Below, piece by piece: positions 1 through 64,000 of a DNA stretch of 64,000 nucleotides. Both the position numbers and the translations under genes were made by a program. The notes under the pieces are model-generated. The model had not been told where the DNA came from. It saw only the letters and a program-made list of their open reading frames with translations, and ran no database searches. The stretch lies in IMG/VR virus record IMGVR_UViG_3300027861_000022, positions 1 through 64,000 of that record. The stretch is one strand, 5' to 3'. How positions within the stretch are numbered: position 1 is the stretch's first letter; the number at the start of each line of letters is the position of its first letter. The stretch is from a virus.

Positions 1-29
1 CTTTTTCTTTCATCATCAAAAGCCCTGAT

Positions 30-73
30 ATTCATTCAATATTCATTCAATATTCATTCAATCATTGTTCAAT
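30..73. repeat. 11-bp tandem repeat, three perfect units plus one degenerate
   Basis: The unit ATTCATTCAAT occurs three times back to back (starts at 30, 41, 52), followed by a degenerate fourth copy, CATTGTTCAAT. The period equals about one helical turn. The array sits directly downstream of the stop codon of the leftmost gene. It may be an iteron-like protein-binding array or simple slippage; nothing else near it decides. Confidence 0.6.
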
Positions 74-428
74 GTTCATGCTTCCACTCTTCTCCATTGT
101 CCACTTCAAAGCTCCAATAATGGTTTGTCATGCGCTGATGACTTATTTCAATGGTGTTACCTTGCTTATGGTTATGTGTTAATACTGCTCCAGTTCCAGT
201 TCCAGGAGGGAATTTATCGGACCACAGAACATGCAAGCTATATACAATATTTTCTTTTCCTTTTTTATTTTCTTCTTCTTTTGTAGCCTCGGATGAAATT
301 CTCCTTTCAAGCTCATTTTTTCCAATGACAATATATTTGGCCTTGACCAGCGTATACAAGGACGCGACCAATATGTCACCGACATTAAATTTAATATTCT
401 CTGCTAACAAAGCCATTTTATTGTCCAT
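69..428 (-). CDS. small GD-box family protein (unknown function)
   Basis: A 119-residue protein whose N-terminus reads IKFNVGDIL, then KYIVIGK about 15 residues later, then a YSLHVLW strand. This order (F-x-x-G-D-hydrophobic, then I-V-I-E/G, then Y-x-L-Y/H) recurs in about twenty small proteins of this window and looks like a short SH3- or KOW-type beta barrel; that fold is inference. An ATG at 416 (MALLAEN) is an alternative start, and neither has a strong ribosome binding site. It is the last gene transcribed in the window, from the promoter at 466-525. Function not recognised. Confidence 0.7.
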   Translation of the reverse strand: MDNKMALLAENIKFNVGDILVASLYTLVKAKYIVIGKNELERRISSEATKEEENKKGKENIVYSLHVLWSDKFPPGTGTGAVLTHNHKQGNTIEISHQRMTNHYWSFEVDNGEEWKHEH

Positions 429-465
429 CTTTTTAATTTATCGTCGATCACGTTCATATAATCAT

Positions 466-525
466 ATTATACCATAAAGCGGGGTTATTGTCCAGCTTTG
501 TTTTGTCAAGGGGTTGTTTTGTCAA
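466..525 (-). promoter_or_regulatory. sigma-70-type promoter with tandem upstream TTGACA repeats
   Basis: On the minus strand: -10 TATAAT at 466-471, a 17-bp spacer, -35 TGGACA at 489-494, and two further TTGACA hexamers at 504-509 and 520-525, each followed by AAACAA. It resembles the nine rigid three-hexamer promoters to its right but is the divergent member: offsets are 15 and 16 bp instead of 15 and 11. Confidence 0.75.
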
Positions 526-532
526 GGCAAAG

Positions 533-634
533 TCATCGTTGTCGGCTTCCCAAGGAGTCAATCAAGAGCAAAAGAAACACGATATTTGAGCAGAGGAGCC
601 AGACAATCGCGACGAATTCGGGGCTTATGACCAT
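533..634 (-). CDS. 33-residue single-span membrane microprotein
   Basis: A short frame beginning MVISPEFVAIVWLLCSN and continuing with a run of aliphatic residues before a polar, basic C-terminus (DSLGSRQRR-like). The ATG has an excellent ribosome binding site, AAGGAG seven bases upstream. It overlaps the end of the preceding gene by 10 bp, the spacing seen throughout this operon. About 20 hydrophobic residues predict one transmembrane helix. No family recognised; an envelope-acting early protein is a reasonable guess. Confidence 0.6.
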   Translation of the reverse strand: MVISPEFVAIVWLLCSNIVFLLLLIDSLGSRQR

Positions 635-993
635 TTTTGCTCTCCTTCCCACGATAAGCCGCTTTCGACCAAGACTTTCCACCGGTCGCAGCCATTGAAG
701 AGGTATTCGCCCAAAGGACGCAAAGAACCTAGCTTATTGCTGTATCCTCTAAACGGCCCGTTGAAGCTCAATAATGAACACATATAGGTCCAATGGGGCT
801 TTGCGGTCGGCGGTGCGTTTCTCGGCGTTGTTCCTACTCTATCAACGACAATATATCTTGCAACCTCAATCTCAATCAATGCGAGGTCACGGACGATAGA
901 GGTGTATCTAACAAGCAAATCACCGGGTCTTATGTCGTCGGCTTTGAGGTCAACGCGCGCTTCATCGATGGCGTTTTTCATAATATCTTCCAT
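625..993 (-). CDS. GD-box family protein, longer member
   Basis: 122 residues. After a helical N-terminal extension (about 17 residues) the family signature appears as DIRPGDLLVRY, then RYIVVDR, then a WTYMCSLLSF strand, and a tryptophan-containing end (RWKVLVE). The extension distinguishes it from the 75-residue members. It is co-transcribed with its neighbours with short stop/start overlaps. Function unknown. Confidence 0.7.
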   Translation of the reverse strand: MEDIMKNAIDEARVDLKADDIRPGDLLVRYTSIVRDLALIEIEVARYIVVDRVGTTPRNAPPTAKPHWTYMCSLLSFNGPFRGYSNKLGSLRPLGEYLFNGCDRWKVLVESGLSWEGEQKWS

Positions 994-1253
994 TTTATAC
1001 TTTTACCCTCGTTTATTTCGTAACTCATTAAATAGTCAATTGTACCTGGCTTTTCCGGTAGCATCCATGGATTATTGTTTGTCCATATTGTATACAAGGT
1101 ATATATTAGATTTTCCGATTTAGGAAACTCCACCTTTTCGATGACAATATATCGCGCTCTATATCCGGCGCTCGAGTGCTCTTCAACAATATCGCCGATT
1201 GCAAACTCAAATTCCACGGGTTCAATGTTCATGTTCATATCTTCAACGTACAT
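978..1253 (-). CDS. GD-box family protein (unknown function)
   Basis: 91 residues with the signature FEFAIGDIVEEH, then ARYIVIEKVEF, then IYTLYTIW and a terminal IKWKIL. This is one of the clearest members and closely parallels the protein at 69-428. Starts at ATG 1253 or at downstream methionines (MNMN); a GAAGAT sequence precedes the latter, so the true start may be about 15 residues in. It overlaps the next gene by 16 bp. Confidence 0.7.
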   Translation of the reverse strand: MYVEDMNMNIEPVEFEFAIGDIVEEHSSAGYRARYIVIEKVEFPKSENLIYTLYTIWTNNNPWMLPEKPGTIDYLMSYEINEGKSIKWKIL

Positions 1254-1310
1254 TCTTGCTTATTTCTTATTGCTTATTTCTTATTGCTTGTTGCGCGCTG
1301 TTCGTTGTTG

Positions 1311-1341
1311 ATAAAAAAATTGCCGAATAAAAAAAGTCGGC
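1311..1341 (-). terminator. probable intrinsic terminator
   Basis: On the minus strand a GCCGA/TCGGC 5-bp stem (1322-1326 with 1337-1341) encloses a 10-base T-rich loop and is followed by AATTTTTTT. It lies in the 120-bp gap after the gene at 1377-1640. The stem is short, so it could be a leaky terminator. The rest of the gap (1254-1310) holds imperfect repeats of TTCTTATTGC and no gene. Confidence 0.5.
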
Positions 1342-1376
1342 GATCGAGGCACTGAATCACAAGGGGGCCGCCGGTT

Positions 1377-1640
1377 TTAAACTTCATTCTCATTTGACTC
1401 TGCGGTTCCGCTGCTTAAAACTTCATAATAAGGAGCCTCAAATGGAATGAAGATTGTTATGATGTCGCTCTGTTTTGTGTAGCTTCTTCCTGAATAAATC
1501 ACCATCACGCTAAAACCCGCTCCCTTCTTCTTATATCGGCTTGTAAGCTTTGACAGTTCAACCTGTTCAAGAAGTAAATAAACAGCTTCGGTCCTGATAT
1601 ATCGTATAAGGTCGCCGCGTTTAAAGTAGTGAGGTTCCAT
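1377..1640 (-). CDS. GD-box family protein (unknown function)
   Basis: 87 residues beginning MEPHYFKRGDLIRYI, then YLLLEQVELS, then a SVMVIYSG strand. The F-K-R-G-D-L-I start and the hydrophobic-E strand fit the small-protein family of this region. It is the last gene before a probable terminator at 1311-1341. No other family recognised. Confidence 0.65.
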   Translation of the reverse strand: MEPHYFKRGDLIRYIRTEAVYLLLEQVELSKLTSRYKKKGAGFSVMVIYSGRSYTKQSDIITIFIPFEAPYYEVLSSGTAESNENEV

Positions 1641-1677
1641 CCTATAATAGATAGGTCTGAAAAACCCCTTTGTAACT

Positions 1678-1899
1678 TCATTTTTTCAACTCCCAGACAT
1701 CGGGGTTAAAGTTGCAAAACGTCTCAATTTTGTGTAGCTTAGAAAGCCACGACGAGTCGAAAGTTATAAATAGTTCTACATTATCAATGATTCCTGCTTT
1801 CCATGGGTTTGGCTCTTTCCTGATATTAACGATAATGCCCTGTATCTCTGGCTTATTGTTCATGCTGTAAGTGACAATATCTCCGGTTTTAAACTTCAT
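1678..1899 (-). CDS. GD-box family protein, paralogue of its upstream neighbour
   Basis: 73 residues beginning MKFKTGDIVTY, with IIVNIRKEP, then DNVELFITFDSS and an ending D-x-W-E-L-K-K. The gene immediately upstream (1889-2122) shares MKFKxGD, DNVxLFITFD and the D-x-W-x-L-K ending, so the two are a tandem duplicate pair. The 11-bp overlap places this start codon inside the end of the upstream gene. Confidence 0.75.
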   Translation of the reverse strand: MKFKTGDIVTYSMNNKPEIQGIIVNIRKEPNPWKAGIIDNVELFITFDSSWLSKLHKIETFCNFNPDVWELKK

Positions 1900-2122
1900 T
1901 TTTTAAGCTCCAATGCTGGTCTTTGAAGCCGGTCATTGTGTCAATATCGCTAACTGCTGTCGGGTCATCCTCGTCGAAAGTTATGAATAAATGCACATTA
2001 TCAACGACATCTTTTGTCCAGTAATTCTCAGTTTGCCAGTGCTCCAGGATAATCGCTTCAACGAGCGAACCTAAACCCTGCATCGGTTTATGAGCTATTA
2101 AATCTCCGACTTTAAATTTCAT
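1889..2122 (-). CDS. GD-box family protein, paralogue of its downstream neighbour
   Basis: 77 residues beginning MKFKVGDLIAHKP, with AIILEHW, DNVHLFITFDED and QHWSLKNEV at the end. It is the obvious sister of the protein at 1678-1899. Start and stop overlap both neighbours, implying translational coupling. Function unknown; the compact beta-rich pattern suggests a small barrel. Confidence 0.75.
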   Translation of the reverse strand: MKFKVGDLIAHKPMQGLGSLVEAIILEHWQTENYWTKDVVDNVHLFITFDEDDPTAVSDIDTMTGFKDQHWSLKNEV

Positions 2123-2355
2123 GCTTTCCTCCAGTAATAATCGTCATCAGAAGACTCAACCACGGCATTCGTTAAAATCAAGGTTTTCCCTGGTGAATGC
2201 CGGGGGTAATCCTGGGGCGGCGCCCACACTAGATAAAGGGTATAATCTGATAACCCAGGAACCACCGGATGATTCTCAAGCTTTACCACAATGCATCGGG
2301 CATCGGCTTGACCGTCAACGACTTCTTCGATTAAATCTCCTGGTTCAAACTTCAT
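2119..2355 (-). CDS. GD-box family protein (unknown function)
   Basis: 78 residues beginning MKFEPGDLIEEVV, with RCIVVKLEN, then DYTLYLVWAPP and a terminal YYWRKA. The DYTLYLVW strand matches IYTLYTIW of the protein at 978-1253. It shares a 4-bp ATGA overlap with the gene downstream. No enzymatic motif seen. Confidence 0.75.
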   Translation of the reverse strand: MKFEPGDLIEEVVDGQADARCIVVKLENHPVVPGLSDYTLYLVWAPPQDYPRHSPGKTLILTNAVVESSDDDYYWRKA

Positions 2356-2596
2356 TTATCACCGTCCAATTATCATCGTGGTCGCTTCCATCTTCTTCTT
2401 TACAGTACCAGGTATCGGCTAGCCCTACATGATTGCATTTACTTAGTCCAGGCTGGACACAAACAGCATCCAATTGCATCCTGAAAACAGTCGGGCGCCT
2501 GCGTGGACCTTTTTTATTTATCTGGCGAGTTTCAATAACAATCCAGAGCCCGCCGTTTTTCTTATGCTTTAATAAATTTCCCGGCTTAAACTTCAT
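2345..2596 (-). CDS. GD-box family protein, first gene of its operon
   Basis: 83 residues beginning MKFKPGNLLKHK, with WIVIETRQ, then DAVCVQPG and GLADTWYCKEED, ending NWTVINEV. The same blocks occur in the protein at 8841-9101 (MKFKPGNLVTH, WIIVEAT, EAFCVYAG, GLVDTW), so these are paralogues about 6 kb apart. The ATG at 2596 is chosen over one at 2608 because GGAGG lies five bases before it and the predicted transcript start is near 2613. Confidence 0.75.
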   Translation of the reverse strand: MKFKPGNLLKHKKNGGLWIVIETRQINKKGPRRRPTVFRMQLDAVCVQPGLSKCNHVGLADTWYCKEEDGSDHDDNWTVINEV

Positions 2597-2619
2597 GCCG
2601 ACCTCCATCCTATATACAT

Positions 2620-2674
2620 ATTATACCAGATTTTAGAGGGAAAGTAAAGAAAAAGTTTGTCAAGAGAATGTCAA
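2620..2674 (-). promoter_or_regulatory. three-hexamer early promoter
   Basis: -10 TATAAT at 2620-2625, 17-bp spacer, -35 TTTACT at 2643-2648, then TTGACA at 2658-2663 and TTGACA at 2669-2674. The hexamer offsets of 15 and 11 bp are identical in eight other promoters of this window. It drives the five-gene run of GD-box genes to its left. The distal hexamer overlaps the stop codon of the upstream gene. Confidence 0.8.
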
Positions 2675-2913
2675 GCAACCAACCTCCATTTCGTAGGGTC
2701 CAGGTCGATTATCTGAAAACTATATAAATCTCCTGGGTTCCACGCATGAGTTTCATCAAGTAATACATAAGTTTTAAACAGTCTTTTCGTGACCTCGTAT
2801 ATGACAAGTCTCGACCACTCGCCACGATGAATGCTGGGGATACAAATTATATCCCCAGCCTTTAAGGTTTCGACATCATCGATCTTGAGGTGACCTTCAG
2901 TCATTGATTGCAA
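2671..2913 (-). CDS. GD-box-like small protein (unknown function)
   Basis: 80 residues. A short helical N-terminus leads into VETLKAGDIICIPS, then RLVIYEV, a TYVLL strand and an ending TKWRLVA. It fits the small-protein family at a greater distance. It overlaps the end of the upstream VWA/metallopeptidase gene by 17 bp and so is probably co-expressed with it; a role with that protein is possible but unproven. Confidence 0.65.
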   Translation of the reverse strand: MQSMTEGHLKIDDVETLKAGDIICIPSIHRGEWSRLVIYEVTKRLFKTYVLLDETHAWNPGDLYSFQIIDLDPTKWRLVA

Positions 2914-4291
2914 TCACTCGCTCATTGGTCTGGAAGTAAGGGCGTTCTGCGTGAGCCTTGGTTGTCATCCACATACGCTGACACTTGCTAGGAACAGGCT
3001 TAGGAGCCTCCATATCGGTCAAGACAATGTGACCATCAAATTTATTCGCGTTTACCCACTTGGTTGGAGCATCAAAGCAGGTTCCACCATGCTTATAGCG
3101 AGTCTTCTCGTGGCGCTCGCCCTTCTTCCAGACATGAATATGCTCCTCTGCAACCTCGGTATCAAAAGGAACAATCGTAAAGTCGGCGATGGTTGCCAGC
3201 TTTTCAAGCTCGGAATAAAAAGCTGTAAGCATCTCATCGGAGACGCTGCCCGATTGGTCAATTGAAACCGCTATTTTCGCTTGACGCTTTGCCTTGCGAC
3301 CAGGATGAATATAAGCATACCGGCGATTTAATCTCTTGATTGTTGAGGTTCTATCTGCTCTCTGGCTTGCCTTGACGAACGAGCGCAGGATTGAACGCCA
3401 GTTGACTTTAGGAGTTATAACCTCCTTAATCGTGCGCTTCATGTTAGAGGACACCGAACCGAAGCCGCGAGACATTGCCTCGACATAAGCCTCTTTAATA
3501 GCTTCTTTTAAGCGCTCTTCTGCAATCTTCCTTTTCTCGTCGGTTCCATCGGAAGAACCCCAGTCAGAATGGTCATCAAAGCCATTTCCAGAGCCAGAGC
3601 CGGGCTTGCTGGTCGGCCCTTGCCCGCCCTTGCTCTCGTTATCGTCTTGCTCGCCCTCGGAACTATCATCGGGCGGTCCGTCTCCGTCGCCGTCTCCGTC
3701 CTCGCCATCGTTGTTATCGTCGCTCTCGGAGTCACCCTGGTCCGGTTCATCCTGGTCCTCATTCTCGGGTAACAAAGTCATATATTCCTCGGCGGAAAGA
3801 TGAGGAAGAAGGTCAACAAACGGGCCAACGGTTGGGATACAGGCCATATCCACCGGCAAAAGGGAACTTTCGACGGCGCAGCCGGTTGAAGTATCGGCAT
3901 CGCGTGTAAACACAGTTAACTCGCTGTTAATCGCGAGGTCTGTGGCAATATTCCATTTCTTCGTCATCTTTCCAGATGGAAGGCGAGAAGTAACGTGCAA
4001 AAGCATGATATGATAGAATTCATGCAATAGTACGCCTTTAACGTACTTAATATCCTGATCAAGCATCTTTGCCATGAAGTCCGGGTTATAAAACAGTTCA
4101 AACCTGCATTTATCCTCATTAAAGCGGACGCCGGCGGTTGGAACCGACTTAGAAGCCACCTTTTCCATCCGTCGCGATAAAGCGGCGAAGAAAGGCTCAT
4201 CTCGGAGGAGTCCGACGATGTGAGTGTTAAGGTCGAAAGGCGGCAATTGCTTTTCGCCGTCTTTTGTGAAGGAATTAGCTAAAGTAGTCAT
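2897..4291 (-). CDS. VWA-like protein with HExxH metallopeptidase N-domain (DUF2201 type)
   Basis: About 464 residues. A zinc-metallopeptidase-like motif HEFYH lies near residue 95 of the longer reading, followed by the family-typical WNIATDLAINSEL. A long acidic, Ser/Gly-rich linker follows (about residues 175-260). The C-terminal VWA-like domain carries SIDQSGSVS, a D-x-S-x-S metal site, and later VLTDMEAP. This layout matches the putative metallopeptidase/VWA proteins encoded beside MoxR-type AAA+ ATPases, and such an ATPase lies directly upstream (4442-5596). ATG 4291 is chosen because GGAG lies nine bases before it and the promoter would put the transcript start almost on the alternative ATG at 4306. 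The pair probably remodels or disassembles a protein complex in the infected cell. Confidence 0.85.
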   Translation of the reverse strand: MTTLANSFTKDGEKQLPPFDLNTHIVGLLRDEPFFAALSRRMEKVASKSVPTAGVRFNEDKCRFELFYNPDFMAKMLDQDIKYVKGVLLHEFYHIMLLHVTSRLPSGKMTKKWNIATDLAINSELTVFTRDADTSTGCAVESSLLPVDMACIPTVGPFVDLLPHLSAEEYMTLLPENEDQDEPDQGDSESDDNNDGEDGDGDGDGPPDDSSEGEQDDNESKGGQGPTSKPGSGSGNGFDDHSDWGSSDGTDEKRKIAEERLKEAIKEAYVEAMSRGFGSVSSNMKRTIKEVITPKVNWRSILRSFVKASQRADRTSTIKRLNRRYAYIHPGRKAKRQAKIAVSIDQSGSVSDEMLTAFYSELEKLATIADFTIVPFDTEVAEEHIHVWKKGERHEKTRYKHGGTCFDAPTKWVNANKFDGHIVLTDMEAPKPVPSKCQRMWMTTKAHAERPYFQTNERVIAIND

Positions 4292-4317
4292 AGGGTAGTG
4301 CTCCATTCTATATACAT

Positions 4318-4372
4318 ATTATACCAGATTTTTCGGCATAAGTAAAGAGAAAGATTGTAAAGAAAATGTCAA
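4318..4372 (-). promoter_or_regulatory. three-hexamer early promoter
   Basis: -10 TATAAT at 4318-4323, 17-bp spacer, -35 TTTACT at 4341-4346, TTTACA at 4356-4361 and TTGACA at 4367-4372 (offsets 15 and 11). It drives the VWA/metallopeptidase gene, with the start codon about 20 bases downstream of the predicted transcript start. Confidence 0.8.
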
Positions 4373-4375
4373 GAG

Positions 4376-4421
4376 AAAAAAGGGTGGTCGGAGGGAGGCT
4401 AACCAAAACCCCCCTCCAACC
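4376..4421 (-). terminator. strong intrinsic terminator after the MoxR gene
   Basis: On the minus strand a 10-bp stem (GGTTGGAGGG with CCCTCCGACC; 4412-4421 with 4386-4395) encloses a 16-base loop and is followed by ACCC and a TTTTTT run at 4376-4381. It separates the ATPase transcript from the promoter of the next gene, which begins a few bases further on. Confidence 0.8.
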
Positions 4422-4441
4422 GGAGCTATCACACTCGCAAA

Positions 4442-5596
4442 TCACTTGCCTCCAAGCAACTTAATGAACTCCTCAACTTTTCCCTGGCGAGTCAACTCGC
4501 GGTGAAAGTTGGAGCCATTATCGGCAGATATTTGGTTGTTCGCCTTGGTCAAGGTTGTGAACAGTTTCATCCTCGCTTCGGCTGGAAGCGCGTCAAAGTA
4601 CAGGACCAAATTGGACATTTTGGACTCTTCCATTTTGGAGTTGAAAACTTCACTTGCGTCCATCTTCTCGATGAGTGCAACGTGGTCAACCAGGCCGAAA
4701 TCCTTGGTTTTATCTATCTTTCCGTGAACCAGAATATCGTCGACGGTTACCTGACGTTCGTAATTCTCAACGAAGTCGCGAAGAGCAACAGCGGCTTCAA
4801 AGCCGACAAATCCGTGGGATAGGTTGAAAAGCAGCCCCAAATCTGGGCTTTCGTCGTCAAGCAGGTTAACCTTTCCGAGCGTATTGCTCAAACGGTGCCA
4901 TGAACGGCGAGACGGATAAACAGTGCCAGGCTCAAATTCGCCCTTGTGCTCCAAGTGGTCATGATTTTGATTGATGAAGTCCCAAACAAGGCTATGAATC
5001 TCGCTTTTGCCCCAGTTGAGCCAATCTTCGATGGAAGGCTCAACGTCAAAGCAGACCCAGCGGTCAAGCTCGGCAGGGTCCATGTCCGCGACTTGGTATT
5101 GTGCAGCATGAACGCCGCCATTTACCGCGCCGAAAATGATGGTACCAGGATGGAGTTTCCAGCCGTTGATTTGGCGCGAGTCGCCAAGTTGGAAGAACCC
5201 CTGTCGAACCTCGGTTGTCGCTCGGTCAATTTCATCGAGGAAGAGGACAACGGGCTCGGTACAGGCCCGTACAAGCCAAGAGAAGGGCCGTAGAGACGCC
5301 GCATCTTGACCGTTGACCTTTACCATGGCGGGCGATGGAAGCCCCAGAAGGTCGCCTTCTGTCATCTGTGAGGCACGTTGTTCAACGACCGGTAGAGGAG
5401 TCTCACCCTGCTTAATCGGGCGAGTGGTTTTGGTCTTCGCATCCCAGGTTAAGCCGTTGGCGGTCTGGTAAGCAATCCAAGATTTGCCGATACCGTGACG
5501 GCCACGGATAAGGACGGAATAAAGGTTAGACTCATCACCCGATAGAAGGGTAGGAATCATGGAAAAAAGGTTAGAGAATGTGATAGCGATGGACAT
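4442..5596 (-). CDS. MoxR-type AAA+ ATPase
   Basis: 384 residues. Walker A is GRHGIGKS at residues 32-39; Walker B is VVLFLDEIDRA near residue 115. The region between carries an arginine-rich segment and the later GAVNGG is consistent with sensor 1. The short N-terminal helical segment followed directly by the ATPase domain is typical of MoxR/GvpN-like ATPases. It forms a pair with the VWA/metallopeptidase gene downstream, each under its own three-hexamer promoter, and a strong terminator lies between them. In cellular MoxR systems the ATPase and VWA partner act together as a chaperone or activator of a target complex; the target here is unknown. The RBS is AGGAG before the ATG. Confidence 0.85.
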   Translation of the reverse strand: MSIAITFSNLFSMIPTLLSGDESNLYSVLIRGRHGIGKSWIAYQTANGLTWDAKTKTTRPIKQGETPLPVVEQRASQMTEGDLLGLPSPAMVKVNGQDAASLRPFSWLVRACTEPVVLFLDEIDRATTEVRQGFFQLGDSRQINGWKLHPGTIIFGAVNGGVHAAQYQVADMDPAELDRWVCFDVEPSIEDWLNWGKSEIHSLVWDFINQNHDHLEHKGEFEPGTVYPSRRSWHRLSNTLGKVNLLDDESPDLGLLFNLSHGFVGFEAAVALRDFVENYERQVTVDDILVHGKIDKTKDFGLVDHVALIEKMDASEVFNSKMEESKMSNLVLYFDALPAEARMKLFTTLTKANNQISADNGSNFHRELTRQGKVEEFIKLLGGK

Positions 5597-5643
5597 ATTA
5601 TGTCTCCTGGTTTAAGTAGGTAAGTTGTTTAGGTTATGTATAC

Positions 5644-5698
5644 ATTATACAGTGTTTTTGGGGTTTAGTCAATGGTTATATTGTCAAGAGAATGTCAA
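5644..5698 (-). promoter_or_regulatory. three-hexamer early promoter
   Basis: -10 TATAAT at 5644-5649, 17-bp spacer, -35 TTGACT at 5667-5672, TTGACA at 5682-5687 and TTGACA at 5693-5698 (offsets 15 and 11). It drives the MoxR ATPase gene, leaving an untranslated leader of about 40 bases. Confidence 0.85.
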
Positions 5699-5712
5699 GG
5701 GCGATAAAGGGC

Positions 5713-6510
5713 TTATATAGCCCCTTGCCAGTGCTTTCGTCGTTTATAAATCTCTTTAATTTTCTTGTCCTTGGAGCTAAACCAACCTGCAGGCGGCGCA
5801 GATGGCGGAACTGGGGACTCAACAGTTAGAAAATGGTGTCCAATATGCTGGGCGCGCCAGTGCGAGCCATCTATTAGCTCTCCCAAAATGCGCTCGCTCA
5901 AAAACAGCTTCAAAAGCTCTTCATCGAATGGTAGCCCTAATGCATTCTTCCACCCGCGAGCACCCAGTAGGCCCATAGGAACGGTGAAAAAAGGAGCGGG
6001 CTGGGCGCCGGTGTGTCCTTCGGTGGCGCTGTTAAAATACCAAACTTCTCGGTTCCATACATTGATTCCAAGCCAGTTTACATCTGTTACAATCTGCGGA
6101 ATTCGGTATGTGCCAGCCTGCTGATTATTCGCATCAATGTATTTTCTATTAGCATCACTCGAAACTATGGCGCCGATGCCGACTCCCAGGCGAATTAAGT
6201 GCCGATAAACACTTTTCCTGAATTCAGAGTTTTTACCTCTGGTTTCTTCCATGTTTTCTTTCAGGGTTGTGCAAGTTGCGCGGTTGTGTCCGCCTTCGTC
6301 GCAGTATGAACACTTGCGATTCTTGCCGCTAGCCTTCCGTCTTGCTTTCTTGAGGTCATGGGCGCGCACAGTGTAAAAATCATCTCCATGTACGGCGCGT
6401 AGTTCCTCAATTCTTTCTCTCTTACTAGGACAAGAGGATTTATTGTGTCCTTTATCGTGACAGTATGAACAGTGAACGGTTCTTTTATGGGAGGGGTGCG
6501 AGTATGACAT
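5713..6510 (-). CDS. double CCHC zinc-knuckle protein
   Basis: 265 residues with two retroviral-type zinc knuckles near the N-terminus: C14-x2-C17-x4-H22-x4-C27 and C67-x2-C70-x4-H75-x4-C80, separated by a basic helical linker. Zinc knuckles of this form bind single-stranded nucleic acid, usually RNA. The C-terminal two thirds show no domain I recognise but include aromatic-rich stretches (EVWYFNSATEGHTG, FFTVPMG). It has its own three-hexamer promoter and lies just downstream of the structured RNA candidate at 6631-6843, so an RNA-binding role is an attractive inference. Such tandem knuckles are unusual in a phage protein. Confidence 0.8.
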   Translation of the reverse strand: MSYSHPSHKRTVHCSYCHDKGHNKSSCPSKRERIEELRAVHGDDFYTVRAHDLKKARRKASGKNRKCSYCDEGGHNRATCTTLKENMEETRGKNSEFRKSVYRHLIRLGVGIGAIVSSDANRKYIDANNQQAGTYRIPQIVTDVNWLGINVWNREVWYFNSATEGHTGAQPAPFFTVPMGLLGARGWKNALGLPFDEELLKLFLSERILGELIDGSHWRAQHIGHHFLTVESPVPPSAPPAGWFSSKDKKIKEIYKRRKHWQGAI

Positions 6511-6557
6511 TGTGATAGCCTCAAAAGTTTGTGGGTGAATCTCTAACTTGTATATGT

Positions 6558-6612
6558 ATTATACCAAATTTTAGAGAGAAAGTAAAGGATTAAATTGTAA
6601 AGAGAATGTCAA
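6558..6612 (-). promoter_or_regulatory. three-hexamer early promoter
   Basis: -10 TATAAT at 6558-6563, 17-bp spacer, -35 TTTACT at 6581-6586, TTTACA at 6596-6601, TTGACA at 6607-6612 (offsets 15 and 11). It drives the zinc-knuckle gene. Confidence 0.8.
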
Positions 6613-6630
6613 GAGATTTATAAATAAGAT

Positions 6631-6843
6631 GACCGAGGAGGTCGCTGCCGTTTTGCTCGGATGTCCGGCGTCCTATCTACATAAATTGTTTGTTGGCACT
6701 ACTTCGCGTGCCCCCCTGGTAATGGAGATAGAAAGCCCATAATGCATCGCGCTAAAGCGATGAGCAGCCTTCAACCCTTAGAATCAAGAGGCAGCCCTAT
6801 ATAGCAACGGGCTACGTTTAAAGATTATGTGACCTCCTCGGTC
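6631..6843 (-). ncRNA. candidate structured RNA closed by a 13-bp helix
   Basis: This fills most of a 357-base stretch without a gene. Its ends are perfect 13-base complements (GACCGAGGAGGTC at 6631-6643 and GACCTCCTCGGTC at 6831-6843). Inside are GCTGCC/GGCAGC (6644-6649 with 6790-6795), CTATCT/AGATAG (6673-6678 with 6726-6731), GGCAC/GTGCC (6695-6699 with 6708-6712), CATCGC/GCGATG (6745-6750 with 6757-6762) and AGCCC/GGGCT (6793-6797 with 6809-6813). The nested closing helix with internal hairpins looks like an independently folding RNA of about 213 nt. It starts about 25 bases after the stop of the gene at 6868-7473, so it could be the 3' part of that transcript. No long U-tract follows. 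I do not recognise a known family. Confidence 0.5.
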
Positions 6844-6867
6844 AAATTCAAGTTTAAATCAAGGCTT

Positions 6868-7473
6868 TCATTTGACTTTCGGAGCTTTCTTGAGCCAGCG
6901 CTCTTGAATTTCAATTGTTCGAGATTCTCCAAATGGCAAAATTGTGTAGCCCTTGGCGCCTTTGGCAGCGGAGCGAATAGGTCCATCGGTTGAAACCACC
7001 ATAGCAATTCGGTCGCGAAACGCATAAGCGTGTGACCGAGCGGTCTTGCGCACTTTTACCAGAGAGCCAGCGGGATAAAGCGCGTCCGCAGCCATGATTG
7101 TAAGCACCTTTTGGACGTACTTATTTTCAACCATCTTGCGATAAAGCTTTTCGCTTGGAATATAAGTTTCTTCCTCCATAATTGTCTTGGCGGCATCGCC
7201 AAAATAGGGAGGATTCAAAAGATAATATTCTGCGGCGACTTTTAGCTTGCGCGCCTTTTCCTCGTTCCAGTCGTCCTTCCAGGCTTTTTGTGAAGCGATG
7301 ACCGCCGGACTAAAACGAGCCTCCATCCTCTCAAACGCCGACCACTGTTTGTCGCTAAGGCGTCCCCATTTCTTGCAGCTTCCCTGCAAGCTTTCGGCGA
7401 ACGAGCGAGAAGAGCCGTTCAAATCTTTGTTTTCAAGTAGTTTTTCAATTCGGGCGGTTTGTTGAGCAGACAT
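6868..7473 (-). CDS. hypothetical protein, helical N-terminus and beta-rich C-terminus
   Basis: 201 residues. The first 110 residues are predicted helical and charged (ERMEARFSPAVIASQKAWK). The last 60 contain GSLVKVRKTARSHAYAFRDRI, MVVSTDGP and YTILPFGES, a pattern resembling the hydrophobic-strand core of the small GD-box proteins; a GD-like barrel fused to a helical domain is possible. It has its own three-hexamer promoter and a GGAG ribosome binding site. No known family recognised. Confidence 0.75.
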   Translation of the reverse strand: MSAQQTARIEKLLENKDLNGSSRSFAESLQGSCKKWGRLSDKQWSAFERMEARFSPAVIASQKAWKDDWNEEKARKLKVAAEYYLLNPPYFGDAAKTIMEEETYIPSEKLYRKMVENKYVQKVLTIMAADALYPAGSLVKVRKTARSHAYAFRDRIAMVVSTDGPIRSAAKGAKGYTILPFGESRTIEIQERWLKKAPKVK

Positions 7474-7498
7474 GCTAACTCCATTAGGTTATGTATAC

Positions 7499-7553
7499 AT
7501 TATACAGGGTTTTTAGGCTTAAGTCAATGGTTATATTGTCAAGAGAATGTCAA
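7499..7553 (-). promoter_or_regulatory. three-hexamer early promoter
   Basis: -10 TATAAT at 7499-7504, 17-bp spacer, -35 TTGACT at 7522-7527, TTGACA at 7537-7542, TTGACA at 7548-7553 (offsets 15 and 11). The distal hexamer overlaps the stop of the upstream gene, as at 2669-2674 and 11486-11491. Confidence 0.85.
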
Positions 7554-7792
7554 GTCATCAAAAACACGGTGGCTCCTAGCATATGGACACTTTTATCAAG
7601 ATATAAAGTACACATCTCGCCTGCCTTTACATGGAGGGTTCGGGGCCAAGAGAGCAAAGTGAAACATTTATAAGACGCCTCGCCATCTGAATTTTTCCTC
7701 TTGCTAACTAAAATATGCCTTTGATTACTCCGGTCGCTAACTACGGCGAATTCATCACCGATTTTTAATTCTTTTGGCCTTATAACTTTCAT
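7550..7792 (-). CDS. GD-box-like small protein (unknown function)
   Basis: 80 residues beginning MKVIRPKELKIGDEFAVV, then HILVSKRK, YKCFTLLSW and a beta-rich C-terminus. The L-K-I-G-D start parallels the L-K-x-G-Q and F-K-x-G-D starts of neighbouring small genes. It is separated by one base from the gene upstream. Function unknown. Confidence 0.7.
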   Translation of the reverse strand: MKVIRPKELKIGDEFAVVSDRSNQRHILVSKRKNSDGEASYKCFTLLSWPRTLHVKAGEMCTLYLDKSVHMLGATVFLMT

Positions 7793-7793
7793 T

Positions 7794-8075
7794 TTAGCGA
7801 AACCATCCCAGTGTTTTGTCGAAAGACGGGTTTAAAATTACTTTTTCGGGGCCTGGGTGTGGATTCCAGACCCAAAAGCGTTTTTTCTGCGTGCCAATCT
7901 GGTGAAGACCGTGCGGTGCTGGGCCTTCTAAGCCGCTTTTCCTCGCTTGTCCCTTTGACGGGAAAACACCGGCTTCAACGGCCATAAAAGCTAAATCGTC
8001 AGTTTCAACCCGGACAATCGCTTCACCGGTTGCGACTGGACCAAACACAAGTTCAATATCTCGGTCTGAAACCAC
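7794..8075 (-). CDS. hypothetical protein with an S4-like motif
   Basis: The open frame runs up to 8159, but that part lies on the promoter itself. The likely start is GTG 8075, about 50 bases after the predicted transcript start, preceded by AGAGAAGAAAAT. The 93-residue product includes AFMAVEAGVFPSKGQARKSG and then HGLHQIGTQKKRFWVWNP. The S-x-G-x-A-R-K-x-G run resembles an S4-type RNA-binding turn (as in TyrRS and RsuA), but the stretch is too short for firm assignment. No other family recognised. Confidence 0.6.
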   Translation of the reverse strand: MVSDRDIELVFGPVATGEAIVRVETDDLAFMAVEAGVFPSKGQARKSGLEGPAPHGLHQIGTQKKRFWVWNPHPGPEKVILNPSFDKTLGWFR

Positions 8076-8130
8076 ATTTTCTTCTCTTTCAACTACAAAA
8101 TGAAACAAGCAACCCCCAAACTGTATACAC

Positions 8131-8185
8131 ATTATACCAGATAATCGCGATATTGTCAACGATTATATTGTCAAGAGAATGTCAA
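8131..8185 (-). promoter_or_regulatory. three-hexamer early promoter, full consensus
   Basis: -10 TATAAT at 8131-8136, 17-bp spacer, -35 TTGACA at 8154-8159, TTGACA at 8169-8174, TTGACA at 8180-8185 (offsets 15 and 11). All three hexamers are perfect TTGACA. It shows that the downstream gene cannot start at the ATG at 8159. Confidence 0.85.
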
Positions 8186-8207
8186 GACAAGTTAAATAGT
8201 CGCAGGT

Positions 8208-8450
8208 TTACTTTTCCCTCGGATGGACCTGATACCAGCCTGGTCCACACGATTGCGTGCGAACAAGCAGGATAGTTTCCTTTCCATACGATTTTAGAGT
8301 TTTTCGATGGAATTCATCGTATCCGTCGCGACTTCGCAAAAGGTCAGCGGCGCAAACCGAAAACCAAGTTCCGACCGGACCAAAATACAGGTCTTGGCCA
8401 TTGTGGAATTCAAAAGCCTGATTTTCGTTAATGTGAATCGCCTCATTCAT
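8208..8450 (-). CDS. small hypothetical protein
   Basis: 80 residues containing AFEFHNGQDLYFGPVGTWFSV and, near the end, ETILLVRTQSCGPGWYQVHP. The FGPVG phrase resembles VFGPVATG of the next gene, hinting at a distant relationship. It overlaps the upstream gene by 8 bp. No known domain. Confidence 0.65.
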   Translation of the reverse strand: MNEAIHINENQAFEFHNGQDLYFGPVGTWFSVCAADLLRSRDGYDEFHRKTLKSYGKETILLVRTQSCGPGWYQVHPREK

Positions 8451-8661
8451 TTTCTTTTCCTCTGTTGACGATTTTCCACTCGTCTCCGTGGTTGTTTACC
8501 CATAGAGTTGTTCCGTTTAAACGCCGGTTAACCGGCGCATAAGTACAATGAATGACCACTTTATGATAAAATTTGTTGAATTCGCTAGTTTTAAAGCCGA
8601 CAACTATTCCCTCCAATTTGTTTGATTTGTGACGGATGAAATCGCCCTTTTTAAGTTCCAT
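8443..8661 (-). CDS. GD-box family protein (unknown function)
   Basis: 72 residues beginning MELKKGDFIRHKSNKLEGIVVGF, then KVVIHCTYAP, NGTTLWVNN and DEWKIVN. It has the full family order: K-x-G-D-hydrophobic-I, H-K, I-V-V-G, and a final W-K-I-V. Overlaps with both neighbours suggest translational coupling. Confidence 0.75.
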   Translation of the reverse strand: MELKKGDFIRHKSNKLEGIVVGFKTSEFNKFYHKVVIHCTYAPVNRRLNGTTLWVNNHGDEWKIVNRGKENE

Positions 8662-8887
8662 ATTGGCCGCCTTTAAACAATTTGCAAGCCTTGTGCATGA
8701 GCACAGTGGGCCTGTAAAATTTTCTATGAAGTGACCAGGTGGACGCTTCAGAGTAAAACAGATAGTAAGTATAACCGGCGCCGTGTTTCTCGATAATTAT
8801 GCTCCTGCTTCCATAGCTGTCGACGACAATTTGTCCTATCTCAAACAACAGTTTCAACGCGCCAAATCTTGTCAAGAGGGTCGACAT
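8651..8887 (-). CDS. GD-box family protein, start uncertain
   Basis: The frame reaches ATG 8887, but the family signature begins at LKLLFEIGQIVVDS, then RSIIIEKHG and TYYLFYSEA. Translation from the in-frame TTG at 8857 would give MKLLFEIGQIVV, which aligns with MKFKPGDLV of its relatives and leaves only a 17-bp overlap with the upstream gene. Function unknown. Confidence 0.65.
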   Translation of the reverse strand: MSTLLTRFGALKLLFEIGQIVVDSYGSRSIIIEKHGAGYTYYLFYSEASTWSLHRKFYRPTVLMHKACKLFKGGQYGT

Positions 8888-9101
8888 CCTCCTTGGTTAA
8901 TAGCCAAGTATCCACAAGTCCCGGTTCCCAATAACTATTACCGCGCCCCTTATCGTCACCGGCATATACACAAAATGCTTCTACCTCGCTCGACCAGCGA
9001 TATGACCCCTTGTGGACGGGTTTGTGAGGAGTCGCCTCAACAATTATCCAAACGGAGTTTGTTGGTACGTGAGTTACTAAATTTCCAGGCTTAAACTTCA
9101 T
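8841..9101 (-). CDS. GD-box family protein, paralogue of 2345-2596
   Basis: 86 residues beginning MKFKPGNLVTHVP, then WIIVEATP, EAFCVYAGDD, GLVDTWLLTKED and IWRVETVV. Each block has a counterpart in the protein at 2345-2596. Its ATG overlaps the last 11 bases of the small acidic gene upstream. Function unknown. Confidence 0.75.
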   Translation of the reverse strand: MKFKPGNLVTHVPTNSVWIIVEATPHKPVHKGSYRWSSEVEAFCVYAGDDKGRGNSYWEPGLVDTWLLTKEDVDPLDKIWRVETVV

Positions 9102-9270
9102 GATTTAAAATATCTTCGTCAAGCTGTTCCTGTATCCATTCTGGACATTCTTCGTCAGCATCCATCGGCATCGGGTCATAAGAACCGCCGAAATCATACG
9201 ATTCTTCATAGAATTCCTCTGAAGATATGGTCATAAGGTCGTTTATCGCGGGGTCGTTTGAGTATGGCAT
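9091..9270 (-). CDS. 59-residue acidic protein
   Basis: The frame begins MPYSNDPAINDLMTISSEEF, continues with many D, E and Y residues (EESYDFGGSYDPMPMDADEE) and ends PEWIQEQLDEDILNHEV. AGGAG lies seven bases before the ATG. It is the first gene after the permuted tRNA-like element and overlaps the next start by 11 bp. The strongly acidic composition is that of DNA-mimic or small inhibitor proteins, but this is only a compositional hint. Confidence 0.6.
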   Translation of the reverse strand: MPYSNDPAINDLMTISSEEFYEESYDFGGSYDPMPMDADEECPEWIQEQLDEDILNHEV

Positions 9271-9310
9271 TTCTGCTCCTGTTTGGTTTGGTTTGATTGG
9301 TAAGATAAAA

Positions 9311-9391
9311 TAGGGCGAGCGTGCTACCTAGCAACACTTCACAACTGGTCCCTTGGTCGTGACAGGATTTGAACCCGCGCCCCTCGCCCTA
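9311..9391 (-). ncRNA. circularly permuted tRNA-like element in a 5' leader
   Basis: Read on the minus strand: TAGGGCGAG (9391-9383), four bases, T-stem GCGGG, T-loop TTCAAAT, CCTGT, then CACGACC-A (9361-9354). After eight bases come GTTGTG (9345-9340), AA, D-stem GTGT, loop TGCTAGGTA, GCAC, G and CTCGCCCTA (9319-9311). GTTGTG pairs with CACGAC as an acceptor stem, and the outer 9-mers pair as an extended anticodon stem. The result is a tRNA with its 3' half encoded before its 5' half. Departures from tRNA are no T at position 8, an A-C mismatch at 1-72, no CCA in register and no defined anticodon. The -10 box lies 12 bases upstream, so the RNA begins almost at the first helix. TTTTATC follows the last helix, so it could also act as an attenuator. 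Confidence 0.5.
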
Positions 9392-9402
9392 TTTGTATAT
9401 AC

Positions 9403-9457
9403 ATTATACCAGAATTTTCCGGTTAGGTCAAGGATTAAATTGTCAAGAGAGTGTCAA
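9403..9457 (-). promoter_or_regulatory. three-hexamer early promoter
   Basis: -10 TATAAT at 9403-9408, 17-bp spacer, -35 TTGACC at 9426-9431, TTGACA at 9441-9446, TTGACA at 9452-9457 (offsets 15 and 11). The predicted transcript start near 9396 is about five bases before the tRNA-like element. Confidence 0.85.
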
Positions 9458-9463
9458 CAACTT

Positions 9464-9718
9464 TTAAAAGTAATCTTTCAGAGTTTTAATCTCGCCGTAC
9501 TCTTTCTGAAAGTTAGCTCGGTCTTCTTCATCCTCGAATCGGATGACTGAAACGTCTTCGCCGAGTGAGCCGGTTACGCCAAAGTGCTTGGGTGGGGAGT
9601 TATCCCCGCCCCGATCTTCTACGCAGTCTGGACACTCATTGATATATCCTCCGACGAGGCGCTTTTGGCGCGAGTTAACATTGAATTCTATTTCACAGTG
9701 TTTACAAGTTTTAATCAT
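9464..9718 (-). CDS. small zinc-ribbon-like protein
   Basis: 84 residues with C-x2-C (TCKHCEIEF) near the N-terminus and C-x2-C (NECPDCVED) about 22 residues later, a treble-clef or zinc-ribbon spacing. The C-terminal half is acidic and ends IKTLKDYF. It follows the tRNA-Ile gene. Zinc-binding is inferred from the four cysteines; function unknown. Confidence 0.7.
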   Translation of the reverse strand: MIKTCKHCEIEFNVNSRQKRLVGGYINECPDCVEDRGGDNSPPKHFGVTGSLGEDVSVIRFEDEEDRANFQKEYGEIKTLKDYF

Positions 9719-9745
9719 GATTTACCTTTATGGTTCTGGGTTAAA

Positions 9746-9821
9746 TGGTACGCTAGGGTGGATTTGAACCACCGACCAATCGCATATAAGACGACTGCTC
9801 TCACCCCTGAGCTACTAGCGT
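9746..9821 (-). tRNA. tRNA-Ile (anticodon UAU)
   Basis: A complete 76-nt cloverleaf with encoded CCA. Acceptor stem ACGCTAG/CTAGCGT; TA at positions 8-9; D-arm GCTC-AGGGGTGA-GAGC; anticodon stem GTCGT/GCGAT around loop CTTATAT, giving anticodon TAT; variable loop TGGTC; T-arm GGTGG-TTCAAAT-CCACC; discriminator A. It should read AUA codons directly, without the lysidine modification that the usual bacterial CAU-anticodon isoacceptor needs. Confidence 0.92.
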
Positions 9822-9824
9822 GTA

Positions 9825-9876
9825 TGGTACTCGGAGAGGGATTTGAACCCTCAATCCCATCGGGCGACAGATTTTA
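9825..9876 (-). pseudogene. 3' half of a class II tRNA, Leu(UAA)-like
   Basis: From the anticodon loop onward the sequence is a normal tRNA 3' half: TAAAA (loop positions 34-38), TCTGT, a long variable arm with CCC-GAT-GGG, T-arm GAGGG-TTCAAAT-CCCTC, TCCGAGT, A and CCA. The UAAAA loop and long arm indicate tRNA-Leu(UAA). The matching 5' half should begin ACTCGGA and is not upstream; instead there is a 14-codon frame (9895-9939, with an AGGAG site) and unrelated sequence. It lies 3 bp from the intact tRNA-Ile. It may be a remnant, a trans-assembled half, or part of a split gene. I see no group I intron core nearby. Confidence 0.6.
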
Positions 9877-9951
9877 CTTTGTAACAAACTATCCTCACTT
9901 GGTTCTTTCTGGATGGTTACCTTTTGTATCTTTATTCATTCTTCGCTCTCC

Positions 9952-10257
9952 TTAAATCGCCTTCATTTCTGAAAGAAGGTCTTCATAGTTCTCAATGTAT
10001 CCTCCATTGGTTCTGCCATCCAGTCGGTTTAGTAGATTGATCGAGGATTCACCCGCCCACAAATCATCATCTTTCCATCCGAGAAACTCTTTCACTCCTG
10101 GGAATTCCTTGGTGATTTTGATAATGGTATCATCCAGATCACGGATCTCTTCTGCACTTCGCCTACACAGAGATTTCAGTCTGATTACCTCTTTTTGCAG
10201 ATCTCGCTTTTGTTTTCGGAGTTTATCGATTTGAATGAATACGGTTTCGTCACTCAT
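9952..10257 (-). CDS. coiled-coil small protein
   Basis: About 101 residues beginning MSDETVFIQIDKLRKQKRDL, with heptad-like leucines through residue 55, and a C-terminal half with LLNRLDGRTNGG. ATG 10257 is chosen because AAGGAG lies nine bases before it; a longer frame to 10323 would overlap the upstream gene by 74 bp. No family recognised; probably dimeric through the coiled coil. Confidence 0.7.
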   Translation of the reverse strand: MSDETVFIQIDKLRKQKRDLQKEVIRLKSLCRRSAEEIRDLDDTIIKITKEFPGVKEFLGWKDDDLWAGESSINLLNRLDGRTNGGYIENYEDLLSEMKAI

Positions 10258-10480
10258 TTTCTTCTCCTTTCCCCCAACTTCCAAACTCTTCAATATATTC
10301 TCTTTGAAGTTCAGAGGGGTCAAAATATGAAAGTTGGTCCTTGAACCACCGATATCGTTTATAAACCTCTTTCATCTTGTCAAAAGCAGGATAAGCAACA
10401 TTTTCGTCCAAGCAACCTTCGTTAAAGGCAGCCCGCAACCCTTGTCTAATAGCATCAAATTCTTGTTCAGTGATTTTCAT
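10250..10480 (-). CDS. small hypothetical protein
   Basis: 76 residues, mostly helical by composition (FDAIRQGLRAAFNEG, AFDKMKEVYKRYRWF), ending in acidic residues. It overlaps the downstream start by 8 bp and the upstream microgene by 14 bp. No motif recognised. Confidence 0.65.
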   Translation of the reverse strand: MKITEQEFDAIRQGLRAAFNEGCLDENVAYPAFDKMKEVYKRYRWFKDQLSYFDPSELQREYIEEFGSWGKGEENE

Positions 10481-10565
10481 TTTCTTCTACCTGCAACACA
10501 ATAAACGTGGCGCGCTTCAGTTTATAGCAACCGCCTGTCTTTAGGTCTTCAAGTTCAAGCTTCAT
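10467..10565 (-). CDS. 32-residue GD-box-like microprotein
   Basis: The frame begins MKLELEDLKTGGCYKLKRAT and ends FIVLQVEENENH. The L-K-T-G start and the I-V-L-Q-V-E-E strand match the first third of the larger paralogues upstream (SLKPGQMLRYS then WILLEE), so this looks like a truncated or minimal family member. Its start overlaps the upstream stop by 11 bp, as in the rest of the operon. Confidence 0.5.
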   Translation of the reverse strand: MKLELEDLKTGGCYKLKRATFIVLQVEENENH

Positions 10566-10773
10566 GTTTCACCAAATCGCAGGTGCGTAATCCAGTCCTA
10601 TCGCCAGCGGTCCATGATTCATGAGAGGAGAAGACGATATACGAATTCCAGATTCGATGCTTGACAACGAGATAGTCAGTGTCCAGTCCAACCCCAAGGA
10701 GGATGACCGTACTTCCCTCAAGTCCGCCACGAAGAACGGTTCTTAATTGTCCTGCTTTAAGCTCGTCTTTCAT
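10555..10773 (-). CDS. GD-box-like small protein (LKxGQ subgroup)
   Basis: 72 residues beginning MKDELKAGQLRTVLR, then STVILLGVG, YLVVKHRIW and YIVFSSHES. The L-K-A-G-Q start groups it with the two larger LKPGQ proteins upstream. It shares a 4-bp overlap with its upstream neighbour. Function unknown. Confidence 0.68.
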   Translation of the reverse strand: MKDELKAGQLRTVLRGGLEGSTVILLGVGLDTDYLVVKHRIWNSYIVFSSHESWTAGDRTGLRTCDLVKHEA

Positions 10774-11042
10774 ACCACCTCCAATGCGAAATCCTGAATG
10801 CTCTTTAAATTAAAAACGAATTCGACCGGTCGGTTTTGTCCAAAGCGCTGCAGTGCATTGTGGCTATCATATATTTGATACATCTTAAACGCTCGGGCGC
10901 CCTGCCATCTTGCCGAGCACGATTCGGCGCCGGGCATTTCCTCCAACAATATCCACAAAGATTCAACGCGCTCCTGCGTTGAATACAATTTTACGGAATA
11001 TCTTAACATTTGCCCTGGCTTTAAGCTATTGATATCTAGCAT
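10770..11042 (-). CDS. LKPGQ-subgroup small protein, paralogue of 11132-11410
   Basis: 90 residues: MLDINSLKPGQMLRYS, VESLWILLEEMPG, RAFKMYQIYDSHNAL and a final FALEVV. The protein at 11132-11410 repeats each block, so this is a recent duplication in which each copy also carries its own three-hexamer promoter. Function unknown. Confidence 0.75.
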   Translation of the reverse strand: MLDINSLKPGQMLRYSVKLYSTQERVESLWILLEEMPGAESCSARWQGARAFKMYQIYDSHNALQRFGQNRPVEFVFNLKSIQDFALEVV

Positions 11043-11068
11043 GGCACAACTCTCTTTTGTATACCTAC

Positions 11069-11123
11069 ATTATACACGCTTTTAGAGAGAAAGTAAAGAA
11101 CTAAATTGTCAAGAGAATGTCAA
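11069..11123 (-). promoter_or_regulatory. three-hexamer early promoter
   Basis: -10 TATAAT at 11069-11074, 17-bp spacer, -35 TTTACT at 11092-11097, TTGACA at 11107-11112, TTGACA at 11118-11123 (offsets 15 and 11). It drives the 11042 to 9952 run of small genes. Confidence 0.85.
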
Positions 11124-11131
11124 GTCGTCTT

Positions 11132-11410
11132 TCATTTGACCTCCAGCGTGAAGCTGCTGGAATTATGCGGACCAAAACAATAACTGACATTACAGTTGGT
11201 GTCGATGGAGTTTCTGCTATCGTATAGATGATATAGTTTAAACGTTCGGCGTTCGCCAGATTCGATTTGCTGCTGATGGAGCAGAACATCGCCGGCTGGG
11301 TGTTCCTCTTCCTCCAGCAATATCCATAAAGATTCTATCTTAGGTTCATTGTTGAATCCGGCAGAATATTTAATTATCTGTCCGGGTTTGAGATTTTTAA
11401 CGTCTAGCAT
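11132..11410 (-). CDS. LKPGQ-subgroup small protein, paralogue of 10770-11042
   Basis: 92 residues: MLDVKNLKPGQIIKYS, IESLWILLEEEEH, RTFKLYHLYDSRNSI and SFTLEVK. It is clearly homologous to its neighbour across the intervening promoter, with divergence concentrated in the middle loop. Function unknown. Confidence 0.75.
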   Translation of the reverse strand: MLDVKNLKPGQIIKYSAGFNNEPKIESLWILLEEEEHPAGDVLLHQQQIESGERRTFKLYHLYDSRNSIDTNCNVSYCFGPHNSSSFTLEVK

Positions 11411-11436
11411 GATACAGTCCTCTTTTCTATACCTAT

Positions 11437-11491
11437 ATTATACAGTATTTTCAGGTCTGTGTCAATGATTAAATTGTCAAGAGAATGTCAA
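11437..11491 (-). promoter_or_regulatory. three-hexamer early promoter
   Basis: -10 TATAAT at 11437-11442, 17-bp spacer, -35 TTGACA at 11460-11465, TTGACA at 11475-11480, TTGACA at 11486-11491 (offsets 15 and 11). The distal hexamer supplies the TGA stop codon of the gene upstream. Confidence 0.85.
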
Positions 11492-11652
11492 GAACTTTTA
11501 TTTATAATTTGATGATGCTTGTTCAGAAAAATAATAAAATCAACCAGAGCATCACTAACCTCTTTCTTATAAAAAAGAGTCGCTATATGGTCTGCCCTCC
11601 TCTTTTCTTCCCTTAGAAGCTGGAGAATCAAGGCTTGCGTTTCATATTGCAT
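11488..11652 (-). CDS. 54-residue hypothetical protein
   Basis: The frame begins MQYETQALILQLLREEKRRA and ends FIIFLNKHHQIINKSS. It is predicted almost entirely helical, with basic clusters. Its start overlaps the upstream stop by 11 bp, the same geometry as neighbouring gene pairs, and its stop lies in the distal promoter hexamer. No family recognised. Confidence 0.55.
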   Translation of the reverse strand: MQYETQALILQLLREEKRRADHIATLFYKKEVSDALVDFIIFLNKHHQIINKSS

Positions 11653-12037
11653 AAATTACCCCATGAGGTGTGAAGTAATCCATAGAATATTCGTCAGTTA
11701 TATAGCCTCGAATGGCGCTCATCGTTCGCGTCTCTGGTTGCCTCCAGGTGGCTGGGCGAAAGACAGCGCCGTCTTTTCGGCGTATAAACGCATAAACCGT
11801 CGACGAGGCACCTCCCCAATCATTTCTATTTTCAAGAATAAGTTTAAAATAAACTCGGCCTTTCGAAAATGTCACGACCGGAGGGCGCAATTCTGTCAAA
11901 AAAGACTTTCCAACTATTTTCACATGAGCGGTCGGATAATATTTTTCGTAATTTAAATCAACCCTTTCCTGAATTTTCAGCAGCAGAGCCGCAAGGGCAT
12001 GCTCGATTTCAAGCTCGGAATAATTTGTGTCTTCCAT
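11642..12037 (-). CDS. hypothetical protein
   Basis: 131 residues. The N-terminal third is helical (LEIEHALAALLLKIQERVDL); the rest is beta-rich, with VYFKLILENRND, VYAFIRRKDGAVFRPATWR and a final HGVIYAI. An AAGGAG site precedes the ATG at a good distance. It is the first gene after the single-hexamer promoter at 12077-12105. Function unknown. Confidence 0.7.
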   Translation of the reverse strand: MEDTNYSELEIEHALAALLLKIQERVDLNYEKYYPTAHVKIVGKSFLTELRPPVVTFSKGRVYFKLILENRNDWGGASSTVYAFIRRKDGAVFRPATWRQPETRTMSAIRGYITDEYSMDYFTPHGVIYAI

Positions 12038-12076
12038 TGTACAAACTCCTTGAACAAATTTATTATATTATACTAT

Positions 12077-12105
12077 ATAATATCACTTTTTTACCCATTT
12101 GTCAA
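12077..12105 (-). promoter_or_regulatory. sigma-70-type promoter
   Basis: -35 TTGACA at 12100-12105, 17-bp spacer, -10 TATTAT at 12077-12082, with a second TATAAT just downstream. It lacks the two upstream hexamers of the early-gene class. It drives the gene at 11642-12037. Confidence 0.75.
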
Positions 12106-12113
12106 GTAATTTC

Positions 12114-12410
12114 TTAAATTTCTGCTGGCTCCGTGACGCGAACAAGCTCGGGAAATACCGGCACGTCCGAGGCAGATTGACGAATAACAACCACCTTTTG
12201 AGCGTAAAATGAGAATAAAGTAATTTTCCTTGTCACAAAAGTAGCGTAATCGAGTCCAGTCAAATCGTCATACGAGCAATAGGGATAATCCATATAACCT
12301 ATTTGCGCAAATTCCTCACACTCAATAACGAGTCCATAATAATATTCCACATCAGCTACGAACGCTTTCCACCTTACAATATCTCCGCGTTTGAAAGATG
12401 GGGCTGACAT
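12114..12410 (-). CDS. GD-box family protein (unknown function)
   Basis: 98 residues beginning MSAPSFKRGDIVRWKAF, then YYGLVIECEEF, a FVTRKITLFSFYAQKVVVI beta stretch and a polar end. The F-K-R-G-D-I-V start and L-V-I-E strand place it in the small-protein family. It is separated by a single base from the nucleotidyltransferase gene upstream. Confidence 0.72.
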   Translation of the reverse strand: MSAPSFKRGDIVRWKAFVADVEYYYGLVIECEEFAQIGYMDYPYCSYDDLTGLDYATFVTRKITLFSFYAQKVVVIRQSASDVPVFPELVRVTEPAEI

Positions 12411-12411
12411 T

Positions 12412-13332
12412 TCATCGTTTTTTCCTTGTGGCCTCGTTTATCGACATCATTTCATCGTAAGCTTCCCTCTTGAGGTCGGACATCTTCTCAAGCTCGCCGC
12501 CGTTTCTCAAGGCTTTGAAAACTAAGTTCTCAACTGAAAATTCACCGCCTGTCTCTAATCCCGACTGTCTATAATTTCTTATCTTTGCTTTTAATCTGTC
12601 AGTGTCTCCGTAGACTTCCTCATACTTTTGTTCTTTCTGAAGTTTCTCAATCATCTTTATCGTGTCTTGGATTGATTTATACTTTTGCTTTATCGCGTCT
12701 TCACTTACTTCGAACTCTGCTGGCTCTGGACGGATTAGCCAATCGCTGTCCATAATGGAGTAAACACCAGTTGAATGGTGAGGTTCGTTAATATTCTGGA
12801 CATAAAGCTCAACTTCGTGACCTGCGATGATGATCTCGTGGTTGCGATTCCAATTTGTTTTCGCTTCGGCTAAATACTTTTCCACAAGCTCTACGTTTTC
12901 ATCTACTGCTGAATAATCTATCACGATATGCGCGTCTAAATCTGATTTCTCGGTCCAATTATAGTTTGCCATGGAGCCGGTCAAGGTAATATTTAGAACT
13001 GGTGCCGGTAAATCCAGCTTTTTATAAAAGTCTTCGGCAATTCTTAATAGTTTTTCAGCGATCTCTGGTTTTAGTTTGTCATCCTTTCCCCAGATTTCTC
13101 TGTTCAAATCTTCTTTAATCTCTGGAACTAAATCTGTTGACTCTTCCATCGCACCTAGACCGGATTTACCCAGCGGTGGGGCCGCGTTTGTATATGGAGC
13201 CGTATTTGGTTGGCCCCCTTTGGACGACATCGCCAAACCTTTCTTCCATTGTTTCCTGTATTTTCCCTGCACTGTCTGTGTAGTTTTCATTTCTTTTAAG
13301 ATGCTCTGGTATTCTTCCCATTCTTCAAGCAT
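12412..13332 (-). CDS. nucleotidyltransferase-fold protein (Pol beta superfamily)
   Basis: 306 residues from ATG 13332, chosen for its GAGGAAATC site and 8-bp overlap with the upstream gene. The Pol-beta-type signature is LTGSMANYNWTEKSDLDAHIVID (G-S-x(9)-S-D-L-D), followed by a third acidic position in HEVELYVQ. A helical C-terminal half follows (TIKMIEKLQKEQKYEEVYGD). Such proteins occur in large myoviruses as minimal nucleotidyltransferases whose substrate is unknown. Catalytic residues look complete; transfer to RNA, nucleotide or protein cannot be distinguished. Confidence 0.75.
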   Translation of the reverse strand: MLEEWEEYQSILKEMKTTQTVQGKYRKQWKKGLAMSSKGGQPNTAPYTNAAPPLGKSGLGAMEESTDLVPEIKEDLNREIWGKDDKLKPEIAEKLLRIAEDFYKKLDLPAPVLNITLTGSMANYNWTEKSDLDAHIVIDYSAVDENVELVEKYLAEAKTNWNRNHEIIIAGHEVELYVQNINEPHHSTGVYSIMDSDWLIRPEPAEFEVSEDAIKQKYKSIQDTIKMIEKLQKEQKYEEVYGDTDRLKAKIRNYRQSGLETGGEFSVENLVFKALRNGGELEKMSDLKREAYDEMMSINEATRKKR

Positions 13333-13642
13333 TGTTGATTTCCTCAAGGTCCGCCAGTGGGCCGACAACTGTGTCGCCGCCTACGTCAATTTCGCTCGGC
13401 TTTACTTTTAGCATGCTTTCCAGTTTTGCGACTCTTGTCATCAGCTTTTCCATCTTGAACATCAGGTCTTGAATATTCGGATCTGCCCGTTGAGGTTCGG
13501 GCTCAACTTCCGCAGCGGGAGTTGGCACTGTCTGTGAGTGTCGCAGAAGCGGCATAGGGCTAAGACCACTATCGTCGTCCTCCGTCATTTTTCTCATCTC
13601 TTCTTTGATAATCTGAATTATCCTAGATTTCTTAATATTCAT
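13325..13642 (-). CDS. hypothetical protein, coiled-coil segment
   Basis: 105 residues with a basic N-terminus (MNIKKSRIIQIIKEEMRKM), a proline-rich middle (TPAAEVEPEPQ) and a short coiled coil (FKMEKLMTRVAKLESML). The N-terminus resembles the leader regions of phage structural or protease-processed proteins (compare MSKKLLKESTIRR at 24595-25359). A motif TATAATTAGTT lies about 15 bp upstream. Confidence 0.6.
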   Translation of the reverse strand: MNIKKSRIIQIIKEEMRKMTEDDDSGLSPMPLLRHSQTVPTPAAEVEPEPQRADPNIQDLMFKMEKLMTRVAKLESMLKVKPSEIDVGGDTVVGPLADLEEINNA

Positions 13643-13657
13643 AGCATTTTCTCCACT

Positions 13658-13669
13658 TATAATTAGTTT
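13658..13669 (-). promoter_or_regulatory. late-type motif, variant
   Basis: On the coding strand AAACTAATTATA, a one-base variant of the ACTATTTAT motif found before later genes. It lies 16 bp upstream of the start codon at 13642. Confidence 0.35.
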
Positions 13670-13998
13670 CCATAATGGTCTTGTTCCCCATCTTGATAAG
13701 TTATAATTGTTTTATTACCTGGGTGCGGTTCGATATGAACTTTGATAAAGTCTGTCATAGAATCAAAGATGGCGATACCTCCCCTTGGTGGCGGGTAAAG
13801 CCAGTGGACTATACATTGGCCCGTGCCGAGGACTACCCCCTCAATGATAACTCCCTCGCCAGAAACTCCCGTTTCGTCGAGTTGCCGACAAACAGTAAAG
13901 GATCTGATTCCTCGTGGTGCCAGCTTGGATGGCGGTTTTGGCTTGAGGTCTTCCGTGTCTTCATCTTCACCAGAAAAAATTTCTTCTAAATCATCCAA
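13663..13998 (-). CDS. hypothetical protein
   Basis: 111 residues: an acidic N-terminus (MDDLEEIFSGEDEDTEDL), a basic proline segment, then a beta-rich domain (GVVLGTGQCIVHWLYPPPRGG, KTIITYQDGEQDHYGN). The repeated short strands suggest a small barrel. It overlaps the HAD gene by 8 bp. No family recognised. Confidence 0.65.
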   Translation of the reverse strand: MDDLEEIFSGEDEDTEDLKPKPPSKLAPRGIRSFTVCRQLDETGVSGEGVIIEGVVLGTGQCIVHWLYPPPRGGIAIFDSMTDFIKVHIEPHPGNKTIITYQDGEQDHYGN

Positions 13999-14719
13999 AT
14001 GTCTTTCTCCTCAAATAATCGCTAATAATATCTTGTGTTTGAAGATAATCAGTTACAGAATGAACATTATCACTTTTATTTAGTGAAATTACCACGCTGT
14101 AATCATTACCGTCCTCGCCAGTCTTGTCCCCAAAGAAACAAATTTTGCCGGTGGGGTGCCGCTCTCTTAAATAGCCTACTGACTGCCGCTTATCGCAGCC
14201 ATCTGGATAAATATCAATGGAAATTTCACCACCTATCTTCGCGTCAATCCCTGGAAAGTGAGCCATTAAAGTAACGACGAGTTTTTTCCTTTCGAGGCTG
14301 TATTGATCCCACTTGTAATATTCTTCTCGTTCTTCCTGGGATGCGTTGCGACCTACGACGCTAAAGTTAATCATGCCTGGGCGATGCTCCAGATGATTTC
14401 CAGTCTTTATCCTGTAATCAGATTTTTCAAGAAAACGTTTTAAGAATACCATTAATTCTTCTGGAACCTCCAACTCATTTTTATAAATAAGCTCATCGCC
14501 TATATCAAGCTGGTTTGCGGAACTGCTAAAAACGCCGTGGCAATCACTCAAAATATCTTGTGGCACCTGTTCTTTAAGTTTTGCTAGGTCGCTTCCCGAG
14601 ACTAGATAAACAGTGTGATTTCTAACGAGATACCTAAAGAGGTCAGCAAAGTCTTTTTTCATCGGTTGTCTTGGTTCGGTAAGGGTGCCGTCGACATCGA
14701 ACAAATATATGTTTTCCAT
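13991..14719 (-). CDS. HAD-superfamily phosphomannomutase (eukaryotic PMM type)
   Basis: 242 residues, close to the size of eukaryotic-type phosphomannomutases. HAD motif I is DVDGTLT at residues 8-14; motif II is LVSGSD. The cap region has HRPGMINFSVVGRNASQEERE, the mannose-phosphate-binding signature of the PMM family, then GGEISIDIYPDGCDKRQS and FFGDKTGEDGNDY (motif IV). It interconverts mannose-6-phosphate and mannose-1-phosphate. A mannose-6-phosphate-isomerase-type cupin lies 3 kb upstream and a sugar nucleotidyltransferase-like gene at 34 kb, hinting at a partial GDP-mannose pathway for glycosylation. Confidence 0.82.
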   Translation of the reverse strand: MENIYLFDVDGTLTEPRQPMKKDFADLFRYLVRNHTVYLVSGSDLAKLKEQVPQDILSDCHGVFSSSANQLDIGDELIYKNELEVPEELMVFLKRFLEKSDYRIKTGNHLEHRPGMINFSVVGRNASQEEREEYYKWDQYSLERKKLVVTLMAHFPGIDAKIGGEISIDIYPDGCDKRQSVGYLRERHPTGKICFFGDKTGEDGNDYSVVISLNKSDNVHSVTDYLQTQDIISDYLRRKTFG

Positions 14720-14727
14720 TGAAATTC

Positions 14728-15018
14728 CTATGCTTCGCCGATCGGCTTAAAGTCTTTCATCATTTCATCGGCGAGAGTCTCTTGTAATTCTTCCATCAAA
14801 AGTCTCATTGTGCTTGCATGCTCGGATATATCAGACTTCTTAATTTCGTCTAGCATATCCCACAGAGAGGCGTTCTCGTCTTTTAGCTCTTCGTTTTCTT
14901 TCGCGGTTTTATCGAGCTGCTGTTCCAGAAGTAAGATTTCCTGAATCAGGAGCTTTTCTCTATACCTCGGGACATATCCAAAAAATTTCAAAATGAAATC
15001 AAAAGTTTTGTGTAACAT
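14728..15018 (-). CDS. coiled-coil protein
   Basis: 96 residues. A short hydrophobic N-terminus (FDFILKFFGYVPRYREKLL) leads into a long charged coiled coil (EILLLEQQLDKTAKENEEL). The N-terminal stretch may attach to membrane. It is preceded by both a consensus sigma-70 promoter and the ACTATTTAT motif. Function unknown. Confidence 0.65.
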   Translation of the reverse strand: MLHKTFDFILKFFGYVPRYREKLLIQEILLLEQQLDKTAKENEELKDENASLWDMLDEIKKSDISEHASTMRLLMEELQETLADEMMKDFKPIGEA

Positions 15019-15034
15019 AGTTAATCCTGTTTAT

Positions 15035-15046
15035 AATAAATAGTTC
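15035..15046 (-). promoter_or_regulatory. late-type motif ACTATTTATT
   Basis: Coding strand GAACTATTTATT, 17 bp before the start codon at 15018 and immediately downstream of the -10 box of a sigma-70 promoter, so it would cover the transcript start of that promoter. Confidence 0.5.
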
Positions 15047-15053
15047 TTATATT

Positions 15054-15082
15054 ATTATAACTCATGATTATTACTTTGTCAA
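15054..15082 (-). promoter_or_regulatory. consensus sigma-70 promoter
   Basis: -35 TTGACA at 15077-15082, 17-bp spacer, -10 TATAAT at 15054-15059: a perfect consensus. It drives the gene at 14728-15018 and probably the PMM operon beyond. The -35 overlaps the end of the VWA lipoprotein gene. Confidence 0.8.
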
Positions 15083-16098
15083 GGGCTTGCTGAAGAATTA
15101 TTTACGCCTAGTTCAACTGTGTGATTTTTTATATAAGAATACTCTTTTACCTCGTAGCCAATCTCAACGTGGACTCCCTCATCTGGGAGAATATCAAAGT
15201 ATACTTTATTGCTTGCTTCATCAAAATGCCAATCGCTGTATATGCTTCCATCAGCGAAGACAACTACAGTATCCGTATAAGGAATATGTGTGAGTCTGTA
15301 ATCTTCATATGGTTCAATTTCGTTGGTTGCTTCCTCAACTGCGGTTGCCCAATCGTCCTCGCAGATGTCGATGACGTTTCCAGAGAAATAATCTGTCGCC
15401 TCCATGTACCTTACGCCGATGTTGCTCACATATGGTGGCGATGCACAAACTGAATCAGCCGCGTTTACGTTGACAATCGATGCCACGTAAACACTTTGTC
15501 TGCGGTTCTCATACCAAGTCGTAAATTCGCTTACTGTCATCGTCGACTGTTCCTCTTCGTCGGAGACGAATACTATCAGCATTGAGGCATCTGGTCGCAT
15601 CCAAGTTTGCGCGTATGCGTCGGTTGAAACGTAGTTCTTGGCCGCATCAAATCCCTTTTCGTAACCATCAGCAGGGAGCGCGTTTAACATATCAAGTGCG
15701 TCGGTGGCGGTGTCGCCTCTGGTCAGAGGAAACGTGGTGGGTTGAACTATATAAGAACTGCCGCCGGCTGTGATCATCTTCAAGCGCCAATTGACATCCG
15801 TTGGAAGAACGCTCATCATGGCCTGAACGCCGTCAATCAAGCTATCATTGTGAACGCTCATTGAACAAGACTTGTCAATGACCCACAGAATGTCTATTTC
15901 ATCGAAGGCACCCACTTGATCAAAAGAGTCAATCCAAATCTCGGCGTCGGGTTCAACTTCAACTTCAATATATTCTATGATCGTTTCTTTCTCTCCTTCT
16001 CCTCCGCCGTGTATAACATAATCAATGTTCGTCGTGCAGGAAGACATCATCAGCGCGCCGCAAACGGCGATAATGGATTTAAATTTAAAAGCCCACAT
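15079..16098 (-). CDS. VWA-domain lipoprotein
   Basis: 339 residues. A lipoprotein signal (basic MWAFKFKS, hydrophobic core, lipobox MSSC with Cys21) indicates export and lipidation, most likely in the outer or inner membrane facing the periplasm. After an acidic linker the VWA domain begins ILWVIDKSCSMSVHNDS, with D-x-S-x-S for metal binding, and continues through RLKMITAGGS and LIVFVSDEEEQS. The C-terminal 90 residues are beta-rich. It overlaps the serine protease gene upstream by 14 bp. A lipidated VWA protein encoded by a phage suggests envelope modification or an adhesion/exclusion function rather than virion structure. Confidence 0.8.
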   Translation of the reverse strand: MWAFKFKSIIAVCGALMMSSCTTNIDYVIHGGGEGEKETIIEYIEVEVEPDAEIWIDSFDQVGAFDEIDILWVIDKSCSMSVHNDSLIDGVQAMMSVLPTDVNWRLKMITAGGSSYIVQPTTFPLTRGDTATDALDMLNALPADGYEKGFDAAKNYVSTDAYAQTWMRPDASMLIVFVSDEEEQSTMTVSEFTTWYENRRQSVYVASIVNVNAADSVCASPPYVSNIGVRYMEATDYFSGNVIDICEDDWATAVEEATNEIEPYEDYRLTHIPYTDTVVVFADGSIYSDWHFDEASNKVYFDILPDEGVHVEIGYEVKEYSYIKNHTVELGVNNSSASP

Positions 16099-16876
16099 TG
16101 GTTGTTCCCTCCAGTTTGTCTAAGTTTTGCCTCAAGTAAACAGTGTCAATCAAATTGGCTGGCGCCACATAAACGACGGCCCCTATCAATTGCCCCCCTG
16201 CGGGGCTTGGCCCAATCATAATGGAAACCAGGACTCCGACGAACCTGCCGTCAGTATCGAAGACGCCAGACCCGCTGGAGCCTCCCCAAGCGAAAGAGTA
16301 CATGGCGAGGTCGGCACCAAATCCTGATCCGCTTATCTTGCCCGGAATAGTTAATAAGCTATTCGCACCGGGGAAGCCTGAATATACAACTTCGCAGCCA
16401 ACCTCGTAGGATGGCGTTCGTTTGAATTTTGCTGGTGTGCGGCTGTCTAGTGTCGGCACTTTAAAGACTGCAATGTCTGTTATTCTGTCAATATAAACCA
16501 GAGTTCCAATTACTTTCTCACGAGGAGTGATAATCATAGCCTCGCTTATAAGAGGGGTTGCGGGACCAAGCGCGTATAAGTGCGCGGCGGTCACCACAAT
16601 CGTGTGGCCCTTAAATTTGAAGTAAGTTCCAGTACCTCGAATGGAACCCTCTGGGTATCTTATCCTAATCTGAACTGCCGAGTTACGCGAGATGCGTTCT
16701 GCATAACTCTTCGCCGACTGGGAGTTTACTTTGTAAGATAGATAGCTGTAATCTACCTCGTTTCCTGCTGATAATGCGATCTCTGACGAGCGCGCTGCGT
16801 CTCCCGGTAGCGTAAGCATCGCCGCGAAACACATAAAAATTACTAACTTATTTAACACCTTCCTTGCTTTTTTCAT
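16085..16876 (-). CDS. exported trypsin-like (S1 family) serine protease
   Basis: 263 residues from ATG 16876 (MKKARKVLNKLVIF), which has a classical signal peptide followed by GDAARSSE; an upstream in-frame ATG at 16936 would bury the signal. The catalytic triad of the trypsin/HtrA fold is visible: His in VVTAAHLY, Asp in TDIAVFK, Ser in GGSSGSGVF. The Gly-rich SFAWGGSSGSGV matches the oxyanion-hole segment. No PDZ domain follows. It is translationally coupled to the VWA lipoprotein. Exported serine proteases are rare in phages; it may process envelope proteins or the neighbouring lipoprotein. Confidence 0.82.
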   Translation of the reverse strand: MKKARKVLNKLVIFMCFAAMLTLPGDAARSSEIALSAGNEVDYSYLSYKVNSQSAKSYAERISRNSAVQIRIRYPEGSIRGTGTYFKFKGHTIVVTAAHLYALGPATPLISEAMIITPREKVIGTLVYIDRITDIAVFKVPTLDSRTPAKFKRTPSYEVGCEVVYSGFPGANSLLTIPGKISGSGFGADLAMYSFAWGGSSGSGVFDTDGRFVGVLVSIMIGPSPAGGQLIGAVVYVAPANLIDTVYLRQNLDKLEGTTNVGF

Positions 16877-16949
16877 TGCTTTAGTTTCCCCGTAGATCAA
16901 GACATCTACATAAGTAACTATCAGTGTTGCGAGCAAAAGAAGTATTATT

Positions 16950-17081
16950 TTATATTTCTGGAAGTCCCTCTATTTCTTCTTCCGATAGGATTTCTGGTCT
17001 TACTTTTATCTGGTCTTCTACTTTCTTTTTTGTACAAGCCGGCAAACATAGCGCCAAAATTAATATAGCTGTCTTAATCAT
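16950..17081 (-). CDS. 43-residue lipoprotein
   Basis: The frame begins MIKTAILILALCLPACTKKK, a textbook short signal with lipobox LPAC (Cys16), followed by a polar 27-residue tail rich in E, I and P. Its ATG overlaps the upstream stop as ATGA. Size and lipidation resemble outer-membrane spanin (Rz1-like) subunits, but no inner-membrane partner is obvious next to it. It precedes the exported protease and VWA lipoprotein, forming a three-gene exported set. Confidence 0.7.
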   Translation of the reverse strand: MIKTAILILALCLPACTKKKVEDQIKVRPEILSEEEIEGLPEI

Positions 17082-17446
17082 CCCCCTACCTGCTCTGGTT
17101 TAGATATTATTCTGATAACGGTGCAGCCGGGGATCTCTTTGCTCCTAATAACTGGAAGAAGATGATCTCCAATGAAGGTTTTTGGACCCGTTAAATCTGA
17201 CTGTGGGTGGAACTTAATTCGGATACGACTTAGATAGGAAGAGGTATTTTTTCTATACAAAGAGTCAAGAGCGGTTACGACAGTTACGCCGCCGACAGAA
17301 CGAATGTCCTGTAATGTCTCCTCAACCCCGAACTCTGCTTGAATCTTTAAGAGAAGCTCCACTTGGAATATTCTTAATTTATATTTCTCTTCGTGAAGAA
17401 GATCTAATTTCTCCTCGATGGCACGATCTATTTTTGTGAAAGTCAT
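17078..17446 (-). CDS. hypothetical protein
   Basis: 122 residues. The N-terminal half is a helical segment (IDRAIEEKLDLLHEEKYKL, FQVELLLKIQAEF), the C-terminal half beta-rich, with RIKFHPQSDLTGPKTF and GCTVIRIISKPE. It is preceded by the ACTATTTAT motif and overlaps the lipoprotein gene by 4 bp. A structural or assembly role is possible but nothing specific is recognised. Confidence 0.65.
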   Translation of the reverse strand: MTFTKIDRAIEEKLDLLHEEKYKLRIFQVELLLKIQAEFGVEETLQDIRSVGGVTVVTALDSLYRKNTSSYLSRIRIKFHPQSDLTGPKTFIGDHLLPVIRSKEIPGCTVIRIISKPEQVGG

Positions 17447-17458
17447 TTGTTTTCCTCA

Positions 17459-17471
17459 CAATAAATAGTTC
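17459..17471 (-). promoter_or_regulatory. late-type motif ACTATTTATT
   Basis: Coding strand GAACTATTTATTG in a 28-bp intergenic gap, 13 bp before the start codon at 17446. No -35 element is seen at a suitable distance. Confidence 0.5.
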
Positions 17472-17474
17472 TTT

Positions 17475-17822
17475 TTATTTCCAAAATACCTGAATACCAA
17501 CGATAGCGAAGGATAAAATTACACATATTAAAGTTTTAGGAGCCAGTATGCTCTCGCCAAAGTAATAGTAAGTTAAAAAAGGGAAAACCAAGTAAGAAAG
17601 TCCGAAACCTAAGAGGCGCGGACCCCATGCTTCACCCATTTCTTCTACTGCAAACTTCATTCCAAATATAAATAAGTAACTTGTAGGGACAGCGAATATC
17701 AGGGGAATAAAAATGATGTTATCTTTGCACCATACCCAAATAAACTGGGAGTATGTAGCATACCACGCGACGACGTGGCCGATTAAGATCAAGGAGCAAG
17801 CAAGATAGAGCTTAGGAGTCAT
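17475..17822 (-). CDS. four-span membrane protein (small transporter-like)
   Basis: 115 residues with about four hydrophobic segments (LYLACSLILIGHVVAWY, IIFIPLIFAVPTSYLFIF, LLGFGLSYLVFPFLTYYYF, LICVILSFAIVGIQVF). The size and layout resemble small multidrug-resistance or EamA-half membrane proteins seen in marine T4-like phages. The start overlaps the upstream cupin stop by one base. Substrate unknown. Confidence 0.7.
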   Translation of the reverse strand: MTPKLYLACSLILIGHVVAWYATYSQFIWVWCKDNIIFIPLIFAVPTSYLFIFGMKFAVEEMGEAWGPRLLGFGLSYLVFPFLTYYYFGESILAPKTLICVILSFAIVGIQVFWK

Positions 17823-18160
17823 TATTCTCTCCTGTAATCATCTTCCAGCCTAACAACATCATCGAGATGGTTGGTACTGACCTCAATCAATTCAACATTT
17901 GATTCCATAGCTGCAAATCTGTGAATCTGTCCCGGCTTAACGTGGAAAGATTCTCCCGGTACGAGTCTCTGAACTTTACCGTCTTTATCATAGTTATAAA
18001 GAACACCACTTAAAACATAAATGGTTTCCTCTTTTATATTATGATATTGTCGCGATAACCTATTGCCGGAAGTTATGTGCAATAGTTTGCCAACATAGTC
18101 ATCGGTTTGCGCCCAGATTATTTCGTGACCCCATGGTTTATTAATTTTCTTCTGATTCAC
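17822..18160 (-). CDS. cupin-fold protein (mannose-6-phosphate isomerase type II-like)
   Basis: 112 residues. KPWGHEIIWAQTDDYVGKLL is the start of the ManC/type II isomerase cupin; LSRQYHNIKEETIYVLSG carries metal-binding positions (Q-x-H and E) and PGQIHRFAA the second cupin motif. A single-domain cupin of this size could interconvert fructose-6- and mannose-6-phosphate. With the phosphomannomutase at 13991-14719 it would make mannose-1-phosphate. Overlaps upstream gene by 20 bp. Confidence 0.75.
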   Translation of the reverse strand: MNQKKINKPWGHEIIWAQTDDYVGKLLHITSGNRLSRQYHNIKEETIYVLSGVLYNYDKDGKVQRLVPGESFHVKPGQIHRFAAMESNVELIEVSTNHLDDVVRLEDDYRRE

Positions 18161-18560
18161 TTAGCACCCACTTAACATATTTTAAAAGGCTGGAACAATA
18201 ATTCTCTTCCCAGACTTCTTCTTTTATTTTAATTCCCAATTGTTTTGAGAGATGGCGAGCTTCGTGCCAAGCCATCATCTCTTCATGCATTATATCCATC
18301 TTCCCCTCTATCGATTCTCTATCAACTTGGGCTGGAAATTTATTGTACTTCTGTCGAAAGATGACGTGGCCGGCCTCGTGAAGCAAAATTATCAACTGCA
18401 TCAGTGGAGTATTTTCACTATTGATCGAAACAAGCCCTGGATCTTGCGGATCATCTGGATCAAACCAATATTCGTCGGTGCCAGACTCATCAAAATCCAC
18501 ACACACGTCATATTCTTCCATCAAAAATGCTTCAACACAGCAGATTTTTTGATCTATCAC
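18141..18560 (-). CDS. HExxH metallopeptidase-like protein
   Basis: 139 residues. The zinc-binding signature LLHEAGHVIFR lies at residues 59-69, with HEEMMAWHEA 30 residues later supplying candidate third ligands (glutamate). This spacing resembles ImmA/IrrE-type (M78) peptidases that cleave regulators. The N-terminal half is acidic (DFDESGTDEYWFDPDDPQD). It is translationally coupled (ATGA) to the gene upstream. Substrate unknown. Confidence 0.72.
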   Translation of the reverse strand: MIDQKICCVEAFLMEEYDVCVDFDESGTDEYWFDPDDPQDPGLVSINSENTPLMQLIILLHEAGHVIFRQKYNKFPAQVDRESIEGKMDIMHEEMMAWHEARHLSKQLGIKIKEEVWEENYCSSLLKYVKWVLSESEEN

Positions 18561-19000
18561 TTTCTTTTTGTCCCCTTCAGCGCGCGACCACGAGTGGAGT
18601 AGTTTTTGTTCATACTCTTTTTGTCGCTGCCTCTTCCCCAGAAGTATTTACTATTCTTTTGATTTATGACAAGCGAAACGCTAATCTTATCCTCGAGAAG
18701 ATAATGCTTATTATATGTCAGCTTGCCGTACTTTGGCTTTCGCGATCGCTTGGTTGGGGGCTGATTCAAAAACTCAACACACCCCTCAACAATCTGTTTC
18801 TCGGTTAACCCTTGCTCCAGATACTCTCCTATGGGCTCGTCTGGAATAATATATGCAAGGACAACCCAGTTTTTATGACCGTAACCCTCCACATTTAAAT
18901 TGCCTCCGGAATACTTACCCAGCTTCCTTTTATCAGATTCAGCCGGCATTACGACGGGCTCTAATTCCCCAATCTCTTTAAATCTACATGAAATTTCCAC
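18557..19000 (-). CDS. basic hypothetical protein
   Basis: 147 residues with a strongly basic C-terminus (Lys/Arg-rich from NQKNSKYFWGRGSDKKS onward), suggesting nucleic-acid or acidic-partner binding. The middle contains WVVLAYIIPDEPIGEYLEQG. No known domain recognised. Confidence 0.65.
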   Translation of the reverse strand: MEISCRFKEIGELEPVVMPAESDKRKLGKYSGGNLNVEGYGHKNWVVLAYIIPDEPIGEYLEQGLTEKQIVEGCVEFLNQPPTKRSRKPKYGKLTYNKHYLLEDKISVSLVINQKNSKYFWGRGSDKKSMNKNYSTRGRALKGTKRK

Positions 19001-19002
19001 GA

Positions 19003-19296
19003 TTATCCCCTCAAAAGTTGTCTTTTTTCAATGTTTAGCTTCTTGTAAGTTTCCTCAATCGGTCCAACGACGATAATGTCCTGGCCGTAAGTGCCTTTGT
19101 TAATTGAGACGCAAGTAAATACCTGTCTCTCGTCCAGATCACCTGGAAGTTTTCCCTCTCTCAATAGATTGTTTGTATCAATGTCCTCCCTCAAACAAAC
19201 GACATAATCTGGGTTAATAAATACTGACCTGAGAGAGTAACTTCTACGGGTTGTCCCGACTCCACAGTCATAAACCTCTACAAATTTAACACTCAT
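19003..19296 (-). CDS. hypothetical protein, beta-rich
   Basis: 97 residues from ATG 19296 (MSVKFVEVYDCG), chosen because AAGGAG lies eight bases before it and it overlaps the upstream stop by 11 bp. It contains SVFINPDYVVCLREDID and FTCVSINKGTYGQDIIVVG, alternating strands. No family recognised. Confidence 0.65.
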   Translation of the reverse strand: MSVKFVEVYDCGVGTTRRSYSLRSVFINPDYVVCLREDIDTNNLLREGKLPGDLDERQVFTCVSINKGTYGQDIIVVGPIEETYKKLNIEKRQLLRG

Positions 19297-19543
19297 TCTC
19301 TTCTCCTTTTTCATAAACACTTTCTTTGTGAACTGTCCAAAGCTCGCCCTGATAAAATACCCGGCACCAGTCTCTATCTATTCTTTCTAGAAACATTAAA
19401 TGCTGCGGCTCTTCAGTTCTCGTGCTCTTTTTGAATGCATTTGTCCCGATGGGCCACACGCTTTGACCTTTATCATAAAGAAACATTACAACATTAGATG
19501 GAATATAAACGTATTCCCCCTGCTTAAAGTTCTTCGTCATCAT
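19286..19543 (-). CDS. GD-box-like small protein (unknown function)
   Basis: 85 residues from the paired ATG codons at 19543 (MMTKNFKQGEYVYIPS), preceded by GAGGTGG. The F-K-Q-G-E-Y-V start is close to F-K-x-G-D of the small-protein family, followed by VVMFLYDKG, LMFLERIDRDWCRVFY and GELWTVHKE. A distant family member outside the early region. Confidence 0.62.
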   Translation of the reverse strand: MMTKNFKQGEYVYIPSNVVMFLYDKGQSVWPIGTNAFKKSTRTEEPQHLMFLERIDRDWCRVFYQGELWTVHKESVYEKGEENEC

Positions 19544-19844
19544 TTGCCACCTCTTCGTGCGGATTAGCGGGGGGTTGCTGGCCATGCTCCATTTCCGGCT
19601 TGGATGCTATGGCTCGAACATATCCCGACATTATGTGCATGGAGTCACCAAGCTCCAAATCTAATTTTGCCAGCTTTATTCTTAACTTATCTAAGTCGGC
19701 GATGACTTGAAGGGGGGATTGACCTATCGCCTGATTGAGAATACCATGAATATCCCTTAATTTTCCCTCGCATTCCTCTAGAATCCTGTCTACCTCTTTG
19801 GGGACATCTTCCAGTTCAATAGAATAACTTATATTAACTCTCAC
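19524..19844 (-). CDS. helical hypothetical protein
   Basis: 106 residues: a beta start (MRVNISYSIELEDVP) then two long helices with heptad leucines (VDRILEECEGKLRDIH, ADLDKLRIKLAKLDLELGD) and an acidic end. The layout matches phage proteins of the small helical-hairpin type of unknown function. Confidence 0.65.
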   Translation of the reverse strand: MRVNISYSIELEDVPKEVDRILEECEGKLRDIHGILNQAIGQSPLQVIADLDKLRIKLAKLDLELGDSMHIMSGYVRAIASKPEMEHGQQPPANPHEEVANDDEEL

Positions 19845-19860
19845 TCACACCTCTCACCGC

Positions 19861-20163
19861 TTATTTAAAAAAAGTATGCCAGACTGTTGCGCTTGAAAGG
19901 CCGACAATGCTCGTCATGATCGCCCAAGTAATCTTGGAAGAAGATTCTTTCCATTGCTCAAGGTTCCGGAGGCGCGCATAGAGCCCTTCGTCTGGGTTGT
20001 AGACTGCTTCTTTGATCTTTCCGATGTCATCTGACATTCGATCCTGACATGATCTGATCCCTTCCATTCCGTCGACGATCCTTGACAATTTTCCATCTAA
20101 CTCAATGATATCCACCTTACTAACTTCATCTTCCGACATGTCATCTAACCCTCCCAGGGCCAC
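19861..20163 (-). CDS. small C-terminal-anchored membrane protein, holin/accessory-like
   Basis: 100 residues: an acidic N-terminus, a coiled-coil middle (IDELDGKLSRIVDGMEGI-like heptads, LYARLRNLEQWKESS) and one C-terminal hydrophobic helix (ITWAIMTSIVGLSSATVW). This order is typical of haemolysin/XhlA-like and related phage membrane proteins encoded near lysis genes. A late-type motif lies 12 bp upstream, right at the end of the GroEL gene. Lysis involvement is an inference. Confidence 0.6.
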   Translation of the reverse strand: MALGGLDDMSEDEVSKVDIIELDGKLSRIVDGMEGIRSCQDRMSDDIGKIKEAVYNPDEGLYARLRNLEQWKESSSKITWAIMTSIVGLSSATVWHTFFK

Positions 20164-20175
20164 TATTCCAACATT

Positions 20176-20188
20176 ACTAAATAGTTTT
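20176..20188 (-). promoter_or_regulatory. late-type motif ACTATTTAG
   Basis: Coding strand AAAACTATTTAGT spanning the GroEL stop codon, 13 bp before the start at 20163. The last position differs from the ACTATTTAT consensus. Confidence 0.35.
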
Positions 20189-21755
20189 AGCTTTGGATAA
20201 TGGCATAGTTTGTTGTAATTAAAGTGCCGGAAACAGAGGCAGCATTTTGCAATGCAGTCCTCGTAACTTTGACCGGATCAATGATGCCAGCCTCGATCAT
20301 ATTGACGATCTTATCTGTCACAAAGTTATAGCCCTTCTCGTCTTCTTCCTTTAAAACGAGGTCGCAAATGATGTCTGGAGACTTTCCAGCGTTTAGGGCC
20401 ATCTGTCTGATCGGGGCTTTAACAGCCTCTTTAACTATCTCAACTCCAAGCAACTGATAATCATTATCTACTTCAACCTCCAGATTCTTTGTGGCGCGTA
20501 GTAGGGCCGTTCCGCCTCCAGCAATGATCCCTTCCATTTGTGCCGATCGGACTGCCTCCAATGCGTCTTCAATCCTGTGTTTCTTTTCAACCATCTCAAT
20601 TTCAGTTGATGCTCCGACACGGATGATAGCGATGCCGCTAGCCAATCGTGCGATGCGGTCCTGAATCTTTTCACACTCGTGAAGGTTATCTTCCTCGATC
20701 AAGTCAGATTTTAAGTCGTCAATCTGTTGGTCAATGGAGTCGGAGTCTCCGTCTCCGCCAATGATTGTCGTTTGGGTTCTGGTGATGTCGATGCGGTTTG
20801 CAGTGCCAAGGTCGACTAATTTAATATCTTGGAGCCTCCGGCCATTTGAGCGACTGATGAATTCAGCACCCACAGAAAGAGCCAAGTCCTTGAGTATGTT
20901 TTGCCTTTCCACTCCGTAGCGAGGAACTTTAACCGCTGCGATTTTCAAGGTTCCTCGCATTGCGTTCATAATCATGGCAGCGAGGGCTTGACCTTCTATC
21001 TCACCCGCAATGAATACGAGTGGTCGTGCTTCCCGTGCTGCTAATTCTAGAACTGAGAAGATATCTTGAACATGTTCAATCTTTTCGTCCGTGACCAATA
21101 ACAGGGGATTGTCGTAGGTTACCGCTCGGCGTCTCTCATCGGTTATGAAGGCCGTTGCAGCATAGCCAGAGTCAATCCTAAACCCTTCAACAAGGTCTAG
21201 GCTGGTTTGAAGCGAGCGCGCCTCCTCGACGGTAATAGCGCCATCTTTTCCCGCTGCGCTGACTGCTTGTCCAATGAGGCTCCCGATTAGTTTATCGTTG
21301 TTGGCCGAAATAGTGGCAACGTGGCTTATGTCCTCCTCGCAGGTAATGGGGCGCGAGGCTTCCTTCAGGTTCTCGATGATGACTGCGACTGCTTTTTCGA
21401 TTCCCCTTTGAAGTTCAATGGGCGGGACACCGGAAGAGATATACTTCTGTGCTTTGTTCAGGATGGCCCGAGACAATACCGTAGCAGTTGTGGTTCCATC
21501 GCCAGCGTCAAGGTTCGTTTGTGCTGCAGCCTGCTTGATGATCTGAGCACCAGCGTTCTCAATGGGATCTTCAAGGTCCACGAACTCTGCGACCGTGACG
21601 CCATCCTTTGTAATGATGGGTCGCTTGTTTTTCTCTTGTAAGATAACGTTCCGACCCCTTGGTCCAAGAGTGGAAGCTACATTGTCTGCTAGGATGTTGA
21701 TTCCCTTGAGAATCTTTTGGTTCATGTCCGAACCAGAACCGTAATGTTTAGTCAA
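20187..21755 (-). CDS. groEL: GroEL-type chaperonin
   Basis: 522 residues, slightly shorter than the usual 545. The start is TTG (MTKHYGSGSDM) with GAGGTG upstream. Conserved group I chaperonin blocks: LGPRGRNVILQE, TKDGVTVAEFVDLEDP, AGDGTTTATVLSRAIL (ATP site), then IEGFRIDSGYAATAF-like apical start, and GGGTALLRA in the C-terminal equatorial half. The Gly-Gly-Met tail is absent. A GroES-like gene lies at 39022-39291, so the phage appears to encode a full folding machine, probably for capsid or other large proteins. It has its own consensus promoter. Confidence 0.95.
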   Translation of the reverse strand: MTKHYGSGSDMNQKILKGINILADNVASTLGPRGRNVILQEKNKRPIITKDGVTVAEFVDLEDPIENAGAQIIKQAAAQTNLDAGDGTTTATVLSRAILNKAQKYISSGVPPIELQRGIEKAVAVIIENLKEASRPITCEEDISHVATISANNDKLIGSLIGQAVSAAGKDGAITVEEARSLQTSLDLVEGFRIDSGYAATAFITDERRRAVTYDNPLLLVTDEKIEHVQDIFSVLELAAREARPLVFIAGEIEGQALAAMIMNAMRGTLKIAAVKVPRYGVERQNILKDLALSVGAEFISRSNGRRLQDIKLVDLGTANRIDITRTQTTIIGGDGDSDSIDQQIDDLKSDLIEEDNLHECEKIQDRIARLASGIAIIRVGASTEIEMVEKKHRIEDALEAVRSAQMEGIIAGGGTALLRATKNLEVEVDNDYQLLGVEIVKEAVKAPIRQMALNAGKSPDIICDLVLKEEDEKGYNFVTDKIVNMIEAGIIDPVKVTRTALQNAASVSGTLITTNYAIIQS

Positions 21756-21785
21756 TTAACACCTCGTATGTTTAACTACTATTAT

Positions 21786-21814
21786 ATTATAACCATTTTT
21801 GAACCAAAAGTCAA
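21786..21814 (-). promoter_or_regulatory. sigma-70 promoter of the GroEL gene
   Basis: -35 TTGACT at 21809-21814, 17-bp spacer, -10 TATAAT at 21786-21791. Transcription starts about 25 bp before the TTG start codon. Confidence 0.78.
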
Positions 21815-21833
21815 GGATTATTTTATTAATCTT

Positions 21834-23066
21834 TCAACATTGATTAGAGATTAATTTCTCTGGCTCAAATTGCGCCGCCTTTTCTAAATCTTCTTTGATC
21901 TTCAAAAGTACTTCGTAATCAGGATCGGTAGCAAATTTTAATACGGCATTAGAAAAAATTGAATAAAAGTTTGTCAGTGCCTCAATTGTCTCAATTATTT
22001 TAGCGATGTTCTCTTCGTCTGCCGAGGCGATCTCTGGCAATATCATTTTGATATTTTCTTCCGCGACGGCCAAATTAGAAATCCCAGGCTGGCGATCGCT
22101 AATCAGTCTTTTGAAGTCTTGATCCAACACTCCTGTGATATAAGACATTGTTGCTTTCTCCGGCTTGCGATTGAACACAAAAGTTCCATCCTCATCGATG
22201 CTATTGCTTTGATCCTTCATTTTCTCAATGATCTTTTCTCTATCGACTCTGAAACTTGTTATTCTGTGTGTGTCAGTTGTCTTGCTAAAGAGAAGGTAAT
22301 ACAAACCTATTTTGTGTACGGGCGTATCATTTGTGTTAGAATAGACCTTGCTGCCGAATTTGAGGCGAAATTTAATGCCCAGAGTCTTCATCAAATTTGT
22401 AAATGATCCAGACAGTTTACCGGCTTCTGCCGCTGTTTTTAAAGAAACCCCATAGGCCCCACCTCCTAATTGAAAATCTGCTATTGATGTATGCCCACCC
22501 TCAATGGAAACTGTTTGTCCGCCCACAAGACCAGCAACAAAATTTTCGTTGGCGAAACCGGCAGATTGTGCGTTGTATTCTTTAAAGATGCCCAAGTATG
22601 CGTCCAGAATAACATGCTTAGTCATCATCGCACCGATACCGACACACGGTTGTTCTAGAATGTCTGCTGGTGGAGAGAAATAATAATTCAAAGCCTCGAC
22701 GAGTTTCGCTGGGAACTCCTCCATGCCCGAACTGGGCAAGCTTTCGATATACGGGTTTGTCTTTCTTAAAGTCTCGAATGCCTCCTCGACATCTGGAAGT
22801 CTAGCTGATGATTCAGTTCCCCTGATCAGCTTTCTGGAGATTACAGAAACGTCTAACAGTTTTTTCCCGCCGGTATCTCCGTCGACAGAAGACAGCTTTC
22901 CAGGGTCATCAGCGGCCGAGAGTTCGGGTGTTCCAAGGTTGGTTTTTTCTAGAATCTCAACATCTTGCATAGTTTTCTCAACCATTTCAAGGAGAGTCTC
23001 CATAGAAAATGTTTCTTTCTTTCTCTTTTGGTAATGTTTCTCAATTAATAAATCTAATTCATCCAT
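21834..23066 (-). CDS. hypothetical protein, T4-like-phage structural type
   Basis: 410 residues. The N-terminus is a basic coiled coil (LIEKHYQKRKKETFSMETLL), then an acidic Ser-rich linker. The middle contains AGLVGGQTVSIEGGHTSIADFQLGGG, a beta-rich Gly segment followed by YGVSLKTAAEAGKLSG. The C-terminus is helical (IIETIEALTNFYSIF). The DFQLGGGAYGVSLKT segment recalls PD-(D/E)XK-like cores but lacks a firm signature. A motif GAACTATTTAT ends only four bases before the ATG. Function unresolved. Confidence 0.7.
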   Translation of the reverse strand: MDELDLLIEKHYQKRKKETFSMETLLEMVEKTMQDVEILEKTNLGTPELSAADDPGKLSSVDGDTGGKKLLDVSVISRKLIRGTESSARLPDVEEAFETLRKTNPYIESLPSSGMEEFPAKLVEALNYYFSPPADILEQPCVGIGAMMTKHVILDAYLGIFKEYNAQSAGFANENFVAGLVGGQTVSIEGGHTSIADFQLGGGAYGVSLKTAAEAGKLSGSFTNLMKTLGIKFRLKFGSKVYSNTNDTPVHKIGLYYLLFSKTTDTHRITSFRVDREKIIEKMKDQSNSIDEDGTFVFNRKPEKATMSYITGVLDQDFKRLISDRQPGISNLAVAEENIKMILPEIASADEENIAKIIETIEALTNFYSIFSNAVLKFATDPDYEVLLKIKEDLEKAAQFEPEKLISNQC

Positions 23067-23068
23067 AT

Positions 23069-23081
23069 CAATAAATAGTTC
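23069..23081 (-). promoter_or_regulatory. late-type motif ACTATTTATT
   Basis: Coding strand GAACTATTTATTG, ending three bases before the ATG at 23066. If it is a promoter core, transcription would begin inside the annotated gene, so either the start codon or the motif's role must differ here. Confidence 0.45.
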
Positions 23082-23098
23082 CTAAATTACTATTAAGC

Positions 23099-23779
23099 CT
23101 AAACAATAATATCTGCAATGCCATATTTAACCGCTTCCTCTGCGCAGAGATACACATTCACATTCTTTGAGATCATTCTCTTTAATTGTGCTTTTGTTAA
23201 ACTTGTCTCGGCAACAATTGCTTCAATATAAAGTTCCTGCATTCTCTTGATCTCTGCCATTTCTGTTGTCAAATTGGAGATGTTGCCCTGTGTTCCAGAT
23301 GCTACTCCGTGAAGCATTACCCGACAATAGCGTCCGATACGTCTGTGACCCTTGGTGCCGCTAGCTAGCAAGAGAACTCCTGCCGACATTACCTTGCCAA
23401 GACCAAAGGTTTTTATATCCATATCATCTCTCAAGTATCGGACAGTATCGTATATGGCAAACATATCAGTTGCGTCACCGCCGACTGTAGAGATTAAGAA
23501 GTCCACGGGCTGAGGTTCTTCTTTGAACCCTTTGGCGATGTCCTCGTAATCCACGGGAGTCTTCTTTGTTCTCGTCATATGCGCGGCATGAAGGCTGAAA
23601 ATAACTTCTTCAGACCTCGTTTCGTTGACTTCTCCGAATAAACCAATGGTCCGAAGCTTTTCTTCTTCATCGAATTGCATATGCAACAGAGAAGTGTCGA
23701 GTTCTTCTTCGGGGATTTCCCCCTCTTCTGGGGCGGCTGCCTCCTCTTCTTCGGGAATTTCTTCTTTTGTATCAGGCAC
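23099..23779 (-). CDS. ClpP-like serine protease with altered catalytic triad
   Basis: 226 residues. After an acidic, Pro-rich 40-residue N-terminus the ClpP fold begins (RTIGLFGEVNE, STVGGDATDMFAIYDTVRYL). Nucleophile Ser132 in GKVMSAGVLLLASG and His157 in RVMLHGVASG keep the canonical 25-residue spacing. At the catalytic Asp position (before YLCAEEAVKYG) the residue is Asn208. Similar ClpP-like proteins serve as phage prohead proteases or act with host Clp ATPases. The substitution may tune rather than abolish activity. It overlaps the upstream gene by 8 bp. Confidence 0.88.
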   Translation of the reverse strand: MPDTKEEIPEEEEAAAPEEGEIPEEELDTSLLHMQFDEEEKLRTIGLFGEVNETRSEEVIFSLHAAHMTRTKKTPVDYEDIAKGFKEEPQPVDFLISTVGGDATDMFAIYDTVRYLRDDMDIKTFGLGKVMSAGVLLLASGTKGHRRIGRYCRVMLHGVASGTQGNISNLTTEMAEIKRMQELYIEAIVAETSLTKAQLKRMISKNVNVYLCAEEAVKYGIADIIV

Positions 23780-24113
23780 GTTTTCTCCGGCGGTCGATGT
23801 ATGCTCGTCCTAGTTTGTATGGTTTATTCTTGGAAGATTTTGATCCAATCTCAATAAGTTGGTAAGGAAACTGTCTCCCCCACTTCAGCCATTCCTTTTC
23901 GCTCTCAAAGGACTTCTTGAAAATATACATAGTTTCTTTTGTCTTGGCATTGTATCCGTTTCCACAGACATCCCACTCCTTCATCTCTTTCAAGATTTTA
24001 TTTTCTAATCTCTTGCCCTTTATTTTATCAATCTGCACCATGTAGATAACGTTAGTGTTATCTATTTTGCTTTGCTTCCATCCAGTTGCACTCATTACTT
24101 CCTCCTGTTTCAT
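23772..24113 (-). CDS. hypothetical protein
   Basis: 113 residues, basic, beta-alpha pattern (TNVIYMVQIDKIKGKRLENK, NAKTKETMYIFKKSFESEKEW). First gene behind the promoter at 24116-24144 and directly coupled to the ClpP-like gene, so the two may function together. No family recognised. Confidence 0.65.
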   Translation of the reverse strand: MKQEEVMSATGWKQSKIDNTNVIYMVQIDKIKGKRLENKILKEMKEWDVCGNGYNAKTKETMYIFKKSFESEKEWLKWGRQFPYQLIEIGSKSSKNKPYKLGRAYIDRRRKRA

Positions 24114-24115
24114 CT

Positions 24116-24144
24116 ATTATAACACCTTTTAATCTAAATTGCAA
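24116..24144 (-). promoter_or_regulatory. sigma-70-type promoter of the ClpP operon
   Basis: -35 TTGCAA at 24139-24144, 17-bp spacer, -10 TATAAT at 24116-24121. The -35 overlaps the end of the upstream gene. Confidence 0.65.
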
Positions 24145-24521
24145 ATCTTTTTTCTCTGATCCTCAAAGTATTTCATTGCTCCTGTCCAGTCTCTATATTG
24201 GATGGTCTTCCTATAATTAGGTGGATATCTTTTAATTAGCCTCTGGATAGCCTCGCTTTTCCATCTGTCCAAACTATGTCGATCTTCATTTCTGGTAAAT
24301 TTTATGATATTATCCGAATAATTACCCTTATCAATTATTATCTGCTTCGTGGTCTTGATGTTGGATGCGTCTTCGAGAGAGAGTGCGAGCAATTGCAAGC
24401 ACATATATTCTGCTTGCCTGAAGATAAGAACTCCATTGCCTGCGCTCAACAGAATAATGAGGCCTCGATAGATGGAGATCCCGCATATCGCGCCCATTCC
24501 AAAAATTAACACATTCTCCAC
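24129..24521 (-). CDS. hypothetical protein with N-terminal membrane segment
   Basis: 130 residues. The first 35 residues are hydrophobic (MENVLIFGMGAICGISIYRGLIILLSAGNGV), predicting a signal anchor; the rest is soluble and charged with TTKQIIIDKGNYSDN and RYPPNYRKTIQY. An upstream terminator hairpin separates it from the acidic repeat protein. Function unknown. Confidence 0.62.
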   Translation of the reverse strand: MENVLIFGMGAICGISIYRGLIILLSAGNGVLIFRQAEYMCLQLLALSLEDASNIKTTKQIIIDKGNYSDNIIKFTRNEDRHSLDRWKSEAIQRLIKRYPPNYRKTIQYRDWTGAMKYFEDQRKKICNLD

Positions 24522-24539
24522 TTACTCTCCAAATACAGA

Positions 24540-24576
24540 AATACCCTGGCACTCCTTGCGGAAGTACTAGGGTATT
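24540..24576 (-). terminator. long hairpin, probable terminator
   Basis: AATACCCT (24569-24576 side) pairs with AGGGTATT, and an inner ACTTCC-GCAA-GGAGT stem extends the helix, closing on a GCAA tetraloop. It is followed by TTCTGTATTT rather than a pure T-run. It lies just after the stop of the gene at 24595-25359. Confidence 0.6.
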
Positions 24577-24594
24577 AAATTATAAATCTTATTA

Positions 24595-25359
24595 TTAGCT
24601 ACGGCGCTTTTGCGCTTTTGCGATTCGTGCGAGGCGATTTTTAACTCTCTTTGTAACTTCTTTGATAACTTTTTCGTCACTGAGTACTTCAACTTTAACT
24701 CCACGGCTCTTTGCGCGCTTGGTTTGTTTTGCTTGCTTTACTCTTGCCGGTTTGGTTCGTCGGCGAGATTCGTTCTTTTGCCAAGGTTTGCTGGATTCTT
24801 CAATATCTTCTTCTTCCTTCAACTCTTCGTCGTCTTCGGAGAGAATAGAATTAATCATCTCTTCTAGGCCGGCGTCTTCCATGTCTAGCTCACCTTCCAT
24901 GTCTAGCTCACCTTCCATGTCGTCAGCAACTTCAAGGTCACCGAGGTCTTCCATATCGTCAGCAACTTCAAGGTCGCCACCCATATCGTCAAGGCCGTCA
25001 AGATCAGCGTCAGCGTCTTCGCCGCCGGCGAGGTCCACGACTACATTGTGCTCACGGGCCCAGTCTTGAATTTGGGTGAGGAGACTCATTACAAGCTCTT
25101 CTTCGCCTCCGGTTGGTGGCGCCGCGATTACTTCTTCTTCGTCCTCGATTTCAAACTCTTCGACTCCGGGCTCTTCGACTCCGGGCTCTTCGATTTCAAG
25201 TTCATCCTCGACTCCGAATTCCTCTTCTTCCTCTGCGTCGCGGGCATATGGCGCTTGATCTTCCATTTCACTAAGGAAATTGAAGGTGCTGATCGGTTTA
25301 ATTCCAGCAAGACCACCAAAGCGGCGGATAGTTGATTCTTTTAAAAGCTTTTTGCTCAT
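24595..25359 (-). CDS. acidic repeat protein with basic tail
   Basis: 254 residues from ATG 25359 (MSKKLLKESTIRRFGG), which has AGGAG nine bases upstream. The middle is very acidic with internal repeats (DLEVADDMEDLGDLEVADDM then GELDMEGELDMED); the last 60 residues are Lys/Arg-rich (RRRTKPARVKQAKQTKRAK). The same low-complexity blocks are visible as DNA repeats. The basic head, acidic repeat, basic tail layout is seen in phage head-associated and scaffold-type proteins; role here inferred only. A TATAAATAGT motif lies 43 bp upstream. Confidence 0.72.
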   Translation of the reverse strand: MSKKLLKESTIRRFGGLAGIKPISTFNFLSEMEDQAPYARDAEEEEEFGVEDELEIEEPGVEEPGVEEFEIEDEEEVIAAPPTGGEEELVMSLLTQIQDWAREHNVVVDLAGGEDADADLDGLDDMGGDLEVADDMEDLGDLEVADDMEGELDMEGELDMEDAGLEEMINSILSEDDEELKEEEDIEESSKPWQKNESRRRTKPARVKQAKQTKRAKSRGVKVEVLSDEKVIKEVTKRVKNRLARIAKAQKRRS

Positions 25360-25401
25360 TGTGTTTCTCCTAATTTTCCACAAGAATGGTCAATTTTCAC
25401 T

Positions 25402-25413
25402 TATAAATAGTCA
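25402..25413 (-). promoter_or_regulatory. late-type motif ACTATTTATA
   Basis: Coding strand TGACTATTTATA, 43 bp upstream of the chosen start at 25359, a distance equal to that upstream of the tail sheath gene. Confidence 0.5.
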
Positions 25414-25439
25414 CTGGGTTTACAAAAACACCTTCAATT

Positions 25440-25769
25440 TTATAAATCAGGAAGCTCTTTTTCTAATATATCAAAAATGTTTTCTATTTCCTTGTCATCT
25501 AGGCCAAATTTTCTTTTATTTTCCTGTCCTTTTTCTTCCGCATCTTTAACAATCTTTGATTGCTTCTTGCTTTGAAGACCCGAGGACTCTTTCACCCTCT
25601 CAACGAAATCAACAATTGTATGATCTCTCTCTAAATATCCGGTGAGCAACTCCCTAAAGAACTTTGTCTTAGTTAGTCCGTCGTGTTTTAAACGGATCAT
25701 CAAATCTGCACTTCTCTTATCTGTATCCATAAAAGATATTCGCTTGTCTCTCTTTCCGTAGTCCTTCAT
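25440..25769 (-). CDS. small basic helical protein
   Basis: 109 residues: RISFMDTDKRSADLMIRLKHDGLTKTKF resembles the beginning of a ribbon-helix-helix-type segment; a long charged tail follows (QSKIVKDAEEKGQENKRKF). It follows the IMP dehydrogenase gene with no gap and ends this operon. DNA binding is plausible but not proven. Confidence 0.6.
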   Translation of the reverse strand: MKDYGKRDKRISFMDTDKRSADLMIRLKHDGLTKTKFFRELLTGYLERDHTIVDFVERVKESSGLQSKKQSKIVKDAEEKGQENKRKFGLDDKEIENIFDILEKELPDL

Positions 25770-26849
25770 TTATTTTCTCCCTAGAATGTGAGTGCCACTC
25801 TCGGACTGACCTGCAGGAGTCTGCATAAGAAACTCTGCGCGTGAGTGAAATTCTATAAGGTTCCTCGCTCCCGAATAAGAAAAGCCGCTACGGATTCCAT
25901 TGTCTAAATCAATAAGTATCTCTTCCACGTCTCCGCGATATGGAACCGTCGTTGATATTCCTTCGTTTGAACTGTGTCTTCCACGCCAATCGTGCTGTGC
26001 TTCCTTGCTGGCCATACCTCTGTATGCTTTATATTTCTTTCCTGTCGGAGAACGAAGGGTTGGACCAGGAGTTTGCTCTGTCCCAGACAACACAGAACCG
26101 AGCATCGCAAAGTCCGCGCCGGCTGCTAAGGATTTGACGATGTCTCCGCTTGTGCGGATTCCCCCATCTGCAATTATTTTGACATCGCCGGCAAGCTCGG
26201 AGGAGGCACAGTCAAGAACAGACTGAAAGGTGGGAACCCCGTGACCTGTCTGGATTCTGGTGGAACAGATAGAGCCTCCGCCGATGCCGACCTTAACGGA
26301 GTTAGCGCCCCAGCGAGCCAAGTCTTCGAAAGCTTCCTTGGTTGCTACGTTCCCAGCCATAATATGAATGTAGGGGTATTTCTCTCTGATAGTTTCAATC
26401 GCCTCCTTCATCATGACGTGATGACCGTGGGCAATATCAAGGCAAAGTATGCTCGCCCCCTTAAGGACCAGCAATTCTGCCCTGTCAAGATAATCTCCTC
26501 CTACTCCAATTGCTGCGGCTGGGTGAGTGACTCCGCTCTCTTTACATTTCCACACAGACCACGCTTGTTCTTCCGGAGAGTTATACCTGTGAATTATCCC
26601 AAGGCCTCCGGCAGCAAACATAGCGATGGCCATCTCATCTTCAGTTACAGTATCCATCGGAGAAGATATAACCGGAAGACCGAACCGGATTGCATCCCGT
26701 CCAACTGTGGTGTCTTGGTCATGCCACGGTTGGGTCCGATCATGCAGCGAGCTTCCAATATCTACTTCTGACCTTGACCGAATATCGGAATAGTGCGGAG
26801 ACAACAGAACGTCGTCGTAGGATAGACTCTTCTTAATATTAATTTTCAC
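25770..26849 (-). CDS. guaB: IMP dehydrogenase without CBS domains
   Basis: 359 residues. IMPDH/GMP reductase TIM-barrel blocks: [30 protein letters not shown], catalytic-loop [17 protein letters not shown] with the nucleophilic Cys, [19 protein letters not shown], and the flap [12 protein letters not shown] with the following [20 protein letters not shown]. The TR-x-x-TG-x-GVP form and the C-terminal region favour IMPDH over GMP reductase. The regulatory CBS pair is missing, as in minimal IMPDHs, so it may escape nucleotide feedback. It commits host IMP to guanine nucleotides. ATGA overlap couples it to dUTPase. Confidence 0.88.
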
Positions 26850-27376
26850 AGTTTATCTCCAAGCTCCCATCCGGGCGGCATACTGAAGGGGTCTACCACC
26901 TGCTGTGGAGGGTTGTTATCTGTTGAGCCGAGTGCTCCCGCTCCTCGGTCGCTCATCGTAATTGGATACCAGTTATAAAGGTTGTCCTGTGATGTCTCCA
27001 AGGCTCGGAAATGAACGACGGGGACCATTACGACTTGGGCGATCTTCATACCTCGCTCGATGAACTGGGTTTCTGTTCCAACATTGTGAAGATTAACAAA
27101 GACTTCCCCATCGTATCCAGAGTCAACGACGCAGGCGCCGACGAGCAGGTTACGTTTCGAAGCGTTGCCACTTCTATTCTTAACTTCAAGCATATATCCG
27201 TGAGGAATTCCAAATTTCAAACCTGTTGAAAACAGCTTGCTCTCTCCCGGTTCAAGGTAAACCCCCTTTAGCTCTCCGTCATCAGGGCTGAAGTGGACAT
27301 CCAGTCCAGCGTCCGATGGGTTTGCTCGGCTTGGGGGAGTTGCGTCCCCCCGTGTTCTATAATATTCTAAGATCAT
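26846..27376 (-). CDS. dut: dUTP pyrophosphatase
   Basis: 176 residues. Trimeric dUTPase motifs in order: PSDAGLDVHF (motif 1), EVKNRSGNASKRNLLVG (motif 2), VVDSGYDGEVFVNLHNVG (motif 3), GMKIAQVVMVPV (motif 4) and RGAGALGSTDNN (motif 5). Active-site Asp and Tyr of motif 3 are present. It hydrolyses dUTP to dUMP, protecting phage DNA from uracil and feeding dTMP synthesis. Both ends overlap neighbours by 4 bp. About 25 extra C-terminal residues follow motif 5. Confidence 0.93.
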   Translation of the reverse strand: MILEYYRTRGDATPPSRANPSDAGLDVHFSPDDGELKGVYLEPGESKLFSTGLKFGIPHGYMLEVKNRSGNASKRNLLVGACVVDSGYDGEVFVNLHNVGTETQFIERGMKIAQVVMVPVVHFRALETSQDNLYNWYPITMSDRGAGALGSTDNNPPQQVVDPFSMPPGWELGDKL

Positions 27377-28248
27377 TGTACATCCTCTAGCATTTTATTT
27401 GCTATTTTAATAAAAGTTTCGTTAATTTCAAATCCCATACCTGCCATTCCCAACTCTTTCACCATTGCCAATTCGGAGCCGGAGCCAACAAACGGAACCA
27501 CAACAATTCCACCCTCCGGGGGCTTGGCCGCAAGAAGCAGTCTCCTTGTAAGCTCAAAGGGTTTTTGTGTTGGGTGTTTTATAATTTTGTGGCCTTTGTG
27601 TTTTTTCTTTTCTGAAGGTGAACAAGTGATATTGCAATCTTCACAATGAAAGTATCTCTCCTTTACGCCGGCTCCTCCAGCAAGGGCTGATACCTTTATT
27701 ACATCTCTAGGTAATGCACCTCGATCATCCACTTTATATACCGTTTCCTTGTCTTCGCCAGCCTTGTTCTGGAACCTCCCCTTTGTTGGCGGTCGCGTAC
27801 GTGGCGCTTTGCCATCTATGGCGGAGTATCCCTTCTTGAATGCTTCCGTGTAAGGCTCGCGAACATCGTCACGATTGAAGGTTCGATCCTTGGCGGACTT
27901 CCAACCAACAATGATTGACTCGTGACTACGTTGCCAAAACCTCGAAGAAGGCACCGTCTTGTTTGTGTAATGCCAAATAAGCCAGCGGTGTGGAATCTCC
28001 ATGTTTACAGACAAGTGAGCCAAAATCTCGCTGAATCCATAAACATAGAGAGTCCCCGTGTCCTTCAAAATCCTAACGGATTCGTCCATCCACTGCTTAC
28101 ACCAACTAACATACTCTTGCATTTCCATTTTATATTGGGAGTTTCCAAAGTCCTTCCCAATATTATAAGGAGGATCAACCAACACAATATCAACGCTGTT
28201 GTCGGGAATCTTTTTGAGCCCCTCAATAGCATCCATATTCAATATCAT
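27373..28248 (-). CDS. DNA methyltransferase (N4-cytosine/N6-adenine type)
   Basis: 291 residues. Catalytic motif DPPYNIG at residues 25-31 comes before the SAM-binding motif PFVGSGSELAMV near residue 255, the beta-class order. HPTQKPFELTRRLL is the conserved motif preceding the SAM site. A cysteine cluster (HCEDCNITCSPSEKKKHKGH) suggests a bound zinc. It is coupled by ATGA to an upstream restriction-nuclease-like gene, so it could protect phage DNA from that nuclease or from host enzymes. The recognition sequence cannot be read from the protein. Confidence 0.9.
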   Translation of the reverse strand: MILNMDAIEGLKKIPDNSVDIVLVDPPYNIGKDFGNSQYKMEMQEYVSWCKQWMDESVRILKDTGTLYVYGFSEILAHLSVNMEIPHRWLIWHYTNKTVPSSRFWQRSHESIIVGWKSAKDRTFNRDDVREPYTEAFKKGYSAIDGKAPRTRPPTKGRFQNKAGEDKETVYKVDDRGALPRDVIKVSALAGGAGVKERYFHCEDCNITCSPSEKKKHKGHKIIKHPTQKPFELTRRLLLAAKPPEGGIVVVPFVGSGSELAMVKELGMAGMGFEINETFIKIANKMLEDVQ

Positions 28249-28853
28249 AGAGTTTGGCCGGTGTATTCTTTAACGAAGGGAAGATTGAAAAGAGCTTGGC
28301 ATGCAGTGTGACCAGCCACAATGTAATCATCATTGTTTGCTTTCTTTCCGCCCTGTTGGGCGCGAAAGGGGAATGTATTACTCTTATTCATGTGCTTAGC
28401 AAAGTCCGCATGTTTCATCGTGTAAATTCGTTGAGAAGGCCATGACGACCCATCTTTAGGTGGCCGAATATTAGGGTTATCCTTCTCGGGGTTGATGCCG
28501 ACAAACCAGAAGACACCCCAATCTTTACCCACAGCAATGTGATTAAAGGTAAATGAATCTGGATCAATCAGTTTGCCATCTTTCAACTTGTTGGAACTGG
28601 CAACAGAGAACTTAATTTCTGCCGGGCTTCCGTCGATAATCCTATCGTGTCCAGTGCCATATGGCGGACTAACTTCATGGCCACCACTTTCAAGATAGGC
28701 TTGCATCGCAGCTTCTCCGAATCCGCCTTTCTGCTTTGGTCCCAGGAGGCAATACTGCTCCCAAGGGGTGCCTTCCCAGTTTGGTGCGTATGCTTCTCCG
28801 TAAAGAGAATCCATCAAATCTTTGTCTTCTTTCAGCATTTTTGTGATACACAT
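28245..28853 (-). CDS. restriction-endonuclease-like protein
   Basis: 202 residues. GGFGEAAMQAYLESGGHEV followed by GTGHDRIIDGSPAEIKFS gives a PD-(D/E)XK-type arrangement with Glu47, Asp70, Glu79 and Lys81, spaced as in type II restriction enzymes. Later segments (FTFNHIAVGKDWGVFWFVG, RIYTMKHADFAKHM) resemble restriction-enzyme cores. It overlaps the start of the DNA methyltransferase by 4 bp, the usual gene order of a compact restriction-modification pair. A complete restriction-modification system on a lytic-type phage is unusual; the protein may instead degrade host or competitor DNA. Confidence 0.72.
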   Translation of the reverse strand: MCITKMLKEDKDLMDSLYGEAYAPNWEGTPWEQYCLLGPKQKGGFGEAAMQAYLESGGHEVSPPYGTGHDRIIDGSPAEIKFSVASSNKLKDGKLIDPDSFTFNHIAVGKDWGVFWFVGINPEKDNPNIRPPKDGSSWPSQRIYTMKHADFAKHMNKSNTFPFRAQQGGKKANNDDYIVAGHTACQALFNLPFVKEYTGQTL

Positions 28854-28855
28854 TG

Positions 28856-29167
28856 TTATGCCCTCCCTGTAATCTTTGTTAGCGACTCGTAGATATTACT
28901 GAATTCGTCAAAGTCAAAGTCTTTTGTTTTCATCATTCGATAAGCTTTAACTGTCATCGAGATTTCATCCCCAGTAAGCCAGTCGGCCTCCTTGAAGTCC
29001 GTCTTCAATTGACGCTTCATTTCTTTTAAAGGTTCCATCTGATCTTCAATCTTTTGAAGCTCGCGAACATACTCAAGCATCTTCTGCTCTTTCGTGCTTA
29101 CGTTCTCGTCCTCCACTTCTGCATGAATCTCAACTACGTTTTCAAATATTTCCAAACCACTCGTCAT
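28856..29167 (-). CDS. small coiled-coil protein, first gene of the restriction-like operon
   Basis: 103 residues, acidic N-terminus, then a strong coiled coil (KEQKMLEYVRELQKIEDQM, LKEMKRQLKTDFKEADWLT). It is the first gene behind a perfect consensus promoter. The small helical size and position before a nuclease/methyltransferase pair recall controller or inhibitor proteins, but no helix-turn-helix is evident. Confidence 0.65.
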   Translation of the reverse strand: MTSGLEIFENVVEIHAEVEDENVSTKEQKMLEYVRELQKIEDQMEPLKEMKRQLKTDFKEADWLTGDEISMTVKAYRMMKTKDFDFDEFSNIYESLTKITGRA

Positions 29168-29199
29168 ATGTACACACCTTTGTTGTTGTTTCTAATGTC

Positions 29200-29228
29200 A
29201 TTATAGCATTAGTATTGTTAATTGTCAA
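29200..29228 (-). promoter_or_regulatory. perfect consensus sigma-70 promoter
   Basis: -35 TTGACA at 29223-29228, 17-bp spacer, -10 TATAAT at 29200-29205. It drives the operon of nuclease, methyltransferase, dUTPase and IMP dehydrogenase. Confidence 0.82.
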
Positions 29229-29237
29229 GCATTATTT

Positions 29238-29456
29238 TTAAAATTTTGTGATTACCCAAGCTCCCTCATTGAACCACATTTCTTTGTGACACTCGAGATC
29301 GTGGCGGTCAACTATTTCTTTTATGAGATCTGAAAAACGGCGTGAATTACCACTTACAATTTTTACTGGAAGATCATCGAAGTTGTCTGTTACAAATTTC
29401 TCAATAAGAAATTCTGCATCTTCGTAATCTACTCCATGTAAGTCAAGGCATTCCAT
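29238..29456 (-). CDS. minimal Smr-domain protein
   Basis: 72 residues. LDLHGVDYEDAEFLIEKFV is the LDLHG start of an Smr domain; PVKIVSGNSRRFSDLIKEIVD matches the second block (normally H-G-x-G, here S-G-N-S). Smr domains are DNA- or RNA-nicking/binding modules. The protein is essentially the bare domain. Encoded between DnaE and the restriction-like operon. Substrate unknown. Confidence 0.75.
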   Translation of the reverse strand: MECLDLHGVDYEDAEFLIEKFVTDNFDDLPVKIVSGNSRRFSDLIKEIVDRHDLECHKEMWFNEGAWVITKF

Positions 29457-29471
29457 AATTATTATTCCGCG

Positions 29472-32400
29472 TTAAGATAAGATTCTGAAAGTTCTTCGTA
29501 GGCTGCGGGTTGAAAATCCCCACTTCTCATTATGTTCTAGCTTCGCCATGTATGGCTTGTTGACATGAATACGGTCATAATCTTTCACACCCCAAACTCG
29601 GATACGAGTCAGAGTGTTTGTATCGTCGATGACCTCGATGACCCAAAACGTCTTGCCATTCTTTGTTTTCTTCGGTACAACTTTGCGCGGGATGAACCAG
29701 ACACACTCACAAAGTTCAGGGTCGTAGTTCGCGATCGGAGGGATGAAGGCTTCATTTAGTTGCGCATAGATCTCCGGCTTCATAACTCTGCTGAATGGGA
29801 ATACTCCTGTCAGTTCGACGAGGTGACTGATCTTCTCTTCGTCTGTGAAGTCTCCTTCTGGGGCGAAGCTCGCAATGTTCTCAAGAAGGTTTTTCTCTTT
29901 CCTCGGCCGATCTATCGCAACCGCAGACCAGAAGTGTCTACCTCCTGTAAACCGGTCATCCATTAAGACATCCAAGGTGCCGGATAGGCACAAGACATCA
30001 AGACTCTTCTTGTTAAGTTTGGAGTAAGTTATGTTCTCATTGAATAAGAACTCCTCAATGTTTGCGAAAGGGCGGTGCGCCATTATCTGATCGATCGCTG
30101 CGTCTCCCAGCCCCTTGATTGAAGACAAGGGCTGGATCAACATCGTTCCATCCTCGGAGATCTCCCATACTCGTCCGGAGGAATTGATGTCAAGGCTCTT
30201 GATCCCAAGACCGAAAGACTTGGCGACGTTAATCGCTTTCTCTTTGCGAGTCTCTGGCTCTTTGTCCAAGAAGGCAGCGAGCCACTCAACCTGATAATAG
30301 TTCAGAAGCCAAGCGCATTGATAAGAAATCATGCAATATGAAACCGCGTGAGACTTGTTGAAGCCGTAGCCCGAGAAATACTCGAATGTTTCCCACAGCT
30401 TTTCTCCGGTCTTCAGCGGCAATCCCCTTTCGGTGCAGCCCTCAACAAACTTATTGTGTAGAGCATCCTTGACTTGTGCTTCCTTGCCTGTTCCTTTCTT
30501 GGTCAACACCTTGCGAAGTGCGTTGCCATCGTCAAGAGAAATGTCTTTCCCAAGTCGGTGGGCCAATTCAGCAATCTGTTCCTGAAAGATAAGGAAGCCG
30601 AAAGTCTCTTCTGTCACCGAGCGGTGCTCATCGTTGATAAACTTAAGTCGGTGCGGGTTCTCCTTAGCCTCGACGTAATCGTTATGAACGTTCGCGCCCA
30701 GAGGTCCGGGTCGATAGATGCTTGTGATTGCTGCCAAGTCAATTAGATTTGTTGGCTTTGCTAATCGGCAAAAGTTCTGCGCTCCCGCTTCAGCGAACTG
30801 GAAGACACCTGCCCACTTCCCATCGTGGAAGATGTTGCTGTATACTTGCTGGTCATTGAAGTCCATCACGTCTGGATGAAGATGCTTGTTATAAAACTCT
30901 TTGATGTCTTTGAAGGTCGGGTTCTCAACCCCGTGGTGCCTACGAAGAATATGATAGATCGCGCCATCAATCATCTTTAAAGTCGAGAGACCAAGAACAT
31001 CAAACTTAATGAAGCCCATCGGCTCAAGATGGCGGACGTTCATGCCCTCGGACCATGGAGTTTGTCGGACACCACCGGAATTGATAAGAGGCATCCTGTT
31101 ATTCAGCCCTTCGCCGACGACAATACCTCCCGCGTGACGTGAACAGGAGCGGACTTGGCCGTGTAAAGCCTCAACGTGAGTTTTAACATGGGGATATCGA
31201 GATAAGAAGGCTTTCAGTGTGTCGCTGAACTCCATTACTTCATCAAAGGTTGGCGCGTATATGCCAGTCTTAATGCCGTGCCTCATCTTTGCTGGACCCA
31301 TAGCCTCGTAAAGCATAACGGAGGTCACATCATTGACTTCCTTGAATGGAATTTCATAATACTTTGAGATGTCTTTGACGAGACTCTTGAGTTGAAGGGT
31401 GTTCCAGTTAGAAATGGGGGCAACTTTATCTTCTCCCCACTCCTTAATGAGCATCTCTTTTAAGCCCATACTGTCCGCCACATCGTAATCAATGTCGGGA
31501 TAGTCTGTGGCATCAGCGCGCATAAAGCGAGAGAACTGAAGGCCATATTTAAGAGGATCAACCTGTGTAATATTCAAGGCGTAGGCAACGAGCGACCCAG
31601 CGGCAGAACCTCGGCCGGGCCCGGTGAGCATAACTTCATTGGCTTTCTGACTGATCTGATTCATAGTTAAAAAGTATTTAGAGAAGCCTCGGTCTGAAAT
31701 AACCGAGAGTTCCATTCGCAAACGCTCGTTGTATTCTTCGTTTGTATGTAACCCAAGGCGCCGTAAACCCTCAATGCAAAACTTTTCAAGCGCAGTGTCT
31801 GCTGTTTCTCCCCCTGGAATGACAAAGTCTGGAAGACGGACAGTATTGTCTGGCAAGAAGTCAGCGACTCGCTCGTGAGCGATACGATATGTATTTGTAA
31901 TGGACTTCATCACCAAGTCGTCGTCGTACTCGACAGCGCAAAACTCTGAATACTTCTTGTATGCTTCCCACATTTGCTCGCCGTTACGAGGATAGAGTTC
32001 ATAGCCAATTTCCTCAACGCCTTCGGGGAGCCCTGCGTTTTCATATCCGGGTCGGGGCTTGCCGAGCCACCCAAGCTTCTTATAGAGTTCGCGGTCCTTC
32101 CAAGCATCCGGGTTAGGATAGTGAGAGTCGGAAGTCGAAATCAGTTCAATACCGAACTCTTCGTGCATTTGAATGATATATTTGTTGAGTGCGTGTTGCT
32201 CTGGAATGTTGTTCCATTGAAGCTCTCCATACCAGCGGTCACCGAAGATGTCAATCATCTGTTTGGTGGTCTCACGCATGGCGTTGAGGACCGCTAACTC
32301 GCCCTCCTCGCGGTTCTCCCAGTAATTACCGGCGTATACGCCACCGAGACAGGCGGACGCCCCTATGACGCCCTTAGAATACTTTTTTAGTGTTGTGTAA

Positions 32401-32891
32401 TCAACACGGGGATAGCGATAATAGTTGTTTGGACCGAACGATTCGGAGATCATCGCAAAGAGATTACTCAAGCCTTCTTGGTCCTGCGCCAATAGAATGA
32501 GGTGTCGGCGCCGGTTAAGAACGTTTCGGACCTGCTTCTTGGAGGCGTCCTCGTCTTCAACTGTCGTCGCAGTGACATCTTTGCTTAGCGTCTTGCGCTT
32601 TTTCTTGTCTTCTTTCGCTGCTTCGTAGTCATCGCGCCACTCGTCGAGGGAAGGGATGAAGTAAGCCTCAATGCCAAAGATAGGCTTGAAGTTCTTGCCG
32701 TCCTCTTTCATCTTCTTTGCGTGAAGAACTTGATGGGGCAACCCATTCATATTCCCGTGGTCGGTTAAAGCTAGGGCATCCATGCCGTTTTCAAAGGCAA
32801 AGTCCATATGTTCTTGCGGATAGCCGATGGCATCAAAAATGCTTCCAGCAACCGAGTGAGCGTGTAATCCGACAAACGGAATCTTATTCAT
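29472..32891 (-). CDS. dnaE: DNA polymerase III alpha-type replicase (family C)
   Basis: 1139 residues, near the bacterial DnaE1 length. The PHP domain opens with GLHAHSVAGSIFDAIGYPQE and DALALTDHGNMNG, keeping metal-binding His/Asp residues. The catalytic core has GPGRGSAAGSLVAYAL and YPDIDYDVADSM (paired Asp), then GEGLNNRMPLINSGG-like palm/fingers and FNKSHAVSYCMISYQCAWL. A C-terminal OB-like segment (KTFWVIEVIDDTNTLTRIRVWG) follows helix-hairpin-helix-type KGLGDAAIDQI. It probably replicates the phage genome independently of the host replicase. Its own consensus promoter lies upstream. A second, family A polymerase is encoded at 47253-48437. Confidence 0.95.
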   Translation of the reverse strand: MNKIPFVGLHAHSVAGSIFDAIGYPQEHMDFAFENGMDALALTDHGNMNGLPHQVLHAKKMKEDGKNFKPIFGIEAYFIPSLDEWRDDYEAAKEDKKKRKTLSKDVTATTVEDEDASKKQVRNVLNRRRHLILLAQDQEGLSNLFAMISESFGPNNYYRYPRVDYTTLKKYSKGVIGASACLGGVYAGNYWENREEGELAVLNAMRETTKQMIDIFGDRWYGELQWNNIPEQHALNKYIIQMHEEFGIELISTSDSHYPNPDAWKDRELYKKLGWLGKPRPGYENAGLPEGVEEIGYELYPRNGEQMWEAYKKYSEFCAVEYDDDLVMKSITNTYRIAHERVADFLPDNTVRLPDFVIPGGETADTALEKFCIEGLRRLGLHTNEEYNERLRMELSVISDRGFSKYFLTMNQISQKANEVMLTGPGRGSAAGSLVAYALNITQVDPLKYGLQFSRFMRADATDYPDIDYDVADSMGLKEMLIKEWGEDKVAPISNWNTLQLKSLVKDISKYYEIPFKEVNDVTSVMLYEAMGPAKMRHGIKTGIYAPTFDEVMEFSDTLKAFLSRYPHVKTHVEALHGQVRSCSRHAGGIVVGEGLNNRMPLINSGGVRQTPWSEGMNVRHLEPMGFIKFDVLGLSTLKMIDGAIYHILRRHHGVENPTFKDIKEFYNKHLHPDVMDFNDQQVYSNIFHDGKWAGVFQFAEAGAQNFCRLAKPTNLIDLAAITSIYRPGPLGANVHNDYVEAKENPHRLKFINDEHRSVTEETFGFLIFQEQIAELAHRLGKDISLDDGNALRKVLTKKGTGKEAQVKDALHNKFVEGCTERGLPLKTGEKLWETFEYFSGYGFNKSHAVSYCMISYQCAWLLNYYQVEWLAAFLDKEPETRKEKAINVAKSFGLGIKSLDINSSGRVWEISEDGTMLIQPLSSIKGLGDAAIDQIMAHRPFANIEEFLFNENITYSKLNKKSLDVLCLSGTLDVLMDDRFTGGRHFWSAVAIDRPRKEKNLLENIASFAPEGDFTDEEKISHLVELTGVFPFSRVMKPEIYAQLNEAFIPPIANYDPELCECVWFIPRKVVPKKTKNGKTFWVIEVIDDTNTLTRIRVWGVKDYDRIHVNKPYMAKLEHNEKWGFSTRSLRRTFRILS

Positions 32892-32914
32892 ATATATTCT
32901 CCAAGTGTATAAGT

Positions 32915-32943
32915 ATTATAGCACACGAGCTTCGTCGTGTCAA
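32915..32943 (-). promoter_or_regulatory. perfect consensus sigma-70 promoter of DnaE
   Basis: -35 TTGACA at 32938-32943, 17-bp spacer, -10 TATAAT at 32915-32920. It leaves a leader of about 17 bases before the DnaE start codon. Confidence 0.82.
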
Positions 32944-32951
32944 TGATTATT

Positions 32952-33191
32952 TTATTTATTTAAATTTGCGGCGCTCATGGTCTCAAAGCCATAACTAAGG
33001 GCCGAGAGCCAGCGCGAGAAGCCATGTGCGTATACTTCAAATTCAAGATTGGCCATGCTTTTTGTGGGGCGAATGTCTAAAATCACACCACTCCATACAA
33101 AAGAATTTCTAAACTTCTTGTTTCCCGCGCCTCGGCCGAATATTTCAACAAAATCCCCAATCGTAGGCTCTGGTGTAATTAATTCACTCAC
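32952..33191 (-). CDS. GD-box family protein, paralogue of 33188-33394
   Basis: 79 residues: PTIGDFVEIFGRG, FVWSGVILDIRPTKS, EFEVYAHGFSRWLSA and GFETMSA. The gene upstream shares KGDFVIIKH, GSGVILEVF and LFETLSS, so the two are tandem paralogues. They lie away from the early cluster but carry the same signature. 4-bp overlap with the upstream gene. Confidence 0.72.
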   Translation of the reverse strand: MSELITPEPTIGDFVEIFGRGAGNKKFRNSFVWSGVILDIRPTKSMANLEFEVYAHGFSRWLSALSYGFETMSAANLNK

Positions 33192-33394
33192 GACTTGCCC
33201 CGGCTGGATGAACTCAATGTTTCAAACAGATAAAAACCGTCGTCATATGTCTTGGCGGTACCGTTGATAAAAACAGAAATCATTTTTCTCCCAAAGGTAT
33301 TGGGCAAGTCAAAGACTTCCAAAATGACCCCGGAGCCCTCGAAGCGCTGGCCAGGTTCATTGTGCTTGATTATCACAAAGTCCCCCTTTGTCAT
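33188..33394 (-). CDS. GD-box family protein, paralogue of 32952-33191
   Basis: 68 residues from ATG 33394 (MTKGDFVIIKHNEPG), which overlaps the stop of the upstream membrane microgene as TAATG and has GGGAG upstream; a longer frame reaches 33418. Blocks FEGSGVILEVFDLP, ISVFINGTAKTYDDG and YLFETLSSS match its neighbour. Function unknown. Confidence 0.72.
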   Translation of the reverse strand: MTKGDFVIIKHNEPGQRFEGSGVILEVFDLPNTFGRKMISVFINGTAKTYDDGFYLFETLSSSSRGKS

Positions 33395-33501
33395 TATAGT
33401 GCTCCCGTTAACGCACATACGAGAAAAGTTAAGAGCCCGATGGTGGGGAATACAATGAAGATTAGTATAAAGGGTATAAGTGGGTGTTTAAGATTCATCA
33501 T
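33394..33501 (-). CDS. about 35-residue membrane microprotein
   Basis: Two adjacent ATG codons then NLKHPLIPFILIFIVFP and TIGLLTFLVCALTGAL: almost the whole peptide is hydrophobic, one or two membrane helices. TAGGAG lies six bases upstream of the first ATG. Its stop overlaps the next start. No family recognised. Confidence 0.55.
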   Translation of the reverse strand: MMNLKHPLIPFILIFIVFPTIGLLTFLVCALTGAL

Positions 33502-34060
33502 CAACTCCTATTTCAAGTTTTTCTTTTGCTGCAAGAAGGCCATCGGGCGTACCGTCAAATTGAATACACAAGGGATTATTTTCAATGTAGGAAGAGGGAA
33601 TCTTTGGATCATTAAGATGAATCTGTTTTATTAGAACGTCACGAAGTTCTGCATCAGAAGCCTCATCCAACAGATCCTTCAATCTTGTTGATTTGCCATT
33701 AAGGAGTTTATCTCGTTGAACTTCTTGCCAACCGTCCAACCATCGGGGTGCGCAATACCAGTGCTCATAAAACTCACCATTCTTATCTTTATCGTAATAA
33801 GTCACCACCCAATGAATGTCGTCGGCATACGCATTATTTTGAAAACACGGCAAAGTATAATTGCGAGTAGTAGAAAACTGTCCGGCGCCGTGGTTGCCTG
33901 TTTTGAGGGTGCTCCGCTGACCCGTTTTTAGTTCTATAGATTCGCCTGTTGGAAATGTCGCGTCTGGAAGCCACTTAGATCCCCTTCCCCCTTTCTCGGC
34001 AGCTATGAGATCATATTTTTCTATCTGGGAGGCCTCTCTTCTATTCTCTGCCTTCATCAT
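33488..34060 (-). CDS. PD-(D/E)XK nuclease-like protein flanked by 21-bp direct repeats
   Basis: 190 residues from ATG 34060. GSKWLPDATFPTGESIELKTG provides Asp33, Glu43 and Lys45 in a PD-x(9)-E-L-K arrangement typical of restriction-like nucleases. The C-terminal region includes HWVVTYYDKDKNGEFYEHWYC. A perfect 21-bp direct repeat (33494-33514 and 34053-34073) brackets the gene, each copy containing TAGGAG and the ATGATG start of the gene after it. Recombination between them would remove the gene cleanly. This suggests an inserted cassette. Confidence 0.7.
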   Translation of the reverse strand: MMKAENRREASQIEKYDLIAAEKGGRGSKWLPDATFPTGESIELKTGQRSTLKTGNHGAGQFSTTRNYTLPCFQNNAYADDIHWVVTYYDKDKNGEFYEHWYCAPRWLDGWQEVQRDKLLNGKSTRLKDLLDEASDAELRDVLIKQIHLNDPKIPSSYIENNPLCIQFDGTPDGLLAAKEKLEIGVDDES

Positions 34061-34931
34061 CAACTCCTATTTCGTTCCATTCGTGATATTTCATAAGTAT
34101 TGGGTTAGGTCTTTCAACCTTTTTCCGTTCTTCGGATCCCAAATAATTGCAGTATTTATCCCAAGAGTCTATGTTGTAATACCATGGGACTTCAACCTTA
34201 TTCTCTATATCTATTATAACAGGTTTGAAGATTTTGTCAAGTAAAAAATGGCGTGCTGACCACCTTTCTTCTTTTGGTAGTTTCTCTCTGGGATATAAGC
34301 CGTCCTCTAAAACCTCGGAATTGTACCGGCCGGTGCCTTCGCGGAGCATTCGACGACAAGCAACAAAGTCATCGCGACCAAACGTAAAAGCGAGATACTC
34401 GTTGTCCTTGACGGTCTTTCCGTTGTGGCTCAACATGAAGGGTCTTTCACTGGAGATGTCTTTTCTATGAGGCCTCAAAATCTCCGGATCGTAGACGCCA
34501 TAGGGGAAGGCTACATAGTATTTTTTTGGGACGACCCACTTGCTCAGCTTGACCGAGACCCTGAAAGCGCTGGTTGCTCCCCAAATAATACTCCAAGCGA
34601 GGCAGTCTCGTTTGCCTACATCCTTTGCGTGGACCGGAACATAGAATATGGGGATCTGTTTGCGGGCCTGCGATGGATAGACCTCAAGGCGTCTGCCTAC
34701 CCAAACAGGATCTTGAACCCATTCGCCGAGCCGGTGTCTGATCAGCGGCGTCATATCTTCATTACAGACGATCCAGATAGTCTCACACCCAGCCCAAGCG
34801 CACTCGGACACTGCGCGTTCAACTGCGAGATAGTCAGGCGCGATCGGCATCAGCGCGTCGTGCCAATCCATTTTGAAATCAAGTGGTTGCCCTGCTACAG
34901 GGATGATACCAGCCAGATGAAAACTACTCAT
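34041..34931 (-). CDS. sugar nucleotidyltransferase-like protein
   Basis: 296 residues. The N-terminus HLAGIIPVAGQPLDFKMDW then LMPIAPDYLAVERAVSECAWAGCETIWIV follows the pattern of a nucleotidyltransferase GT-A fold (strand, glycine loop, helix, strand). YVAFPYGVYDPEILRPHRK and the charged C-terminus fit less well, and the G-G-x-G-T-R-L loop is atypical. It could activate a sugar, possibly linked to the mannose enzymes at 14-18 kb. No tail-fibre neighbours confirm this. Confidence 0.6.
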   Translation of the reverse strand: MSSFHLAGIIPVAGQPLDFKMDWHDALMPIAPDYLAVERAVSECAWAGCETIWIVCNEDMTPLIRHRLGEWVQDPVWVGRRLEVYPSQARKQIPIFYVPVHAKDVGKRDCLAWSIIWGATSAFRVSVKLSKWVVPKKYYVAFPYGVYDPEILRPHRKDISSERPFMLSHNGKTVKDNEYLAFTFGRDDFVACRRMLREGTGRYNSEVLEDGLYPREKLPKEERWSARHFLLDKIFKPVIIDIENKVEVPWYYNIDSWDKYCNYLGSEERKKVERPNPILMKYHEWNEIGVDDEGRE

Positions 34932-34940
34932 TTGCCCTCT

Positions 34941-35288
34941 CTATACTTTATATTTCCACCAAGCGTACAAACAGCGCGAATCAAGATAGTCAAGATCATC
35001 ATCGTTGTCGTATGCCTCTTGCTCAAATCTAATTCTGTAATATGCCTTTTGCGAATCTCGGTATTTTATAAGTCCGTGAAGAAAGTCGACAAAATAAAGA
35101 AGCAAGAAGCCGATGACCAGTAACTCGACGTATTGTCTGTGGTGGATAGTTTCGTGTCTCTTTGTGCCTTCATTGAGTTCTCCTCGGCAAAAAACAAAAG
35201 GAAAAAGAGTTATTGCCCATATTTCAATAACCCAGCTTAATAATATTGGTATCCTGCTGTTTTCAATGAAAATAGGTTCTTTTAGCAT
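34941..35288 (-). CDS. membrane protein with HExxH motif
   Basis: 115 residues. Two hydrophobic segments (PILLSWVIEIWAITLFPFVF and VELLVIGFLLLYFVDFLHGL) flank RHETIHHRQY, an HExxH zinc-protease-like motif at residues 45-49. The arrangement, HExxH beside a membrane helix, recurs in small phage proteins of unknown substrate. The C-terminus is acidic and aromatic. Confidence 0.65.
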   Translation of the reverse strand: MLKEPIFIENSRIPILLSWVIEIWAITLFPFVFCRGELNEGTKRHETIHHRQYVELLVIGFLLLYFVDFLHGLIKYRDSQKAYYRIRFEQEAYDNDDDLDYLDSRCLYAWWKYKV

Positions 35289-35291
35289 TAT

Positions 35292-37790
35292 CTATCCCTC
35301 AGACCATTTCTTCCAGTTTCTGTGAAGCCTCTCGTTCAAAGACTTCTCGGATTCAGATCCAGCCTCTTTTTCTAGAAAAAACTCCGGGTTGTTCAGCGAG
35401 TTTTTCTCGCTTTTAAAGGGAAGCTCTTGTTGTCTCACACTATCTTTGTAGCTGGTTACGAACACGTTCGTGTTTTGTTGTATGAGAGCCTTATATGCTT
35501 CTTTGGCTACTTCTTCGACGTCTTTCTTTTTGATATGTTGAATCATACTCAACGCTGGAGCAATGACTCCCTCGGGATGTTCACTGGTGATTGTGAAAGA
35601 AAGACCAAGGCGCGCATGTCCTGCCCCATTGTTTCCTCGCCTCCCCACATACCTGCGTGTTAAATCAGGATACATAGATTCCTCATATACAAAACCAGGG
35701 ACTTGATCGAAAAGCTTTTTCTTAAACATTGTTCCAAAATCTCTTGACATTCCGATGTCTTTGATTGCTTGATCTGTATAAAAAATATCCTCTAAACCCT
35801 TGATATCATCTATTTTAAACTCGACCGAGATATCAATATCGACTCGATCTTCGTCCATTATGACGTCAAAACTCCAATCGGTATCTTCAAAGTCCTCGAA
35901 TTCTTCCTCTTCTGCCTGCTTCATAAACTCTTGGAACTTTGAGCTTTCAAGAATGCCCTCTCTCATGAGAGTTCTTTTCATCATATTTTTTAACCACGGA
36001 TCAACTTTCTCATCTATATCGGATTCAATAGCATCAGCAAATTGTTCAAATTCCTCTACGCCATATACATAGCTACTGCCAAGAGAATCCCCCGGTCTGA
36101 GATCTATGTTAAGCCTAACTTCGCCAGTCGCCTCCACATAATATGCGATTGCTCGATGATTTTCATCCCCATGGAAGTCTGCCCACATAAGTCCCCCGAT
36201 ATTATAAAAATCATTCGTAATCTCCACACCATAGACTTCCCTACCTTCGTTGAGGGTGTATATACCATCGGTTGTAATTTTCCCGTCCTGTCCACCCTCG
36301 TCGTCCAATTTTGGCTTGCCTACATCGAGATTCATCCACAATTCAGCATATGCGTCGATCACCGGTCCTTCACCGTAATCTTCAACATCAGCGTAGATAG
36401 TACAATAGTCATATCTATTATTATAAAATTCAACTAGCTCGGAAATCTCGTTTTCTACTTCCTCTGTCCTACCGTCTGGTATATCAATCTCGTTTTCAGA
36501 GGAGTCCTTGTGCGGCGCGCCAACAACGCTGGGAGCGTAATCGCCAGATCTTTTGGCTTCTGGATCCAGCATTCGCGCCAGAATTTGTTGGAGAGGGTTG
36601 TCTTGATAAGTACCTCCGATCAGAGTCATTTTTCCAGCATCTATTTTTCCGATGTCATTCACCGTATACAGGTTACTGTCTACATCGTCCATATCGACCT
36701 TGGGGAGATGTTGGATCGTGCCCTCTTGGTTGTCGACTAGCCATGTTTTAAGCGTTTCATAAAAGTTTGAAGTGTCCGCGCCATATATTCGCGTATCAGG
36801 AACTCCGATGTAATATCGGTAGTCATAATCATCAAACCTCCCAACTCGGACTCTTACCCTGGATACAGGCTCTATATCTCCAATATCTCGCGCTGAGTCG
36901 CTTAACACTTCATCATCGGTGTCTTCTATCAATTGATCATTTTCTTCCTCCCAATCCTTTATCTCTTGAGTGGGGACAACATACGCGATTGCGCCGCCAT
37001 CAATAGCCTCCGCATAAGCACATTTAACAAATGCTCCGCGCTCTCCTGACCTGGAAGCGAGTGTATGGCATGATTCAATAGCATCAAAATCAGACATTCT
37101 AAGAACGTCGGTTGGGTGCCTGCTTATTATAATAGAAAACCCAGCAAGAGCTTCTGGATCATTCTTAAAAAATCCAGCATTCTCTTCCCAGGCTTTGATA
37201 TAATAATTGACATCTGAAACATGGACACGCCGATCCATTCCCCTGAATGCTTTCTTCCCTATTTCTTTAAGTTTCTTCTTTTCTAAATCATAATCGGAAT
37301 AAGCTTTATTAAAATCGTCGGTGAGCTTGTCGGAGTCCGCACCGGAGACTTTATATCGCTCAGTATGATATTTGGCTCGTTCCGCAGACAGTTTCTCGTC
37401 TGTGTCTCTCTCCTTTTCTTTATGTTTAAGAAGTCCGTTTAAAACTTTATTAATCTTGAGGGTTTTCTTGCCTTTATAAACCTTTCCTTCATGCTCTCTT
37501 CTTGTCTCATATGAAACTGTGCCGTCTTTAAGATCAACAGTATATCCTGCTTCCTGAAACCTATTGACCATTTCGCCAACTTTCCCGCCAACCGTTTCGA
37601 GGGGGATCACTTTTCGAAGTTTTCCACCGAAAGCTCCGTTCATCGGTAGTTCTGCGGGATCTAAATTTGAGAGAACATTGTGGAGAACCTCGATTTCTTC
37701 GGAGCTAGCCTCGTGAATAATTTTGTTTTCGTTGAGAACATCTTTTTTAACTGATGCTCTCCAATTTAAAATAAAGTTCTTCATATTCAT
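35292..37790 (-). CDS. 832-residue protein of unknown function
   Basis: The N-terminal 200 residues are helical and basic (KKTLKINKVLNGLLKHKEKE). Near residue 225 comes FSIIISRHPTDVLRMSDFDAI then ESCHTLASR, a HP-x-DV-x-x-MS...SC pattern I have seen in other large phage proteins of unknown function. The middle is rich in D, E and Y, with repeated acidic strands; the C-terminal 250 residues are again basic and helical. No enzyme motif recognised. It is the largest orphan in the accessory region and forms an ATGA overlap with the gene upstream. Confidence 0.72.
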   Translation of the reverse strand: MNMKNFILNWRASVKKDVLNENKIIHEASSEEIEVLHNVLSNLDPAELPMNGAFGGKLRKVIPLETVGGKVGEMVNRFQEAGYTVDLKDGTVSYETRREHEGKVYKGKKTLKINKVLNGLLKHKEKERDTDEKLSAERAKYHTERYKVSGADSDKLTDDFNKAYSDYDLEKKKLKEIGKKAFRGMDRRVHVSDVNYYIKAWEENAGFFKNDPEALAGFSIIISRHPTDVLRMSDFDAIESCHTLASRSGERGAFVKCAYAEAIDGGAIAYVVPTQEIKDWEEENDQLIEDTDDEVLSDSARDIGDIEPVSRVRVRVGRFDDYDYRYYIGVPDTRIYGADTSNFYETLKTWLVDNQEGTIQHLPKVDMDDVDSNLYTVNDIGKIDAGKMTLIGGTYQDNPLQQILARMLDPEAKRSGDYAPSVVGAPHKDSSENEIDIPDGRTEEVENEISELVEFYNNRYDYCTIYADVEDYGEGPVIDAYAELWMNLDVGKPKLDDEGGQDGKITTDGIYTLNEGREVYGVEITNDFYNIGGLMWADFHGDENHRAIAYYVEATGEVRLNIDLRPGDSLGSSYVYGVEEFEQFADAIESDIDEKVDPWLKNMMKRTLMREGILESSKFQEFMKQAEEEEFEDFEDTDWSFDVIMDEDRVDIDISVEFKIDDIKGLEDIFYTDQAIKDIGMSRDFGTMFKKKLFDQVPGFVYEESMYPDLTRRYVGRRGNNGAGHARLGLSFTITSEHPEGVIAPALSMIQHIKKKDVEEVAKEAYKALIQQNTNVFVTSYKDSVRQQELPFKSEKNSLNNPEFFLEKEAGSESEKSLNERLHRNWKKWSEG

Positions 37791-37984
37791 TTTCTATTCT
37801 CCGGCAGTTTTGATTCCAAAAATTCTACCAAGGACTCAATGTCAGATCCATATGGCGGGCAAAATTCTGGAACCACCGCGTGAAGCATCTGGGCCAAGGA
37901 TGATAAAAGAAGGGTTGATCCCACCTCGAAGGCGTGGCGGAAATGTTCAAAGTATGTTTCATTAACGTCTTTTAAGTGGCCCAT
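37787..37984 (-). CDS. small protein of DUF6356-like type
   Basis: 65 residues: NETYFEHFRHAFEVGSTLLL then SSLAQMLHAVVPEFCPPYGS. The Y-F-x-H-F-R-x-A-x-x-x-G hydrophobic-helix pattern resembles DUF6356 small proteins of phages; identification is from memory of the pattern only. One membrane-like helix. TATAATTAGTT lies six bases upstream. Confidence 0.6.
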   Translation of the reverse strand: MGHLKDVNETYFEHFRHAFEVGSTLLLSSLAQMLHAVVPEFCPPYGSDIESLVEFLESKLPENRK

Positions 37985-37989
37985 CGTCT

Positions 37990-38000
37990 TATAATTAGTT
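37990..38000 (-). promoter_or_regulatory. late-type motif, variant
   Basis: Coding strand AACTAATTATA, six bases before the ATG at 37984; identical core to the variant at 13658-13669. Confidence 0.3.
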
Positions 38001-38936
38001 ATTTTTATACAATAACTCCGTTATTTTAGAAGAATAAGAGCAAGGATTGCAAATATAATTTTCAATAATTTCTTCCGGCGTCTCATAACGAAACTCAAAG
38101 CGGTCATCGCCGTGGTAAAAATTCTTAACATTTCTCCTCACCTCCCTTTCCACTGCCTCCACCTTTGGAGAATAGTAGCGATAGATGTTTGGGTTATACA
38201 TATCTTTCCCGTTTCTGGCGCCTTTAATCCCGGCGTCCTTCATCATTTGAGTTATTTTAAACTTGGCCATCGTGTCTGAATAATCAAAATCATTTAGTTG
38301 AGCCTCGTCAAGATGCGATATTGCCACAAGGTCTTTTCTAACTCTTCCCGATGTTTGATTTCCAAATCTGTCCGAGGGGTAAAAAATGACTTCTTCAATG
38401 AAATTGTCTTCGGTCTGCAATAAATCATGATCGTGCTCCATACCAGAGCGAACGTGAAACCAGTCAATAACTCTGCACTTTCCAATTTTCTGTTCTTTTA
38501 TCCCAGGAAGGCCGCGAATATCAACGTCATTAAAAATGATCAACTTTTCAAACTCGAACCTTCCAAGTCTGGAATTTTTGGTGATGGCCTTCAACATGTT
38601 CTCTTGGATGCTGATAGATTGTGTTTTATCAGACATCGGCAGGAGTCCTCCGAGAGACAAGGAAGCAACAAGCCTTTGCCAGATAGTCAGTCTGTTTTGG
38701 TCATCGCTTGATCCGAGGAATGAGAAGTCGTATTTGTCATCAAATACATCAAACTCAAAGGGAACATCGGGCTTAGAAAAAATACAAGGGCAATTGTTAT
38801 AATAAGAGTAGAGAAGGGCACTCAGTCCCCCACCGATGACAATTTCTTGATACTTATACTCGTGCTTATCAAGCTTTTCCACTCTTCTTTTCTCGCATCT
38901 TCTCTCGAATGGTCTTTTTTGGCTTTGGAGACTCAA
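37995..38936 (-). CDS. Rossmann/FAD-fold-like protein, unknown function
   Basis: 313 residues in the longest frame. YKYQEIVIGGGLSALLYSYY near residue 28 is a G-x-G-x-x-(G/A) dinucleotide-binding start typical of FAD proteins. No second FAD motif is obvious. The remainder has LPGIKEQKIGKCRVIDWFHVRSG and many aromatic-acidic stretches. A GTG at 38882 (MEKLDKHEYKYQE) would reduce the overlap with the upstream 48-residue gene from 68 to 14 bp and is the more likely start. Such isolated FAD-like proteins occur in large marine myoviruses without known role. Confidence 0.65.
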   Translation of the reverse strand: MSLQSQKRPFERRCEKRRVEKLDKHEYKYQEIVIGGGLSALLYSYYNNCPCIFSKPDVPFEFDVFDDKYDFSFLGSSDDQNRLTIWQRLVASLSLGGLLPMSDKTQSISIQENMLKAITKNSRLGRFEFEKLIIFNDVDIRGLPGIKEQKIGKCRVIDWFHVRSGMEHDHDLLQTEDNFIEEVIFYPSDRFGNQTSGRVRKDLVAISHLDEAQLNDFDYSDTMAKFKITQMMKDAGIKGARNGKDMYNPNIYRYYSPKVEAVEREVRRNVKNFYHGDDRFEFRYETPEEIIENYICNPCSYSSKITELLYKNN

Positions 38937-39015
38937 GCAAGACTTCCTTTTTTGAAGCTACTTCCTTGACTAGATCCTCAAGCAAATTCATAAATTGTTT
39001 ATCTGTTAGTTTCAT
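38869..39015 (-). CDS. 48-residue basic protein
   Basis: The frame begins MKLTDKQFMNLLEDLVKEVA and ends with a Lys/Arg-rich tail (SPKPKKTIREKMREKKSGKA). It fills the gap between the FAD-like gene and GroES. Basic helical composition suggests nucleic-acid or membrane-surface contact. No family recognised. Confidence 0.55.
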   Translation of the reverse strand: MKLTDKQFMNLLEDLVKEVASKKEVLLESPKPKKTIREKMREKKSGKA

Positions 39016-39021
39016 TTCTGT

Positions 39022-39291
39022 TTATTCCTTTAACACGCCTACGACGTGGTTTTCTAATACTAAATAGACTTTACCTTCTCCAAAATCTACTTCTTCAATC
39101 ATGTGCGCCAAGACAACAACGTCGAGGCCTGCTTTTAGATATGGCTGGGCATCAGACGATACTGACAATACCTTTACTCTCTCGTGTTTTTCTTGTTTCT
39201 TAAAATTATCTGGAAGAGCAATCAAGCTCTCCTCTTCCGGTTTTACGCCTCGTTCAATTAGCAAATGCCTGTTGCAAGGTTCAAAAATCAT
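39022..39291 (-). CDS. groES: GroES-type co-chaperonin
   Basis: 89 residues, near the typical GroES length. NRHLLIERGVKPEEESLIALPD carries the beta-barrel start and a mobile-loop-like segment, then ERVKVLSVSSD, VVVLAHMIEEVDFGEGKVYLVLENHVVGVL ends in the conserved barrel strands (compare the GroES E-x-D-I-L-A-V-V end). It should cap a GroEL ring, either the phage one at 20187-21755 or the host's, as T4 gp31 does. ATGA overlap with the ribonucleotide reductase gene. Confidence 0.85.
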   Translation of the reverse strand: MIFEPCNRHLLIERGVKPEEESLIALPDNFKKQEKHERVKVLSVSSDAQPYLKAGLDVVVLAHMIEEVDFGEGKVYLVLENHVVGVLKE

Positions 39292-41531
39292 ATTTCCTCC
39301 AAATTTTGTGTGGCTCTCAAAGCATCTAAATATTCTGTTGGCATTTCACAAGCACCTCCGGCGCAGGCCGATTCGGCTTCAAAATTTACGTTGTCTTCAC
39401 CTTCTAGCATTAAAGTCCAATCAACATCCTGATATTCTTGGGCTAATTTTTCCCACAACTTTAAGTTATAGACGTCTTTAAGACAGTAAGTCATTTTTCT
39501 AGCACTTCCCTCAAAGTGGCTATCAGCGAATTTAATGGCTGCCTTTGCCCACTCCTGTTTCACTGGCGATGCCTCGTGTAATGGATCTCCGATTCCCAAA
39601 AGACAATCGCAAGCGGCCCAAAGGTCACCTCCGAAAGAGCCTAGGCCTCTCTCAATCACCCCAGAAGCAAAAAAAGAACCTGCGCCGTACTCTCGAAGAA
39701 TATCACTGGGATAAGGAACTGCGCAGAATGGGGCTTGAGGGTAGTCTTTGTCGCCAGAGTTTGGAATCAAAGATATTCCTGCAAAGTATTTTCTATTTTT
39801 ATAAATATAGTCTGTAATCTCATCCCACTCGTTCTCTCGAACGTGAATTGTATTTGAAACATTGTGGCTTAGCCATGGCTGGACACAGAGTTCTTTATTC
39901 GCGCCATAGCGAACCCAGTTCTGTTGTGTTAGTTTGACGCTCTCCAATAGCGATTGAGCATCAATTTGGTTTTTTGTCTTTGCTCCGACTGGAACTTCAC
40001 ATAAGAAGGTGATAACTTCAGTTACCCCATTCGGATCCCAGACTGACTGCTCAACCGCGCGAGGGTTTACCTTCTTAAAGTGTTGGACTGGATTTTCTTG
40101 TGTGTTGGCCTGAACACGTCGGAAGTATCTCTTTGCATGGTGAGGGTGAATGCCCGAAGCCGTGCCGAGAATGCAACTTGTTGAACCTGCAGGCTTGACG
40201 CAGGTTGTTCGCGCGGCTTGATTGATCCCGATAATGGAGGCCACTTCTTTATTTATATCTTTAACTATCTTTGCGCCGTCGCGTTGGATCTGTGGATCAA
40301 ATAGGACTTCTGGATTGTCCATCATTCCCGTGATTGATACACCGAGCAGGGCTTCGCGCCTTGTGATCTTCTCGGTTGTTTCCCCCAAATAGGGAAAATC
40401 CGCATATGCAGACTGAAGTGTTCCTATGATCGCGGCTGCTCTACAAGCATTGTGGAAATTCTCTGGAGTATTCGCTTTCTTGCCGTTAATCTCGGTTAAA
40501 TTGCAGAACTGCCAACCAGACTTGCCAGTCTCGATGTCAACAGGGTAAAGGCCAATCTCAACACAGGGGTTAAATCCCATTTCTTTGCTGTCTGCCCAGA
40601 CAAATCCGGGTTCTCCGAACTCTCTAACCCAACCCATCAATTCATTGAAGGTCTCTTTGGATGTTTCATCTCTGACGAGGAGGGCGCTGTTGTTTGAGCG
40701 GCCTCGCTGGGGGTTCTCGACGAACCAATTGCCTGTCTTCGCTGTTGCCATGGCCTTATCGTCCGGAGAGAAGAGGGCGATCGTCGCAGATCGCCTGACT
40801 CCGCCAGAGATGACAGCATCGGCAGCGTGCATAATAATATCGTAAATATCAACGGCGCGGAGACGAACTCTGTTATTGTCTCCAAGTTGGGTTTCAAATA
40901 CTTCGCGAATCTTCTCAATGGAGCGTCGGAGGCCATCGGGACCAGGGGCTTTTGAGCCAGAGCTTAGAGGAGAGCCAGCTACTCGGATTTCAGAATAATC
41001 AAAATTAACTTTGAAACCAATATATTCATCAAACTCTGGGTTGCCACCAAAATAACTTGTAACTAAAACTCCGATAGCATCAGCCCAGCCTTCGATTGTA
41101 TCGGGAACAACAAATGTTTTTGGTCCCAGAATTCTGCTCGGGCGTGCTGCCAGGGGAAGTTGCTCAACGTGGTGAGTCTGAACTGAAAAGCCAATGCCAC
41201 AGCCGCACAGGAGGAGATACATTAGCTCTTGGAACGCTCTCACTCGACTGAAGTGTCCAAACCCGCAATTATATACGCGAGCGTTGTGCTTAAAAATAGG
41301 ATCGCCGCCAAACTGTAAAATCCTTTGGGAGCCGAGTACTTCTTTCCTCTGGACGGCTAACTCTGCTTCCTCAATCAGTGCCATCACTTCATCGTTGCCC
41401 TCAAACTTCTTCCTATGCATATCAAAAACGCGAGTGACCTGCTCTTTCCAAGTTTCTCGGCGGTTTAAGTCCGGTAAATACTTTGCGTATTTGGCTATTC
41501 TGGTATATTCTTGTAGTGTGCTAATTGACAT
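39288..41531 (-). CDS. nrdJ: adenosylcobalamin-dependent ribonucleotide reductase (class II, monomeric)
   Basis: 747 residues. Blocks typical of the Lactobacillus-type RTPR: SQRILQFGG, NCGFGHFSRVRAFQELMYLLLCGCGIGFS, PGPDGLRRSIEKI, SGGVRRSATIALFSPDD, the radical-site GFNPCVEIGLYP (N-P-C-x-E), SITGMMDNPEVLF and TCVKPAGSTSCILGTASGIHP. C-terminal cysteines (ACAGGACEMP) provide the shuttle pair. It makes dNTPs using vitamin B12 and needs no second subunit, which suits anoxic or low-iron conditions. It overlaps the helicase stop by one base. Confidence 0.95.
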   Translation of the reverse strand: MSISTLQEYTRIAKYAKYLPDLNRRETWKEQVTRVFDMHRKKFEGNDEVMALIEEAELAVQRKEVLGSQRILQFGGDPIFKHNARVYNCGFGHFSRVRAFQELMYLLLCGCGIGFSVQTHHVEQLPLAARPSRILGPKTFVVPDTIEGWADAIGVLVTSYFGGNPEFDEYIGFKVNFDYSEIRVAGSPLSSGSKAPGPDGLRRSIEKIREVFETQLGDNNRVRLRAVDIYDIIMHAADAVISGGVRRSATIALFSPDDKAMATAKTGNWFVENPQRGRSNNSALLVRDETSKETFNELMGWVREFGEPGFVWADSKEMGFNPCVEIGLYPVDIETGKSGWQFCNLTEINGKKANTPENFHNACRAAAIIGTLQSAYADFPYLGETTEKITRREALLGVSITGMMDNPEVLFDPQIQRDGAKIVKDINKEVASIIGINQAARTTCVKPAGSTSCILGTASGIHPHHAKRYFRRVQANTQENPVQHFKKVNPRAVEQSVWDPNGVTEVITFLCEVPVGAKTKNQIDAQSLLESVKLTQQNWVRYGANKELCVQPWLSHNVSNTIHVRENEWDEITDYIYKNRKYFAGISLIPNSGDKDYPQAPFCAVPYPSDILREYGAGSFFASGVIERGLGSFGGDLWAACDCLLGIGDPLHEASPVKQEWAKAAIKFADSHFEGSARKMTYCLKDVYNLKLWEKLAQEYQDVDWTLMLEGEDNVNFEAESACAGGACEMPTEYLDALRATQNLEEI

Positions 41532-42892
41532 TAATTATTTCCTCCCTTTTTTACTTTTTTATACAGTGTAACTAGCTTCTGAGCTTGTCTCTTCTTCGCT
41601 GATTTCTCAACTTCGCCGATTGTCTCGCCTGTTGAAGAGTGAATTTTAATCGTCACATTCCGAGTGTCCATGTGTATTGGATAAATTATTCCATCAGGGC
41701 CGTTTCGGTTCTTCGCGACGAAGATGCGTCCAGAGTTGGACAGCTTATCTTCTACGGTTCTAGATATTGAAAATATAAAATCCGCAACAAAACATTTATT
41801 AAAAGCTTCCGAAATTGACTCCATTGTAATAACTTCGGCGTTCAATCCAGACCGGTTCGTCTGTGATGCGGTCCAAACACAACATTCGTGTTCTTGCGCC
41901 ATCGCTCGTAGCTGTTCATAAATAGTCTCCAACTCATGTCTTTTCTCTCTTAAAGTTGAGATTGGCCGTAATAAATCTCCATAGTCTACTACGATCATGT
42001 CTGGCTTAAAATCTCTGCTTGCCATTTTTTCAACATGGTTCTTTAAGGTTTGGCAACTAGCTGATTTGGTCGGATACTCCTTGACTATTAGCTTCCCCGC
42101 AACCATTTGAACCTTTTCGTAGATCTCTTCCTTGAACGCAGGCAAGTCGTTAAGGGGGACGTTGGTTATGCAACTATCAAACCGGCTACCGACTACTGTA
42201 TCGGATAGCTCAAGTGTGTAATAGATCACATTCTTACCGGCCGTGATCGCTGCGGAAGCGATATGGACGAGAGCCATAGATTTTCCGGCGCCGGTTGGAG
42301 CGATGACGACTCCAAGCTCGCCTTTTCCCAGACCTTGGTGGGTTATGGAATCAATCTCATCCCAGCCTGTGGAGATTGGGTACCGCGACTTGAATTCAAA
42401 CCTTTGTTCAAAGTCTTTTAAATAGTCGTGTCCGAAATTAGAATCGGACCCCAGTTTAAGAGCTTCGTTAATGACCTGAGAGATCTCATCGAAAGAGGAG
42501 TTCTTGAGGAGCTTTACTGATTTCAGCATTGCTTCCTTGAGCTTCTGTTTGCGACAAAAATCAAGAGCCGTTGCCGTTATATACTTGGAATCTTCTATCC
42601 TTGTCTTCGAGATCCTCGCAAAGAAATTTCTAAGCTGCTGCTGAACCGCCTCCGGCTCATTGCCTATCTCGGTCCTCAGAATGGAGGTCATTATTTTCTC
42701 TGTCGGATGGACAGAAAACCTCTCTCGGTAATTTATCACCAGCTTTACAAAGGTCTGGAGATACTTCAACTCAAGAAAATTTATATTTATAACCTCGAAC
42801 ATTTGATCTGCGAATGGTCGGTCGACCAAAATCAAATGACACAAAGTTTCTTGAAAATCTTTGCCGTATTGGCTAAAATCTTCTCTTGACAT
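41531..42892 (-). CDS. replicative DNA helicase (DnaB/gp41-like)
   Basis: 453 residues. An N-terminal helical domain of about 160 residues precedes a RecA-fold motor: Walker A APTGAGKS at 198-205, Walker B MIVVDYGDLL, then HECCVWTASQTNRSGLN (motif 3 with the sensor Gln) and ISRTVEDKLSNSGRIF with the arginine finger region. This is the T4 gp41 / DnaB layout. It unwinds the duplex ahead of the fork. It has its own promoter and is followed by ribonucleotide reductase. Confidence 0.92.
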   Translation of the reverse strand: MSREDFSQYGKDFQETLCHLILVDRPFADQMFEVININFLELKYLQTFVKLVINYRERFSVHPTEKIMTSILRTEIGNEPEAVQQQLRNFFARISKTRIEDSKYITATALDFCRKQKLKEAMLKSVKLLKNSSFDEISQVINEALKLGSDSNFGHDYLKDFEQRFEFKSRYPISTGWDEIDSITHQGLGKGELGVVIAPTGAGKSMALVHIASAAITAGKNVIYYTLELSDTVVGSRFDSCITNVPLNDLPAFKEEIYEKVQMVAGKLIVKEYPTKSASCQTLKNHVEKMASRDFKPDMIVVDYGDLLRPISTLREKRHELETIYEQLRAMAQEHECCVWTASQTNRSGLNAEVITMESISEAFNKCFVADFIFSISRTVEDKLSNSGRIFVAKNRNGPDGIIYPIHMDTRNVTIKIHSSTGETIGEVEKSAKKRQAQKLVTLYKKVKKGGNN

Positions 42893-42915
42893 TGAACCCC
42901 CCCCCTGCTATTACT

Positions 42916-42944
42916 AATTTAACACATAAAGCGCGCTGTGTCAA
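42916..42944 (-). promoter_or_regulatory. sigma-70-type promoter of the helicase gene
   Basis: -35 TTGACA at 42939-42944, 17-bp spacer, -10 TAAATT at 42916-42921. It overlaps the last codons of the upstream nuclease gene. Confidence 0.65.
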
Positions 42945-43897
42945 GCATTATTTATCATTCTCTTGAAGGTGGTAAACAAATCCGAGGTATCCCAGTTTCC
43001 AAAGCCATCTTCGGCCATGCGTTTAATTACCTCTGTCTTATTAAATTCTGGGTCAAAATTATCAATTGCGTACTTTACCCTGCTTTTGTCGTCCAAAGAC
43101 ATAGATGGGGAGTAGAGTTGCATGATTTTATAGTTCTCTTCTATCACATCTCTAGCCTCGCAGATCGAAGTAAACGCTCTCAACCCTGTATTATCATTTT
43201 CACAGAATTCTATGAGTGCAGGGATGGTCACCGACTTCGAGTCAGCAAAGAAAGTGAGTCTCTTCGCGATTGTTCCGAGGCCGACGCCCCTGACGCCTGG
43301 AAGATTATCGGATGTATCTCCGGCCATGGCGCGAGCAAGAGCGAAATTGGTTGGGTGAATCTTAAATTCTTCCAAAAGGCGCGGCTTGTTCATGAATTTC
43401 TTCTGGATCGGTCGGTATAAAACCGTCTCGTCGTCGCACAACTGGAAGAAGTCTTTATCGCTGGAGATTATAACTTTCTCCCAGCCCTTGTAGTGCGGGG
43501 CTTGAGACACATAAGAGATCACGTCGTCGGCTTCGACAGCGTCAACTGTCAGTTGGATCACGGGCATGAAGTTAAGCATCTCCATAAGGCGGTATTGTTG
43601 CCAGACCTTGTTCTTCGTCTCCTCATCTTTCGTGAGAACCCTGATGTCGCGATTTAGCCTGATTGGTTTTCGGCCAACTTTATAATTAGAGTTGATTGCC
43701 CGTCTTTTTAAAGAGCCTCCTGCTCCATCCCAAGCTATAACGATTTCATCGGGCTTCATCTCTCGGCACAACTTCTGTAAGATCCCAATGAAGCCCTTGT
43801 ATCCCCCGATGGGATGGCCGTTCTTGGAGAGGCTGGGGTTAACGATATACGCCCTGAAGTATGCGTTCAGGGCGTCAATAATCATTACTCTTTTCAT
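42941..43897 (-). CDS. 5'-3' exonuclease / flap endonuclease
   Basis: 318 residues. RVMIIDALNAYFRAYI supplies the first active-site Asp, EIVIAWDGAGG the second, then DAVEADDVISYV and KVIISSDKDFFQL, the acidic metal-binding cluster of T4 RNase H/T5 FEN. LARAMAGDTSDNLPGVRGVGLGTI is the helix-three-turn-helix DNA-binding motif. It removes RNA primers from lagging-strand fragments. It lies between UvsX and helicase, as expected for a replication operon. Confidence 0.92.
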   Translation of the reverse strand: MKRVMIIDALNAYFRAYIVNPSLSKNGHPIGGYKGFIGILQKLCREMKPDEIVIAWDGAGGSLKRRAINSNYKVGRKPIRLNRDIRVLTKDEETKNKVWQQYRLMEMLNFMPVIQLTVDAVEADDVISYVSQAPHYKGWEKVIISSDKDFFQLCDDETVLYRPIQKKFMNKPRLLEEFKIHPTNFALARAMAGDTSDNLPGVRGVGLGTIAKRLTFFADSKSVTIPALIEFCENDNTGLRAFTSICEARDVIEENYKIMQLYSPSMSLDDKSRVKYAIDNFDPEFNKTEVIKRMAEDGFGNWDTSDLFTTFKRMINNA

Positions 43898-43903
43898 CTT
43901 ATC

Positions 43904-45013
43904 TTACCCTTCACCTGGTTCGTAAAAGTCTTCTGCCTTTCCTTGCCGATTGTGAAATTTATAAATTATTTCTTCATCAATGATTTGATAAACTCTTTGT
44001 CGGAACTTATCAATTTGCATTTTCTCTGCCCACTTTGATGCTTGAAACTTCTCAGTTGAGCCGTCCTCAAAAACCATAGTGAACCATGCACCTGCTTGAA
44101 GAATATTGTCAGAACCCTTTACGGCTTCAAACAAAGATTCGTCGTCCTGAATGCTTACCTTGTCTCCTCCCCACAGGATTTGGAAGTTACAACGGCGGCC
44201 TTGCGTTCCAAAGCGGGACTTCTCAAGCTTCACTTTAACTTCGGAGCCAATGCGGAATCCGTTTTCATCCAGAACGAAACTTGCTTTTGCCTTGCGGCCA
44301 GTGAGCCAAATGCGGAGCGAGTATGCGTAGATCATCGCTTTACCGCCAGGAGTCACATAGGGCGTCGTCATTGCCTCGCTTGGTGAGCGCGTGATGTTTG
44401 TCTTCAACTGGTTCAAGACCAAGAAAGTTGATTTAGTGTTCGCGATGGATAGCGTCAGTTTTGACATTCCCTTCGCCAGAATACGAGCTTTGACAGCCAT
44501 AGAGGACTGTGGATTGAAGTCTCCTTCAACATCGGAGATTGCCGGCGTTAAAGCCAGAGAGTCCCAGATGAAGAGGATTTGGTTTTCCGAGCCAAGAAGT
44601 TCTTCAATCGTCTCCAGAACGAACTCGACAGAGGTTGCTTGAATATAAAGCAACTTGTCGAGATCGCATCCGGTGTTCTCAAGGAAGGTTGGGTCGATGG
44701 CGGACTCGGAGTCAAAATAAACGACGTCCATACCCATCTTCTGGGCGTTTGCAGCGACTTGGGCGGCCATATAGGACTTACCTGTTGCCTCTAAGCCTGC
44801 GATTTCCGTGACCTTTCCTACAGGGATGCCAGATAACTGTCCGCGACATATAATCGAGTCAAGCCAGCGGGAGCCGGTAGGTATCCATTGAGTGACCTCT
44901 GTTGGGTTTGCTTCCTTGAGATTGTGGGCGACATTCATGCCCGCCTTCTTGTTGATAAGTTTTCGCATCTCTTCCATAGAGAGCTTGCCTGTTGACATTG
45001 ATTTCCTTGCCAT
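43904..45013 (-). CDS. uvsX: RecA/UvsX-type recombinase
   Basis: 369 residues. Walker A GLEATGKS at residues 73-80; VVYFDSESAIDPTFLENTGCD is the UvsX/RecA strand with catalytic Glu; QILFIWDSLALTPAISDVEGD is Walker B; NITRSPSEAMTTPYVTPGGKAMIYAYSLRIW is the L2 loop region. It forms filaments on ssDNA coated by the gp32-like SSB (45258-46037) and catalyses strand exchange for recombination-dependent replication. Confidence 0.94.
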   Translation of the reverse strand: MARKSMSTGKLSMEEMRKLINKKAGMNVAHNLKEANPTEVTQWIPTGSRWLDSIICRGQLSGIPVGKVTEIAGLEATGKSYMAAQVAANAQKMGMDVVYFDSESAIDPTFLENTGCDLDKLLYIQATSVEFVLETIEELLGSENQILFIWDSLALTPAISDVEGDFNPQSSMAVKARILAKGMSKLTLSIANTKSTFLVLNQLKTNITRSPSEAMTTPYVTPGGKAMIYAYSLRIWLTGRKAKASFVLDENGFRIGSEVKVKLEKSRFGTQGRRCNFQILWGGDKVSIQDDESLFEAVKGSDNILQAGAWFTMVFEDGSTEKFQASKWAEKMQIDKFRQRVYQIIDEEIIYKFHNRQGKAEDFYEPGEG

Positions 45014-45190
45014 TTATTTCCCCCTTTCTTCGCGTGCTTTGCGCATGAGGCGCCGGATGACGGCGCGGTCAAGGTTCTCCTGATGTCTCTTCTGTTGCTT
45101 GAAAATTCTTGCAGCTTTTGATTTTAGTTTGCTTTTCGCTGTCTTGCGGTTCAGGCGGATTGCTCGGCGATTTTGGTATTCTTTTGACAT
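45014..45190 (-). CDS. small basic protein
   Basis: 58 residues from ATG 45190 (MSKEYQNRRAIRLNRKTAKS), extremely Lys/Arg-rich along its length (KLKSKAARIFKQQKRHQENL, RRLMRKAREERGK). A longer frame to 45220 would start inside the terminator. Directly precedes UvsX. A nucleic-acid-binding accessory is likely by composition; no family recognised. Confidence 0.62.
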   Translation of the reverse strand: MSKEYQNRRAIRLNRKTAKSKLKSKAARIFKQQKRHQENLDRAVIRRLMRKAREERGK

Positions 45191-45205
45191 AGATATCTCT
45201 TGATT

Positions 45206-45253
45206 GAAAAATGGGGGCACTTATTTTAAACCGCGTGCCCCAAACGGTTGGGG
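45206..45253 (-). terminator. terminator after the SSB gene
   Basis: GGGGCAC/GTGCCCC 7-bp stem (45235-45241 with 45214-45220) is followed by CATTTTTC. An alternative hairpin CCCCAACCGTTTGGGG overlaps its 5' side, so the two structures could compete. It separates SSB expression from the UvsX operon. Confidence 0.7.
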
Positions 45254-45257
45254 ATTA

Positions 45258-46037
45258 CTAGTTTCCGGTCAGTTCATTGAAAGCGCTGACTACATCAAGA
45301 GTCTTGCTTGTCTTTGGAGGAGCCGTATAAGCACTCGTCTCTTCTTCTCCATTGTTAGACAATGACTCGATAAACCCGTCCAGTGCCGTCTGGACTTCTT
45401 CCTGCGTCTTTTTGGGGAAGAGATTATCAATATCAGGAATATTATCCATCAATCGAGTACACTCCTCATCTCCACCAATCGCTTCATCACAAAGCGGAGA
45501 GGTACGACGACGCGGGGTTAGGGTTGTTTTTGGAAATGCTGCCCCAGGCGGCTTCCCGTAGGTGAGTGTGAGGTCGGTTCCGTCATCAACGTCAGTGATA
45601 TCACCATACTCGGGATTTAATACCAAATTAAGTAGAGAGGTATAAGCCTCTTTTCCATAGCCCCAGATTCGAATACCCTCTGCTTCCTCACCACGCGCCA
45701 TTACGGGTGAAAAGAAGCGTTGTCGAGGTGACAAATCTTTCGCCAACTTCATAGTGTCTGGATCTTGAGTACTGTTGTAATCTTTCCAGAGTTGGTCTTT
45801 AAAATCACAGATTGGGCAATCTTCCCCGTGATTCTTTTTCGGACAAAGAAGTCCTCCTCGCTGATCTGGTCCCAAGTTATAATGGAACCAATAATCTTTG
45901 AAGGGGTCTCCGTCAGCAGTCGGGACGATTCGGATGATTTGAGTACCATCTTTCGGTCGCCAGAAGCTTCCTCCTGCTTTTCCGTTGTTTTTTACGCCTT
46001 CGAGTCGTGCTCGAATTTTTGTGATGTCTAATGCCAT
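45258..46037 (-). CDS. single-stranded DNA-binding protein (gp32-like)
   Basis: 259 residues. The core holds a zinc-binding set C65-x4-H70-x3-C74-x2-C77 (CPKKNHGEDCPIC), the T4 gp32 signature, inside an OB-type region (FWRPKDGTQIIRIVPTADGD, YWFHYNLG). The C-terminus is acidic and disordered (SNNGEEETSAYTAPP...VSAFNELTGN), the usual protein-interaction tail. It coats ssDNA at forks and recruits UvsX and helicase. Dedicated promoter and terminator imply high, separate expression. Confidence 0.93.
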   Translation of the reverse strand: MALDITKIRARLEGVKNNGKAGGSFWRPKDGTQIIRIVPTADGDPFKDYWFHYNLGPDQRGGLLCPKKNHGEDCPICDFKDQLWKDYNSTQDPDTMKLAKDLSPRQRFFSPVMARGEEAEGIRIWGYGKEAYTSLLNLVLNPEYGDITDVDDGTDLTLTYGKPPGAAFPKTTLTPRRRTSPLCDEAIGGDEECTRLMDNIPDIDNLFPKKTQEEVQTALDGFIESLSNNGEEETSAYTAPPKTSKTLDVVSAFNELTGN

Positions 46038-46118
46038 GTTTTTATTTATCCTATATTGTTTTTAGTTGTGCCATGTTGGCTAAAGTAAAGACGACAAATC
46101 TCTCGCCTTTCTATATAT

Positions 46119-46147
46119 AATATAACCTTTTTTTGAATGCTTGTCAA
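46119..46147 (-). promoter_or_regulatory. sigma-70-type promoter of the SSB gene
   Basis: -35 TTGACA at 46142-46147, 17-bp spacer, -10 TATATT at 46119-46124. It gives an untranslated leader of about 75 bases, long for this genome, which may allow the translational autoregulation known for T4 gp32 (inference). Confidence 0.75.
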
Positions 46148-46150
46148 GTA

Positions 46151-46420
46151 TTATTTTGATTTTTCTTCAAAGTTCTCGAGACTTTCAATATTGAAAGTTT
46201 CAAGCTCTCCAACAATTGTATTCTTGTTAAAAACACGAAATCCTTGTCTGTCCAAATCCCAAACAAGGTTGCTTCCCTCGGTAAGATTCAATTTCTTGCC
46301 GGTGCCCTTTGTTTGAGAGGTGAAAAATCCTTCCGGAAGGTCTTGCAGGGCGACAAATTTCATCGTCCTCAAGGTTCCGTCTTTCTTCTTAAATGTTCCT
46401 GTATTTGCTTTCAATTTCAA
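46151..46420 (-). CDS. small conserved-type phage protein
   Basis: 89 residues, beta-rich: LKANTGTFKKKDGTLRTMKFVAL, FFTSQTKGTGKKLNL, NLVWDLDRQGFRVFNK. The all-beta small-domain pattern is reminiscent of WYL/SH3-like accessory proteins found beside phage replication genes. Coupled by ATGA to the FtsZ-like gene. No function known. Confidence 0.65.
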   Translation of the reverse strand: MKLKANTGTFKKKDGTLRTMKFVALQDLPEGFFTSQTKGTGKKLNLTEGSNLVWDLDRQGFRVFNKNTIVGELETFNIESLENFEEKSK

Positions 46421-47256
46421 TTTACTTCCTGTATTTGGATGTTGGGGGTTCTTTCAATTATATAACCGAGGTCATAATCATATTTGGACGAATATACAGC
46501 ATAAGTTATGTTTAGGTCTTCTTGTGCTTTCGACTTTACTTGATTTTTTAGTTTCTTGAACAGTTCTTTGTCTGTTCTTAACTTGTCCTCGCTTATACTA
46601 TAAATATAACATGATTCGCGAGCATTGTCAAGGGAAAAGAACATCTTTTCTTCATTTTTTTCGGCGTCGAACATGCCAATCGTCATTATGCGGTGAGCTT
46701 CCTTGGGTTTCTCTATTTTGCCAATTATTGGCTTTGTATTCTGGAATACATTCAACATGTGGAAGGTTGTTGCGAAAATTTCATTGAGTTTCTCGTGATA
46801 TCCGATGATTGGGGCGCCGCCGAGGATGGTGTCAAGGTGTTCGTTGGAAACAATACAAATGTCATCAAAAACTGCAGAGCGAGCGTACTCTTGGAGCACC
46901 CCAAAGACAATTCTGTCTTGCATTTTTTGAACTTTGTTTAGCAATTCGTGATCCGGCTTGATATAAATGATTGAAATTGGAAGATGTTTGATTTCTTCGA
47001 GAACTCTAAGAGAGGCGCAGGATATTTTCCCAGAACCTCCGACAATGAAAAATGTTTTTCCTTCAACTCCTTTAAAGAACTCGTCCAGCTTTGGAAAGTT
47101 ATGGTTCTCATACTCTTCCGCTGTTCCGAGCTTAATTACATTATAGCACTTATCGCCAGAGATGTCAACATCTATTTTAAATATTTTATATTGAGAATAT
47201 TTCGAGAGTGCGTCTGCTATTCCGCAGCCGGCAGAGCCTAGACCAACAACGTTCAT
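46417..47256 (-). CDS. FtsZ/tubulin-like protein
   Basis: 279 residues. MNVVGLGSAGCGIADALSKY is the FtsZ/tubulin G-loop start (V-V-G-x-G-x-A-G-C), YKIFKIDVDISG the following strand, and FFIVGGSGKISCASLRVLEEI sits where the signature GGGTGSG T-loop lies. ISIIYIKPD and later segments continue the fold. The T-loop deviates from the consensus and the C-terminal activation domain is short, so polymerisation and GTPase activity are uncertain. It overlaps the polymerase gene by 4 bp. Phage tubulins (PhuZ) position DNA; a replication-linked role fits the location. Confidence 0.72.
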   Translation of the reverse strand: MNVVGLGSAGCGIADALSKYSQYKIFKIDVDISGDKCYNVIKLGTAEEYENHNFPKLDEFFKGVEGKTFFIVGGSGKISCASLRVLEEIKHLPISIIYIKPDHELLNKVQKMQDRIVFGVLQEYARSAVFDDICIVSNEHLDTILGGAPIIGYHEKLNEIFATTFHMLNVFQNTKPIIGKIEKPKEAHRIMTIGMFDAEKNEEKMFFSLDNARESCYIYSISEDKLRTDKELFKKLKNQVKSKAQEDLNITYAVYSSKYDYDLGYIIERTPNIQIQEVN

Positions 47257-48437
47257 ACTGTTAACCTCTTCAAATTACCAAAATTTGTTCCAACACTGAC
47301 ATTGACCTTAAATTTTCCCAATGCCGTATTGGAAAAGATTTCTATGATTTCTGGCAGCTTTTCCCTTTCTTCTTCTGAGAGGTCCAGCACAATAGAATCA
47401 TGGATCGGGAAAGCAACATATGATTTGCATCCTTTTAGATGATCGGATACTTTTATCATTTGCCGCAAAACACTTTCAGCGCATGTTGATTGAATGATAT
47501 AATTTAGGGCTGTCCTTTTCTCAGAGGGAATCACCTTGTCCCAAAAGGTTATCACTTGGCCCTCAGTGAAGTACTTTTGTACCACAGAATCTCTATCGTA
47601 AGCACGGCTGGCGAGGTAGTCGTCGCTTTCAGGATTGTACAGCCAAGCAAAAATTCTCTTCTTGGCCTCGTCTCTCGTTCCCAGTCCTCGGAAAACATTC
47701 TGGATATTCCAGTCGTGGAGATCCCCCTCCGGTTGGGGCTTTCCCTGTAGCGCAATGAGCGTCCTTAACTCCGCCGCATTGTAATCAAGCTCCACAAAAT
47801 AATCGTTATGTGGCTCTATGACACAGCGAAGCTCTTTCTTCAAGGTTAAGATCGGGAAGCTCTTGGGCTCTGTTGTCAATCTTCCTGTCTTGGTGCCATA
47901 GATGTTAAACTTGCATGAGTGTGTAATCTGTTTTAAAGTCTTAACAAATTTTCTATGATCGGGCTTGAACATGGAGAGGTTCTTTTGATTTATGTTCAGC
48001 TTCCGATATTTCATGTCCTCGATGATTTCAGACAGCGAGACAAGATAATCGTAGTTCTTGGGCTTCTCGCAATTTTCAAAAACATGCTCGCATATCTGGT
48101 TCTTGACTTGGCAGAACTCAATCAGGAACTTTTCAGGAACCAAATCAAAAAAACAGTTCTCATCAAGCGGTACGCAAGCCGTAGCAAACGATTTGATTAA
48201 TGCCCTTAACTTATCGCTTGAACGCTCCCAGCGCTCCATTAAGGCCTCTGGACACGCCATATCCAAGGTTGCTCCTCCACAATACAGCTTGGCATATTCG
48301 ATGTCTCTGTTTCTGAGGAATCCTGAGTAAGACCAGGTATGAGTCAGGTCTTCTGAGAGGTCTTGGTTGAATGATAGCTCATCGTTTAGATAAACTCCGA
48401 CGCACTCTTTTTTGTCGTCCAGTGTTTGAAAAAGCAA
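47253..48437 (-). CDS. family A DNA polymerase, exonuclease-less
   Basis: 394 residues containing only the polymerase half. GTKTGRLTTEPKSFPIL matches the T-G-R-L/A-T-x(5)-N-L block; motif A is FVELDYNAAELRTL with Asp218; motif B RDEAKKRIFAWLYN; motif C FPIHDSIVLD with His346-Asp347. The first 150 residues show no 3'-5' exonuclease motifs. It is shorter than T7 or PolA polymerases. With DnaE also present (29472-32891), this enzyme may do repair, gap filling, or a specialised step. Adjacent to the FtsZ-like gene and start of the replication block. Confidence 0.88.
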   Translation of the reverse strand: MLFQTLDDKKECVGVYLNDELSFNQDLSEDLTHTWSYSGFLRNRDIEYAKLYCGGATLDMACPEALMERWERSSDKLRALIKSFATACVPLDENCFFDLVPEKFLIEFCQVKNQICEHVFENCEKPKNYDYLVSLSEIIEDMKYRKLNINQKNLSMFKPDHRKFVKTLKQITHSCKFNIYGTKTGRLTTEPKSFPILTLKKELRCVIEPHNDYFVELDYNAAELRTLIALQGKPQPEGDLHDWNIQNVFRGLGTRDEAKKRIFAWLYNPESDDYLASRAYDRDSVVQKYFTEGQVITFWDKVIPSEKRTALNYIIQSTCAESVLRQMIKVSDHLKGCKSYVAFPIHDSIVLDLSEEEREKLPEIIEIFSNTALGKFKVNVSVGTNFGNLKRLTV

Positions 48438-48439
48438 TT

Positions 48440-49759
48440 TTACCCCAATTCTTTTCTGTAAGATTTAACTATTTCTTGAATATATTTATCAAGGTCTTCA
48501 AATGGCAGAGGACTTTGATCTTTATAAAAGTTCTTGTTCAGGTTCCAATAATATGAGCCCTCGAGTGAAGGTATATCTTGGAATACACTACTAATATACC
48601 TCATTGCGCGATGAATGTCAACATATTTCTGATAATCTTGTGCATTTTTTTTGATTTTCGCCAATTCATGGCGATCATAGTTCAAATTCTTTTCCACATT
48701 TTTTAAATCAACGTAGAGATCAACCCAATAAGTTTCTGGGTAATCTTGATCAAACTGGTCTTTTTTAAATTTCTCGCGGGTCACTCGGGTCTGCACGGTG
48801 CAACCGCTAACTGGATTGACCTTTTGAGTTTTAAAGGAAGGGAACCTGCGAGCGTAATCTCTATATGTCGTGAACGCTACATTTTTTAATATTTCCAAAT
48901 CGTTGTTTGATGCTTCGCTGTAATAATCATTGAAGAAGCTGTATAAGCCGAGCCAGCTTTCTCTTCCAGTTATAACCGGCGAAGCAAGATTAACAACGAG
49001 GCGCCATGGTGCGTTGTAGTCCACAAAGAACCCGTACTTTTCCGCTACTCCAACATAATATGAAAAACAAGGATCACTTGCAAAATCTATTTTATCAGAA
49101 TCCTTTGAAAAGTCTAAATTTGCTATTTCGATGCAGAGGGCGCTATTGCGAATATTTGAATTACTGATCAAACAAAAAGAAGAAAAGGTTACAGCGTCAA
49201 GTTGATCAGCTATCATCATCAAATGTTCTTTGAAAACAACCATGAAGCTTTCAAAATCTATAATCTTTTCTTTTTTATTGAATTTTTTAACATATGCTGG
49301 AAAAGATCCTTTGACGACATCTTTTATCCATCTGTTATATTCTACATTTATGTCCTCGTAAGCATTATAAACTTTCATCTCCGAAATAAATGGAATATCG
49401 CTCGAAAGTTTTCCGCTTGCTATATCTCTTTGTATGTGGTTTTTCATTTTTTGAAAAGCTGACTCGATAAAGCTAAAAGAGAATTTGTTTTCATCGTCAA
49501 CCGAGGTCAGAAGACTCTTGTTCGGAATAACTGCATTGAAATCAGTGTCAACTCTGCCATATAAAGAATTTTCAAATATTCGAAAATCTCTGATTGGCAG
49601 CAACTCTTCTCTTAATCCGCTTGCGGGTGCTGGCGTATATGCGATTTGTTTAAACAAAGATCTCTTATAAAAGATTTTGGTGCTCCCGAGGTTGTTTGTC
49701 GCATTCAGGGCCAATCTTTTGTTTAAATTTGCAATTTCTTTTTTAATGTCGAAAGCCAT
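48440..49759 (-). CDS. hypothetical protein, probable virion-associated
   Basis: 439 residues. MAFDIKKEIANLNKRLAL at the start, a mixed alpha-beta body (RDIASGKLSSDIPFISEMKV, VVFKEHLMMIADQLDAVTF) and helical end. It sits between the baseplate genes and the polymerase and has ATAAATAAAGGAG upstream, where the AGGAG is the ribosome binding site. I recognise no domain; by position it most likely belongs to the tail/baseplate set. Confidence 0.68.
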   Translation of the reverse strand: MAFDIKKEIANLNKRLALNATNNLGSTKIFYKRSLFKQIAYTPAPASGLREELLPIRDFRIFENSLYGRVDTDFNAVIPNKSLLTSVDDENKFSFSFIESAFQKMKNHIQRDIASGKLSSDIPFISEMKVYNAYEDINVEYNRWIKDVVKGSFPAYVKKFNKKEKIIDFESFMVVFKEHLMMIADQLDAVTFSSFCLISNSNIRNSALCIEIANLDFSKDSDKIDFASDPCFSYYVGVAEKYGFFVDYNAPWRLVVNLASPVITGRESWLGLYSFFNDYYSEASNNDLEILKNVAFTTYRDYARRFPSFKTQKVNPVSGCTVQTRVTREKFKKDQFDQDYPETYWVDLYVDLKNVEKNLNYDRHELAKIKKNAQDYQKYVDIHRAMRYISSVFQDIPSLEGSYYWNLNKNFYKDQSPLPFEDLDKYIQEIVKSYRKELG

Positions 49760-49773
49760 TTATTCTCCTTTAT

Positions 49774-52700
49774 TTATGTATGGTCACCAATGGATCTGGT
49801 GGCGGTTATATTATAAGCACGTCCCAAGTCAGCAAACCACAGAAAGAGAGGTCGAAGGAACCTAATAATCCTCGGTTTACCCTCGATGTGGGCTGCGAAC
49901 CGCTCTCCGTAAGCCAAGTATAATCTTCGATACCAATGCGGAGCCAGGTGGTCGAGGTAGACTCGCGCCTCTTCCCAGCGATCCGGAATCACGACTCTCG
50001 CGACCCAACAGCGGGGGTTGCCCCTAGGGGTGGGCGTCGAAGAAACAGACGGTTGCCCTGCTGTATCCGGCGATCTCGGTGGTTGCGCAATATCTTTTGT
50101 GGCGGTTCCCGCAGAGGAGGCAATACTGCTGTTATTGCAGTTTGAAGTTGGAGTTGCCCCTGGTAAACTTGGGCAGCCATCGCCGGAGAATTCGAAAAGA
50201 GCCTTGACTTCGGTTTCAAATTTGCCACTTTCTATAAAATTATTAACTTCTGTTATCAAATGATAACCTCCCAAGCCAAGCTGATTTGAAATCGAGCCAA
50301 ACCCTTTGTTGCTCGATCGGTCGTCCGGCAGCCCAAGGCCGTTGCCGAAACCTATTGGATTAACAAAAATGTATTGCCCAGGCCAAAAAATTGTATTTCC
50401 AATTAATTTTAAATTAACATTGTAAGTTGCTGCCAACTGAGCCAACGGATTCAAAGATTCTTGCTGGATCCTAGCCTCTCGCAAATATTGTGCTGAAACT
50501 TTTGAAAAACTAACAGATTTTACAAGACCTCTATCGGCCCCCAGGTAGAGGTGATAGATGCCGTTTTTAAAATCTCTTTCTTCTCGAATCAGCGCGCCTG
50601 GGGCGGGCGGGCCAAGCCCGATATAACTATCCGAGTTCAAGAGATAAAAAACATTTAAATGATAAGAATTTTTTAGAGTCTGCGACTCACTGCTCGCTCT
50701 TTTAGATAAATTAAGTTCGCCGGCGTCGTACTTATCTGGATTTATAATAGCGCTCGCATATCCTGTTTCTGACCACTCTTTCACCTTTTCAAGTGGATTC
50801 CCTCCCAAACTATTTTTTCCTTGAGCAGCAGGATTTCCGTCGAGCTTCTCGCTTGGCAAGCTTATTGCCGTTGTTTTCAGAATAAGTCGGGATATTTCAT
50901 ATAAGGTCGCATCACCGGGGGTCCTAGCTTTCTTTATCGGCGAGTAAGAATCTTGCTCGAGCAACGGGCCCGTACTGGCGGCCTGCGCGTTGCTAAGCTT
51001 CGTGTTAAAATCCTCGGCATTGAACCACAACTGTCGGAATGCTGGACTATCATAACAATCTTTATTCAAGGTGCCTATAACAGCGTCACTAATAAAATCT
51101 CTCAAAAACTCCAAAACAGGATAATTCCTTTTATTGGGGTTAATTACGTTTTCAAGGTACCATTGATTAAATAATTCCAGCGAAATTGGAACATCTGCCA
51201 GGTTTGCTTGAATTGTCTCAGTATCGCCTTTGTCGTTGACTTCTTTAATTGGGAAAGAGGAGAAGAGAAAAATAAAGTTTTCCAATTCAACAGAGGAAAT
51301 GGCGCCTGGGGAGATGAGATCCGTAGAAATATTAACATCGAAGCAGCGCCTGATGACAGCGTTGGCTAGATCTCCAAAATAAAACCATGGGATTAGAATT
51401 TCCTCTTCGGGCTCGCGTGCAAGATTAGAACGTTTCTGCCGGGGCGGAGGTTGATCAACAGAAAGAAATCCGCCGCTTTCCAATTCTGTTTTCTTTTTCT
51501 CCTTCTGTTCCGTTTTGTAGGCTGGTGACTCATTATCTAATGCTGTCGGCGTTACAAACCTCTTTTTTAGATCTTCTTTGATTTCGGCGCGATAGGTTTC
51601 TTGCCTCGCGTTGATGCTATCGATGACGTCTTGTTTAAAAACTTTAAGACCGGTGATATTTCCAGCCGCTGATGTCGAAAAAGCTTCAAAAACTGGGCCG
51701 CTGAAAAAATCTTTTCTGAGAAGTTTCGTGAAATATATAACACATTGTAAGTCATCAATGAGGCTCTCAGTTAAAATGTCCCTCTGAGCTTCATCGATGG
51801 ATTCAATGGCTTTCGTCTGTCTACCTATCAAGGTGTCAGTGCCGCAGGTCTTTTTTAAATCGTGAATCTTTATCAACCTCTCATTAATTTCTTCTTTTGA
51901 TTTGGCGGTTGATAAAATATCCATTCTAGGATCATTCTCTATCGCTTCGAGGCGGGCACGATAAGTTATCGACAATTCAAATGTTCCCTCTTGCGTGAAT
52001 GAAAATTCATGATCGATCAAGGTGAGAAACATGGGTAATTTTTGAGACTTAATAGACTTTAAGAGATTTTTGCTCCGATCTTCATTCCCGGCATCTAAAT
52101 TTGGAGGGGTGGCCCAACCTACCAACGCTTTTATTTCATAAAATTTTGGATCATAAACTATGTTGTTGTTCTCTGTGCAATTCGGCATAGACTCGGGCGG
52201 AGCGGACGGCTGAGCATCGTCTTTGGGCTCAACCGAAGGCCTTAACAATAAGTCCTGGTATTGAAAATTACGGGGCTCTCCTGTTATGGTGCCTTCTCCT
52301 GCGAGGGGTCTTAAAAGTTCGTTAAAACTTTCAAAGAACAAAACGAGAGTTACTTCGATATCATTTCTAACTGTAGCTGGATTTGTAGCATTCAACTTCC
52401 AATCAAAACTTTTTATTCCGACTCCGGATCTGGGTCCCAAAAGGGCATTGCCAAAGTTTATTTCCACTTCGTCGGCCAGTTTGCCTTCTTCGTAATAACT
52501 CTTGTATAAACGGATCATCGGAACCAGTTGAGAAATTTCGTGGGTCTTTATTCCAATAAAATGTTCTGAATTCTCACAATAGGCGAGGCGATTGATTAAG
52601 GTTGTCCCATTTCCGTAAGACAGGTAGATCGATTTGTGATAGCGGGGTAATTTTGCAATCGGTGTCGTGGCCACATTGGCGCTGGTTATTTGGTGGGCCC

Positions 52701-53493
52701 TTACATAGTCGCCGATATTTAGCCTTAGTACACATTGAGCAGTCTCTAGCAACATTGTGGCTCTGGTATCCGGGTCTTTAAAAGCCTCGAGCACTGTGTG
52801 GGCCTCGTCCGAGAGGCGGCCGGCTGCTTGTTCTATCTTTGCGAACTTCAAAATGGGGGCTAGGTCCGGGTTGTCTCCAACCGCTTCTTCGGCATCTTCT
52901 ATTAACTTCTGAGTCTCGGCTCGGAGATCTTTGCGCGCGCTATCTTTTTTGTTGTATAGGTACAAAAGCACATCTTGCATGTCTGTAATAAGAGGAGAGG
53001 CATGCCAGTCATCATAGTTGCCTGTTGTCCTGGCGGTATTATTCCAATCTACCTGGCCCAAGGTTTTTGCTGCTTCTGACTGGCCAACGTTACTGGCTGG
53101 CAAAATATAAATATCTTGGGGTATGCCGAGCAGTTCTGCAACGAATCTGTTTAACTCTTTTACATATCCCTCATAACCGCTTCCGCCGCCTTCGTTGGAT
53201 GTTATAACGAGGTCGTCATGTGTCGTAACCCACTTATCGTAAGCGCCGGGTTTGAGCTTCTCGGCGTCGTCTTTGGTGGGGGGCGCAGGCTTTGCTTGGT
53301 TTATCGTTTTCGCAAAGAAGGCGTCGTAATCTTTAAGAGCGAAGCCGCCTGGCGCTTTCGTAATCCCCAGCCATGGCTCAATTGGGTTTTGTGAGTTATC
53401 AGCGAGGGTTTTCCAATCGCCTTCAAGCGCTGCCCTGAGTGCGTCATCGGCGCCGATAATGTCTTTTTGATTTTCTTCGTAATACTTTCCCAT
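49774..53493 (-). CDS. very large baseplate-type structural protein
   Basis: 1239 residues. The central region has repeated strand-rich blocks (FTQEGTFELSITYRARLEAI, NDIEVTLVLFFESFNELLRP) and the region before the C-terminus has GLGGYHLITEVNNFIESGKFETEVKALF, a pattern common in phage baseplate hub proteins. A Ser/Thr/Pro linker (SSTPTPRGN) separates a C-terminal 75-residue, tryptophan- and arginine-rich segment. It follows the LysM protein in transcription. Assignment as baseplate hub/wedge rests on position and strand pattern. Confidence 0.72.
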   Translation of the reverse strand: MGKYYEENQKDIIGADDALRAALEGDWKTLADNSQNPIEPWLGITKAPGGFALKDYDAFFAKTINQAKPAPPTKDDAEKLKPGAYDKWVTTHDDLVITSNEGGGSGYEGYVKELNRFVAELLGIPQDIYILPASNVGQSEAAKTLGQVDWNNTARTTGNYDDWHASPLITDMQDVLLYLYNKKDSARKDLRAETQKLIEDAEEAVGDNPDLAPILKFAKIEQAAGRLSDEAHTVLEAFKDPDTRATMLLETAQCVLRLNIGDYVRAHQITSANVATTPIAKLPRYHKSIYLSYGNGTTLINRLAYCENSEHFIGIKTHEISQLVPMIRLYKSYYEEGKLADEVEINFGNALLGPRSGVGIKSFDWKLNATNPATVRNDIEVTLVLFFESFNELLRPLAGEGTITGEPRNFQYQDLLLRPSVEPKDDAQPSAPPESMPNCTENNNIVYDPKFYEIKALVGWATPPNLDAGNEDRSKNLLKSIKSQKLPMFLTLIDHEFSFTQEGTFELSITYRARLEAIENDPRMDILSTAKSKEEINERLIKIHDLKKTCGTDTLIGRQTKAIESIDEAQRDILTESLIDDLQCVIYFTKLLRKDFFSGPVFEAFSTSAAGNITGLKVFKQDVIDSINARQETYRAEIKEDLKKRFVTPTALDNESPAYKTEQKEKKKTELESGGFLSVDQPPPRQKRSNLAREPEEEILIPWFYFGDLANAVIRRCFDVNISTDLISPGAISSVELENFIFLFSSFPIKEVNDKGDTETIQANLADVPISLELFNQWYLENVINPNKRNYPVLEFLRDFISDAVIGTLNKDCYDSPAFRQLWFNAEDFNTKLSNAQAASTGPLLEQDSYSPIKKARTPGDATLYEISRLILKTTAISLPSEKLDGNPAAQGKNSLGGNPLEKVKEWSETGYASAIINPDKYDAGELNLSKRASSESQTLKNSYHLNVFYLLNSDSYIGLGPPAPGALIREERDFKNGIYHLYLGADRGLVKSVSFSKVSAQYLREARIQQESLNPLAQLAATYNVNLKLIGNTIFWPGQYIFVNPIGFGNGLGLPDDRSSNKGFGSISNQLGLGGYHLITEVNNFIESGKFETEVKALFEFSGDGCPSLPGATPTSNCNNSSIASSAGTATKDIAQPPRSPDTAGQPSVSSTPTPRGNPRCWVARVVIPDRWEEARVYLDHLAPHWYRRLYLAYGERFAAHIEGKPRIIRFLRPLFLWFADLGRAYNITATRSIGDHT

Positions 53494-53509
53494 AGTTTAA
53501 TGCAGCCCC

Positions 53510-53863
53510 TTATTGACTAAAATAAGTCAATGCCCTCTCGGAATCAACTGGGACCATGATTGTATCGCCGATGTTGACATGGCTCTCCGTTGGAGTTTGA
53601 TTGTACCAAGCAATAAGCCACCACAGTTCAGGATTCCCATAATATTCATATGCCAATTTATAAAATCTATCACCCAGTTTCCAAACATAATTATCATACT
53701 GAATTGATCTTCTTCTCGCGACTGTAAGCTGAGGGAAGCTGGGCGATGCGTATTGAACAACTTGTTTAATGTTCCTGTTATCCAGGAATTCTTGATAAAT
53801 TGATTCGGCGCCTTCGTCGGTTGGGTTATTAAGTAATTTTCTTCTTCCTGAGTATCTTGACAT
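53510..53863 (-). CDS. LysM-type baseplate protein (gp53-like)
   Basis: 117 residues. VWKLGDRFYKLAYEYYGNPELWWLIAWYNQTP followed by VNIGDTIMVPVD is a LysM domain in the form seen in T4 gp53 and related baseplate wedge proteins. The first 55 residues are polar with RRRSIQYDN before the domain. It should help join the baseplate around the tail tube and may contact peptidoglycan. Position between two large baseplate genes agrees. Confidence 0.82.
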   Translation of the reverse strand: MSRYSGRRKLLNNPTDEGAESIYQEFLDNRNIKQVVQYASPSFPQLTVARRRSIQYDNYVWKLGDRFYKLAYEYYGNPELWWLIAWYNQTPTESHVNIGDTIMVPVDSERALTYFSQ

Positions 53864-53897
53864 TTAATGTTTTTCCTTTTTAAAAATTCAGCGCCGA

Positions 53898-54980
53898 CTA
53901 TCGCTGGAAGCGATAAAGTTTATCGCCGATGGCACGATAGTCTTCACTAGTCAACTCCATTCCTGCGGCCTGGCGGGCTTCTGCGATATTCGCTGATAGC
54001 TTTCTTGCGCGGAGTTGCTGTCTATCCGCCTTTTTCCGGGCGCGGTCGATTTGCCTGTCCGAAGTGATCATGTCCGCATCGGCCGCGTCCTGAATCGCTT
54101 TATCAAGGGCGGCATCGAACTGAGCTTCTTCTTCTGCTTCAAAATCTTCGCCACGTCGGGCTTCGTTGGCCGCTCCGAGCCGCGAGATAAAGCGAGAAAA
54201 AGGTAAATTTGGAAACCTCGAAAGCTCATACGGCCATCTGTTGTTGCCATTGTGTCCGATAGTTGTTTGATGTAAGACCGTCATGGTACAGGAAAATTTC
54301 AGTAGTTTAGGCACCAAGTTATCCCCTTTCATGAAACCAACCTCTCTGCCAGAAGTAGCTAGTGAGTCCTCGTTTGATTCAAACCAGCCGGCTTCTAGAT
54401 CTGGCGCGAAAGTTATTCCGTCAAGTGTGACAAGCAACTCTGTGCCGTTCAATCCTCGAATCAGGTTTCGAAATCTGACTTTGATCATCGGCGACTTATT
54501 TATTGTAGAAACAGATCCCAGGGCGGAGTCGGAGCTTCGGCGTTGTTCATATGATGGGTATAACATTCTTGTTAATTCTGCGGCATTAAACATGTTGGTG
54601 GCCGCTTCTTTAAAAGAACCAGCAGGCGCGTCCCAGCCGATGCTTATTTTCCGCGTTGTATTTTTGAAAGTTTGGATTGGATCGTTTCTTCCGTAGACCT
54701 GTTCGCTGTTCCATTCACTGCTAAATTGGTCTTCATATTGAGTGAGCATCGCTTTGAATTTGACGGATACTCCGCTTATAGTTGATGTAAGCCATATATA
54801 ATTATCAAGAGCATTCGCATATTTGTCCGTCGGGTCAGACCAGAATGACCCCTGATCGTCGCCTAGATTACGACCGGAGTGAAATTGCGGATCTATCACT
54901 TGTGGATTTCTTCGTGCCTCTCTTGCTTCGAGTCTTTGGACCTTTCTCGTCGCCTTGTCTTTGCCTGTGTTTTTTGCCAT
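53898..54980 (-). CDS. baseplate/tail-tube-associated protein
   Basis: 360 residues. A basic N-terminus precedes FWSDPTDKYANALDNYIWLTSTISGVSVKFKAM, then SIGWDAPAGSFKEAATNM, MIKVRFRNLI, LLVTLDGITFAPDLEAGWFES and LLKFSCTMTVLH, a tube-like sandwich pattern seen in phage tail-tube-initiator and LysM-partner proteins. The last 90 residues are helical and charged (ARKKADRQQLRARKLSANIA). It lies just before the tape measure in the genome. Exact role unresolved. Confidence 0.7.
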   Translation of the reverse strand: MAKNTGKDKATRKVQRLEAREARRNPQVIDPQFHSGRNLGDDQGSFWSDPTDKYANALDNYIWLTSTISGVSVKFKAMLTQYEDQFSSEWNSEQVYGRNDPIQTFKNTTRKISIGWDAPAGSFKEAATNMFNAAELTRMLYPSYEQRRSSDSALGSVSTINKSPMIKVRFRNLIRGLNGTELLVTLDGITFAPDLEAGWFESNEDSLATSGREVGFMKGDNLVPKLLKFSCTMTVLHQTTIGHNGNNRWPYELSRFPNLPFSRFISRLGAANEARRGEDFEAEEEAQFDAALDKAIQDAADADMITSDRQIDRARKKADRQQLRARKLSANIAEARQAAGMELTSEDYRAIGDKLYRFQR

Positions 54981-54983
54981 TAT

Positions 54984-57149
54984 TTAGTTCCCATCCGTAA
55001 CTGCGCTGAGGGCTTTATTAGCTGTGTCCTTAATTGTCCCCTTTAGATATCTATCGGCATGGTCGCCCCACTCCAATTTGACGACTACTTCTTGCGCAGC
55101 CGCTGGGGCTGTTGTCAGGGTAGAAGAAGCTGCTGGTCGAGAAGAAGCAGTGTTCGCGGCTGCGAGGGCCGTTGTTCCCACTCCAGCTTCGGCGCGAACT
55201 CTTGCTCGGGCAGACCTTGGGCGCTGGGCCTTAGCGAGAGCCTTCTCACTCCTTAGTGTGGAGATACTGATATCACTCGTATTTTTGAGTGATTTGTTTA
55301 ATTCATCGGAGGCGCTTTTTACTCCGTGCATTTCTTCTCCCAACTTGTGATTTGCTTTCCCAAACTTTCTGATGCCTTGAATAAAATTTGACTCGCCAAC
55401 GTCAGTAAAAAACATCATATTCATCAGCGCCGTGAGTGCTGCGAGGGCGGCGCCTACGGCGACGACGATTCCAAGTAAGGGCCACGTTAAGCCATACATC
55501 GCAACTGCGACGGCGCCGGTGGCTATTGAGAGACCCCAAAAGGCAGCCTCAAGAAACCCGAGTTGTTCATAAAGCGCCATTGTGATTCCAATCGCGATGA
55601 GGACTGCCCCCAGAGGGAGGAGGACTGCCCCCCAGCCGAACGCTGCCGAGATTCCCATTGCGGTCCAGGCGGCGGAAAGAACTAGGATCGTAGCAGCGAG
55701 CTTTACAATTGATGGTCGAATTTCTTCAAATGCTTTTTTCTGTTCCTGGATACTTTCGAGAAAATCTTTAAATTTCTTGATCACTGGTCTCATTTGGACT
55801 GCGAACATTCTCATAATTTGAAGTAATTCTTCACCAATCTCATTGAACTCTTTTGTTTGCTCGGCCAATCTTTGAATCTCTGCTTGGCTTTTCTGGGCTC
55901 CGCCGGCGACTCCAGTAAAATTTCCGGCCATAACGAGAGCAAGTTCATTGACATCAGATAATCCTGCTGCTGCTGCGATTGATTTCTTTTCGTAATATGT
56001 TAGTTGATCAAAACTTTTCCCGGCCTTGTTTAATGCTCCGCTAAGCATTCTCATTCTTTCTGTCGGATCTGTCTGCATGACCATTTCCATAGAATTCAAG
56101 AATGGTCCTCCGAGAAGAGCGTTTAGTTTTCCGACTGATGTTGCTGCGCCTTCGAATGTATCGAACTGTTCAACGATTCCGAGCATTTGCTGGACTTCCA
56201 TGCCAGAAGCGCGAGCGGCTGTTGCCAATTTCTTGAAAACTCTTCCGGCGTCTTTTCCAAATGCTGCTAGCTTAGGTTGGGCGGATTTGAAGCCCTCGGC
56301 CATTTCTGCCGGTGGCATGCCTATTTGTTGTGCGAGGGCGAATAGCTCTATTTGGTATTTAGCAGATTCTTTAACGCTCATGCCCAGGGCGCGGGTCATA
56401 AAATGAACATTCGCTCCTGTTGTATCAGCAGAAACTCCCAATTCTTGTAATATTGCAGTTGTTTCCATCAAATCCTTGCGGGCTAATGATGACATGGTTT
56501 TTAATCCGTGAACCGTTCGAACCAAGGCACCGCCAGCTTCGGCCGCGTCTGTCATATTGACACCGTGTGTGTATAAATTTTCTTCGAGGGCTGCTAGTTC
56601 ATCTCCGTATAGCCTGGCCGCTCCGGTCTGCCTGTTGAAAGAGACGAGTGCGGCATCCTGTTCCCACATCAGTTGGGTGGTTGCTTGAGTAAATTTTAAA
56701 AGTACACTGTAGGCCATATTTTGGATAGAGAATGTCTTCATCATCGACCCGGCCCATTTCTTAAAAGCTTTGCCGCTTGTCAATGTGGCCGATATCGAAC
56801 CGAGCATCGACGTCTCATAACTTTTGTTCATTCCAACAAGACCGCCAAGAGCATCGGTGAGAGCTTGCGTACTAGCTGTCTGCTCCTTGTCGAGTTCTTG
56901 TAGTTTCTTTAAGTTGGCGATCTTTTTCTCTTGACCGCCTCTGAGGATTTGTTCTGCCTGGGCCAGCTTAAGATCGATAGCGAGGGTTAACTCACCCTGT
57001 TTAACAGCATCCCTCTCGATGAGAAGGAGTTCTTCGAGGAGTTTCTTTTCTTCCTCAAGATCGGCTAATCGTTGTCGTTTGCGTTCTTCGCGCTCGGCAG
57101 CTATCTCTCCGGCCCGGCGATTTTTTGCTTCTTCTTCTGTTTCGGCCAT
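54984..57149 (-). CDS. tape-measure-like tail protein
   Basis: 721 residues. A strong N-terminal coiled coil (EEEAKNRRAGEIAAEREERK and on for 90 residues), a helical body with many MxxAA and GLV segments, a cluster of hydrophobic helices around residues 480-580 (ATILVLSAAWTAMGISAAF, PLGAVLIAIGITMAL, ATGAVAVAMYGLTW, GIVVAVGAALAALTALM) and a basic Ala-rich end. This coil plus transmembrane cluster is the tape-measure signature: it sets tail length and enters the host envelope. At 721 residues it is short for a myovirus tape measure, so the tail may be short or another protein shares the role. Confidence 0.8.
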   Translation of the reverse strand: MAETEEEAKNRRAGEIAAEREERKRQRLADLEEEKKLLEELLLIERDAVKQGELTLAIDLKLAQAEQILRGGQEKKIANLKKLQELDKEQTASTQALTDALGGLVGMNKSYETSMLGSISATLTSGKAFKKWAGSMMKTFSIQNMAYSVLLKFTQATTQLMWEQDAALVSFNRQTGAARLYGDELAALEENLYTHGVNMTDAAEAGGALVRTVHGLKTMSSLARKDLMETTAILQELGVSADTTGANVHFMTRALGMSVKESAKYQIELFALAQQIGMPPAEMAEGFKSAQPKLAAFGKDAGRVFKKLATAARASGMEVQQMLGIVEQFDTFEGAATSVGKLNALLGGPFLNSMEMVMQTDPTERMRMLSGALNKAGKSFDQLTYYEKKSIAAAAGLSDVNELALVMAGNFTGVAGGAQKSQAEIQRLAEQTKEFNEIGEELLQIMRMFAVQMRPVIKKFKDFLESIQEQKKAFEEIRPSIVKLAATILVLSAAWTAMGISAAFGWGAVLLPLGAVLIAIGITMALYEQLGFLEAAFWGLSIATGAVAVAMYGLTWPLLGIVVAVGAALAALTALMNMMFFTDVGESNFIQGIRKFGKANHKLGEEMHGVKSASDELNKSLKNTSDISISTLRSEKALAKAQRPRSARARVRAEAGVGTTALAAANTASSRPAASSTLTTAPAAAQEVVVKLEWGDHADRYLKGTIKDTANKALSAVTDGN

Positions 57150-57163
57150 TTCTTAAAGTTTTC

Positions 57164-57505
57164 CTATTTGAACGGCCATTTTATGCCCGTCTTTTTTTCG
57201 AATGCAGAGACCGCTCGATTGAGCCTTGATTTCTGTCTATATGTTGCTGGATCGTTTAAACCGTGCTGCTTTGCGGCTTCAATATATTTCTTCTCATTTC
57301 CAACGGCTCTCGCAAAAGCCTTAATATCCTCTGGCTTTCCCCTGATTCCTCCTGTGACAAAGGGCATTCCGAACATATGTTTGACAATATTCTCAACCCA
57401 AAATCCCATCATTCTCAAAAAGCTTTCGTTTAATTGATCATTCTTTTTTAGCTCTTCAAGATCGATGATAACCTTTACGATCTCACCTTCATTTAAAGAT
57501 TCCAT
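57164..57505 (-). CDS. tail-region small protein
   Basis: 113 residues: EIVKVIIDLEELKKNDQLNE, then FLRMMGFWVENIVKHMFGMPFVTGG, ending GIKWPFK. It precedes the tape measure directly (14-bp gap) and lies behind a terminator and a late-type motif. Position fits a tail assembly or tape-measure chaperone. No sequence family recognised. Confidence 0.65.
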   Translation of the reverse strand: MESLNEGEIVKVIIDLEELKKNDQLNESFLRMMGFWVENIVKHMFGMPFVTGGIRGKPEDIKAFARAVGNEKKYIEAAKQHGLNDPATYRQKSRLNRAVSAFEKKTGIKWPFK

Positions 57506-57533
57506 ATATAAACCCTCTCATAGCATGCACTAC

Positions 57534-57544
57534 AATAAATAGTA
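57534..57544 (-). promoter_or_regulatory. late-type motif ACTATTTATT
   Basis: Coding strand TACTATTTATT, 28 bp before the start codon at 57505 and just downstream of a strong terminator, the expected position for a new transcript start. Confidence 0.55.
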
Positions 57545-57548
57545 GCCC

Positions 57549-57579
57549 AAATAAAAAGAAGCCGGTAATCCCGGCTTCT
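57549..57579 (-). terminator. strong intrinsic terminator
   Basis: GAAGCCGG-GATTA-CCGGCTTC 8-bp stem immediately followed by TTTTTATTT on the minus strand. It begins right after the stop codon of the gene at 57580-57843 and ends the sheath/tube/assembly transcript. Confidence 0.88.
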
Positions 57580-57843
57580 TCATTTTTTACTTGAAAAGCG
57601 TGACTTCTTAGATGACTTTTCGGAGGCCTCTTTTTCTTTGTTCATTTGTTCAATCAACTTTTCCAAGAACCACCTTCGAATACTTATTGGCAGGTTATAG
57701 GCCTCTGTAAAGGACCAGCCACCATAGTATTTTAGGACAAAAAACTCTTCGTAAACGCTTTCAATGTATTCATTGCTTAGGCCAAAAGAAGTCCGTCGTA
57801 AACGGCACCTCCATTTGATCCGTTTCGTAATCACATGTATCAC
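57580..57843 (-). CDS. small tail-assembly-type protein overlapping its upstream gene
   Basis: 87 residues from ATG 57843, overlapping the upstream gene by 74 bp in the +1 frame. Family-like sequence starts only after that overlap: YIESVYEEFFVLKYYGGWSF then EAYNLPISIRRWFLEKLIEQM and a Lys/Ser tail. It resembles the small gp51-type baseplate-hub assembly helpers of T4-like phages. No ATG lies near the likely domain start, so translation may start at the 57843 ATG, at GTG 57834, or by ribosomal frameshift from the upstream gene at a TTT-T run. Confidence 0.68.
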   Translation of the reverse strand: MIHVITKRIKWRCRLRRTSFGLSNEYIESVYEEFFVLKYYGGWSFTEAYNLPISIRRWFLEKLIEQMNKEKEASEKSSKKSRFSSKK

Positions 57844-58630
57844 ATGTAAATTTTTGAGCTAGATCAATATTAGGCACGATTCTTTCATATGCTTGTCTAA
57901 GATATCGAGCATCTTTGGCTGATACGTTGTCAATGAAAGATGTAATTGTCACATTGTCTGTTCTTTCATTGATTGAAACGATCATTAGATGCAATTGGTC
58001 GGTTAAAGGGGATTCCGGAAGTTTGTTCTTCTTCTTTGTCTCGGCGATCTTCCCCAAGTATTTTTCGTCTCTTCCTGTAAACAATCGGACTTCTACGTCA
58101 ACTTTTGTAACAGGAGTCTTAATAATATATGTTTCATCTGTTTTCGGAGTGATATCAAAGTCTTCAAACTCTTCGCCGGAATAAAGGTTATTCTCGTCAA
58201 GATTGAAAGAAAACTTATTTGTCGTTGCGCAAACTGGGCATGTAACCTGCGTATCATAGCTTGATCCATAGCCAGTAACTCTTGCTCCGACAAGAATTGC
58301 GTTTTTATCCCCAACATAAAGGGAATCCATATCAATACTCTTGTCGACAAGAATATTTCTCAAGAACCTGTCAAGAGCAATCCCCTTTTTGAGAAGGGCC
58401 CTCGAAGTTAGAATATCCTCGTCTTTTGCCGTCATGTGACGAATTTCCACTACACTTTCATTGTGCAGCGGGTGTCCCTCTGGATAATACCGACCTTCTG
58501 TTGGAAGTTCAACGAACTCCGTTGGTGTCGAGAAATCAAGAGGAGCCATATTTGGGGACGGAGAACTAATTTTCTTCGCGCCCGGCTTCTCATCTTCGGC
58601 ACCTGTGCGCCGAGAGTTGTTTCTAGCCAA
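57770..58630 (-). CDS. baseplate hub assembly protein (T4 gp26-like)
   Basis: 286 residues. A polar N-terminus, then PTEFVELPTEGRYYPEGHPLHNESVVEIRHMTAKDEDIL, the start seen in T4-like gp26 proteins. TQVTCPVCATTNKF and KFTCDTCDYETD give two C-x2-C pairs that probably bind zinc. The region between has FDITPKTDETYIIKTPVTK. Encoded between tube and tape measure, the place of tail assembly chaperones. In T4 gp26 takes part in hub assembly. Confidence 0.78.
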   Translation of the reverse strand: MARNNSRRTGAEDEKPGAKKISSPSPNMAPLDFSTPTEFVELPTEGRYYPEGHPLHNESVVEIRHMTAKDEDILTSRALLKKGIALDRFLRNILVDKSIDMDSLYVGDKNAILVGARVTGYGSSYDTQVTCPVCATTNKFSFNLDENNLYSGEEFEDFDITPKTDETYIIKTPVTKVDVEVRLFTGRDEKYLGKIAETKKKNKLPESPLTDQLHLMIVSINERTDNVTITSFIDNVSAKDARYLRQAYERIVPNIDLAQKFTCDTCDYETDQMEVPFTTDFFWPKQ

Positions 58631-58656
58631 ATATCACCTCGCATTTTATTTTTAGC

Positions 58657-59247
58657 TTAATTGTTTTCCCCAGGATTAAAGAAAGTGCTGCTGTCCACGG
58701 GCTTTCCGTCAGGTCGTTTAGCGCCGGTCTCGGAAGACTCCTGAGTTTCAATAATGGCCCAATCATAACGAAGTGTCAAAGTGATCTCGGTCATATCATC
58801 AGAAGAATAATCAAGATCTCCGTAAGTAACGTTGGTAATGAACGGGTTCCACAGAGTCCATGTTTCAATTGCCTGACCCTCGGAATTGATCTGAGAGATT
58901 CTAACTGATCCCATTGCTGCCACTGCTGCCTGCTTAGAAATGGTGGCTGCATCGGTGACATTTTTGGGAGGATTATATCCACTGGCTCGGATAAGCGCAG
59001 CAGTATTGATTGCTGCATCAGGGCTCACAGGATCAACCAAAGTAATGGTAACTTCAGACCACTCTGCTCGGCCGGGATAATAAAATCTATGGTTCAAGAA
59101 GTTGTGTTCAATCGTAGAGATTGAGATCTCTGGTTTCTTGCAGCTTTTGGCGTACCAAGTAGCTCCATTAGGCATTCTGGCTATATCAACCAAGAATCTA
59201 TATGATCTTTTCGGATCTTCAAATTGTGCATCGGTCCAAAACGCCAT
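58657..59247 (-). CDS. tail tube protein
   Basis: 196 residues, slightly longer than T4 gp19 (163). FWTDAQFEDPKRSYRFLVDI begins the tube fold; TWYAKSCKKPEISISTIEHNFLNHRFYYPGRAEWSEVTITLVDP is the diagnostic strand-loop-strand block; YDWAIIETQESS near the end. It polymerises into the inner tube beneath the sheath. It lies directly after the sheath gene in transcription with a late-type motif between them. Confidence 0.9.
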   Translation of the reverse strand: MAFWTDAQFEDPKRSYRFLVDIARMPNGATWYAKSCKKPEISISTIEHNFLNHRFYYPGRAEWSEVTITLVDPVSPDAAINTAALIRASGYNPPKNVTDAATISKQAAVAAMGSVRISQINSEGQAIETWTLWNPFITNVTYGDLDYSSDDMTEITLTLRYDWAIIETQESSETGAKRPDGKPVDSSTFFNPGENN

Positions 59248-59278
59248 TTAATTATTTCTCCCTTGTGTTCTCTGTACT

Positions 59279-59290
59279 AGTAAATAGTCT
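59279..59290 (-). promoter_or_regulatory. late-type motif ACTATTTACT
   Basis: Coding strand AGACTATTTACT in the 76-bp gap between sheath and tube genes, 32 bp before the tube start codon. The final bases differ from the consensus. Confidence 0.42.
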
Positions 59291-59323
59291 TTCAATCTTT
59301 TATTCGTCTTTTTAATCATCACT

Positions 59324-62221
59324 TTAATCATCAAAAGATGCTCCTGTTCTTGTGATTACAAAATCAACTGCGATGAATTCGATTGCTCTTGCGGGCTTCA
59401 AAAAGATCTTGGCATACATGATGTTCTGATCAATCAAATCTGGAGTTGTTGTCGTATCGTCAAGGATGACTTTCCATTCGCTCAATCCAAGTCTGGACTG
59501 GACGCTTGCGAGGAAGGGTTGAACCTCTCCCAAGAACCGATTCCAGGTTACTTGAACATTTTGATCAAATAGAATTCCTGATGAAATTCTTGAAACCTGC
59601 TTTTTGATGTAAATCAGCAAGCGGCGAACATTGATTCTGTCCATTGCGGATCTCGTAACCTGCAATGTCTTTTGCCCGAAGACCACGATTCCCTCTGATG
59701 GGAACGAAGCGATCGGATTAATGCTTGCCTCATATAAGTCATCTCTGTTTTTGGAAGTCAGCCTTCTTGTAACATTGAGAACTGGCCATCCTGCGGCACC
59801 TTCTGTCAGACCGCCTCTGTTAAATCCAGCAGGAGCGAACCAAACTTCGGACTTTGCTTCCGATGAAGCCATAGTGCCCAAGGTGACAACCGAGGGCGGA
59901 ACCCACAGAAGACTGTTTGAAATTGTATCCTGAATCTGAACCCATGGGTAATAAGTGCATGCGTAAGAGGAATTGATTCCTCTATCTCTAAGTGTGCTGA
60001 CGCATTGACTAATAGTTGCGCTGTTTCTTTCCTCAAAGTTTTCGGTTGAGTCGGTGAAAGGTGTATAGACACTTGGCAAATCAATAATCGCCAAAGCGTC
60101 CGCTCTGTCTTCGCACGTATCAATCAAATGTTGGGTCAAACTCGAGTTTGTGACACCGGGAACTGTCATGATGTTTGCCTCAACGAATTCTGGATCTTTG
60201 ACTGTGTCAATTGCCCGTTTGATTGAGTTAAAAGCGTAGTTTGATGTATCCAAGTTTTGTGGTGAACCCAAACTAAGGTAACCATTTCTAAATGGCTCCG
60301 CTTCTGTGATGTCAAGGCCGTCAAATCCTCCGTACATCGGCGCGGTGATTCTGTCATAGCCAAGTCCGAGAATCGCTGTCCAATTCGCAGAGCCAGAGGC
60401 TGTCTTTGAGAGTCCTAATGCCCTTGAGCCAGACTGCCAGTAAGCTATGCCGGTTGATCCAGACTGAACAACATCATCAAGGGACACTGCCCAGCTATAT
60501 TCTACGAGAGGATCGCCACTGATTCCGGCGATGGTGTCTTCGTTCGGAGTCACGCTAGCTGGCATTCGCCACAAATAGTCTCCCCAACCCTGGTCAATTC
60601 TAGAAGAACGTGCCGTGGTGGTTGACATAGGACCAAAATAAGCGTCCGTCGGATCTGCAAGGCCACCGTCAGAGGCAGAAACTCGCAACAATTGCTTTGG
60701 AAAGTCAAGCTGCAGCGATGTCAGAAGGACGGTGCTGTCCCCCATCCAAATCCCATTACCAGGGGCTACCTCGCCCGTGGGTGCAGTATTTCCCGGAGTG
60801 GATCCGCTGCCAAGAACCATGCCGGCGCCGAGCGGGGAGCCGGAAACTGCGGTTACTGATTTAAATCTTAGCGGGCCGGTGCATCCAAAAGGAAGGAATT
60901 TAGCATCGGGAGTCATGCCGTTATCGATAACTGGGTTAACATCAACTCGAATATATTTTGATTTATTGACATACTGCCCATATTGTCTCAGAACTCGCTG
61001 AGTATAATCAAAGCTGTAATACGTGTCACCAATGACTCTTCCGATATAGTTTGCAGAATTGGGATTTAAGTTGAGATTTGTAAACTGCTCAACAACTTGA
61101 ACAACGTTATCTCTATCCGATGCGGCGCGAACCAAAAGGTTGAATGAACCGTAAGGATCCGATGTGTTGGTAGAAGCTTTAATTGCGTTGATTGAAATTT
61201 TAAATTTATCTTGAACCCAGCGGCCGCCGTCGAGTGCGACGACGCGAAACAACTTTATCATGTCTGTGGCTTTGTAGCTTCCCGTGCTGTTTGTCATATC
61301 TTGCGAGAAGAAATATCCAGTCGAAGCGTACGAAAAATTCATTTTATAATCGTCTTTATCGTCGGAGCCAGTCGCGATGGGCAACAAAATAGCCCTTGAT
61401 TCGCTGTTGAGGTCTCCAAGGGTTTCTTCGACATCGGACTCAAAACTCTCCCCAAGCCAATATGTATTTTCTGATTGTTTTAGAGAGGCTGTGGTGACAA
61501 AGGCTCCGTTTGTTAACTGAGGATTTGTGTTCAGAACATTTCTGATAAACTTATCGTCGTCCCTATTGAAGTTGAATGAGGTTGTATAGTTCGGTGTAGT
61601 TTGGGCGGCCGTGTTATAAATATTTAATTTAAATTGTGTGTTGGAACCTTCCGACTCCATTACGGCGCTGTTGCCAATAAAACCAGTTGCTCCGCCGGTA
61701 CTGGTTGAAAGAGCAGTTCCCTCGAGGGCAATGGAACCCGAATTGATGTAAACGATTGCGCCAAGGGTTCCGGTTGCAGAAGCGACTGCTCCACTTGCGA
61801 AAACAAAAATTCCATAAGCTCCTCCGCCTTGGGTCACCGAGCGCTCTTCTTGACATTTCCAGCCCGCTTGAAATTCTCCGCCTGACTGGTCTTCGTTCTG
61901 TTCGCCAAGGAGACGGACCATAGTAATTGGTCCAACGCCAGCTTTTAGATAAGCCATAGCGGCGTATGCTGCGTATGTTGGGCCGGTTAAGTTACCGCGC
62001 CTCCACGTATCACCAGAAGCTCCTCCTGGGGGGACTGGGTTTCCAAAGACTTGAACGAATTCTGAGGGGGATTCGATGCTAACTGGGCGCATTGATGGCC
62101 CTGTTCTGGTTCTTCCGATAATAACTGGGCCAACCGCCTGGCGAGATGCCGGGAGTTGAGAATTGTCTACTTCACTCAGGAAAATACCCGGAGAGACAAA
62201 TTTGAACTTCTTAACTGACAT
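59324..62221 (-). CDS. contractile tail sheath protein
   Basis: 965 residues, far longer than T4 gp18 (659). The N-terminus VSPGIFLSEVDNSQLPASRQAVGPVIIGRTRTGP is the classic sheath start. The C-terminal third is the conserved polymerising core: TLGTMASSEAKSEVWFAPAGFNRGGLT, NPIASFPSEGIVVFGQKTLQ, SAMDRINVRRLLIYIKKQVSR and FIAVDFVITRTGASFDD. The extra length sits in the middle (Gly/Ser-rich surface domains). It contracts around the tube on attachment. The late-type motif lies 44 bp upstream. Confidence 0.95.
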   Translation of the reverse strand: MSVKKFKFVSPGIFLSEVDNSQLPASRQAVGPVIIGRTRTGPSMRPVSIESPSEFVQVFGNPVPPGGASGDTWRRGNLTGPTYAAYAAMAYLKAGVGPITMVRLLGEQNEDQSGGEFQAGWKCQEERSVTQGGGAYGIFVFASGAVASATGTLGAIVYINSGSIALEGTALSTSTGGATGFIGNSAVMESEGSNTQFKLNIYNTAAQTTPNYTTSFNFNRDDDKFIRNVLNTNPQLTNGAFVTTASLKQSENTYWLGESFESDVEETLGDLNSESRAILLPIATGSDDKDDYKMNFSYASTGYFFSQDMTNSTGSYKATDMIKLFRVVALDGGRWVQDKFKISINAIKASTNTSDPYGSFNLLVRAASDRDNVVQVVEQFTNLNLNPNSANYIGRVIGDTYYSFDYTQRVLRQYGQYVNKSKYIRVDVNPVIDNGMTPDAKFLPFGCTGPLRFKSVTAVSGSPLGAGMVLGSGSTPGNTAPTGEVAPGNGIWMGDSTVLLTSLQLDFPKQLLRVSASDGGLADPTDAYFGPMSTTTARSSRIDQGWGDYLWRMPASVTPNEDTIAGISGDPLVEYSWAVSLDDVVQSGSTGIAYWQSGSRALGLSKTASGSANWTAILGLGYDRITAPMYGGFDGLDITEAEPFRNGYLSLGSPQNLDTSNYAFNSIKRAIDTVKDPEFVEANIMTVPGVTNSSLTQHLIDTCEDRADALAIIDLPSVYTPFTDSTENFEERNSATISQCVSTLRDRGINSSYACTYYPWVQIQDTISNSLLWVPPSVVTLGTMASSEAKSEVWFAPAGFNRGGLTEGAAGWPVLNVTRRLTSKNRDDLYEASINPIASFPSEGIVVFGQKTLQVTRSAMDRINVRRLLIYIKKQVSRISSGILFDQNVQVTWNRFLGEVQPFLASVQSRLGLSEWKVILDDTTTTPDLIDQNIMYAKIFLKPARAIEFIAVDFVITRTGASFDD

Positions 62222-62264
62222 GTAAAGATTCTCCTATCAAGCAATTTAGTTTTACTTTTACATC

Positions 62265-62276
62265 TATAAATAGTTC
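62265..62276 (-). promoter_or_regulatory. late-type motif ACTATTTATA
   Basis: Coding strand GAACTATTTATA, 44 bp before the sheath start codon. The opposite strand reads TATAAATA, identical to the T4 late-promoter core but pointing away from the gene. Confidence 0.55.
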
Positions 62277-62308
62277 ATCAAAGCCTCAAAACCTCATAAA
62301 TTATGGTC

Positions 62309-63199
62309 CTATTTCTTTTCAGGAGGCTTTCCAAATTCTTTTAGGTCGCCCATAATGACATGCTCGCGAGGGGTTCTGACTTCGACTGCGTTTTCTCGAA
62401 CTGTAATTTTTGGTCTTTCTTCGTTTTTTGCGGCGCCTAGAAGATATCCGAGGATCTTAATATTGATTGTTGTCCTGTATATTCTCTCTTCATCTCCGAG
62501 GTTTGAAACGTTGTTATCGAGAGAAAATTCGTTCTGAATGAAACCCTCAAACTTGTGTCCGCTGTCTTTTATAAAAAAGTTGTTAATTTGTCCAGTTCTC
62601 ACCATGAACGGGGTGAATATCTCGTTTAGCTGTTGCTGATATTCAGATTGAATGATGACGTCATAGTTTGCGACGACGTAAGTTGGAACCGGAGAGGTTA
62701 TTGTGTTATAAACGATCTTCTTATTGGTCGTTGGAAAGTTCTTTTGCCCTCTGGTTTTTTTATTTGCATCTTTGTTCGCAAAATTTGAAGTTTTGTCCTG
62801 ATTGATCCTTCTTGCCATAACAATCGCGCCGCCCCGAGCGTCGTTTTGAACTGGAATGTGGGCCCAGGCAACCCCCTTCATGGCAGGGTCTTTTATCAAT
62901 GACGTTCTATTGACGGTCATTATGGGAAGTTTCAGCCTTCCCTTGTCGTCTCTTAAATCTTTGTTGTTTTTAATCTGATAAGCTCGTTCAGAGGCAACCC
63001 AGATGACGGGCACCTTGTTCCATCCTTGATTTGAAGATGCGAAGATGTCAAGCTCTTCGTTGAGCCAACGAAAGAAGGCTGTATCAATCGTTTCGATCGT
63101 CGAGGGCATCAAGACCATCTCTTTTATTTTTTCATTGCCCTCCATCTTCTCTTTGAAATATGGGCGATAGCCTTTATATTTGTCTTCTTCACTGGGCAT
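62309..63199 (-). CDS. tail completion / sheath terminator protein (gp15-like)
   Basis: 296 residues. PVIWVASERAYQIKNNKDLRDDKGRLKLPIMTVNRTSL, SPVPTYVVANYDVIIQSEYQQQLNEIFTPF and IYRTTINIKILGYLLGA are the blocks of the gp15-type protein that caps the sheath and joins the tail to the head in T4-like phages. The order neck gp14, gp15, sheath gp18 supports this. It overlaps the upstream gene by 11 bp. Confidence 0.78.
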   Translation of the reverse strand: MPSEEDKYKGYRPYFKEKMEGNEKIKEMVLMPSTIETIDTAFFRWLNEELDIFASSNQGWNKVPVIWVASERAYQIKNNKDLRDDKGRLKLPIMTVNRTSLIKDPAMKGVAWAHIPVQNDARGGAIVMARRINQDKTSNFANKDANKKTRGQKNFPTTNKKIVYNTITSPVPTYVVANYDVIIQSEYQQQLNEIFTPFMVRTGQINNFFIKDSGHKFEGFIQNEFSLDNNVSNLGDEERIYRTTINIKILGYLLGAAKNEERPKITVRENAVEVRTPREHVIMGDLKEFGKPPEKK

Positions 63200-63683
63200 C
63201 GAACAGCGTCTCCCTTGCCAATGAACATTCTGCTGTTATTTCAAATGAATAATCAATTTGGCCAAATAGCATTCTTGGCTCAATTAGCTTTGTTATTTCG
63301 TACAGACTCTCACCGTATTGGACAAAGTCGCCTTCTCGGACAAACATGTCTTGATCTTCTGTCAGTCTTCTTCTGTGGAAGTGCAAAACAATTTTCCAAT
63401 CCTTGTCCAATCCGATGTTGTCGCTGTAAACCGTGGAGGAACCTTCCCAATCAACGAGAACATAGACTCTTACAGGGGGCAGGAAGGTCTTCTCTATAGC
63501 CTCACCGTAAAGGGGGTGATAGTTGGTTGCGGCGATGTCTATGGGGTAATATGCGATCTGTTGGCCTATAACTCGCTCCATTAGCTCATCATTGACCTGC
63601 TTGACAAGATTACGCTCCGGCTCCCCTAAAAATAGAGGTGGCGGTGGTGCTGCCGGTTGTTCCCATTCGTTGTCATTTGCCAT
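63189..63683 (-). CDS. neck / head-completion protein (gp14-like)
   Basis: 164 residues. NLVKQVNDELMERVIGQQIAYYPIDI, ATNYHPLYGEAIEKTFLPPVRVYVLVDWEG, KIVLHFHRRRL and EGDFVQYGESLYEITKLIEPR follow the gp14 neck-protein pattern of T4-like phages (Y-Y-P, L-Y-G-E, strand, then E-G-D). It is shorter than T4 gp14 (256). It helps close the head and attach the tail. Confidence 0.75.
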   Translation of the reverse strand: MANDNEWEQPAAPPPPLFLGEPERNLVKQVNDELMERVIGQQIAYYPIDIAATNYHPLYGEAIEKTFLPPVRVYVLVDWEGSSTVYSDNIGLDKDWKIVLHFHRRRLTEDQDMFVREGDFVQYGESLYEITKLIEPRMLFGQIDYSFEITAECSLARETLFDAQ

Positions 63684-63691
63684 TCACGTTG

Positions 63692-64000
63692 TTATCCTTG
63701 AAAAATTAAATTTGGTATGCGTTTCTGAATCGTAAGAACGTTCTCCGACTTCTCGGCGTCAAGCTTTGCCATTTCAGAGTAAGTAACCTGATCGAGGATT
63801 TCCTTGAGTTCATCTCTAAGCGCTTGCTGCTCGGTTGCCGCTTGAGACAGGAGGGTGTCAGCATTCAAATTAACACTTTCTCCTGGAATTGGGATTGTTT
63901 GAAACTTGCCCCTTATTTGGCCAAGAGTTTCTTTTGATAAGGCGAGCGCGAACCTGCGGATCCACTGTTTTCCGATCGCGTTTATGCTTTCGTACGGTAT
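63692..64000 (-). CDS. neck protein (gp13-like), 3' part only
   Basis: An open frame entering from the right edge in phase and ending at a TAA: ...IGKQWIRRFALALSKETLG, KFQTIPIPGESVNLNADTLL, ALRDELKEILDQVTYSEMA and RIPNLIFQG. The IPIPG-x-x-(V/L)-x-L-N-A-D-x-L block followed by a D-E-L-x-x-x-L-D helix is typical of the C-terminal region of neck/portal-associated proteins of T4-like phages. The start lies outside the window. Position before the gp14-like gene supports gp13. Confidence 0.65.
   Translation of the reverse strand: MPYESINAIGKQWIRRFALALSKETLGQIRGKFQTIPIPGESVNLNADTLLSQAATEQQALRDELKEILDQVTYSEMAKLDAEKSENVLTIQKRIPNLIFQG

Follow-up and report, generated by a model that had tools for sequence, protein, structure and literature searches.

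Circularly permuted tRNA genes, in which the 3' half of the tRNA lies ahead of the 5' half, are known from red and green algae and from some archaea. YrlA is a bacterial Y RNA that mimics tRNA and is bound by Ro60, and its tRNA-like domain makes up one half of the molecule. In YrlA (Rfam RF02553; PDB 6CU1) the T-arm is followed by an acceptor-like hairpin and then by the D-arm, and the strands holding the two ends of the RNA close the module. The basal stem of YrlA holds Rsr/Ro60, while DusA and TruB modify the tRNA-like domain, to which PNPase also binds (PMC8394870). TROVE (Ro60) proteins are present in a subset of jumbo phages (review, PMC7824862), and YrlA has been reported in phages according to a jumbo-phage paper (PMC7765460).

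The DNA analysed here, 64,000 nucleotides that we refer to as the window, is a portion of a 66,152-base virus record of a marine, myovirus-like phage. The closest match to its tail sheath (29% identity over 99% of the protein) is from an uncultured phage, and the phage has no cultured close relatives. On the minus strand of the window we characterized a complete tRNA-like element (9308-9396) extending from the expected first base of a transcript to the end of a closing stem. On balance we favor the interpretation that this element is a stripped-down, Ro-less tRNA mimic of the YrlA type that is transcribed as a 5' leader and probably acts as a small stable RNA or decoy.

Fold and promoter of the tRNA-like leader

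The 5' strand of the closing stem, AAATAGGGCGAG (9383-9394, minus strand, as are all features of the element), pairs with the 3' strand, CTCGCCCTATTT (9308-9319), in one continuous 12-bp helix, which was defined by folding and by comparison of the carriers and takes the place of an anticodon stem or of the basal stem of a Y RNA. Enclosed by this helix are a T-arm, GCGGG-TTCAAAT-CCTGT (9362-9378), with the consensus residues T54, T55, C56 and A58; an acceptor-like hairpin, CACGAC-CAAGGGACCA-GTTGTG (9340-9361), whose 6-bp strands (9361-9356 and 9345-9340) flank a loop of 10 nt and which is invariant in all three carriers; and a D-arm, GTGT-TGCTAGGTA-GCAC (9321-9337), with the G18-G19 pair. A sequence-only reading of this stretch had described the same order of arms with pairings of 5 bp in the T-arm, 6 bp in the acceptor and 4 bp in the D-arm, and these were confirmed: all four helices are present in the minimum free energy fold of the element (z = -3.9; 1 of 200 shuffles equally good), and at the D-arm this fold favors a longer 7-bp hairpin with a triloop instead. 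The two ends do pair in the anticodon position as that reading had it, but over 12 bp and not 9. A search of both strands for the joint set of constraints matched this one place in the window and nothing in 150 Markov-shuffled windows, and no ordinary tRNA overlaps the element. The partners of the tertiary contacts G18-G19, T54-A58 and G15-C48 are all present, and positions 8 and 14 are A and T rather than the usual U8-A14.

The arms follow one another as in a tRNA cut open at the anticodon, and this order, together with the consensus bases of the T- and D-loops, had suggested a true circularly permuted tRNA gene, the transcript of which would be circularized and cut into a working tRNA. We consider this highly improbable. 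The continuous closing helix leaves no usable anticodon loop of 7 nt, ARAGORN found no gene in the rejoined natural halves, and no encoded CCA directly follows the acceptor strand in the tRNA register. Furthermore, no RtcB ligase was detected in 11 records of the phage family, which also counts against a permuted tRNA. Thus, whereas the order of the halves is shared with permuted tRNA genes, the element lacks their anticodon loop and splicing-type junction and does not give a complete tRNA upon rejoining. ARAGORN did call a tRNA-Ile once part of the 5' strand of the rejoined halves had been trimmed away, and then with C in place of U at position 33; this call was discarded as an artefact of the trimming.

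Directly upstream of the element lies a strong sigma-70-type promoter, TTGACC-17 nt-TATAAT (9403-9431, minus strand; 11 of 12 matches), with TG preceding the -10 box (extended -10), which is found at the same position in the related phages L001, L002, L003, L004 and L154. The predicted transcript start at ~9396 is two bases ahead of the closing stem, in agreement with the earlier proposal that transcription begins near the first base of the element. The predicted transcript begins with ACAAATAGGGCGAG, and the final 12 of these letters pair with CTCGCCCTATTT at the opposite end. Immediately 3' of the element are a ribosome-binding site and ORF59 (9091-9270, minus strand), a small acidic ORF of 59 amino acids that belongs to no known family. 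With the arms present and the promoter directly upstream, the description of the element as a tRNA mimic placed as a 5' leader is well supported. Attenuation by the tRNA-like fold, which had been offered as an alternative, is not supported, because a scan of 8400-10600 revealed no terminator-like sites within or after the element and because relatives keep the promoter-gene unit without it. T-box and thrS-type leaders likewise hold a tRNA-related structure within a 5' leader; unlike them, the element has neither a terminator/antiterminator nor a known target gene, and here the leader itself bears the T- and D-arm sequences.

Carriers, empty sites and conservation

Besides the window, the element was found in L002 (193 kb) and L004 (114 kb), in both cases flanked by the same promoter upstream and the same small ORF downstream. 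A narrow pattern search of viral contigs matched only these two known carriers, and a similar pattern found no match in bacterial and archaeal genomes. The element of the window is 96.4% identical to that of L002 and 94.0% identical to that of L004, whereas identity of the surroundings between window and carriers is 73% in the promoter stretch, 60% in ORF59 and 81% in ORF84; the leader 3' of the element is 69% identical between window and L002. Among the three carriers one T-stem pair alternates between G-U and A-U, and a C-to-A change at one position of the closing stem in L002 and L004 results in an A-G mismatch. No compensatory double changes were found among these carriers, which provide only three sequences, two of them nearly identical.

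In three relatives, L001, L003 and L154, the promoter is followed by a short leader (~25-35 bases) and a homologue of ORF59, and the element is absent. Given that in these phages the promoter runs straight into the gene, the element can be regarded as a removable insert. ORF59 of L001 shares 70% of its residues with that of the window as opposed to 56% for the carriers, indicating that the element was gained or lost independently of ORF59. The same presence and absence across the window and these five relatives is seen for a tRNA-Ile(TAT) located ahead of ORF84 (9746-9821, minus strand), which is 100% identical between window and L002 and which in L002 and L004 likewise has a promoter on one side and a small ORF on the other. 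Directly before this tRNA, at ~9876-9825 (minus strand), we observed a tRNA-Leu-like 3' half with a break at the anticodon loop, an intact T-arm and CCA; since L002 and L004 have a promoter at that place, the tRNA-Leu of the window seems truncated.

The conservation, the empty sites and the parallel with tRNA-Ile suggest that the element behaves like an RNA gene set behind a promoter. The main rival is a purely cis-acting role, in which the element would be a stable 5' structure that governs how long the ORF59 mRNA lasts or how well it is translated, perhaps after cleavage by RNase P or a different tRNA-processing enzyme. The placement of the element is compatible with such a role: it opens the predicted transcript, or nearly so, is followed directly by the ribosome-binding site and ORF59 without an intervening terminator, and is placed identically in all three carriers. 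However, the promoter-ORF59 unit exists without the element in three phages, one of which, L001, encodes the ORF59 closest to that of the window (70% of amino acids), and the element, loops included, is far more conserved than ORF59. A role confined to cis is therefore rather unlikely in our view.

Comparison with YrlA and with modules of viral tRNA arrays

The best non-tRNA match to the element in Rfam was YrlA, which aligned over its full length with 22.9 bits (E = 0.027 in 800 bases; 5.3e-4 in the 66-kb genome). The order from T-arm through acceptor-like hairpin to D-arm, the closure of the module by the strands holding the ends of the RNA, the T-loop and the GG of the D-loop are common to both, and so are the linkers of 4 nt ahead of the T-arm, 2 nt ahead of the D-arm and 1 nt behind it. 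As the tRNA-like domain of YrlA is already known to have its arms in this rotated order, such a module encoded by a phage is not in itself a novelty. In YrlA, however, the basal stem carries an internal loop and a TACTTC/CAGCAA or GGGAACTA-type motif, whereas the element has a continuous 12-bp stem; a motif search and comparison with the viral modules of L268 and L283 found no basal internal loop with the conserved motif, the site of Ro60/Rsr, in the element. It also differs in scoring below the Rfam gathering cut-off for YrlA (69 bits), in sitting at the head of an mRNA and in the lack of a detected TROVE gene. With the Pfam model no TROVE was found in the 66-kb record, in the 193-kb and 114-kb carriers or in other relatives, some of which may be incomplete records; a two-sequence phage profile, used without a positive control, found none in the same, possibly incomplete, genome family.

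Two ordinary tRNA genes side by side score 21-31 bits with RF02553, so that this score alone proves little, and we therefore sought isolated modules in viral contigs, by pattern scans followed by filters for a T-arm, a flush acceptor hairpin and a D-arm. Among the matches listed were more than 20 clear viral modules, highly divergent in sequence and each with a perfect 7-bp acceptor hairpin; many of these modules had a TACTTC or CAGCAA motif upstream and an outer stem, i.e. the layout of a Y RNA. At least 23 viral contigs carry YrlA-type modules, and a TROVE match was found in 12 of these, 10 of them above the cut-off; in another search the two TROVE-positive contigs again had YrlA-type matches. 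The modules of L268, L283 and L237 do not pass the Rfam cut-off either, indicating that it misses phage members. The modules in viral arrays, such as those of L268, L283, L237 and L260, share the inner tRNA-like module with the element, but where the element has its 12-bp helix they have an inner stem of ~5 bp, an internal loop with the motif and an outer stem, and they are located in tRNA arrays on contigs many of which encode TROVE.

YrlA-type RNAs of these arrays were located at L268:5204-5273, L283:9752-9822 and 9909-9983, L237:7665-8086 and L267:3057-3128, and in L223, L246, L260 and L282. They often occur two or three to a contig, fall into two apparent subtypes (TACTTC and CAGCAA), and those tested score under the Rfam cut-off. 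Three contigs, L206 (169 kb), L253 (167 kb) and L223 (95 kb), carry YrlA-type modules with no TROVE match, possibly reflecting a diverged Ro60 or more Ro-less systems.

From 23 unrelated viral modules of the YrlA type we built a covariance model (R1) of the inner module, which aligned over the whole length of the element with standard pairs throughout (30.0 bits; E = 2.4e-7 in 416 kb). The R1 fold shows strong covariation, with the caveat that all its helices except the closing one had been criteria in choosing the sequences. Tandem tRNAs reached equal or higher R1 scores, up to 48 bits, and neither RF02553 nor R1 was accepted as stand-alone proof, tandem tRNA genes scoring 21-48 bits. YrlA matches in L021-L026 were likewise rejected, all being tandem tRNAs or tmRNA plus tRNA; phage tmRNA genes were seen in two of these more distant relatives of the phage (L024, 1224-1555; L026, 749-1088). 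The case for a putative YrlA-type module at this locus rests on the combination of no overlapping ordinary tRNA, flush acceptor strands and the 12-bp closing helix.

The 3' half of the element is most like the 3' halves of phage tRNA-Pro (19 of the best 60, 7.5-fold enriched), to which BLAST also gave weak matches; this makes descent from a tRNA plausible and a function as tRNA not. This resemblance, along with the truncated tRNA-Leu 3' half nearby, would suit functionless fragments of tRNA genes that fold in this way by chance. We hold such a relic to be unlikely, given that a closing helix of 12 bp together with an acceptor hairpin that pairs flush would not be expected of leftovers, and that the element is highly conserved in contrast to its diverged surroundings. 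In addition, 79 module-like places were found in 3.28 Mb of tRNA-rich viral loci, and among the matches listed no other closing helix exceeded 8 bp. Promoter-anchored and promoter-free scans of viral contigs gave, among the matches listed, no other member with a long closing helix.

Proposed role of the element

The sequence itself shows the arms and the promoter, the conservation of the element and its status as an insert relative to related phages; how the RNA might act is more conditional. In the mechanism we propose for the YrlA-type mimic, the T-arm, the acceptor-like hairpin and the D-arm would be held by the single closing helix at the start of an early-type phage transcript. The presence of all partners of G18-G19, T54-A58 and G15-C48 suggests that the RNA folds into a tRNA-like elbow, with G18/G19 contacting the T-loop and G15 contacting C48, and this elbow may be recognized by tRNA-handling proteins, as with YrlA. 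By analogy with tRNA-Ile ahead of ORF84 in the same phages, the element is probably a small stable RNA, decoy or binding platform that shares a promoter with a small ORF. The RNA might be either released from the ORF59 mRNA or left on it, and it would also close the 5' end of that mRNA.

Since the element lacks the basal region with TACTTC or CAGCAA of phage Y RNAs, it is predicted not to bind Ro60 by the usual route. Given the missing basal motif and the undetected TROVE, it should not be filed as a Y RNA; by anatomy it corresponds to the tRNA-like domain of one. More tentatively, it might represent a class of Ro60-independent phage tRNA mimics, in which the YrlA-type module alone, placed behind an early promoter at the head of a small-ORF mRNA, acts in trans on tRNA-handling enzymes of the host, its nucleases or PNPase, either as a decoy or as a regulator; we see this as possible rather than probable. 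A module that is apparently Ro-less and heads an mRNA makes it possible to see, in a natural setting, what the tRNA-like domain can do alone, and it may give phages a further means of engaging tRNA-handling enzymes in the course of infection. The abundance of modules in viral arrays suggests that phage Y RNAs are far commoner than the Rfam cut-off shows.

Elsewhere on the minus strand of the window, inspection of translations by eye identified a GroEL-like chaperonin (20187-21755) and a ClpP-like protease (23099-23779). A DUF2201 metallopeptidase/VWA protein adjoins a MoxR-like AAA ATPase at 2897-5596 (minus strand), and this ATPase is kept in 20 viral contigs.
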